33,130 nt of DNA from assembly GCA_015662355.1 (NCBI GenBank), contig DQUI01000066.1:1-33130 (forward strand), read 5' to 3'. The number at the start of each line of letters is the position of its first letter. The stretch's first letter is position 1. Of this stretch, positions 1 through 33,130 are shown piece by piece. This DNA is from Methanothermococcus okinawensis. Its GTDB lineage: Archaea > AGJL01 > Methanococci > Methanococcales > Methanococcaceae. A program made the position numbers and the translations under genes. The notes under the pieces are model-generated. The model had not been told where the DNA came from. It made no database searches and saw only the letters and a list, made by a program, of their open reading frames with translations.

Positions 1-990
1 AGTGAACTCTCCTGGGGATATGCCCTCTTCAGGTGTTTTCTCCTTAACACCCTCTCTCACTTCAATTGTGATTACCTCTTTAAACCTGTGCTCCCTATCT
101 AGGTGGTCTTTACATCTAATATCAACCTCAACTGGCACTTCCCCTGGGATGTTAGGTTTGAGGTAAAACTCCACTACCTCTCTGCCCTTAGGTTTAACCT
201 CAACCTCAGGTAGATTCCTCACAGTGACGTCATCTGAGAACTGGAATACTACATCTTTTGCTATAGCGTCTCCCTTGTTAACGATCTCCATCTTAGTTTT
301 ATTCCATAGATTTAAGGTGAATGACTTGTTTAGGAGTTTTATTTTTAATTTTGGTTTTTTCTTCAATTCCCTTTCAATATTTTCTTTAACTTTTCTTATC
401 TTCCCGTCGTTTTTTATAGATAGAGCCCTATTGAAACATTCTATAGCTTCCTCGTATCTTCCCAACTTACTAAGGGCATTTCCTTTATTAAACCATGCAT
501 CTCCGTAATTAGGATCTATCTCCAACGCCTTGTTGTAACACTCTATAGCTTCCTCGTATCTTCCTAAATGGTAAAGAGATACCCCTTTGTTATTCCATAC
601 ATAAGCATTGTCAGGATCTATCTCCAACGCCTTGTTGTAACACTCTATAGCTTCCTCGTATCTTCCTAGATCGTCTAGAACAATGCCTTTGTTGTTCCAC
701 GCATCTCCGTAATCAGGATCTATCTCCAACGCCTTGTTGTAACACTCTATAGCTTCCTCATACCTCCCCTGATTATACAGATCGTATCCTTCATTAAACC
801 ACTCTTCAGCTGTTTTACTATCCATAATAGAACCGATATAAGATATAAACATTATAATAAAAAAGATCAACCATGGATAGTGTTTTATTGTATTTATTAT
901 ACTCCCTATTATCCACCATACATGTTCTCTAAAATAAATAGTTAACAAAAAAATTATAATAACTGTCCACCAAAAGTCATCCTTATTAAT
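1..990 (-). CDS. Membrane-anchored TPR protein, 3' part outside window
   Basis: This frame is open from about 1008 to the left edge, so it is missing from the ORF track. Read from 990, residues 6-20 and about 40-55 are hydrophobic, suggesting one or two membrane anchors. Four 34-residue tetratricopeptide repeats follow (about 57-192; core GRYEEAIECYNKALEIDP), then a beta-rich region with motifs such as EVKPKGREVVEF that resembles CARDB/NEW3-like beta-sandwich domains. The C-terminus is not visible. The start is uncertain: the only good SD (AAGGTGAT) is 3 nt before an ATT codon at 988-990. In-frame alternatives are TTG at 948, ATG at 852 and ATG at 825, all without a good SD, and the last two lose the hydrophobic segment. 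It lies 31 nt downstream of ftsY on the same strand and is probably co-transcribed. TPRs bind protein partners; no specific function can be assigned. Confidence 0.8.
   Translation of the reverse strand, partial: MNKDDFWWTVIIIFLLTIYFREHVWWIIGSIINTIKHYPWLIFFIIMFISYIGSIMDSKTAEEWFNEGYDLYNQGRYEEAIECYNKALEIDPDYGDAWNNKGIVLDDLGRYEEAIECYNKALEIDPDNAYVWNNKGVSLYHLGRYEEAIECYNKALEIDPNYGDAWFNKGNALSKLGRYEEAIECFNRALSIKNDGKIRKVKENIERELKKKPKLKIKLLNKSFTLNLWNKTKMEIVNKGDAIAKDVVFQFSDDVTVRNLPEVEVKPKGREVVEFYLKPNIPGEVPVEVDIRCKDHLDREHRFKEVITIEVREGVKEKTPEEGISPGEFT
409..816 (-). repeat. Four tandem 102-nt TPR-coding repeats
   Basis: Four in-frame units of exactly 102 nt (34 codons). A core of about 54 nt is almost identical at DNA level in three units (from 511, 613 and 715), and the unit at 409 is more diverged. 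Synonymous sites are also conserved, which suggests recent duplication or gene conversion rather than protein-level selection alone. Confidence 0.85.
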
Positions 991-999
991 AATATCACC
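988..999 (-). promoter_or_regulatory. SD plus candidate ATT start codon of the TPR gene
   Basis: On the minus strand GGTGAT (999-994) is followed by ATT and then ATT (990-988). The GGTGAT-to-start spacing of 3 nt matches ftsY, rtcB, argF and other genes here. The nearby ATG at 980-978 is out of frame and its reading stops after eight codons, so it cannot be the start. Confidence 0.5.
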
Positions 1000-1021
1000 T
1001 TTTGAAGTTTATAATTAACCT

Positions 1022-2104
1022 TTATTTCTTTTTATCGTTAAACAGTTTGTCTATCATCCACCCCACACTAAACTCCTCTAAATCCTCATACCCCTGTCCA
1101 GTGCCTAGGAATAAAATAGGTTTTCCAATGGCGTAGGCTATAGAAAGTGCAGCGCCACCCTTGGCGTCTGCATCTACCTTTGTAAGTATAACACCGTCAA
1201 AATCTACAGCCCTGTTGAACTCCTCAGCCTGGATTATGGCGTCGTTACCTGTTAGGGCATCCCCTACAAATATTACAAGATCAGGTTTTGTTACCCTTAC
1301 AATCTTTCTCATCTCCTCCATGAGATTTACATTTGTAGCCTGCCGCCCTGCAGTATCAGCTAGTACTACATCTATACCTCTAGCCTTTGCATGTTCTATG
1401 GCGTCATAGATTACAGCTGCACTGTCAGCCCCCCTCTGCTGTTTTATCACCTTAACACCTATTCTCCTCCCATGCTCCTCAAGTTGCTCTATGGCACCAG
1501 CTCTAAAGGTGTCCCCTGCTGCCAGTACTACAGAGTATCCCCTCCTCTTTAACAGATACACAAGTTTAGCTATAGTTGTAGTCTTTCCAGTTCCATTTAT
1601 ACCTACAAATAGGATAACTGTAGGCTCCCCTCTCTTTCTCTTCTCCTCGATAACCTCATAGATATTTATAGTCTTCTGGGATAAGATCTCCTTTATAGCA
1701 TTTTTGAGAGCCTCCTTAATCACCTCTTCAGGATCCTCTTGAGGTCCAATCTTTCTACCTATAAGCTGATCCCTCAAGGATTGGATAAGCTTCTCAGTAA
1801 CCTCATAGGCCACATCTCCCTCTAACAACTCTAACTCCAACTCCTCTAGAACCTCCTCCACATCTTCCTCAGTTAATACAACCTCCTTTCCAAGGGCCCT
1901 CTTGATTGTTTTAGTTATCTTAAATCTGTCGAAGAAACCTATACTTTTGTCCACTTCCCCTTTTTCGCTATTCTCTGTTAAGCTATCAGTCTTTTTCTCC
2001 TCAACAGTTGTATCCCCTATATTCCCACTACTACCCTTTGAATATACCATCTCACTTAATTTAGACACTGTCCTGTTAAGTTTCTCCTTTAAACTTTTAA
2101 ACAA
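1022..2104 (-). CDS. ftsY: Signal recognition particle receptor FtsY
   Basis: FtsY is the SRP-receptor GTPase that docks SRP-ribosome complexes at the membrane. The 360-residue product has a charged, low-complexity N-terminus, a helical N domain (about 60-145) and a GTPase domain: P-loop [40 protein letters not shown] and the closing GTGQGYEDL motif. That order and the absence of an M domain separate it from SRP54. The start is TTG at 2104-2102, with GGTGAT 3 nt upstream. It is divergent from the PF01877 gene at 2173 and is followed by the TPR gene on the same strand. Archaeal FtsY proteins of this length are typical. Assignment is firm. Confidence 0.97.
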
Positions 2105-2172
2105 GATATCACCATTTTATTTTTATATTAATCCCTGTTATAACAACTACAATAAAAATAAAGGGGATATAT
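2105..2172. promoter_or_regulatory. Divergent promoter region, ftsY / RNA-binding gene
   Basis: This 68-nt gap between divergent genes holds an AT-rich TATA-like stretch (ttttatttttatatta, about 2115-2130) readable in both directions at a suitable distance from both starts. The plus-strand SD is AGGGGAT before the ATG at 2173. The promoter call is by composition only. Confidence 0.4.
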
Positions 2173-2634
2173 ATGACAAAGGTAGATGTGTCAAATATTC
2201 AGATCTCTTCCATATCCCATGCTACAGAGGATGACAACAAGGTGTTAGAGGCCATGGCTTACTTTTTACCAGAGGATATCGATGATGAAGATGTGGAGAT
2301 TGAGACTGTTGAAAATCAGGGATGCTTTGGCAATCCAATAAAGGTCCACACTATTACTGTAGATAGAGGTAAGGTGGCCAAGAAGGTATTTAAACGTATT
2401 ATGGAGCTGATAAAATCTAAGGATAAGAACATAAATAAGTTGAAGGAGGATATAGATTTAAGAATAGAGAAAAATAAGTTATACCTTAGATTTAATAAAC
2501 AGAAGGCCTACCTTGGGGAGTGTGATCTAGTTGACGGGGACGACGTAGTAAGGGTAGTGATAAACTTTAAAATATTCTCCCCTAAGAACAAGGAGGAGAA
2601 GGTTAAGGAGATAGTGCTAAAGGAGTTGGAATAA
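2173..2634 (+). CDS. PF01877-family RNA-binding protein (COG1325-like)
   Basis: A 153-residue protein. The N-terminal motif ISSISHATEDDNKVLEAMAYFLP is typical of the archaeal PF01877 (former DUF54) family, described as RNA-binding and predicted to be exosome-associated. The middle alternates helices and strands (KVHTITVDRGKVAKKVFKRI), and the C-terminal half carries KLYLRFNKQKAYLG and a strand-rich tail, consistent with a compact RNA-binding fold. It has no transmembrane or metal motifs. The ATG start has the purine-rich SD AAGGGGAT. It is a single gene divergent from ftsY, with 175 nt of AT-rich non-coding sequence before the next gene. The family call is confident; the precise role (RNA processing or degradation) is only a prediction from the family. 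Confidence 0.85.
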   Translation: MTKVDVSNIQISSISHATEDDNKVLEAMAYFLPEDIDDEDVEIETVENQGCFGNPIKVHTITVDRGKVAKKVFKRIMELIKSKDKNINKLKEDIDLRIEKNKLYLRFNKQKAYLGECDLVDGDDVVRVVINFKIFSPKNKEEKVKEIVLKELE

Positions 2635-2809
2635 TATCCCCCTAATTATTATGAAAGAAGATTAAATATTTTAGAATAACGAATATATGGACATGTTGTA
2701 AATAAGGACAAACTTAGCATATTACCTATTTTCACAAATAATACACTAATTTTCATTTCTAAGATTTTTTATTATTTTTTTCTTCAACAAGAATTTAAAT
2801 GGTGCACCT

Positions 2810-4138
2810 ATGAAAAGTACGGTGATAGATTTTAAGGAATTTAAAATGATAACCGATACTAAATTAAAAGGCCACAACTTAAACATCGAGATCTGTAAGA
2901 ATTACGAGATCACCATACCTCTAGATAGAGTGCTCAACTACCCCTACTCCCTGGAAGATGGAAAACTCCTGATAGAGGGAGAAATACCTGAGTACAGGTT
3001 ACACTCTCTAAAGGCTGGGATACTCAACCTTATATCCCTCTCCATCTCCCAGGGTATGAGGAGTAAGATAACTGGGAGGAATACATACTACATCTGTGAT
3101 CCAGTACCTCTACTGGGGCATACAGCCTTTGGTCTAATAGACAGGGGGACTAATATTATACAGGTTAGGGGGCTATGTGGTTGCAACATAAACTGTCCCT
3201 TCTGTTCTGTGGATGAGGGGAGATACTCTAGGACTAGAAAGAACGACTACTACGTAGATATGGATCATCTACTGGAGTGGTACCTTAAGGTAGTTGAGGT
3301 CAAAGGTAATAGACACTTAGAGGCCCACTTAGATGGACAGGGGGAACCTACCCTCTATCACCCTCTCCCTGACCTTGTACAACGACTCCATGAGATAAAC
3401 AGTAAGGGGGAGGGTATAGTAACAATCCAGACAAACGGAGTAAGCTTAACCTACAAGTTAATAGACGAGTTGGAGGAGGCAGGGTTGCACAGGATAAACC
3501 TCTCTATAAACGCCTTAGATGAGAGGATGAGCAGGGCCTTGGCAGGAAGTAGATCATACGATATAAAACGTATATTGGAGATGGCGGAGTACATCAAAAA
3601 TACAAAGATACACCTTCTAATAGCACCAATACTTCTCCCAGGTATAAACGACCAGGAGTTCAAGAGGGTAATAGATTACGCTGTAGAGCTGGAGAGAAAA
3701 AACCCTCAAAATATAATAAACCCTATCACCAGAAGAAAAGATCCAATACTTGGAGTTCAACTCTGTGAAATATATCAGTTTGGTAGAAGGATGAAGAATA
3801 TGAAGGTGTGGGATTTTAAGAGGTTCTATAGATTACTGAAAAACTATGAGTTGGAGTACAGGGGAAAAGGTATAGATGTGCAACTGATAACTCCCCTCTC
3901 CAAGGCCTTTGGAAGCCACAGGAGAAAGAGGGCCCCTATACCCTTTAAGGTGAACAGTAGAGTTAAGGCCAAGGTTGTACTAGAGGGGAGGGTTAAGGGG
4001 GAAATAATTGGATGTGCCAGGGATAGACTTATTCAGATAATAGATGTAGAGGATCCTGAGAGGTGGATAGGGAGGGAGGTAAAGGTGAAGATACTGAGCA
4101 CCAGGGATGGTATATATGTGGGGAAGTTGTCTCACTGA
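2810..4138 (+). CDS. Radical SAM protein with C-terminal TRAM-like domain
   Basis: A 442-residue protein. The radical SAM cluster motif CxxxCxxC is at residues 125-132 (CNINCPFC), with an additional Cys at 123. Later elements HLDGQGEPTLYHPL and TIQTNGVSL fit the SAM-binding barrel. The last 60 residues (VKAKVVLEGRVKGEI to the end) look like a TRAM-type RNA-binding beta-barrel, as in tRNA methylthiotransferases, suggesting RNA as substrate. It resembles the archaeal COG2100 class of uncharacterised Fe-S oxidoreductases. There is no N-terminal MiaB-type UPF0004 domain, so it is not simply another methylthiotransferase. The ATG start follows GGTGCACCT. Its 3' end overlaps the convergent rfcL by 7 nt. 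Substrate unknown. Confidence 0.85.
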   Translation: MKSTVIDFKEFKMITDTKLKGHNLNIEICKNYEITIPLDRVLNYPYSLEDGKLLIEGEIPEYRLHSLKAGILNLISLSISQGMRSKITGRNTYYICDPVPLLGHTAFGLIDRGTNIIQVRGLCGCNINCPFCSVDEGRYSRTRKNDYYVDMDHLLEWYLKVVEVKGNRHLEAHLDGQGEPTLYHPLPDLVQRLHEINSKGEGIVTIQTNGVSLTYKLIDELEEAGLHRINLSINALDERMSRALAGSRSYDIKRILEMAEYIKNTKIHLLIAPILLPGINDQEFKRVIDYAVELERKNPQNIINPITRRKDPILGVQLCEIYQFGRRMKNMKVWDFKRFYRLLKNYELEYRGKGIDVQLITPLSKAFGSHRRKRAPIPFKVNSRVKAKVVLEGRVKGEIIGCARDRLIQIIDVEDPERWIGREVKVKILSTRDGIYVGKLSH

Positions 4139-5472
4139 AGGAAGGTCTCCAGTGTTATCTGCTTCCCCTTACTCTCTTTTTTCTCCTCCTTCTTTTTTAT
4201 TTTATCCTTTTTAATTTCCTTCTTCTTTTCCCTCTCCTTCAATATTTTGAATATCTTCTTTGCAGTGTTCTTATCTGTTAAATACTCCACCTCCTCCTCT
4301 GTAAACTCGAAGAACCTCACAAGTTCTGCCCCTAAGTAGGGATCTCTCTCAAGTATAGTGGACAGATAAATTAGATCCTCTCTAGCTCTCTTAGTGGATA
4401 CGTGGGTTTTTGAACTGATCTTAGAGAGTATCCTTTTTAAGATCTCTCTCTTAGATTTATTCTGTAGGAGCTTTGTAAATACCTTTGGTCTTACATAGGG
4501 GGTGAACCCTCTGTACTTCTCCTCCTTTGCCAGGGCCACCCCTGTGCCCATAAGGGCTGAGGCGTACCTCCAGAGGTTGTAATTCTGTCTCCTCTTTCCC
4601 CTCCCTAAAAACATATCCCCCTTAGATAGATAGTCGTAGGCAGTGGCAACCTCCTCTATCTTCTTATACTCCCTTGGGATGTTCTCAGACAACCACTCCT
4701 CCAAGGTTTCAAGGTCCTCCTTTAAATCCCAGAGTGTAGATAGGGCTATATCGTATTTTGTAGTCTTCAGTATCATCTTTATAACGTCAAAGATACTCTT
4801 TTCCACGTTCCTACTATCTAGTTTTTTAGCCTCTTCTGGGCTTAAACTTCCTCCAAGGGCCAGAGATTCAAGATCGTTAATTGCAGCCCTTAAATCCCCC
4901 TGGGCATGCTTTGCTATAAGTTTGAGGGTTTCCTCGTCTACATCTAGGCCTTCTTCCTGGGCAATCTTTTTTAATACAGAGAGTATGGTATTTGTAGGGA
5001 GAGGTCTTAAGTTGATAACTTTACATCTCTCTCTGAGAGGCTTAAGGGATGGTTTGTATATATCGTTTGCAGTCATTATTATTGGGTTCTTTGCAGTTTT
5101 AATTATATTCAGTATCTCCCTTAGACCACCTTTATCCATAGTTCCAGATATACCGTCTATCTCATCTAACACTACAAGTATTCTCCTACCAAGTATGGAC
5201 TTAGACTCTGCTGCACTTCCCACTATACTTCTAACGATTTCTGCGCTCCTGTTATCACTTGCATTTAACTCTATTACATCCAAGTTGTAGTCCCTTCCAA
5301 GTGCCCTGGCCATAGTTGTTTTACCACATCCAGGGGGGCCCGCAAGGATAACAGGTCTCCTATCCTTACCACTGATATAGTCTTCTATCCATCTCTTCAA
5401 CTCCTCCTTAGCCTTTCTGTTACCAACTACCTCATCTAAGGACTTTGGCCTGTACTTCTCAACCCAGTTCAT
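4132..5472 (-). CDS. rfcL: Replication factor C large subunit
   Basis: The large subunit of the archaeal clamp loader, which loads PCNA at primer-template junctions. The 446-residue protein starts with NWVEKYRPKSLDEVVGN. It has Walker A GPPGCGKTT, Walker B VVLDEID, and a lysine/glutamate-rich tail of about 40 residues ending in KQITLETFLQ, a PIP-box-like PCNA-binding motif. The lid domain and helical collar follow the ATPase core. Lack of the SRC box distinguishes it from RfcS. The ATG start has GGTGAT 3 nt upstream. It is divergent from purF across 85 nt with a shared TATA-like element, and overlaps the convergent radical SAM gene by 7 nt. The small subunit is not in this window. Confidence 0.97.
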   Translation of the reverse strand: MNWVEKYRPKSLDEVVGNRKAKEELKRWIEDYISGKDRRPVILAGPPGCGKTTMARALGRDYNLDVIELNASDNRSAEIVRSIVGSAAESKSILGRRILVVLDEIDGISGTMDKGGLREILNIIKTAKNPIIMTANDIYKPSLKPLRERCKVINLRPLPTNTILSVLKKIAQEEGLDVDEETLKLIAKHAQGDLRAAINDLESLALGGSLSPEEAKKLDSRNVEKSIFDVIKMILKTTKYDIALSTLWDLKEDLETLEEWLSENIPREYKKIEEVATAYDYLSKGDMFLGRGKRRQNYNLWRYASALMGTGVALAKEEKYRGFTPYVRPKVFTKLLQNKSKREILKRILSKISSKTHVSTKRAREDLIYLSTILERDPYLGAELVRFFEFTEEEVEYLTDKNTAKKIFKILKEREKKKEIKKDKIKKKEEKKESKGKQITLETFLQ

Positions 5473-5512
5473 CTAATCACCAGAAGGTTATTAATGAGAT
5501 TAACTTTTTATT

Positions 5513-5528
5513 GATTTTTATAAAAAGA
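5513..5528. promoter_or_regulatory. Candidate bidirectional TATA element, rfcL / purF
   Basis: A nearly symmetric TTTTTATAAAAA lies between the divergent starts of rfcL (5472) and purF (5558). It is about 30-45 nt from each start, which would allow short leaders in both directions with SD sites GGTGAT (rfcL) and CGTGAT (purF). No B-recognition element was assigned. Confidence 0.45.
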
Positions 5529-5557
5529 CTAATTAATAAAAGTCATTACGTGATAAC

Positions 5558-6925
5558 ATGTGCGGTATATTTGGGGCCTACTCCTTCTCAGGAGAAGATG
5601 TAGTTAAAAAGATATACTACGGTCTCTACGCACTGCAACATAGGGGACAGGAAGGTGCAGGGATTGCTGTAAGTAATGGAGATAGTATCTACAGCTATAA
5701 AGGTCTTGGATTGGTCTCAGAGGTATTTAGTAAGGAGGTGATAAACTCCCTAAGGGGAGAGGTAGGTATTGGACACGTTAGATACTCCACTACAGGAGGT
5801 ACCTTCCTTGAAAACTGCCAACCCTTTATAGTAAACAGTTCCCTTGGGAATTTGGCAATAGCTCATAACGGAGATATTCTAAACTCTCATATACTAAGGA
5901 GGGAGTTGGAGAAGCAGGGTCATATATTTACCTCCTCAACAGACTCTGAGGTAATAGCCCATCTACTTGTGAAGGAACTACTGAGGACAGGGGATATTGT
6001 TCAATCTATAGGGGAGGTTTCAAGGAAGATTATAGGGGCCTATTCCCTTGTTATCCTCTACAACAACAGCCTTATCGCTGTTAGAGATCCCCATGGTTTT
6101 AAACCTCTTTGTATAGGGAGAGATGAGAGGGATAACTACTACATATCCTCTGAGAGTTGTGGTTTAGACGTTATAAATGGAGAGCTTATAAGGGACGTAT
6201 ACCCAGGGGAGGTGATAATGATAAACAGGGAAGGTATTGAAACCTATAGAATAGGGGAAAACTCTAGAGTATCTACCTGTATGTTTGAGTACGTCTACTT
6301 CGCCAGACCAGATTCTATAATAGATGGTGTATGTGTTTACAACGTTAGGAGGAAGTTGGGAAAGATACTCGCCAGGGAGGAGCCCTGTGAGGGGGATATA
6401 GTATCCCCTGTCCCAGATTCTGGGGTGATCTCTGCCATAGGGTACTCCGAGGAGTTAAATATTCCCTACTACGAGGCACTGATAAAGAACAAATACGTAG
6501 GTAGAACCTTTATTCTCCCATCTCAGGAGGAAAGGGACATAGCTGTAAGGTTGAAGTTGAACCCTGTAAAACCTATAATTCAAGGTAAAAAAGTGATACT
6601 GATTGACGACAGTATAGTGAGAGGTACAACCTCCAAGAGAATAGTGGATATAGTGAGAAAGGTCGGGGCAAAGGAGGTACATCTCAGGGTAGGCTCTCCA
6701 AGGATTATCTCCCCGTGCTACTACGGTATAGATATGCCTACAAAGGAGGAGTTAATAGCTAGCTCCAAGTCCTTAGAGGATATAAGGAGATATTTAAATG
6801 TAGATTCCCTAGGTTACCTCAGTGTACAAGGTTTAATAGAAGGTATAGGAAGGGATGACCTCTGTTTAGCCTGTGTTACAGGAAAGTATCCAACTGATAT
6901 ATCCTGTAAGTTCTGCTGTAAATAA
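5558..6925 (+). CDS. purF: Amidophosphoribosyltransferase
   Basis: This enzyme catalyses the first committed step of purine synthesis: PRPP plus glutamine to 5-phosphoribosylamine. The 455-residue protein has an N-terminal class II glutaminase domain with catalytic Cys2 (MCGIFGAYS, ALQHRGQEGAG, GHVRYSTTG, AHNGD) and a phosphoribosyltransferase domain with the PRPP loop VILIDDSIVRGTT. Cysteines in CMFEYVYFARPDS, SPCYYG and CLACVTGKYP match the four [4Fe-4S] ligands of the Bacillus-type enzyme, so a cluster is likely. Compared with the Bacillus enzyme there is no long propeptide: the ATG puts Cys at position 2. The SD is GTGAT, 3 nt from ATG. Its stop codon directly abuts the stop of convergent secD with no gap. 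Confidence 0.97.
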   Translation: MCGIFGAYSFSGEDVVKKIYYGLYALQHRGQEGAGIAVSNGDSIYSYKGLGLVSEVFSKEVINSLRGEVGIGHVRYSTTGGTFLENCQPFIVNSSLGNLAIAHNGDILNSHILRRELEKQGHIFTSSTDSEVIAHLLVKELLRTGDIVQSIGEVSRKIIGAYSLVILYNNSLIAVRDPHGFKPLCIGRDERDNYYISSESCGLDVINGELIRDVYPGEVIMINREGIETYRIGENSRVSTCMFEYVYFARPDSIIDGVCVYNVRRKLGKILAREEPCEGDIVSPVPDSGVISAIGYSEELNIPYYEALIKNKYVGRTFILPSQEERDIAVRLKLNPVKPIIQGKKVILIDDSIVRGTTSKRIVDIVRKVGAKEVHLRVGSPRIISPCYYGIDMPTKEELIASSKSLEDIRRYLNVDSLGYLSVQGLIEGIGRDDLCLACVTGKYPTDISCKFCCK

Positions 6926-8098
6926 CTACAATCCTTTTTTTGCAATATACTGGATTATCCTTGCAAATGCAGGCCTGGTGATGAATATCCCTATAAGTAC
7001 TCCCATTATAGTGGTAATTGCAAACCCCTTTAACATCCCTATGCTCATGAAAAAGAGTGGGAGCATTGCTGCAATTGTCGTCCCTGCAGCTGCAAATATT
7101 ATAAAGAACGCCCTTTTAATACTACTTTTAATCTTCTTTGCCCCCTTAGAGAGGGTCTCATCGGTGATAACGATCTGATCGTCTACTCCAGTACCTACAG
7201 AGGCTATAATACCTGCAATAGAGGGTAAGTCTAGTTTCCAATTTATCAGGGATGCCACTCCAAGTATAATCAAGATCTCAGAGGCGCAGGTTGTAAGTAT
7301 AGGTATTACAATTGAGGGCTTCTTATATCTTATAGCTATTACAATACCTACAGCAAGGAATGCAAGGAAACCTGCTATTACTGCTCCCTTTATAAACTCC
7401 TCTCCCAAGGTGGGAGATATAGAGTATATATACTCTATCTTCAACTTCACTGGAAGGGAACCAGACTTAAGGGCAGTATAGATAGCCCATGCCTCATCTA
7501 TATCCTCCTTAGTAGGGTTACTCCCTGCAACAGTAATGATCTGATCCCTATGGGGTCTTCCATCTGCTAAACTAGGGGATAGCACTGGGGCACTTATCAA
7601 CTTATTGTCCATGTAGAGCTCCACCCTGTGACCCCCTTTCCCATAGGCCACCTCTGCAAATCTCCTAGCCCCCTCCTCTGTTAACTTAAGTACTACTCCA
7701 TAACCACTTGGCGTTAACTTTGGCTCCTCTACGTACTCTATATCCCTTCCTGTATAGGCAGTTATATTGTCAATCTTTGCTACAAATACCCCCTGTTGAG
7801 TTAATATCTTCTTTATCCTCTCCACATCTGCATCCTTTGGAATCTCAACTACAATCTCATCGTTACCCCTGGAGTAGATAGTGATATCACTTAAGCCGTA
7901 GGCGTTCAACCTACTTCTAAGTACCTCCACAATCACAGTCATATTCTCCTGGGACACTGGTTCACTGGTTTTCAGTACTATAACAGTACCCCCCACTAAA
8001 TCTACACCAAAGGATACACCTTTAACAGCGATTATCAGTATAGAGAGGATTACTGTTACAAGGAGTATCAGTATTTTACTGTCTTTCAGTAGATCCAT
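6926..8098 (-). CDS. secD: Protein-export membrane protein SecD
   Basis: SecD works with SecF to help translocation through SecYEG, probably using the ion gradient. The 390-residue protein has an N-terminal membrane segment (about 8-26), the SecD motif GVDLVGGT, an external domain (about 35-225) and five C-terminal membrane segments with the RND-type GTGVDDQIVITDE motif in place of the SecF-type GYSVDTDIL. It is shorter than bacterial SecD, as is usual in archaea. The ATG lies inside the end of secF (23-nt overlap), indicating translational coupling in the order secF-secD. It is convergent with purF, with which it has zero spacing. Confidence 0.96.
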   Translation of the reverse strand: MDLLKDSKILILLVTVILSILIIAVKGVSFGVDLVGGTVIVLKTSEPVSQENMTVIVEVLRSRLNAYGLSDITIYSRGNDEIVVEIPKDADVERIKKILTQQGVFVAKIDNITAYTGRDIEYVEEPKLTPSGYGVVLKLTEEGARRFAEVAYGKGGHRVELYMDNKLISAPVLSPSLADGRPHRDQIITVAGSNPTKEDIDEAWAIYTALKSGSLPVKLKIEYIYSISPTLGEEFIKGAVIAGFLAFLAVGIVIAIRYKKPSIVIPILTTCASEILIILGVASLINWKLDLPSIAGIIASVGTGVDDQIVITDETLSKGAKKIKSSIKRAFFIIFAAAGTTIAAMLPLFFMSIGMLKGFAITTIMGVLIGIFITRPAFARIIQYIAKKGL

Positions 8099-8936
8099 CC
8101 CTATCCCTCAAGAGGTAGTACTTCAGTATACCAACATTTGTAAGCCAGGTTGTCAGTAAATCTGCAATTAATCCAAAGAGTATAACTAGGGCTATATCCC
8201 TCAGTAGAATAGCTGCAGGCACTACATAGGTAACTACTAGGTAGAGTACTAACATAGCCACTATTGTAGTTAGGGACATAGTTATACCAGTTTTCATAGC
8301 CTCCTTTATCCTCTCCTCTAAATCTCCAATTTTTCTCTTTAACACCCTTGTAGTTAGTAGTATGTCTGTATCTACGCTGTAACCTATGAGCATAAGTAGG
8401 GCTGCAATTGTAGCTGTAGATACAGGTATATCGAAGAGGCTCATACAACCTAAGGCTATCACTATATCAGATACAGCAGCTAGGATCACTGCCAGAGCTG
8501 GTATAGGGGATCTAAATACGAGATAAACTACAACAGCCATAAATAGGAAGGCAAATGCTATAGCCTTTAATCCGTCACTCCAGAACCTCTTACTTAATGT
8601 AGGGCTTATCTCCTTCTGGGAGTACTTGAGCTCCTCTAGATCAGATACCTGGAAGAATTTTTTCAGCCCCTCTATGATCTCCTCACTATCGATCTCATTT
8701 CCCGCCCTTATTATAATAAGGACACCAGATGGGGTAAGGGATTTTCTTATCTCCACCCCTGGAGGAAGATACTCCTTTAACTTCTCCACGTCTACATCTT
8801 TATTAACAGTAATGGTTATCTCTACACCTCCACTTACATCTACGCTCTCCTTCAATCCGTTTACATATACGATTATCCCTGAGATTACAGTTAGTATAAC
8901 AGGAATAAGGGCCAGTACTCTGTAGTCTAACTTCAT
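8076..8936 (-). CDS. secF: Protein-export membrane protein SecF
   Basis: The partner of SecD in protein translocation. The 286-residue protein has one N-terminal membrane segment (about 7-25), the conserved VDVSGGVEI element, a short external domain, and five membrane helices from about residue 125 containing GYSVDTDILLTTRV, the RND/SecF signature. The tail is LLRDRDGSTERQ. The ATG has the SD GGAGGTAAT 3 nt upstream. The gene precedes and overlaps secD. The intergenic region to the TatD-like gene is only 33 nt and the strand is the same, so that gene may be transcribed into secF. Confidence 0.95.
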   Translation of the reverse strand: MKLDYRVLALIPVILTVISGIIVYVNGLKESVDVSGGVEITITVNKDVDVEKLKEYLPPGVEIRKSLTPSGVLIIIRAGNEIDSEEIIEGLKKFFQVSDLEELKYSQKEISPTLSKRFWSDGLKAIAFAFLFMAVVVYLVFRSPIPALAVILAAVSDIVIALGCMSLFDIPVSTATIAALLMLIGYSVDTDILLTTRVLKRKIGDLEERIKEAMKTGITMSLTTIVAMLVLYLVVTYVVPAAILLRDIALVILFGLIADLLTTWLTNVGILKYYLLRDRDGSTERQ

Positions 8937-8969
8937 CTCATTACCTCCTTAAAAGAATAATAAAAAAAA

Positions 8970-9734
8970 TTAAATATTTAGATTAAATAACTCCCTGGCG
9001 TTTATATGGGACACTCGTTCAATAACCTCCTCTTCTATCCCCTCTATCTTCATCCTTAAAACTGTCCTTGGTACAGCGAGTATATCAGAGGGTGCTGAAG
9101 AGGAGTCACTGTTTAGGAGAAATCTGTCTCCTCCGTACTCCTTAACTATTTCCACAGCCTCTTCAGGGGTTAACTTATTAGGTTGTACAGTGAGCCCCAT
9201 GTACATCTCCCTGTCGTATATCTGTGGAACTATTCTCCTGTTACAGTGATCTATCACTATCCTCCTCTCCATCTCCCTCTTTAAATCTAAGCTATCTATA
9301 ACCTCCAGTATAGTTTTTGTAACCTCCTCCTTCCTTCTCCTAGGTGTATGAACAACTGCCCCTAAGTTCAACTCCTGGGCTATCAACAACTGTCTCTCGA
9401 AAACCTCTATCTCCTCTTTATTACCTTTCTCCAGACCTATCTCTCCTACCCCTACTACATGTTCATTCTTTAGATACTCCCTCAACATACTGTAATTTAC
9501 ATCTGGAGGTATCATCCTAGGGTGAATACCTAGACAGAGGAATAACTTTAAACCGTTTTTCTTTGCCCTCTCAACCTCCCCCTCTATAAGCCTGTCAAAG
9601 TGGGCCCTAAGTATGTCCATAGAGTAGGGTTTCAAGGGATCGTGGGCCAGTGTAATTACTCCCTCTAAGGAGAGGGCCATCCTCTCAAAGTCTTCGTAGG
9701 GTCTTGTATCTGAGTGAATATGGGTGTCTATCAT
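8970..9734 (-). CDS. TatD-like metal-dependent hydrolase
   Basis: An amidohydrolase-fold protein of about 254 residues. It begins MIDTHIHSD, the HxH metal site of TatD-type enzymes, and has [21 protein letters not shown] (bridging glutamate), VVHTPRR, IDHCN and LLNSDSSS (final aspartate). This set matches the archaeal COG1099 group of TatD-related enzymes, which are annotated only broadly as metal-dependent hydrolases or nucleases. The ORF track begins at GTG 9743, but that codon overlaps the SD GAGGTGAT, so the ATG at 9734 four nt later is the better start. It lies between the methylthiotransferase gene and secF on the same strand. The substrate is not evident. Confidence 0.88.
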
Positions 9735-9758
9735 TGCTATCACCTCTTATCCTTTTAA

Positions 9759-11024
9759 CTAAGAGATTTGAACTTCCCCAAATAATCCAAAGGTTTTAGC
9801 ATCTGTTATCTTTACATCTACAAAATCTCCAACCTTTAAATCTTCCTCCCAGTTAAACTTCACCACCTTACAGTTGTGGGCAATACCTTTTCCCCTCTCA
9901 GTAACAAGTACCCTGAGAGTTTTACCTATGTACTTCCTGTTGTTCTCATAACTTAGCTCTCTCCTTAACTTATCTAAGATCCTCGATCTCCTCTTTCTTA
10001 TCTTTGTGTCTATCTGTTTCATCCTGGCAGCTGCTGTATGTCTCCTTGGGGTATATTTAGCTCCGTGGATATAGTCAGGTTTTATCTTCCTCAGTACCTC
10101 CAGTGTATTCTCAAAGCTCTCCTCATCCTCTGTAGGGAATCCTACGATTATATCTGTGTTAAAGTTGAGGTCCTTCACCTTTCTCCTGAACTCCTTAACT
10201 ATCTCTATAAAGTCGTCCACTGTATACTCCCTGTTCATGTCCCTTAATACCTTGTCGTCTCCACTTTGAAGAGGGAGATGTAGGAACTTTGCCACCTTAT
10301 CACTTCTATAGCACTCCAAGAGATGATCTATGATTTCAGGGACATTCTTGGCGTGCATCATCCCAATTCTCATGGTATATTTACCTTCAACTGAGGAGAT
10401 AATATCCTCCAGTAGATCTGGGAGGGTGTATCCCCTGTCAAATCCGTAGCATGCAGTATCCTGGGCTGTAATAAGTATATGTTTTACACCACCCTCTACA
10501 TACTCCTTCGCCTTTTTAACTAGGAGATCTCTGTCGTAGGAGAGGAGATCACCTCGGGCAACCTTAACTATACAGTATGTACATCTTCCTACACATCCCT
10601 CGGCAATGGGAAGGGGCATAATTAAGCCCTCAGGTTTTAAGTATTTTAACTTGTCATTTATATTTAGATAGGGAGGTGGAGTTATCTCCCTATCTCTAAA
10701 GTATCTATATATTATCTCTCCACTTAAATGGGCCTCTCTAGGCATTATAAGGAGATCAGCCCTATCTATCACCTTCTCCCTTAGAGCCTTTGGCATACAC
10801 CCTGCAACTACAACCTTTTTATTTAGAGATCTGAAGTAATCTATCCTGGAGATCATCCTGTTCTCAGTTTCCAACCTAACTACACAGGTGTTAATAACTA
10901 CAACATCTGCATCCTCTAACTTATCCACTATCTGAAAATCTTTAAATGATTTCAAGGTGTTTCTTATAATTCTAGTATCTGCAGTGTTAAGGGTACACCC
11001 GTAACCCTCTATATAGATCTTCAT
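9759..11024 (-). CDS. tRNA t6A37 methylthiotransferase (MtaB/CDKAL1 type)
   Basis: This radical SAM enzyme converts t6A at tRNA position 37 to ms2t6A. The 421-residue protein has an N-terminal UPF0004 domain with three cysteines (GYGCTLNTAD, INTCVV, AGCMP) for one [4Fe-4S] cluster, the radical SAM motif CVGRCTYC for the second, LPLQSGDD and DIIVGFPTEDEESF as in the MiaB family, and a C-terminal TRAM domain (about 360-420). Archaeal members of this size belong to the CDKAL1/eMtaB branch. The ATG follows AAGGTGAT. The Sua5 gene at 26.1 kb makes the precursor of the same t6A modification. It is divergent from argF. Confidence 0.92.
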   Translation of the reverse strand: MKIYIEGYGCTLNTADTRIIRNTLKSFKDFQIVDKLEDADVVVINTCVVRLETENRMISRIDYFRSLNKKVVVAGCMPKALREKVIDRADLLIMPREAHLSGEIIYRYFRDREITPPPYLNINDKLKYLKPEGLIMPLPIAEGCVGRCTYCIVKVARGDLLSYDRDLLVKKAKEYVEGGVKHILITAQDTACYGFDRGYTLPDLLEDIISSVEGKYTMRIGMMHAKNVPEIIDHLLECYRSDKVAKFLHLPLQSGDDKVLRDMNREYTVDDFIEIVKEFRRKVKDLNFNTDIIVGFPTEDEESFENTLEVLRKIKPDYIHGAKYTPRRHTAAARMKQIDTKIRKRRSRILDKLRRELSYENNRKYIGKTLRVLVTERGKGIAHNCKVVKFNWEEDLKVGDFVDVKITDAKTFGLFGEVQIS

Positions 11025-11166
11025 AGGTTATCACCTTGTAAATTTTATAAAAGAGCCATTAATTTCCCTTGAAGTGTAAATTTTTATTTTTATATAGGAT
11101 TAAAAAGATAAATATAACCCCTTTTAATTTAGGGACTATTCCCCTATAGATAGAAGAGGTGATCCT
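11025..11166. promoter_or_regulatory. Divergent promoter region, methylthiotransferase / argF
   Basis: This 142-nt AT-rich gap holds TATA-like stretches for each direction: ttttatataggat at about 11089-11101 toward argF and, read on the minus strand, cttttataaaattt at about 11041-11054. The argF SD (GAGGTGAT) is 3 nt before its ATG. No arginine-responsive operator was recognised. Confidence 0.4.
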
Positions 11167-12087
11167 ATGCATTTACTAACACTCTATCAGTTGGAGAGGG
11201 AGGATGTTTTCCATATTATAGAGGACGCTATCTACTTTAAAAAACATAGGGGAGAGGAGGATCCTATATTAAGGGGTAAAACAATAGCCATGATATTTGA
11301 GAGCCCCTCTACAAGGACTAGGATAAGCTTCGACATAGCAATAAGGGAGTTAGGAGGGCATCCCCTAGTACTAAATGCAGGGGAAACTCATCTGGGGAAG
11401 AAGGAGAGTATAAAGGATACTGCCAGGGTGCTAAGTAGATACGTCCATGGTGTTGTTGCAAGGGTAAAGGATCACAGGGTTTTAGAGGAGTTGGCAGAGT
11501 ATGGAAGTGTCCCTGTTATCAACGCCCTAAGTAACCTCTCCCACCCCTGTCAGATACTTGCAGATCTCCTAACTATATACGAGTACAAAGGTAGATTTAA
11601 AGGACTTAAACTCTCCTTCCTTGGAGACGGGAACAACGTATGTAACTCCCTGATGATAGGAGGAGCCCTAGTTGGAATGGACGTATATGTAGCTACCCCA
11701 AGGGGCTATGAGCCAAATGGAATGTTTGTAAAAAAGAGTTATGAGATTATAGAGAAATACGGAGAGGGTAGTTTAACACTGACTAACGATCCTATAGAGG
11801 CTGTCAAGGATGCAGACATAATATACACAGACGTGTGGATAAGTATGAGTGATAGAAATAAGAGTTTAGAGGAGGTTAAGAAGATATTCCCCCCCTATCA
11901 AGTTAACGGGGAACTCCTAAGTTATGCAAAGGATGACGTTATTGTAATGCACTGTCTCCCTGCAACTAGAGGTATGGAGATTACAGATGAGGTAATAGAT
12001 GGGAAACACTCTGTAGTATACGACGAGGCAGAGAACAGGCTCCACGTACAGAAGGCAATATTCAAGTATATCTACGCCAGGGATTAA
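11167..12087 (+). CDS. argF: Ornithine carbamoyltransferase
   Basis: Catalyses carbamoyl phosphate plus ornithine to citrulline in arginine synthesis. The 306-residue protein shows the carbamoyl-phosphate loop [11 protein letters not shown] (STRTR at about 48-52), the conserved HPCQ element in [25 protein letters not shown], and the ornithine-loop motif HCLPATRG near residue 268, which separates OTCases from aspartate carbamoyltransferases. Length is typical. The ATG is 3 nt after GAGGTGAT. It is monocistronic and convergent with sepF (6-nt gap); the AAAATTTTTTA between the two stops could serve both as a T-rich terminator. Confidence 0.97.
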
Positions 12088-12093
12088 AATTTT

Positions 12094-12504
12094 TTACTCA
12101 GGTTTTTCCTCCTCCTTCTCCCTAACAGCCTTTTCAATTACTACGTTTCTAGGTAGTACTAATATCTTGTTGTTACATACTCTAACTATCTTCCCCCCTA
12201 TCTTCACAGTTTCGTCCCTTAGATACTTAATAACACTGAGGTAATTCTCGTCTAACTCCCTCTCTAGATCTCTAGTATTTGCAATTACTATACACCCGTT
12301 CTCCACCCAGACCAATATCTCGTTGGCGTCCTTACGATTCTCCAGATCTAAGACCTTTATCCTAATAGTATCTTCCTCCTCCTCTACATCTTCTACGTCT
12401 AGTTCTATATACTTTTCAACAGTTAAGATACCACTGTTATGATTTCTAAATTCTTCCTTTTCCTCCTCCCCTTTAAGGAGTTTCAGGAGAGATTTAAATA
12501 CCAT
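12094..12504 (-). CDS. sepF: Archaeal SepF, cell-division protein
   Basis: Archaeal SepF (PF04472, former DUF552) anchors FtsZ to the membrane. The 136-residue protein begins MVFKSLLKLLKG, which can form the amphipathic membrane-binding helix, followed by an acidic linker and the conserved core: VEKYIELDV, GCIVIANTRDLER, DENYLSVIKYLRDE, KIGGKIVRV and LVLPRNVVIEK. This pattern matches archaeal SepF closely. The ATG is 3 nt after GGTGAG. The upstream GTPase gene ends 4 nt before, on the same strand, so the two are probably co-translated. Other Z-ring genes (ftsZ) are not in the window. Confidence 0.9.
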   Translation of the reverse strand: MVFKSLLKLLKGEEEKEEFRNHNSGILTVEKYIELDVEDVEEEEDTIRIKVLDLENRKDANEILVWVENGCIVIANTRDLERELDENYLSVIKYLRDETVKIGGKIVRVCNNKILVLPRNVVIEKAVREKEEEKPE

Positions 12505-12508
12505 GCCC

Positions 12509-13099
12509 TCACCATCTCTTTACATCAATATTTTTTAGGATATGGATAATAGCCTCTATTAGCTCAGCTATTCCCTCGTAGGTCACTGCCGATGTGAAGA
12601 TACACCTGTTGTTCAACCTGTCCTCTACGTACCTCTTCAACTCCTCCCTCCTCCTGGCGTCCAATAGATCACATTTGTTTATCACTACAACAATAGGTTT
12701 TTGGCAGCGGAATTTAAGGTTGTGATGTATCTTCTCAAAGCTTTTAAGTAGCCCCCTCTCCCCATCTATAACGTGGATAATAAGGTTTGCATCCTCTATC
12801 TCCTTGTAGGTCCGCTCCAACACCTTTCCAACCATTACTGGGGATCTCTTCTCCCCTGAAAAGAGTCCCCCTAGATCTACAAATATTACATCTACTATCT
12901 TTGGACGTCTCTTAGATCTACCGTACTTCAACCTCCCCCAGAACTTCCTAATAGGGTTCTTAGTAGTACCTCCTACCTCAGAAACTCTGGATATGTTCCT
13001 GCCAAAGATAGCATTTATCAGTGCAGATTTCCCCGAGTTCTCTGGCCCTATCATTACAACCTTGAATCTATTTTTTCCATCTCCCTCTTCCATGTTCAT
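12509..13099 (-). CDS. Small GTPase of the TRAFAC (Era/Der-like) class
   Basis: A 196-residue single-domain GTPase: G1 GPENSGKSALIN, a G2 threonine pair in GGTTKNP, G3 DLGG, G4 NKCD and G5 SA (TSAVTYEG). No KH, zinc or other extra domain follows, unlike Era or Der. It has a short basic insert (KYGRSKRRPK) before G3. Archaea have orphan GTPases of this type with no established function. The gene lies 26 nt after rtcB and 4 nt before sepF on the same strand. The SD is weak (GAGTTAAAAG); ATG 13099 and ATG 13093 are both possible starts. A link to cell division through sepF is only inferred from linkage. Confidence 0.85.
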   Translation of the reverse strand: MNMEEGDGKNRFKVVMIGPENSGKSALINAIFGRNISRVSEVGGTTKNPIRKFWGRLKYGRSKRRPKIVDVIFVDLGGLFSGEKRSPVMVGKVLERTYKEIEDANLIIHVIDGERGLLKSFEKIHHNLKFRCQKPIVVVINKCDLLDARRREELKRYVEDRLNNRCIFTSAVTYEGIAELIEAIIHILKNIDVKRW

Positions 13100-13125
13100 C
13101 TTTTAACTCTCTTTATTATTTATTT

Positions 13126-14568
13126 TTAACCTTTAATTACACCTAGAGGTTTCATTCTAGAAACCTTTTTAGATATACCTGCATTATGGACAGTGTCTGC
13201 TATAATGTCAATATCTTTATAGGCCTCTGGGCACTCCTCTGCAAGGACACCTCTCGAGTCTGCCATAACGTAGATACCCATGTTCTCCAACTTATCCTTA
13301 ATCTCTTTAGAACTGTAGATCTTCAGGGCCTTGGCCCTACTAAGTACCCTCCCTGCTCCATGGGCAGTGGATCCAAATGTCTCCCTCATAGCCCTCTCTG
13401 TACCGTGCATTAGATAGGATGCACTGCCCATATCCCCTGGGAGTATAACAGGCTGGCCAACACTGGCATACTTTCCAGGTATCTCCTCAGAACCTGGACC
13501 AAAGGATCTTGTAGCTCCCTTCCTATGTACTATCACCTTCTTCAACTTACTGTTTACCCTGTGTATCTCTCTCTTTGCTATGTTGTGGGCTACGTCGTAG
13601 ATAATGTCCATCTCCAGATCCTCTGCAGGTATTCTCAGTACATCCTCGAAGCTCTCCCTTACCCAGTGGGTTATAATTTGTCTATTTGCCCAGGCGTAAT
13701 TTGCACCACAGTTCATAGCTTTAAAGTATTTCATACCCTCCTCTGAGGTTATGGGAGCACAGGCCAGCTGTCTATCTGGTAGTTTTATGTTGTATTTCTT
13801 AGCAGCCTTCTCCATATATCTAAGATAATCTGCACATATCTGATGACCTAATCCCCTTGAACCACTGTGGATCATTATTAAGACCTGATCCTTTTCAACC
13901 CCGTATACCTTTGCAGCCCTCTCGTCAAATATCCTATCTACGTACTGAATCTCTAAGAAGTGATTACCACTACCTAAGGTACCTAACTGAGGGAGCCCTC
14001 TCTTCTTGGCACTGTCAGAGACTAGGGAGGCGTCAGCTTCCCTTATACATCCGTTGTCCTCTATATATTTAACGTCCCTCTTCCATCCGTAGCCGTTCTC
14101 AATTGCCCAGTAGGCTCCTTCCTCCAGTACCTGGTCTATCTCATTTTTACTTAACCTTATCTTTCCCTTACTACCTAGACCTGAAGGTATGTTTTTAAAG
14201 AGGGTCTTTACTAGCTCCTTTATGTAAGGTTGAATCTCCTCCCTTGTAATATTTGTCTTTATAAGTCTAACACCACAGTTTATATCGAAACCTACACCTC
14301 CTGGACTAATAACACCCTTCTTCTCATCAAAGGCTGCAACTCCACCTATACAGAAACCATAACCGTAGTGACAATCTGGCATGGCAAGGGAGTACTTCTG
14401 GATTCCTGGGAGACAGGCTACATTTGCCACCTGCTCTAGAACCTCCCTCTCCAAATGTTTAACAAGTTCATCATTAAGGTACAACCTCCCAGGAACTCTC
14501 ATACACTCCTTATAGCCCTTTGGCAGTTCCCAGACGTAATCATCTACTTTGATCAGTATGTCCTCCAA
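13126..14568 (-). CDS. rtcB: tRNA-splicing ligase RtcB
   Basis: The GTP- and Mn2+-dependent RNA ligase joining tRNA exon halves after intron excision by sealing 2',3'-cyclic phosphate with 5'-OH ends. The 480-residue protein has all family motifs: [32 protein letters not shown] (metal-binding Asp and Cys), [39 protein letters not shown] and HGAGR, which holds the guanylylated histidine. There is no intein. The start is TTG 14568-14566, with AAGGTGAT 3 nt upstream; no ATG is near. The usual partner archease is not adjacent. It is followed by the GTPase and sepF genes in the same direction. Confidence 0.97.
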
Positions 14569-14641
14569 ATTATCACCTTAAAAGATTTTTAAGTTAATAG
14601 TAGTACTCCTCTACAAGCCACAGGATGTTATATCTCTTTCT

Positions 14642-14912
14642 CTACTGAAGTATCATATCCAGTATAGGATATAACTCTTCCTCTTCAAAATAGGAGGGGC
14701 GGATAGTATCTCCTCATCCCTGGAGTTTTTTAAAAACCTGTTCTTCAGAAATGATTTAAATGTGTAAATATTCTTCCTCTCGTAGAGGATAAGTTTTAAA
14801 ATAGAGCTACATTCCTCTAGAAGGTTATCCTCCCTTCCTATAACAACATCCCATAGGCTAAATTCTGTAACAATATCTTTTAACATCTCCAGGATCTTCT
14901 CCCTAGGCTCAT
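14642..14912 (-). pseudogene. Probable frameshifted small gene between rtcB and gltB1
   Basis: The stretch of about 447 nt between rtcB and gltB1 holds minus-strand coding-like sequence in three successive frames. An ATG at 14912 sits 5 nt after the good SD AAGGAGAT but its frame stops after ten codons. The next frame gives the 77-aa ORF of the track (EFSLWDVVIGREDNLLEEC, then FKSFLKNRFLKN); its own ATG at 14886 has no properly spaced SD. Near 14700 a third frame carries an acidic, plausible C-terminus (SYFEEEELYPILDMILQ) ending at TAG 14644-14642. Two single-base deletions would explain this, so I suspect a decayed gene or sequencing errors. The protein family is not recognised. The 77-aa ORF alone (14653-14886) is the conservative alternative. 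Confidence 0.4.
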
Positions 14913-15015
14913 TCTTTATCTCCTTCCCCTCTCTATGTTGTATATTCTTTCAAAATAAATAATTTTTTATAGTAATTAACTCTACTCTTTTTTATTCATA
15001 ACTGGAGGGTTTACT

Positions 15016-16098
15016 ATGTGCGGTATTATCGGATTTATTAGTAGAAAGAAGAGAATGATAAAGGGAGATAAGATAGCAATAGCGCTAGACAGTTTAAAGG
15101 AGAGAGGTAACGGACAAGGTTCAGGATACGTTGGTTATGGGATCTATCCAGATTACGCGGACTGCTACGCCTTACATGTATTCCTAAGGAACACCCCTAC
15201 ATACCACAAGATAATAGACAGGGTTAAAAGTATCCTAGGGTTGTATGGAGTTGTTGTGAAAGATGAAGAGATCCCTGTAAAGGAGGGGGTCTTGAAAAAA
15301 GAGTTTATCCCCTGGAGGTTTTTCTATCGCTTCCACGACTCCTACAGGGATATGGAGAACGATCTAATGGTAAACATAGTAATGGAGATAAACGACAAGG
15401 TAGACGGGGCCTTTGTATTCTCCAGTGGTAAAAACCTAGGGGTCTTTAAGGCTACAGGGTGGCCTATGGAGGTGGCAGAGTTCTACAGGTTAGAGGAGTA
15501 CGAAGGTTATATGTGGTTAGGTCATGCTAGATATCCTACAAACACGAGAGGTTGGTGGGGAGGTGCCCATCCCTTCAACATACTTAACTGGTCTGTAGTA
15601 CATAACGGAGAGATAACAAGTTACGGTACAAACAAGAGATACGTGGAGAGCTTTGGTTACAAGTGTAGGATGTATACAGATACAGAGGTTGTAGCCTATA
15701 TCTTCGACCTCCTCATTAGGAAGCATAGGCTGCCTGTGGAGTACGCCCTAAGTGCTATGGCGCCGAAGTTCTGGGACGAGATAGACAGGATGGAGGAGGA
15801 GGAGAGAAGGATACATGAGGCTATAAGGATAACCTACGGCCCAGCAGCTCTCAATGGACCTTTTGCCATAATAGTAGGAACCCATGAGGGTATGGTGTTT
15901 ATGAACGGAGAGATAGAGGAGAACAACACCTTAATTGGATTGACAGACAGGGTGAAACTTAGACCCCTTGTAGCAGCTGAGAAGGACGACCTAGTGTTTG
16001 TATCCAGTGAGGAAGCTGCCATAAGAAGAATATGTCCCGATCTAGACAAGGTAGAGATGCCTGATGCTGGGACTCCTATAATCGTTAGATTAGAGTAA
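15016..16098 (+). CDS. Archaeal glutamate synthase, glutaminase (class II GATase) subunit
   Basis: A 360-residue Ntn-type glutaminase. Catalytic Cys2 follows the initiator in MCGIIGFIS, and [37 protein letters not shown] and YTDTEVVAY are the glutamine-binding and oxyanion elements. It corresponds to the amidotransferase region of bacterial GltB as a stand-alone gene (the GltB1 part of split archaeal glutamate synthase), releasing ammonia from glutamine for the synthase subunit. The ATG follows GGAGGGTTT by 3 nt. It leads a four-gene plus-strand operon, 21 nt before the synthase subunit. PurF also begins with MCG but lacks this gene's long inserts, and no PRPP motif is present here. Confidence 0.9.
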
Positions 16099-16119
16099 AA
16101 CCACTAGGAGGAGTGTAAG

Positions 16120-17652
16120 ATGATACCCTCAGCAGTTCCACCAAAGTTCAAGGTAGAGATAGATAGAGAAAAATGTATGCTCTGTGGGAGATGTGTAGAG
16201 GAGTGCTCCTGGGGCGTGTATAGGAAGGAGAGAGACAGGATAGTCATATACTCTAACAGGTGTGGAGCCTGTCAGAGATGTGTAGTGATGTGTCCAAGGG
16301 ATGCTATAACTGTAATAGAAAATACAACATGTTGGAGAAGTCATCCCCTCTGGACAATAGAGGTAAGGGAGGATATTATAAATCAGTCTAAAACTGGCCG
16401 TGTACTACTAAGTGCCACTGGAAATGCCAAGGAGTACCCTATATACTTCGATCACATAGTCCTGGACGCCTGTCAGGTGACCAACCCCCCTATAGATCCT
16501 CTAAGGGAACCTATGGAGTTAAGGACCTATATTGGAAAGAAACCGAAGAAGTTAGAGTTTGAATTTGTAGAGGAGGAGGTAGAGGGGAAGAAGATTAAGA
16601 GGGCAAAGTTGAAGACTAAGATAGCACCTAATTTAAAGCTAGAGACCCCTATCATGATAGCCCATATGTCCTACGGGGCTCTATCTCTGAACGCCCACTT
16701 AGCTATGGCAAAGGCTGTTAAAGAGTGTGGAACCTACATGGGTTCTGGAGAGGGGGGACTTCACAGGGCACTCTATCCCTATGCAGATCATATAATTACC
16801 CAGGTGGCAAGTGGTAGATTTGGAGTAGACGTGGACTACTTAAACATAGGGGCTGCAATTGAGATAAAGATAGGACAAGGTGCAAAACCTGGAATAGGAG
16901 GTCATCTACCAGGGGAGAAGGTAACTGCAGAGGTGTCCATGACCAGGATGATCCCTGAAGGTACAGATGCCATATCTCCAGCTCCCCACCACGACATCTA
17001 CTCCATAGAGGATCTTGCACAGTTAGTAAGGAGTTTGAAGGAGGCTACAAGGTGGAAGAAACCTGTCTTTGTAAAGATTGCAGCAGTACATAACGTGGCA
17101 GCTATTGCCAACGGTATTGCAACCTCAGATGCAGATGCAGTGGTAATAGATGGATTTAGGGGAGGTACAGGGGCAGCTCCAAAGGTATTCAGGGATCACG
17201 TGGGAATACCTATAGAGATAGCAATTGCAGCAGTAGACGAGAGACTTAGGGAGGAAGGGGTTAGAAACGAGATAAGTATTATAGCCAGTGGAGGTATTAG
17301 AAGTTCTGCAGATGTATTTAAAGCTATAGCCCTAGGAGCAGATGCTGTCTATATAGGAACTGCAGTTCTAATAGCCCTAGGTTGTAGAGTATGTGGTAGA
17401 TGTTATACAGGACAGTGTGCCTGGGGTATTGCAACTCAAAAGCCTGAGTTAGTCAATAGATTAGATGTGGAGGAGGGTGCAAGAAGGGTGGCAAACCTTA
17501 TAAAGGCCTGGACCTTGGAACTTAAGGAGTTACTTGGGGCAGCAGGGATCAACGCCATAGAGAGTTTAAGGGGGAACAGGGACAGGTTGAGAGGTGTAGG
17601 ATTAAACGAGGTGGAGTTGAAAGCCTTAGGTATTAAACATGCTGGATTCTAA
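16120..17652 (+). CDS. Archaeal glutamate synthase, FMN/Fe-S catalytic subunit
   Basis: Performs reductive amination of 2-oxoglutarate to glutamate. The 510-residue protein has two N-terminal 4Fe-4S motifs (CMLCGRCVEEC and CGACQRCVVMC), then the FMN-binding TIM barrel of GltB: GSGEGGLHRALYPYADH, GQGAKPGIGGHLPGEKV, ISPAPHHDIYSIEDLAQL, GFRGGTGAAP, ASGGIRSSADVFKA and GADAVYIGTA. CRVCGRCYTGQCAWG holds the cysteines for the 3Fe-4S cluster. The fused ferredoxin domain is typical of the archaeal GltB2 form. The ATG has the SD AGGAGGAG. It lies between the glutaminase and GXGXG genes in the same operon. Confidence 0.94.
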   Translation: MIPSAVPPKFKVEIDREKCMLCGRCVEECSWGVYRKERDRIVIYSNRCGACQRCVVMCPRDAITVIENTTCWRSHPLWTIEVREDIINQSKTGRVLLSATGNAKEYPIYFDHIVLDACQVTNPPIDPLREPMELRTYIGKKPKKLEFEFVEEEVEGKKIKRAKLKTKIAPNLKLETPIMIAHMSYGALSLNAHLAMAKAVKECGTYMGSGEGGLHRALYPYADHIITQVASGRFGVDVDYLNIGAAIEIKIGQGAKPGIGGHLPGEKVTAEVSMTRMIPEGTDAISPAPHHDIYSIEDLAQLVRSLKEATRWKKPVFVKIAAVHNVAAIANGIATSDADAVVIDGFRGGTGAAPKVFRDHVGIPIEIAIAAVDERLREEGVRNEISIIASGGIRSSADVFKAIALGADAVYIGTAVLIALGCRVCGRCYTGQCAWGIATQKPELVNRLDVEEGARRVANLIKAWTLELKELLGAAGINAIESLRGNRDRLRGVGLNEVELKALGIKHAGF

Positions 17653-17653
17653 T

Positions 17654-17669
17654 TAAAATAATTATTTTA
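17654..17669. other. 16-bp perfect palindrome between synthase and GXGXG genes
   Basis: TAAAATAATTATTTTA is a perfect palindrome starting 2 nt after the gltB2-like stop and followed by GTTTTT. It could be a weak hairpin plus T-run that lowers downstream expression, an internal promoter element, or a dimeric protein site. AT-only palindromes can also arise by chance. Confidence 0.35.
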
Positions 17670-17687
17670 GTTTTTAAGGTGGAACCT

Positions 17688-18473
17688 ATGGAGAAGGAGG
17701 AGGTAGTAGTAATAGACGCCAAGGATATGGACTACAGGGAGTTAAACGAGAAAATCCGTGAAATACTGGATAAAAATCCTAGTATAAAAAAGATTATATT
17801 AAAAAATGTACTGGGACAGAGATACATAGGAAACGGTATTCGAAAGAGAGATTTAACTATAGAGATCTACGGAGTACCTGGGGGAGACCTTGGGATGTTC
17901 ATGAGTGGTCCTACAATTATAGTCTACGGCAATACAGAGCATGCCCCAGGGAATACTATGGATGACGGTAAGATCATAATCCATGGAAGTGGAGGAGATG
18001 TAACTGGACACTCTATGAGAGGAGGTAAGATATTCGTAAGGGACGATGTAGGTTATAGAAGTGGTATCCATATGAAGGAGTACAGGGATAAGTTTCCAGT
18101 ACTGGTAATAGGAGGTAGGGCTAAGGATTTCCTGGGAGAGTATATGGCTGGTGGTATGATACTGGTGTTAAATATAGATAGGGAGGGGAAAGACCTTGGG
18201 AAGATTAAGGGGAGGATGATAGGGACAGGTATCCATGGGGGATGTATCTATATAAGAGGTAAAGTGGATGAGTTCCAACTTGGTGTGGCAGCAGATATTA
18301 AGGAGTTTACAGAGGAGGACAGAGAAAAGATAAAGGGATACATCCAGGAGTTCTGTAAATACTTCAATCTCTCTGATGATATAAGGGAAAAACTGATAAA
18401 TTCTGAGTATACCAAGATAGCCCCAGTATCTAAGAGACCCTTTGGAAAGTTATACACTCCAGATTTAAGATAA
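17688..18473 (+). CDS. Archaeal glutamate synthase, GXGXG-domain subunit
   Basis: A protein of about 261 residues made mainly of the GXGXG right-handed beta-helix found at the C-terminus of bacterial GltB (also in FwdC). Repeated glycine motifs: GVPGGDLGMFMSG, GNTEHAPGNTMDDGKI, GSGGDVTGHSMRGGKIFVRD, GYRSGIHMKEY, GGRAKDFLGEYMAGG and GTGIHGGCIYIRG. The domain is structural and helps organise the complex and its ammonia channel. The ORF track starts at GTG 17679, but that codon is part of the SD AAGGTGGA, so ATG 17688 is preferred. The neighbours are the synthase subunit upstream and the FrhB-like subunit 19 nt downstream. FwdC identity is excluded by context and length. Confidence 0.9.
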   Translation: MEKEEVVVIDAKDMDYRELNEKIREILDKNPSIKKIILKNVLGQRYIGNGIRKRDLTIEIYGVPGGDLGMFMSGPTIIVYGNTEHAPGNTMDDGKIIIHGSGGDVTGHSMRGGKIFVRDDVGYRSGIHMKEYRDKFPVLVIGGRAKDFLGEYMAGGMILVLNIDREGKDLGKIKGRMIGTGIHGGCIYIRGKVDEFQLGVAADIKEFTEEDREKIKGYIQEFCKYFNLSDDIREKLINSEYTKIAPVSKRPFGKLYTPDLR

Positions 18474-18492
18474 AGGAGAAAAGGTGGAAGGG

Positions 18493-19593
18493 ATGAAGAC
18501 CTATTTAAACTTAAAGGAGGAAGTGTGGGATAGGAATATATGCTCAGGGTGCGGGGCCTGTGTAGCAGTATGTCCTGTGGATAACATATACTTCAAGGAG
18601 GAGAGCCCTATAAAGTTTCTATGTAACCAGTGTGCCTGTACTATAGAACCTGTAGAGGATATAGAGCATCCTGTATCTGCAGAGTTCTGTAAAACTGTAC
18701 TCTACGACGTAAGATGTGGTGCCTGCTACGACGCCTGTCCAAGAACAGAGGAGTCTCATATCCCAGAAGTGGACTCTCCTCTAGGTAGGATATTGAAAAT
18801 GTTCAGGGCCAGGGCAAAGATCCCAGTGAAGAACGCCCAGCATGGAGGGGTAGTAACTGCAGTACTTGCCAACGCCTTTGAAGAGGAACTTATAGATGGA
18901 GCCCTAGTTATAATGGAGGACAGATGGACCTTGGAACCAGAGTCCTATCTTGCCACCTCAAAGGAGGAGGTTATAAAATCTGCAGGGAGTAAGTATCAGT
19001 GGAACGTCCCTATACTTAAAGCCCTTAAGGACGCTGTAATGAATAGAAAACTGAAGAAAATAGCAGTAGTGGGGACTCCCTGTGTAATGAATGCCATATG
19101 TGAGATACTGACCTCAAACAACGACCTACTAAGACCTTTCCAAAGGGCTATAAGATTGAAGATTGGGCTGTTCTGTTTTGAGACCTACGACTACGATAAG
19201 ATGATAAAAATACTTGAGGAAAAAGGTATTGAGCCCTGGAAAGTGGAGAAGATGTTGATAACAAAGGGGGAGTTAAAGATTATCCTTATAAATGGAGATA
19301 CTGTGAAACTTAAATTGAAAGATATAGAGGATGCAGTTAGAACAGGTTGTAAAGTGTGTAGGGATTTTACAGGGGTTACTGCAGACATCTCTGTAGGAAA
19401 TGTTGGATCCCCCCCTGAGTACTCCACTGTACTTGTAAGAACTAGTTGGGGAGAGGGGTTTATAGAGAGGGCCTATAGAAACAACTACATCTCCATAGAG
19501 GAGGGTGTAGATCTAGATGCTATTAAGAAGCTTGCGGAGTTAAAGAGTAAAAGGGCTTATAAGTATTACCACTCTAGCACTAAAAGGTGGTAA
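18493..19593 (+). CDS. FrhB/FdhB-like F420-dependent Fe-S flavoprotein, glutamate synthase-associated
   Basis: A protein of about 366 residues of the coenzyme F420 hydrogenase/dehydrogenase beta-subunit family. N-terminal 4Fe-4S motif CSGCGACVAVC, a second cysteine set (LCNQCACT, RCGACYDAC), then the FrhB core: AQHGGVVTAVLANAFEE, AGSKYQWNVPILKAL, VVGTPCVMNAI, LKIGLFCFETYDYDKM and GCKVCRDFTGVTADISVGNVGSP. In this family the protein binds FAD and exchanges electrons between F420 and Fe-S centres. Placed last in the glutamate synthase operon, it probably feeds electrons from F420H2 to the synthase. ATG 18493 follows the SD AAGGTGGA; GTG 18484 in the track is inside that SD. The link to F420 is inferred from family and context. 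Confidence 0.88.
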   Translation: MKTYLNLKEEVWDRNICSGCGACVAVCPVDNIYFKEESPIKFLCNQCACTIEPVEDIEHPVSAEFCKTVLYDVRCGACYDACPRTEESHIPEVDSPLGRILKMFRARAKIPVKNAQHGGVVTAVLANAFEEELIDGALVIMEDRWTLEPESYLATSKEEVIKSAGSKYQWNVPILKALKDAVMNRKLKKIAVVGTPCVMNAICEILTSNNDLLRPFQRAIRLKIGLFCFETYDYDKMIKILEEKGIEPWKVEKMLITKGELKIILINGDTVKLKLKDIEDAVRTGCKVCRDFTGVTADISVGNVGSPPEYSTVLVRTSWGEGFIERAYRNNYISIEEGVDLDAIKKLAELKSKRAYKYYHSSTKRW

Positions 19594-19594
19594 T

Positions 19595-20923
19595 TTGAAG
19601 ATATGTGTAGTGGGCACTGGTTACGTGGGATTGATTCAAAGTGTAGGGTTGGCAGAATTTAATTATAAGGTTGTTGGTATAGACATAGACGAGAGGAAGG
19701 TAAAACTTCTCAACAGTGGTATATCCCCTCTCTATGAGGAAGGTTTAGAGGAATTACTTAGAAAACATTTAGGAAAAAATTTAACATTTAGTACCTCCTA
19801 TCAGGAGATAAGGGACGCCGATGTAATCTTTCTGTGTGTTGGTACTCCCCAGGATAAAGAGGGGAATGCAGATCTAAGATTTATCTACTCTGCAGTAGAG
19901 TCTATAAAGAAATATCTAGACGATAGATACAGGGTAATCGTTGTAAAGTCCACAGTTCCAGTAGGTACAAGTAGGAAGATTAAGGAGATGTTGGAAGGTT
20001 ACAACGTCGATGTAGTTTCAAATCCAGAATTTTTAAGGGAGGGAATAGCTCTAAAGGACTTCTTCAACCCTGATAGGATAGTTTTAGGATTTGAGGATGT
20101 GAATAACCCTCGACCTATAGAGGTGATGAAGGAGGTATATAGACCCTTCTTAGATAGGGGCGTACCTTTTATCATTACAGAGTGGGAGAGTGGAGAGTTG
20201 ATAAAGTACGCTGCCAACGCCTTCCTTGCAACAAAGATATCCTTTATAAACGAGATTGCCAAGTTAGCAGATGTAGTTGGAGGGGATATTAAAACTATCA
20301 GTAGGGCCTTAGGACTAGATGAGAGGATAGGGGATAAGTTTCTAAATGCAGGTATTGGATATGGAGGTAGCTGCTTCCCAAAGGACGTAAAGGCACTTAT
20401 AAGACAGTTTGAAAGTAGGAACATCGAACCTAAGTTAATAAAGGCCACAGACGAAGTAAATGAGGAGCAGATACACTGGTTTTTAAACAAGATAAAGAGA
20501 TACTACGGAAATTTAAATGGGAAGATCTTTGCAGTACTAGGGTTAGCCTTTAAGCCAAACACTGACGACTTAAGGGAGAGTAGAGGTATAAAACTGATAG
20601 ATCTACTGCTAAAGGAGGGATGTATAGTTAAGTGTTACGACTACGTAGAGAAGGCTAGAGAAAACACTATTGAGCGATACAGGTTGAACAACTCAGGGGC
20701 ATACTACGGATACAACCTCTACGTCTTGGACGATCTCTATGAAGCTGTAAAAGATGTAGACGGAATAATAATAACAACGGAGTACTCCCAACTGAGAGAG
20801 GAGGACTGGAGTAGAATAGGAAACTTAGTAAGGGAGAAAGTTGTATTTGACGGTAGGAATATACTAGACAGGGAGATGATAAAGAGACTAGGGTTCAAGT
20901 ACTTTGGAGTTGGGCGGAATTAA
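19595..20923 (+). CDS. UDP-sugar 6-dehydrogenase (UDP-glucose/UDP-HexNAc type)
   Basis: An NAD-dependent four-electron oxidoreductase making UDP-uronic acids. The 442-residue protein shows the Rossmann motif VVGTGYVG (residues 5-12), GIDIDERKV, VGTPQDKEGNADL, KSTVPVGT, NPEFLREG, the catalytic-cysteine motif GIGYGGSCFPKDV (about residue 258), then LGLAFKPNTDDLRES and a C-terminal UDP-binding domain. DDLRES and the length fit UDP-glucose 6-dehydrogenase, but archaeal UDP-GlcNAc or UDP-ManNAc dehydrogenases are similar, so the sugar is open. TTG start with GGTGGT 3 nt upstream; that SD overlaps the last codons of the FrhB-like gene. It overlaps convergent galE by 4 nt. Probably serves surface glycan or N-glycan synthesis. 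Confidence 0.92.
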   Translation: MKICVVGTGYVGLIQSVGLAEFNYKVVGIDIDERKVKLLNSGISPLYEEGLEELLRKHLGKNLTFSTSYQEIRDADVIFLCVGTPQDKEGNADLRFIYSAVESIKKYLDDRYRVIVVKSTVPVGTSRKIKEMLEGYNVDVVSNPEFLREGIALKDFFNPDRIVLGFEDVNNPRPIEVMKEVYRPFLDRGVPFIITEWESGELIKYAANAFLATKISFINEIAKLADVVGGDIKTISRALGLDERIGDKFLNAGIGYGGSCFPKDVKALIRQFESRNIEPKLIKATDEVNEEQIHWFLNKIKRYYGNLNGKIFAVLGLAFKPNTDDLRESRGIKLIDLLLKEGCIVKCYDYVEKARENTIERYRLNNSGAYYGYNLYVLDDLYEAVKDVDGIIITTEYSQLREEDWSRIGNLVREKVVFDGRNILDREMIKRLGFKYFGVGRN

Positions 20924-21828
20924 CTTATTTTTAAATATCTCCTCATCCACTCTATAGTTCTCCTAATACCTTCCCCTAGATCAACAGTAGGTCTCCACTG
21001 GAGATCTAAGGCCCTCCCTATATCCAACACCATTCTGTATATCTCCCCCTCTTGAGCACCAGTATATCGAGGTTTTCCCTTAAAGTTTAAAGTATCAGCT
21101 ATTGTAGTGTACAGCTGATTGATAGTAGTTTCCCTCCCTGTAGCAATATTTACTATTTTATTCCTCCAATTTAACCCCATAAGAGTACCCCTTGCAACAT
21201 CCCCTACGTATACAAAATCCCTTGTCTGATGTCCATCCCCATATATAGTAGGGGCCTTACCCTTTAGCATACTCTCTATGAAGATACTTACAACTCCAGC
21301 CTCCCCTCGAGGATCCTGTCTCTCCCCGTAGACGTTGGAGTATCTTAAGATAGTGTAGTCTATACTATAGAGTTCACTGTACAGCTCTATATATCTCTCA
21401 CTACAGTACTTACTTAATCCGTAGGGGCTTAAGGGTTTTTTAGGATGCTCCTCATCTACTGGTAGATACTTAGGATCTCCATAGACTGCAACAGAGGAGG
21501 CAAAGACTATCTTCTCAACGTCGTATCTCCTCATAGTTTCCAGTATATTTAAAGTCCCTAAAGTATTTACATCACAGTCGTAGAGAGGTTTTTCCAGGGA
21601 TGTTCTAACATTCACCTGGGCCCCTAGATGAATAACTCCATCTATATCCCTAAAGTCTAAATTTTTATCCCTAATATCTCCCCTTATAAATTCCGCCTTT
21701 TTATTTAGATTTTCTATATTGCCTGTGCTAAGATTGTCTAAAACAGTGACATTGTAGTTGTTCTCAATGAGAGCATCTACAACGTGGCTACCTATAAATC
21801 CAGCACCACCTGTAACAAGTATCCTCAA
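20920..21828 (-). CDS. galE: UDP-glucose 4-epimerase-like NAD-dependent epimerase
   Basis: An extended short-chain dehydrogenase of 302 residues: NAD-binding GGAGFIGSHV, DNLSTGN, DIRD, HLGAQVNV, FASSVAVYGDP, catalytic tyrosine-lysine YGLSKY, RYSNVYGERQDP, YGDGHQTRDFVYVGD and a C-terminal substrate domain. This matches archaeal GalE-type enzymes interconverting UDP-glucose/UDP-galactose or their N-acetyl forms; the exact sugar is not readable. Start TTG 21828-21826 with GGTGAA 3 nt upstream. It is downstream of selD on the same strand, with the SECIS hairpin between them and only 15 nt from its SD, so SECIS-bound factors might affect it. It overlaps the convergent UDP-sugar dehydrogenase gene by 4 nt. 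Confidence 0.92.
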   Translation of the reverse strand: MRILVTGGAGFIGSHVVDALIENNYNVTVLDNLSTGNIENLNKKAEFIRGDIRDKNLDFRDIDGVIHLGAQVNVRTSLEKPLYDCDVNTLGTLNILETMRRYDVEKIVFASSVAVYGDPKYLPVDEEHPKKPLSPYGLSKYCSERYIELYSELYSIDYTILRYSNVYGERQDPRGEAGVVSIFIESMLKGKAPTIYGDGHQTRDFVYVGDVARGTLMGLNWRNKIVNIATGRETTINQLYTTIADTLNFKGKPRYTGAQEGEIYRMVLDIGRALDLQWRPTVDLGEGIRRTIEWMRRYLKIS

Positions 21829-21852
21829 CTTTTCACCTTAAAGATTAATTTT

Positions 21853-21884
21853 GGACATCCCTCCTTTAAAGGTTCGGGATGTCC
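21853..21884 (-). promoter_or_regulatory. Archaeal SECIS element of selD
   Basis: Read on the minus strand: 9-bp stem GGACATCCC / GGGATGTCC (perfect pairing), asymmetric internal loop GAA on the 5' side and A on the 3' side, a CC/GG apical stem and a TTTAAA loop. The GAA/A internal loop under a short G-C stem is the hallmark of archaeal SECIS elements, which lie in 3' UTRs in Methanococcales. The first stem base is the last base of the selD TAG stop, so the hairpin begins at once after translation ends. A flanking GATTA/TAATC pairing may extend the stem. Confidence 0.93.
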
Positions 21885-22921
21885 TAATCTACACCTAATA
21901 TCTTCACATCTTTAGCTAAGTAGGCCTTCCCAACGCCTGACCTTTTAACCTCTCCAACTTCAAACCCATAACATCTGTATCTGTGGAGTTTCTCTATGAG
22001 ATCTTCTACGTAATCCCTCTCTACAGATATAAAGAGGCCTCCTGCAGTCTCTGCCCCGTATCCCTCTAACAGGGGATGTCCAAATAGGGGAGCTAGACGT
22101 TCAGTTCCCTTTATCACCGGTAGGGTATGTATCTCTATCTCTACGTTACTCTTTTTTGCCACCTCCTCAGCGTGGCCTAATATACCGAAACCTGTAATAT
22201 CTGTCATTGCATGACCTATCCTCTTTCCTACTTCCCTTTCAAGTTCCCTGAGAGCTAGTAGACCTTTTCTGTTTGAGAGGGTCATCAACTCTATAGCCTT
22301 ATTAATTATCCACTCCCTCTCCCTATCCTCCATTTCCAGTAGGGACATATACTCTGGATCTACCCTTGAGAGTGCCATTGCAGTCTGGATGCCTAGAGGT
22401 TTTGTAAGTACTATCTTGTCACCTTCCCTAGCTCCCCCCTTTGTAACTATGTCCTCCTTTCTACCTACCCCTATCACTGCCCCCCCTATAAGGGGCCACG
22501 GGTTAAGTATAGTATGCCCCCCTAATACAGTGGTATTCTCCCCTCTACAGAAGTCCTGAAACCCCTTTAACATCTCCCTTGAAACTTCCAGTGGAAGGTT
22601 CTCCGGTATGCCCATTATAACTAGTACTCCAGTTATATCAAGTACACCCATGGCGTAGATGTCACTTGTAGAGTTGCAGGCTGCAATCTTCCCCTGGATA
22701 TAGGGGTCATCTACTATAGGGGTAAAGACATCCACTGTCTTCACTATAGCCATATCCCCCCTTAAGACCACTGCCCCGTCATCTCCAAGTCCCACGTATA
22801 CATCCTTTAAATCCTCCTCTGAGAGGAGGCCCCTAATAAGGTGCTCCAACTGGGCGTTGGGAAGTTTACATGATCAACCGTGAAGTTTTACCATCTTAGT
22901 AAGTTTTACATCTTTGTTCAT
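21884..22921 (-). CDS. selD: Selenide, water dikinase SelD, a selenoprotein with Sec16 encoded by UGA
   Basis: SelD makes selenophosphate from selenide and ATP, the Se donor for Sec-tRNA and 2-selenouridine. The ORF track begins at an internal TTG (22849), but the frame continues upstream through TGA at 22876-22874 to ATG 22921, which is preceded by AGGTGAT. The missing N-terminus reads MNKDVKLTKMVKLHG-U-SCKLPN; U is at the place of the catalytic Cys17 of E. coli SelD (HGAGCGCK). The body has GLGDDGAVV, FTPIVDDPYIQGKIAACNSTSDIYAMG, GHTI, LTKPLGIQ and TDITGFGILGHAEE. The length of 345 residues is normal. The SECIS follows the stop directly. The gene is divergent from the signal peptidase gene and upstream of galE. 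It needs selenocysteine for its own synthesis, a feedback loop known in Sec-using methanogens. Confidence 0.95.
22874..22876 (-). other. Recoded UGA selenocysteine codon in selD
   Basis: An in-frame TGA at codon 16 between GGT and TCA-TGT, inside the conserved catalytic loop of SelD. Upstream and downstream sequence are both clearly SelD, and an archaeal SECIS follows the gene, so this is decoded as selenocysteine rather than a nonsense mutation. Confidence 0.94.
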
Positions 22922-22974
22922 TTTTATCACCTTTTTTATAGCATTAGTTAATAAAAGCACAATTAGGTGATACT
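22922..22974. promoter_or_regulatory. Divergent promoter region, selD / signal peptidase operon
   Basis: 53 nt between the two starts. The plus strand has TTTTTTATAG at about 22932-22941 as a possible TATA box for the signal peptidase operon. The minus strand has GCTTTTATTAAC at about 22948-22959 for selD. Both would give very short leaders. SDs: GGTGAT (22966-22971, plus) and GGTGAT (22931-22926, minus). Confidence 0.4.
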
Positions 22975-22977
22975 ATT
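22966..22977 (+). promoter_or_regulatory. SD plus candidate ATT start codon of signal peptidase
   Basis: AGGTGAT is followed by ACT and then ATT at 22975-22977. The frame is open into the signal peptidase ORF, and the added residues [15 protein letters not shown] form a plausible cytosolic N-terminus. The only canonical alternative, ATG 23023, has a weak GAG 3 nt upstream. Confidence 0.55.
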
Positions 22978-23571
22978 AAGATAATTTCAAAGTGGATAAA
23001 TCCTAAAAAAGTTATTGAGTGGATGATATTCTTAATAGTTTTTTTTCTTCTCTGGAGTCATGTGAACGTAGTAGTGTCTAACAGTATGTATCCTGTAATG
23101 AAGAGGGGAGATCTAGTAGTTGTGGAGAATGCACCTTGGGAGTTTAACCCTGAGGATGTTGAGGTAGGGGATATTGTGATCTACGACGCCCACTGGCCCC
23201 TTGGAGGTAACAGAATAACTTACGTCCTCCAGATAGATAACAAAACCTTGGAATTATATGAGGGAGATAATACTAGACCTGTAGTCCATAGGGTGATAGA
23301 TAAGATAAACATTGAGGGTAACTACTATATAATTACAAAGGGGGATAACAACCCTACCTACGATCCAGAACTTATCCCCCTAGATCAGATAAAAAAAAGG
23401 GTAGTAACAGTTAATGAAAAACCTTTAGTTATCCCCTATGTGGGCTATATCTCTATATACCTGAAAAAATATATATGGATAGTTCTCCCTCTAATAGTAC
23501 TATGGGTAGTATACGACTACGTTATAAAATACATTAAAGAGGTGAAAGGTTGGAGAACCAGGAAGAAGTAG
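22975..23571 (+). CDS. Type I signal peptidase, archaeal/Sec11-like
   Basis: A membrane serine protease removing signal peptides from exported proteins. About 198 residues if started at ATT 22975, or 182 from ATG 23023. Basic N-terminus, membrane segment (about 17-34), catalytic-serine motif SNSMYP (Ser37), [21 protein letters not shown] with the histidine that replaces lysine in archaeal/ER-type enzymes (about His105), [10 protein letters not shown] with the conserved aspartates, and a second C-terminal membrane segment ([18 protein letters not shown]). Bacterial LepB has Ser-Lys instead. It is the first gene of an operon with aIF1A (22-nt overlap), RIO kinase and a KH protein, and is divergent from selD. 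The ATT start is supported by a perfect SD at the standard spacing. Confidence 0.92.
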
Positions 23572-23852
23572 TGAGAGTAAGAATACCGAGAAAGGATCAA
23601 AATGAAATACTTGGAGTAATAGAACAGATGCTTGGAGCCAGTAGAGTAAGGGTGAGATGTGTAGATGGAAAGGTTAGAATGGGTAGAATCCCAGGGAAGT
23701 TAAAGAGAAAGATATGGATAAAGGAGGGAGATGTGGTAATAGTGTCCCCCTGGGAGGTGCAATCTGACAAGAAATGTGATATAGTTTGGAGATACACCAA
23801 GAATCAAGTTAGTTGGCTGGAAAAAAAAGGCTATCTTAAGGATCTCTTCTAA
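23550..23852 (+). CDS. Translation initiation factor aIF1A
   Basis: The archaeal homologue of eIF1A/IF1, which binds the A site of the small subunit and helps initiator tRNA and start-codon selection. 100 residues with the OB-fold pattern [56 protein letters not shown] and a C-terminal helix ([14 protein letters not shown]); GKLKRKIWI is characteristic. Start TTG 23550 with GAGGTGA 3-4 nt upstream, all inside the end of the signal peptidase gene, so translation is probably coupled. The neighbours on either side seem to use ATT and ATA starts, which this factor may influence. Confidence 0.95.
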
Positions 23853-23855
23853 AGG

Positions 23856-23867
23856 GGGGATAGTATA
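23856..23867 (+). promoter_or_regulatory. SD plus candidate ATA start codon of RIO kinase
   Basis: GGGGAT is followed by AGT and then ATA at 23865-23867, four nt beyond the aIF1A stop. No ATG, GTG or TTG occurs in this frame before the internal ATG 24012, which lies within the conserved DRRTLM helix of RIO1 proteins. Confidence 0.65.
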
Positions 23868-24698
23868 GGGAGGAGAAAAAAATCCCTTGACAACACTTTA
23901 AAGGAGGAGATACAACTCGATAGAGAATATCAGAAAGAGATATTAGAGAGGGAGAGGAAGTTTTTAGAGGATTTAAAAACGGAAGATGGAGTATTTGACC
24001 GTAGAACACTTATGGTACTTTACAGCCTACTCTGTGGAAAACATGTGGACAGATATATAGGTATTATAAACTCTGGAAAGGAGTCTGTAGTATTTTCAGC
24101 TGTTAAGGGAGATATGTACTTGGCTGTAAAGGTGTATCGTGTTGCCACCTGTGATTTTAAAACTATGTGGAAGTACATCCAGGGGGATCCAAGGTTCCAT
24201 CTAAGTAGGAGCTCTACGAGGAAGATCATATATACCTGGGTTGAGAAGGAGTTTAGAAATCTTAAGAGGGCAAACAACTATGTAAACAGTCCTAAGGCCA
24301 TACTTAGAAGGGAGAATGTACTCCTTATGGAGTTGATATGTGACGAGAACGGGGTGCCCTCTCCAAGGTTAAAGGATGCCCTAGATGTAGACTACGAAGA
24401 GATGTATAGTAGGATAAGAAAGGATATGAGGATCCTCTACAGAGATGCCCAGTTAGTTCATGGGGATCTCTCCGAGTACAACATACTTGTTAAAGATCAT
24501 GAACCTTACTATATAGATTTCTCCCAGGGGGTTGTTGTTAGACATCCCCTAGCTAAACCTCTACTTATAAGGGATGTTAAAAACATCTGCAGTTTCTTTA
24601 AGAGGAAAGGGGTAGATTGCCACTATAGGGAGTTATACAGATACATTACAGGGGAGGAACTTAATCCCCTAGACGAGGAGTTGGCAGAGGAGTACTAA
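23865..24698 (+). CDS. RIO1-type serine/threonine protein kinase
   Basis: An atypical kinase/ATPase of small ribosomal subunit maturation. About 277 residues from ATA 23865; the ORF track (228 aa from ATG 24012) cuts off 49 residues that contain a charged helix (EEIQLDREYQKEILERER) and the start of the conserved GVFDRRTLM helix. Core: ISG-type nucleotide loop INSGKESVVF, lysine in LAVKVYR, catalytic loop VHGDLSEYNIL, metal-binding YIDFSQGV, and a C-terminal extension ending in ELAEEY. It has no winged-helix domain, so it is RIO1 rather than RIO2. It lies between aIF1A (12 nt upstream) and the KH protein, the usual archaeal order. Confidence 0.93.
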   Translation: MGRRKKSLDNTLKEEIQLDREYQKEILERERKFLEDLKTEDGVFDRRTLMVLYSLLCGKHVDRYIGIINSGKESVVFSAVKGDMYLAVKVYRVATCDFKTMWKYIQGDPRFHLSRSSTRKIIYTWVEKEFRNLKRANNYVNSPKAILRRENVLLMELICDENGVPSPRLKDALDVDYEEMYSRIRKDMRILYRDAQLVHGDLSEYNILVKDHEPYYIDFSQGVVVRHPLAKPLLIRDVKNICSFFKRKGVDCHYRELYRYITGEELNPLDEELAEEY

Positions 24699-24750
24699 TA
24701 TAAATATTGAGATAGAATAAAGTTATTAAAAAAATAAGAAGGGAAGTACT

Positions 24751-25314
24751 ATGCTAAGTGGAAATATAGAGGTTGTAAAGATACCAAAGGAGAGGATTGG
24801 AGTACTTATTGGAAAAGGAGGAGAGGTAAAGAAGAGGATCGAGGAAGAATTAGGGATACAAATTACTGTAAATGAGGAGGGGGAGGTAACTATCTCCTCC
24901 ACTGAGAATACAAAGGATCCACTGGCTCTATGGAAGGGAAGGGATATTGTAAAGGCAATAGGAAGGGGTTTTAACCCAGAAAAGGCTCTAAAGTTAGTCT
25001 CAGATGACTACGTCCTTGAGATTATAGACATATCTAACTATGCCAATACCCCTAACGCCCTAAGGAGAATTAAAGGTAGAATAATAGGTAGTGGGGGAAA
25101 GTCCAGGAGATATATCGAGGATCTAACAGATACCCACGTATCTGTATACGGAAAGACTGTAGCTATACTGGGGGAGTACGAACCTGTCCAGGTTGCCAAG
25201 GAGGCTGTTTATATGATCCTCAGAGGTTCCTCTCACGCAAAGATGTACAAGTTCCTGGAGAGTCACAGGAGGGAGTTAAAGAGGAGAAATATGGAGCTCT
25301 GGAAGAAGGATTAA
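24751..25314 (+). CDS. KH-domain RNA-binding protein, Pno1/Dim2-like
   Basis: A 187-residue protein with two KH domains: [24 protein letters not shown] (first GxxG) and [22 protein letters not shown] (second GxxG), with the conserved segment [11 protein letters not shown] between. The eukaryotic relative Pno1/Dim2 binds the 3' end of pre-18S rRNA, and RIO1 acts in the same pathway, which agrees with its place after the RIO gene. The ATG follows GAAGGGAAGT by 3 nt. The 52-nt gap upstream has a TATA-like TAATATAAATATT at the RIO stop, so it may also have its own promoter. Its stop overlaps convergent rlmE by 4 nt. Confidence 0.92.
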
Positions 25315-26111
25315 CTACCTTTCCTCATCTCTTTTATCTTCTTTATTAAAGATCCCCTTCCCCCTTCCAATGTAAGTTTTATATTTTTACCTTTACATCT
25401 GTTCTTATCCTCCTTCTCCTCTTTTTTATCTATACATAGGGGGCACTCTTTAACTAAGGTTAGTATAGGGGAGTCCAAGTTCATATCGAAGTTTTTTCCC
25501 AGGAATTTCTTGCCAATTACGTACACCTCTGCACTACTGTCCCTTGAGGCCCTAGGTTTACTTATATAGACTTTTTTGAAGTAATTCCTTACAAGGTCCA
25601 CGTAGTCGTTAAATAGATTACCCTGGAACACTTTAACTACGAAGTTGCCCCCCTCCTTTAAGAGATTAGTGGCTACTATAAGGGCCACTGTAGTAAGTTC
25701 TACAGATCTACTGTGATCTACGTCCCACACTCCACTTATGTTTGGAGAGGCATCTGATACTACAACATCTGCCTTAGAGGGAAGATAGGAGAGTATCTTC
25801 TCTAAGGTCTCCCTCCTAGTCATATCTCCCTTGATGGTGATCACGTTATCGTAACCTAGAGGTTTAACACTTTGAAGATCCACCCCTACTACAAATCCCC
25901 TATCTCCTACTATAGACCTTACAGCCTGTAACCATCCCCCTGGAGCGCATCCTAGATCTACAACAACATCCCCTTCTTTTATAACTTTAAACTTCTCGTT
26001 TAACTGGAGCAGTTTATACACTGCCCTGGAACGATAGTTACTTTTCTTTGCAAGTTGATAGTAGGGATCTCTCTTCCTCTGAAGTACCCATCTTTTATCC
26101 TTTCTTCCCAT
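25311..26111 (-). CDS. rlmE: RlmE/RrmJ-type rRNA 2'-O-methyltransferase
   Basis: A SAM-dependent FtsJ-family enzyme methylating a uridine ribose in the large-subunit A loop. 266 residues. N-terminus [29 protein letters not shown] (catalytic Lys of the K-D-K-E set), SAM motif [24 protein letters not shown] (Asp), VVKVFQG (Lys) and SSAEVYVIG (Glu). Beyond the FtsJ core there is an extension of about 55 residues with CPLC and a lysine-rich stretch ([15 protein letters not shown]), longer than in E. coli RlmE and common in archaea. The ATG is 3 nt after GGAGGTAAT. It lies downstream of the sua5 gene, 18 nt apart, and converges on the KH gene with a 4-nt overlap. Confidence 0.93.
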
Positions 26112-26129
26112 CCTATTACCTCCTATTTT

Positions 26130-26747
26130 TTAATCCTTTACAACTTTCAGTATCTCCTTGAAATCCACTGCACCTTCCCTTATAAGCTCTACCTTATTGT
26201 CTACAACCTTGATTACAGTGGAAGGTTTCCTGTAGGGGCATACACCTGTATCTATTATTAGATCTACCCTCTCCTTCAACCTCTCATCTATCTCCTCAAC
26301 AGATGTTGCTGGCTTCTCCCCACTTATATTTGCACTGGTGGCAGTTAGGGGTACTATAGAGAGCTCCCTTATTATATCACTCTTTGGCACCCTTATACCG
26401 ATGTAATCCTTTGACAGTGAATCTGGAATAGTGTCCTTCTTCCTCAGTACTATGGTGAGGGGACCAGGTAGAAACCTCTCCACAATCTTCCTACCTGTAT
26501 CGTCTAAGTAGGCGTATTTCTCAATATCCTCTGTACTTCTGAGAAAGATAGATACAGGTTTACCCCTCTCCCTCTCCTTTATACTGTATATCCTCTCAAG
26601 GGCAGCTTCATCTAAGGCATTTGCACATAGGCCGTATAGGGTATCTGTTCCACAGATGAATACCTTACCCCCTAGGATAACCTCTTTAATATAGGGGAAA
26701 TGTTTTTTCAACTCCTCAACTGTTCTTATCCTTAATACCTTTACCAT
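26130..26747 (-). CDS. L-threonylcarbamoyladenylate synthase (Sua5/TsaC family)
   Basis: Makes threonylcarbamoyl-AMP from threonine, bicarbonate and ATP, the precursor of t6A37 in tRNA. About 205 residues with the YrdC fold: IKEVILGGKVFICGTDTLYGL, KERERGKPVSIFL, FLPGPLTIVL, DYIGIRVPKS, LTATSANISGEKPAT and TVIKVVDNKVELIREG. It is short, without the C-terminal Sua5 domain, so it is the TsaC-like form. The track start at 26795 lies in the preceding gene; ATG 26747 follows GAAGGGGTAAAA by 3 nt and gives the natural MVKVLRIRTVEEL start. It lies 13 nt after the MTA phosphorylase gene. Its product feeds the modification completed by the methylthiotransferase at 9.8 kb. Confidence 0.93.
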   Translation of the reverse strand: MVKVLRIRTVEELKKHFPYIKEVILGGKVFICGTDTLYGLCANALDEAALERIYSIKERERGKPVSIFLRSTEDIEKYAYLDDTGRKIVERFLPGPLTIVLRKKDTIPDSLSKDYIGIRVPKSDIIRELSIVPLTATSANISGEKPATSVEEIDERLKERVDLIIDTGVCPYRKPSTVIKVVDNKVELIREGAVDFKEILKVVKD

Positions 26748-26760
26748 AGTTTTTACCCCT

Positions 26761-27528
26761 TCATTTAACAGTACAGTATTTTGGAATCTCTGCACATTGA
26801 CAGCTTTTCTCCCTAGTATGGGGATGCTCTATAAAGTCCTCCACTGTATTTACTAACTTCTCCTCCATCTTCTTTACAACGTCAAAAACCTCATCTACAG
26901 TTAATCTATCCTTGGATATACCTGCAGCGTAGTTTGTCACTGTGCACAGGGAGCTGTAGCATAAACCTAGTTCCCTTGCAAGTGCTACCTCTGGATAACC
27001 GGTCATACCTACTACGTCCCCTAAACTTCTATAGAATTTTATCTCAGCTTTTGTCTCAAACCTTGGCCCCTCTGTACAGATATACACCCCCTCACTGTAG
27101 GGATAACCTCTCCTATCTAGTATGTCCCTGAGAATACTTACAACCTCTGGACAGTAAGGTTCTGAGAGATCTATATGCATCACTTTGTTATTTTCACCGT
27201 CGTAGTATGTAGAGGGTCTACTCTTGGTGAACTCAATAAAGTCCTGGGGTATGAAGAATCTCCCTGGCTCAATATATTCCTTTAAAGAGCCAACAGTATT
27301 TATACTTAGTATCCTCTCCACCCCTAACATCTTCAAGGCGTATATGTTTGCCCTGTAGTTTATCCTATGGGGGGGAATAGTATGTTTTAAACCATGTCTA
27401 AATAGGAGTACTACCTCATTCTCCCTGTCTAGTAGTACCCTCGCCTTTCCATATGGAGTATTTATAACCTCCTCCTTACCTCTCCTTAGTATAGAGGATA
27501 CCCCTGTACCTCCTATTATCCCTAATAT
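26761..27528 (-). CDS. Methylthioadenosine/methylthioinosine phosphorylase family (PNP/MTAP)
   Basis: Cleaves 5'-methylthio-nucleosides with phosphate, a purine and sulfur salvage step; in methanococci the relative of this gene is reported to prefer methylthioinosine. Full length is 255 residues if read from ATA 27528. The ORF track begins at TTG 27336 and loses 64 essential residues: the phosphate loop LGIIGGTGVSSIL and LLFRHGLKHTIPPHRINYRANI. The remainder has SINTVGSLKEYIEPG, CTEGPRFETKAEI, GMTGYPEVALARELG and TVTNYAAGIS, diagnostic of the family. No ATG, GTG or TTG occurs before 27336, while GGTGAT lies exactly 3 nt before ATA. It is ten nt after the Tfx stop and before sua5. It may also serve salvage of radical SAM by-products. 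Confidence 0.93.
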   Translation of the reverse strand: MLGIIGGTGVSSILRRGKEEVINTPYGKARVLLDRENEVVLLFRHGLKHTIPPHRINYRANIYALKMLGVERILSINTVGSLKEYIEPGRFFIPQDFIEFTKSRPSTYYDGENNKVMHIDLSEPYCPEVVSILRDILDRRGYPYSEGVYICTEGPRFETKAEIKFYRSLGDVVGMTGYPEVALARELGLCYSSLCTVTNYAAGISKDRLTVDEVFDVVKKMEEKLVNTVEDFIEHPHTREKSCQCAEIPKYCTVK

Positions 27529-27537
27529 ATTATCACC
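27526..27537 (-). promoter_or_regulatory. SD plus ATA start codon of MTA phosphorylase
   Basis: Minus strand: GGTGAT (27537-27532), AAT, then ATA (27528-27526), followed in frame by the conserved GIIGGTG loop. The SD lies directly after the TGA stop of the Tfx gene. This is the clearest of the four isoleucine-codon starts because the N-terminal protein motif is unmistakable and has no alternative start. Confidence 0.8.
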
Positions 27538-27963
27538 TCAGTTATCCTCTAGGGTTTCCCACTCTAGGAAGAAGACATCCCCCTCTTCTGAAACACTTAT
27601 AACAAAGGGCTTTTTAACTATTCTCCTCTCTATCTTATCTCTCATATTTTTGTATATAAGATCTATTAGTTCCAGGGAGTTGTACTTCACATGTATATCT
27701 AGCTTGTTACACTCCCTATATAACATCTTAGGGATTTGGAATACATCCATACCCTCTTTAACGGTGAATCTTAGAGGTGCCATTATACTCTCGTATATCT
27801 TTAAGGTATTTCTCGCCTTCTCTATATTCTCCCTTGCCCTCTTCTCTATCATACATATGTTTGCCTTTGTGGTGTTCATTAGATGGGCTATCTCCTCCAA
27901 GGTTAAACCTTTCCTCCGTAGTTTAAGTACCTTTATCTGGGTCTCTGTTAGAAAGGATTCCAT
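27538..27963 (-). CDS. Tfx-family DNA-binding transcriptional regulator
   Basis: An archaeal regulator of the Tfx type, first described as binding the molybdenum formylmethanofuran dehydrogenase (fmd) promoter in Methanothermobacter. About 141 residues from ATG 27963. N-terminal helix-turn-helix: FLTETQIKVLKLRRKGLTLEEIAHLMNTTKANICMIEKRARENIEKARNTLKIYESI, a very typical Tfx segment; a C-terminal domain of about 80 residues may sense a ligand. The longer track ORF (from 28026) includes the promoter TATA, so I prefer ATG 27963 (27969 also possible). It is divergent from a three-gene membrane operon with a 20-bp inverted repeat in between, and is followed by the MTA phosphorylase gene. Its target here is unknown. 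Confidence 0.85.
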   Translation of the reverse strand: MESFLTETQIKVLKLRRKGLTLEEIAHLMNTTKANICMIEKRARENIEKARNTLKIYESIMAPLRFTVKEGMDVFQIPKMLYRECNKLDIHVKYNSLELIDLIYKNMRDKIERRIVKKPFVISVSEEGDVFFLEWETLEDN

Positions 27964-28001
27964 CTCCATCCCAACGTAAACTGTTGATAGTAATTTTAAA
28001 C

Positions 28002-28013
28002 TTTTATATATTA
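28002..28013. promoter_or_regulatory. TATA-like element between Tfx and the RND operon
   Basis: TTTTATATATTA reads as a TATA box in both directions. Toward plus, the expected transcription start (about 25 nt on) falls at about 28032, on the edge of the inverted repeat. Toward minus, it falls about 15-20 nt before the Tfx ATG. Confidence 0.45.
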
Positions 28014-28032
28014 ACTCTTTTAACATTTAATT

Positions 28033-28052
28033 TGTTCAAAATTTTTTGAACA
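28033..28052. promoter_or_regulatory. 20-bp inverted repeat, candidate operator
   Basis: TGTTCAAAA-TT-TTTTGAACA: perfect 9-bp arms separated by 2 bp, between the divergent Tfx regulator and the RND operon. It would overlap the plus-strand transcription start predicted from the TATA-like element, a repressor-type position, and lie upstream of the Tfx promoter. It may be the Tfx site itself or that of another regulator. Confidence 0.6.
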
Positions 28053-28072
28053 GAAGGGTTAACTGGGAAACT

Positions 28073-28276
28073 ATGGAGGAGATTAAGAGAGTAGTAATAG
28101 AGTTGTTCTCCATATTGCAGAGATATAGGGTCACAGTAGATCCCTTGGGAAGATCTACGCCATCCTATACCTCGCCGAACTACTACAAATGTAGGGAAAT
28201 TTCTCCTCCTATAGGGATATTGTTAAGTATAGAGGAGCAGAGAACGATAGATGAACATCTCGGTGAGGAGATATGA
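28073..28276 (+). CDS. Small uncharacterised protein, translationally coupled to the RND gene
   Basis: 67 residues from ATG 28073 (SD GGGAA, 3 nt before), or 76 residues from TTG 28046 as in the track; the TTG lies inside the inverted repeat, so the ATG is preferred. Hydrophilic sequence: helical N-terminus (MEEIKRVVIELFSILQRYRV), a proline/serine/tyrosine-rich middle (STPSYTSPNYYKC), and an acidic end (IDEHLGEEI). No signal peptide, membrane segment or known motif was recognised. The stop overlaps the start of the RND transporter gene (ATGA), which argues that it is really translated and acts with that system. Function unknown. Confidence 0.6.
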   Translation: MEEIKRVVIELFSILQRYRVTVDPLGRSTPSYTSPNYYKCREISPPIGILLSIEEQRTIDEHLGEEI

Positions 28277-29421
28277 TTGAGGATATACTGAGAAAAATCG
28301 CTATTTTTTCAGAGAGGAGGCCCTTTCTCATGGTGGCCATTATTTTGACGATCACTATCTTGGCAGGGATAGAGGCCACAAATGTTAAATTCCAAACTGC
28401 CTTTGAGAAGATGCTCCCACAGGACAACCCTGTTATAAAGACACTCTACGAGGTAAGGGACAACTTTGGAGGTACAGACCTTATATCCATATGTATAAAG
28501 TTAAAACCCTCAGACAACCTAGATAAGGTTAACGACATAAGAGATCCAAGGGTTCTTAAATACATAAAGATCTTAGAGGCAGATCTAAAGGGAATTGACG
28601 GGATCACAGATGTGAACTCCCCTGTAGATGTTATAATTAAGAGGAACAACGGAACTGTCCCTAACGATATAGAGACTGTAAAGGAGATCTATAACTCCCT
28701 ACCTGAGGATGTGAAGAGGAAGATCTTCAACTACGATTACTCCATGGTTGTAGTAAATGTCTATACAGATGCTGGAGGGGATCAGAAAAAACTTATGGAG
28801 ATACTGGAGGAGATGGAGAGGAGAGTTGAAGATTCCCCTGTACCCCCTGGAGTTGAGGTAGTATTTACAGGTACTCCTCCTATGAGGAGACTTATGAGTG
28901 TCCTTATGAAGAAGAGTCAGATAGTCACTACTCTAGTTGGTGGAATAGGGGTATTACTTGTACTCTTCCTCTACTTTAGGAAACCCCTCTCTACTATCAT
29001 GCCTCTGATACCTATAGTTATAGCTGTGATATGGACAGGGGGCGCCATGGGAATACTTGGGATCCCTGTAGATATGGCAACTGCAGGTATAGGTTCCCTG
29101 CTCCTAGGTATAGGTATAGACTACGCAATCCACCTTATGCACAGATACATGGAGGAACGGAAGAAAGGTAAAGATGTGGCAGAGGCTATAGAGACAGCAG
29201 TTGTAAGTACTGGAATGGCGTTGATAGCCACTACGGCAACTACAGTTGTTGGTTTCTTAGCCCTTGTAATTGCTCCCCTACCTATGATGGCAAACTTAGG
29301 TAAGGTATGTGCCCTTGGTATAGCCTTCTGTATGATCTGTGTACTCACTTTACTCCCAGCACTACTTGTTATCGAGGAGAAGTATATACTACCTCTATTA
29401 AAGGGAGAGGGCAGTAGGTGA
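28273..29421 (+). CDS. Half-size RND-superfamily (MMPL/HAE3-like) membrane protein
   Basis: 382 residues with the half-RND layout: one membrane helix (about 17-35), an external domain (about 36-212), then five helices (about 216-235, 240-262, 267-287, 314-335, 340-366). GIGSLLLGIGIDYAIHLMHRYMEE is the typical RND TM4 signature with the proton-relay aspartate; a later segment reads STGMALIATTATTVVGFLAL. A full transporter would be a dimer or pair with another half. It resembles archaeal proteins related to SecDF and hopanoid-type exporters, but the substrate is unknown. Starts at ATG 28273 overlapping the previous stop, 4 nt before the next gene: a tight three-gene operon. Confidence 0.88.
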   Translation: MIEDILRKIAIFSERRPFLMVAIILTITILAGIEATNVKFQTAFEKMLPQDNPVIKTLYEVRDNFGGTDLISICIKLKPSDNLDKVNDIRDPRVLKYIKILEADLKGIDGITDVNSPVDVIIKRNNGTVPNDIETVKEIYNSLPEDVKRKIFNYDYSMVVVNVYTDAGGDQKKLMEILEEMERRVEDSPVPPGVEVVFTGTPPMRRLMSVLMKKSQIVTTLVGGIGVLLVLFLYFRKPLSTIMPLIPIVIAVIWTGGAMGILGIPVDMATAGIGSLLLGIGIDYAIHLMHRYMEERKKGKDVAEAIETAVVSTGMALIATTATTVVGFLALVIAPLPMMANLGKVCALGIAFCMICVLTLLPALLVIEEKYILPLLKGEGSR

Positions 29422-29425
29422 TAGT

Positions 29426-30973
29426 GTGATATCTCTGAAAAGAGGTTTTGGAATACTGTTAATCTTAATAATAATGGTCAACTATATAGAGGCTTTAAGT
29501 TTAGGGGAACTTCAGTACTCCCCCCAGATCATACACCCTGGAGAGGATGTGGATCTCTGGATTAAAGTAACTAACGACGAGGATAAAGATCTAAAAAATA
29601 TAGAGGTGTCTGTTAAACCTCACTATCCCTTTGAGTTAAAACAGGTTAACCCTAAAAAAGGAATAGCTGTTATACCCCACTTGAACCCAGGGGAAAGTGA
29701 TATAGTATACTTTAAACTTCACATAGATGATGATGCAGTAGCTGGGGAGTACAGATTAGATGTTACTGTGTCCTATGATATAGTTGAGGAGGAGGGAGAG
29801 GAGGTAGTAACCTCTTACACCTGGACAAAGGTCTACTATCTCCCAGTACACGGCACTCCAAACTTTGAGATAGAGGTGAGTAATACCTCCCTATTGCTTA
29901 CCCCTGGAAGAACTGAGACAATCCCAGTTTCCATATACAACAGAGGTACTGGAAAGGCCAAGGAGTGCACCTTATCTGTAGGAGGTAACAACTACATCTC
30001 AGCTGTTGGGAGTACGAAGTTCTACATAGGTACTATTAGGCCCCAGGAGGGGAAAGTTGTAAACATAAGGTTACATACCAATGGAGATACCCCTGAGGGG
30101 ACATACCTCCTCCCTGTAACCCTCTCCTGGATAGATGAAGAGGGTAGGGAGAAGAGGGAAAATATAGATATAGGATTTACTGTTCAGGGGGATATATTAC
30201 TAAGTGTCTCCAATGTAATTACCACTCCAAGGGAGATTAAACCTGGAGATAGTTATGTAAGGTTAGATGTTACAGTGACTAACAACGGTCATGGAGAGGC
30301 TAAAGATGTAAAGTTACATCTAAAGACCTCCTATCCCTTTAGGGACAGTTGGAGTAATGCAAACTTCAAAGGTATTGGGACACTTAAAGGAGGGGAGAGT
30401 AAAACTGTATCTTTTTACATCGATGTGGATAAGTACGCTCCCCCTAAACACTACAGGATCCCCCTCTATATGGAGTATCTAGATAAATTCAACAGAAGGC
30501 ACAATACAACTGAAAGGATAGATGTATACGTGAAGTCAAAACCTGTACTTGAGATTATCTCAAAGGAGTACACTGTAAAGGCAGGGGAGGAGAATTTACT
30601 CCTTATAACTGTAAAGAACGTAGGGAATGAAAAGGCAGAGGGTGTAAGGGTATCTGCCATTAGAAACAGTGCCCAACCTTTCGACTATCCCAGGAAAAGT
30701 GACAGTATAGGTACTTTAAATCCAGGGGAGAATGGAACTGGTGCCATCGTTGTAAGTGTAGATAAGGATGCAGTACCTAAGGAGTATCTTATTACCTTGG
30801 AGATAAGGGCAGTGGGAGATAGGGATAGAGGAGACCACAACGTCTATATTACCCAGGAGAGTATAAGGGTCAAGGTTGAGAGGGAGGGAGATGGGATGTC
30901 CCTACTGTTGTATGGGATTATAGGGATACTGATCATAATTGGGATAATCTATTATCTCAGGAAGAAACTCTAA
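29426..30973 (+). CDS. Membrane-anchored extracellular beta-sandwich protein (COG1361/NEW3-like)
   Basis: 515 residues. An N-terminal signal peptide (about 1-23, hydrophobic FGILLILIIMVNYIEA), at least three to four repeated Ig-like beta-sandwich units with the pattern PGEDVDLWIKVTNDEDKDLKNIEV / PGRTETIPVSIYNRGTGKAKE / NNGHGEAKDVKL / NVGNEKAEGV, and a C-terminal membrane anchor (about 490-509) with a basic end RKKL. These units match NEW3/CARDB-type domains of archaeal COG1361 S-layer-like proteins. Start GTG 29426 with GGTGAT 3 nt upstream. It lies 4 nt after the RND gene, so it may be the outside partner that handles the RND substrate or links it to the S-layer. Confidence 0.87.
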   Translation: MISLKRGFGILLILIIMVNYIEALSLGELQYSPQIIHPGEDVDLWIKVTNDEDKDLKNIEVSVKPHYPFELKQVNPKKGIAVIPHLNPGESDIVYFKLHIDDDAVAGEYRLDVTVSYDIVEEEGEEVVTSYTWTKVYYLPVHGTPNFEIEVSNTSLLLTPGRTETIPVSIYNRGTGKAKECTLSVGGNNYISAVGSTKFYIGTIRPQEGKVVNIRLHTNGDTPEGTYLLPVTLSWIDEEGREKRENIDIGFTVQGDILLSVSNVITTPREIKPGDSYVRLDVTVTNNGHGEAKDVKLHLKTSYPFRDSWSNANFKGIGTLKGGESKTVSFYIDVDKYAPPKHYRIPLYMEYLDKFNRRHNTTERIDVYVKSKPVLEIISKEYTVKAGEENLLLITVKNVGNEKAEGVRVSAIRNSAQPFDYPRKSDSIGTLNPGENGTGAIVVSVDKDAVPKEYLITLEIRAVGDRDRGDHNVYITQESIRVKVEREGDGMSLLLYGIIGILIIIGIIYYLRKKL

Positions 30974-30984
30974 TTCTATATTTT

Positions 30985-31740
30985 TTATACTATAGGCACT
31001 ACCACTGGATAACCTTTAATATGATCCATATATACGTCAACACCGTATACGTTTTTAATATTCTCAGGTGTTATAACCTCCCTACCTCCTACAGCGTATA
31101 TTTTTCCATCCTTTAAAAGGGCAAACTTATCTGAGTATCTCAGTGCCAAGTTTAAATCATGCATCACCAGTACAGAGGTAATACCCTCAGATTTTGATAT
31201 ATCCCTTATAATTTTCATAATCTCCAGTTGATTTTTTATATCTAAGTTGTTAGTAGGTTCATCTAACAGTAACACTTCAGGTTCTTGAACTAGAGCCCTA
31301 CCTATTATAACCTTCTGTAACTCTCCACCACTTAACTCCTGCGTATATTTCCACATAAGATCCTCTAAATCTAAGAGCTTCAAGACTTTATGTACTATTT
31401 CTATATCCTCCTTAGAGGCCTCCCATTTAATATAGGGCTTTCTCCCTAAAAGTAAGGTATCAAAGACTGTCATATAATTCCCACTGGATCTCTGAGGGAC
31501 GTAACCTATAAGTCTACCTAACTGGGAGTTATCTATTTCCCTTATGTTGTAATTATCTATCAGGATAGTACCTCTTTTAGGGGTTAATACTTTAACTATA
31601 CACTTAAGTAAGGTAGATTTACCTGAGCCATTCACCCCTAGTATAGAGAATACCTCCCCCTCCTGAACTTCAAAGGAGACGTCGTTTAGAACTTCCCTAC
31701 TCCCATAGGAGAATTTAACTCCTCTAATAGACAACTTCAT
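30985..31740 (-). CDS. ABC transporter ATPase, iron/cobalamin (FecE/BtuD) type
   Basis: About 251 residues. Walker [11 protein letters not shown]-loop [11 protein letters not shown], signature [19 protein letters not shown], Walker [14 protein letters not shown] and H-loop VMHDLNLAL. The pattern [13 protein letters not shown] and the C-terminal [19 protein letters not shown] are typical of iron-chelate/cobalamin importers. The track start at 31749 overlaps the SD GGGAGATGAT, so ATG 31740 is preferred. It follows the permease gene directly on the same strand; the substrate-binding protein is not in this window and may be upstream beyond the right edge. The substrate (Fe complex, cobalamin or another chelate) cannot be read from sequence. 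Confidence 0.92.
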
Positions 31741-31745
31741 ATGTA

Positions 31746-32771
31746 TCATCTCCCACTGTACATCTTTAACAGTAGGTAGAGAAACATAGGGACCCCTAGG
31801 AAGGATGTTAGTATTCCCACAGGTAGTACTACAGGGGCTATTAAGGTTCTAGCAAGTATATCTGCAGATAACAACAGCACTGAACCAAAGAGGGATGATA
31901 GAGGTATAAGAAACCTGTAATCCCCTCCAACTAACAACCTTATTATGTGAGGGGATATCAACCCAATAAAACCTATTATACCTAAGAACGCAACGTTTAC
32001 TCCAGTAAGTAAGGAGGAGAATAGCATACTTAACATTCTCAATCTCTCTATATTTACTCCAAGGGATTTTGCTACTTCGTCCCCTGCCTCTAATGCATTG
32101 TAGTCCCATCTCTTCCAGAGGAAGTAGATAGAGGTGATTATAAAGACAACAACCATAATATAGATCTCGTTCCAACTGACCCTACCAAGATCTCCAAAGG
32201 TCCAGTATACCATTGCAGCAAGTTCTAACTCATCAGAGAAGTACTGTATCAACATGGTCCCTGCTGTAAAGAGAGAACTTAGTGCCACCCCAGCAAGTAT
32301 CATAGCCTCAGGTGTAAGGTTTTTTATCTTTGCCAGTGTTAGTACCGCTATAGTACATACCAAGGCTCCTAAGAATGCGGAGAAAGTTATAAGGTATGGA
32401 CCCCCAGCCTCTAAACTAAAAACTACTATTGCCAAACATGCCCCAAACATGGCACCATGGGAGACCCCCATAGTAAATGGGGAGGCTAGGGGATTTCTGA
32501 GAACACACTGCATAACTGCACCTGCCATAGAGAGGGAGGCACCTGCCACAACTGCTGCTAAGATCCTTGGAAGTCTTATATTCCAGATAACTAACTGCTG
32601 ATATCTGTTACCACCTCCAAGAAGGGTAGTTATAACCTCATTAACTGATAGACTGTAATCACCTATGGCAAGGGCCAGCAGGGAAAGTAAAAATAGTGAT
32701 AATATTAGAATTATCCCCAAGAAGATCTTTTTAAATACATACCTTCTATACTTCTCCCTCACTTCTATCAT
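31746..32771 (-). CDS. FecCD/BtuC-family ABC transporter permease
   Basis: 341 residues, about ten membrane helices. FecCD features: [96 protein letters not shown] (coupling-helix region), [11 protein letters not shown] and [17 protein letters not shown]. The length is normal and the protein looks intact. ATG 32771 is 3 nt after GGAGGATC. The gene lies 18 nt after the methyltransferase-like fragment and overlaps the ATPase region, forming one operon. Confidence 0.93.
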
Positions 32772-32789
32772 GGTGATCCTCCATTAGTC

Positions 32790-33130
32790 TTACCCTTCCT
32801 TTCTGGCAACGATCATCATAGTATTGTTCAAGTGATAGCCCAGGATATCTTTCATCTTAACAACCTCTAAAATTTCAAAACCTATATCCTCTAAGAACCT
32901 GAGGTAGTCCTGGAATTGGAGACTCCTCTCAAAGGAGTATCTAAATTTCTTCTTCTTACACCTCTTAAACTCTAGGAAGTTCCACTCTATGTTATCTAGC
33001 ATATCCTTTACATCTTGAGAAAGGGGAAAACGTTGCTTATTTATAAATAAACCTCCTTCTTTCAACCCTCTGTAAATCTTCTCGATAACCAGGGGATCTT
33101 TACCTCCAGGGTTGTAGGAGGAGAATACTA
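32790..33130 (-). CDS. Probable SAM-dependent methyltransferase, 5' part outside window
   Basis: The frame stays open to the right edge, so the track's TTG start at 33065 is artificial. The visible 113 residues begin VFSSYNPGGKDPLVIEKIYRG and continue LKEGGLFINKQRFPL, which matches the strand-4 to strand-5 region of class I methyltransferases (post-catalytic GGxLxI element), then SFERSLQFQDYLRFLEDIGFEILEVVKM and the final strand NNTMMIVARKEG. The SAM-binding motif lies outside. It lies 18 nt upstream of the FecCD permease on the same strand; a role in metal-chelate chemistry is possible but not shown. A small-molecule methyltransferase is the best guess. Confidence 0.65.
   Translation of the reverse strand, partial: VFSSYNPGGKDPLVIEKIYRGLKEGGLFINKQRFPLSQDVKDMLDNIEWNFLEFKRCKKKKFRYSFERSLQFQDYLRFLEDIGFEILEVVKMKDILGYHLNNTMMIVARKEG

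Follow-up and report, generated by a model that had tools for sequence, protein, structure and literature searches.

In bacteria, infC, the gene of IF3, starts with AUU, and ATT, ATC, and ATA are all listed as starts in NCBI table 11; AUA is a poor initiator in bacteria. Archaea use aIF1, aIF1A, and aIF2 where bacteria have IF3. A review of archaeal initiation limits its list of start codons to AUG, GUG, and UUG (PMC7531240). In Sulfolobus, aIF1 is reported to favor discrimination against noncanonical starts, and the stability of the complex of aIF1 with the 30S subunit and mRNA is reported to depend on the Shine-Dalgarno (SD) sequence (PMC6237735). The locus described here resembles infC in that an AUH codon stands beside a strong SD sequence and is inferred to be read by an initiator tRNA that mispairs at the third base, but infC is a self-regulating bacterial exception, whereas here unrelated archaeal housekeeping genes carry AUA, AUU, or AUC. 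With the archaeal SD-led initiation of the review (PMC7531240), the locus shares a GGTGAT-family SD sequence and the 3-nt spacing of these genomes' canonical starts, but its AUA lies outside the three start codons given there. No report of AUA, AUU, or AUC starts in Methanococcales was found in the literature, but coverage was incomplete, and this is weak evidence of novelty. A near-cognate start as a kind is known; that an archaeal family uses it repeatedly and conserves it is not, as far as could be checked.

The window, which is the whole stretch of 33,130 nt that was analyzed, carries a nucleoside phosphorylase gene on its minus strand, and the coordinates of this gene and of the other features are collected in Table 1. 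From 27540, the minus strand reads TGA GGT GAT AAT ATA TTA GGG ATA ATA GGA GGT ACA GGG, in which GGTGAT (27537-27532) stands 3 nt before the ATA codon, as the original prediction had claimed, and GAGGTGAT (27539-27532) is complementary over 8 nt to the 16S tail, with 16S tails ending in GGATCACCTCC. The frame 5′ of the ATA is open for only three codons, back to the TGA that ends tfx. The prediction had also held that no ATG, GTG, or TTG exists in the upstream frame, and indeed the earliest canonical codon is the TTG at 27336, which is codon 65 when the ATA is counted as the first. A protein started there would be missing its first quarter, including the IGGTG loop and the RHG..H.IPPH.INYRAN block, which had been recognized in the in-frame sequence ahead of the called ORF. 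That recognition is correct. Family models match the ATA-started protein almost from its first residue (PF01048, residues 3 to 234; TIGR01694, residues 2 to 234). The spacing, too, is as normal for these genomes as had been supposed. Among gene pairs conserved between G005 and G009 whose canonical starts align, 258 of the 362 SD matches of at least 5 nt leave exactly 3 nt between their end and the start codon.

Table 1. Coordinates of the features discussed, as positions in the window
Feature	Position	Strand	Remarks
MTAP/MTIP-type nucleoside phosphorylase gene	26761..27528	-	255 codons, ATA as start codon
ATA start codon of the phosphorylase	27526..27528	-	TTG/GTG/ATG column of other Methanococcales
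Shine-Dalgarno sequence GAGGTGAT	27532..27539	-	Ends 3 nt before the ATA; overlaps the tfx stop codon
TTG, first canonical codon in the phosphorylase frame (codon 65)	27334..27336	-	A start there loses the active-site N terminus
tfx (Tfx-type DNA-binding regulator) gene	27538..28026	-	TGA stop (27540-27538) 9 nt before the ATA
Signal peptidase I gene	22975..23571	+	ATT start, AGGTGAT ACT ATT (TTAGGTGAT ACT ATT)
aIF1A gene	23550..23852	+	TTG start; sits between signal peptidase I and RIO1
RIO1-type kinase gene	23865..24698	+	ATA start, GGGGGGAT AGT ATA

Phosphorylase orthologues were read in 26 relatives besides the window genome, other Methanococcales being where the prediction had suggested looking for an ATG at the same place. 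TTG, GTG, or ATG occupies the exact start column in 20 relatives, which include three genomes of the window genome's genus (G003, G009, and G011) together with representatives of the order's other genera. ATA occupies it in all seven genomes of one clade of that genus (G000, G001, G002, G004, G005, G008, and G010, the window genome included), in each case three codons before the IGGTG loop and 3 nt after GGTGAT, GGTGGT, or GGTGGA. The six further ATA genomes, among which G005 is a single contig, show phosphorylase protein identities of 66 to 84%. The same start context is present in four public records (L031, L032, L034, and L035) of Methanothermococcus MAGs and a single-cell genome, which probably correspond to the genomes G001, G010, G002, and G008. 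No relatives were found in viral contigs. The seven ATA sequences form a clade on the protein tree with support of 99/98, and on this tree one NTG-to-ATA change accounts for all of them. In-frame stops lie 3 to 4 codons upstream of the ATA in all seven genomes, and the start is therefore confined to a handful of codons, and only ATA among them has both the start column and the spacing. The invariance of its third base is weak evidence when taken alone, because ATA is likewise invariant in three further all-Ile alignment columns, and the Ile codons of this genome group are mostly ATA.

The data on the start of the phosphorylase directly show its position, its SD sequence, its conservation, the coding selection downstream of it, the lack of alternatives, and the recurrence of such starts in other genes. 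The predicted AUA start is supported as the sole frame-compatible one, in the same column and at the same SD spacing as the canonical starts of the orthologues and kept in six further genomes, but it is not unique, as AUA, AUU, and AUC starts recur in many genes of the genus, including two others in the window. That the phosphorylase is translated from this AUA by ordinary Met-tRNAi placed by the SD sequence, with the same tolerance acting in other genes, is given a probability of about 0.92, in the absence of protein evidence. In the mechanism proposed, the 16S 3′ tail would pair with the 8 nt of the SD sequence and set the AUA three nucleotides downstream, and with such a strong SD sequence at optimal spacing, ordinary Met-tRNAi (anticodon CAU) would be accepted in the P site despite the third-base mismatch. 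The initiator tRNA would insert Met at the AUA; the use of Met-tRNAi, an N-terminal Met, and a lower initiation rate are all inferences. The same tolerance would serve the other AUA, AUU, and AUC genes of the genus and, for one gene, the whole family Methanococcaceae. aIF1, the CAT initiator tRNA, and the anti-SD sequence are all ordinary looking in G005; the aIF1 bait sequence served only for locating the gene.

The rival reading that survives best, improbable as it is, also places initiation at the AUA but assigns it to an unusual decoder, for example an initiator tRNA with a special modification or a tRNA for Ile, such that the first residue or the start code would differ. AUA, AUU, and AUC all serve as starts, as they would for a third-base-blind reader, but in G005 and G009 the initiator tRNA shows nothing unusual in its CAT anticodon and has the three expected G-C pairs, and ATG is still the majority start, with 502 of 594 training starts. 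An N-terminally truncated phosphorylase made from a downstream canonical start, for which standard gene callers would choose the TTG at 27336, is very unlikely. Among the five closest ATA genomes, codons 2 to 64 differ at 22 to 52% of third positions and at 3 to 11% of first and second positions, as in the rest of the gene, and because the changes are concentrated at third positions, these codons are translated. The purifying selection acts on a segment that contains the phosphate loop and the RHG..PPH region, and the position of the first downstream canonical codon differs from one ATA genome to the next, ranging from codon 10 to codon 65.

The tfx gene lies directly upstream of the phosphorylase in all seven ATA genomes (L001, L002, L003, L004, L006, L008, and L009), with its stop 8 to 12 nt ahead of the ATA, and it is absent from this position in the six canonical-start relatives examined. 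Read-through of the tfx stop into a Tfx-phosphorylase fusion has some points in its favor, as tfx is in the phosphorylase frame in six of the seven genomes, the stop is TGA in four, and these archaea carry tRNA-Sec (seen in G005). However, tfx ends with TAA in G002 and G010, and in G008 it ends with TAG and is out of frame, which excludes read-through as a common mechanism, and both the normally spaced SD sequence and the start column of the orthologues lie 3′ of the stop. A stop and frame conserved across the seven ATA genomes, by which stop-codon recoding (Sec or read-through) would be recognized, were not found, and a fusion is hardly tenable. A mini-ORF opening at the GTG within the SD sequence (GTG ATA ATA TAT TAG; GTG ATA GTA TAA in relatives) and reloading ribosomes on the AUA has equally little to recommend it; such a frame can be read in ATA genomes, but its GTG belongs to the GGTGAT SD sequence, which is present at canonical-start genes too, it has no SD sequence of its own, and its length and stop vary between genomes. 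An assembly or base-calling error hiding a real ATG, for which a single base would do in a genome of 90 contigs, is removed by the presence of ATA in this column in the six other genomes of the clade, including the single-contig G005, and by the agreement of the public records. For the AUA start itself, ribosomes that finish tfx 9 nt upstream probably reinitiate at the phosphorylase and aid the weak codon. Such translational coupling is inferred, and termination-reinitiation probably helps the AUA start, but the link is only suggestive because the tfx neighbor and the ATA are both common to one clade and amount to a single evolutionary event.

An Asn or Asp at the base-binding position of these enzymes governs the preference for 6-oxo or 6-amino purines. 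The window enzyme has the segment TNYAAG, which aligns with VNPAAG of 3ozb, whereas methylthioadenosine phosphorylase (MTAP) has TDYD. We take 3ozb to be a methylthioinosine phosphorylase (MTIP), although its PDB entry is titled methylthioadenosine phosphorylase. The window protein meets the equivalog cutoff of the MTIP model NF006599 (231 versus 223 bits) and just misses that of the MTAP model TIGR01694 (271 versus 274.85 bits). Because of this Asn and these model scores, the enzyme is probably, judging from its sequence, a methylthioinosine rather than a methylthioadenosine phosphorylase, with activity on methylthioinosine being inferred. The label MTA phosphorylase of the original prediction is accordingly corrected, as a 6-oxopurine-type Asn replaces the MTAP Asp, and the better name is MTAP/MTIP-type phosphorylase. 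The protein resembles the described MTAP and MTIP enzymes (PDB 1v4n and 3ozb; PF01048) in its full-length match, its phosphate loop, and its RHG, PPH, and NYRAN motifs, and the gene departs from them in its start codon, while its TNYAAG is nearer to MTIP 3ozb than to the TDYD of MTAP.

Other AUH starts were sought by a frame-by-frame comparison of G005 (1.50 Mb, complete) with 1.2 Mb of G009, in nonoverlapping pairs and with antisense, rRNA, post-TGA, frameshift, and shifted-start cases excluded. The names of genes outside the window are readings of the sequences and do not come from database searches. At least a dozen further genes (at least 15 in the G005/G009 comparison), with no NTG codon available in their conserved N-terminal region, have ATA, ATT, or ATC exactly 3 nt after an SD sequence, and for most of them relatives carry a canonical codon in that column (HisF, TPI, PurO, AroC, the adenylate kinase-like [AdK-like] gene, and RIO1). 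They make up about 1% of the gene pairs compared, a minimum figure, since any gene with a nearby NTG codon escapes detection. In a stricter automatic scan, ATH stood at the position 3 nt after the SD sequence in 8 of 33 and 6 of 15 matches, against 12 to 13% of codons, and control codons were scattered. In G005, the start is ATA in the phosphorylase, a glycosyltransferase, the AdK-like gene, and RIO1; ATT in g5_-_422751, a MoeA-like gene, signal peptidase I, and a lipoprotein (IKKLIALSVAGLLVLGVMLAGC); and ATC in TPI, a radical SAM protein, PurO, HisF, and g5_+_116650. In G009, AroC, SurE, a CobN-like gene, a transporter, and a lipoprotein start with ATT and the AdK-like gene starts with ATA; the AroC and SurE starts rest on the G005/G009 comparison and on no other genomes.

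The third base of these starts varies between genomes. The HisF start is ATC in G000, G004, G005, and G010, ATT in G006, and ATG, TTG, or GTG in 26 other genomes matching the pattern. PurO has ATC in G000 and G005 and ATT in G001 and G004, and TPI has ATC in G004, G005, G006, and G010 and ATT in G000. A drift among A, C, and T with AT fixed is what would be expected if pairing with the initiator anticodon were needed at the first two start bases alone. In the AdK-like gene (xKLAITGTPGVGKST), the start is ATA or ATT in every genome of family f1 that was read, across four genera, and ATG in all those of f2 that were read. In-frame stops just upstream make its AUH start unavoidable in G000, G001, G004, G005, G006, G010, and several g3 genomes; in G003, G011, G014, and G016, the start is ambiguous, with an in-frame NTG within or beside the SD sequence.

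Two further cases lie in the window. The signal peptidase I gene lacks any canonical start close to its SD sequence; it has a downstream ATG at 23023 without an SD sequence, and its G005 orthologue has ATT 3 nt after the SD sequence and no counterpart of that ATG. The RIO1-type kinase gene has no canonical start for 49 codons, and its start column holds ATA in G005 and ATG in G009.

It is likely that AUA, AUU, or AUC, with a drifting third base, is the routine start of about 1% or more of Methanococcaceae genes, that an AUN codon 3 nt past a strong SD sequence is a working start in these archaea, and that gene catalogues truncate or miss such genes. Annotation pipelines that accept only NTG probably mis-start, cut off, or drop real Methanococcales genes. 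AUH starts in housekeeping genes (HisF, TPI, PurO, AroC, and the phosphorylase) mean that aIF1-controlled selection tolerates a third-base mismatch given a strong, well-placed SD sequence, and the genes offer naturally occurring material for testing start-codon fidelity in archaea, whose lineage here shares the eukaryotic initiation core.

Many genes without an NTG start were rejected as candidates, as they were rRNA stretches, had a start shifted by one codon or an apparent frameshift, or were post-TGA frames. The conserved frames g5_+_1207688 and g5_-_1471132 and their G009 partners open directly after a TGA in both genomes and are probably selenoproteins that the mechanical ORF call cut in two. 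On the minus strand of G005, a conserved gene at 873362-874088 (g5_-_873362; within L111-L186) has an ATG that precedes a run of eight A's and is off the frame by one base; a slippage frameshift or a sequence error is possible. In G009, at 911850-912336 on the plus strand (g9_+_911850, L232), the conserved N terminus of the orthologue lies in another frame, as in a frameshift or a pseudogene.
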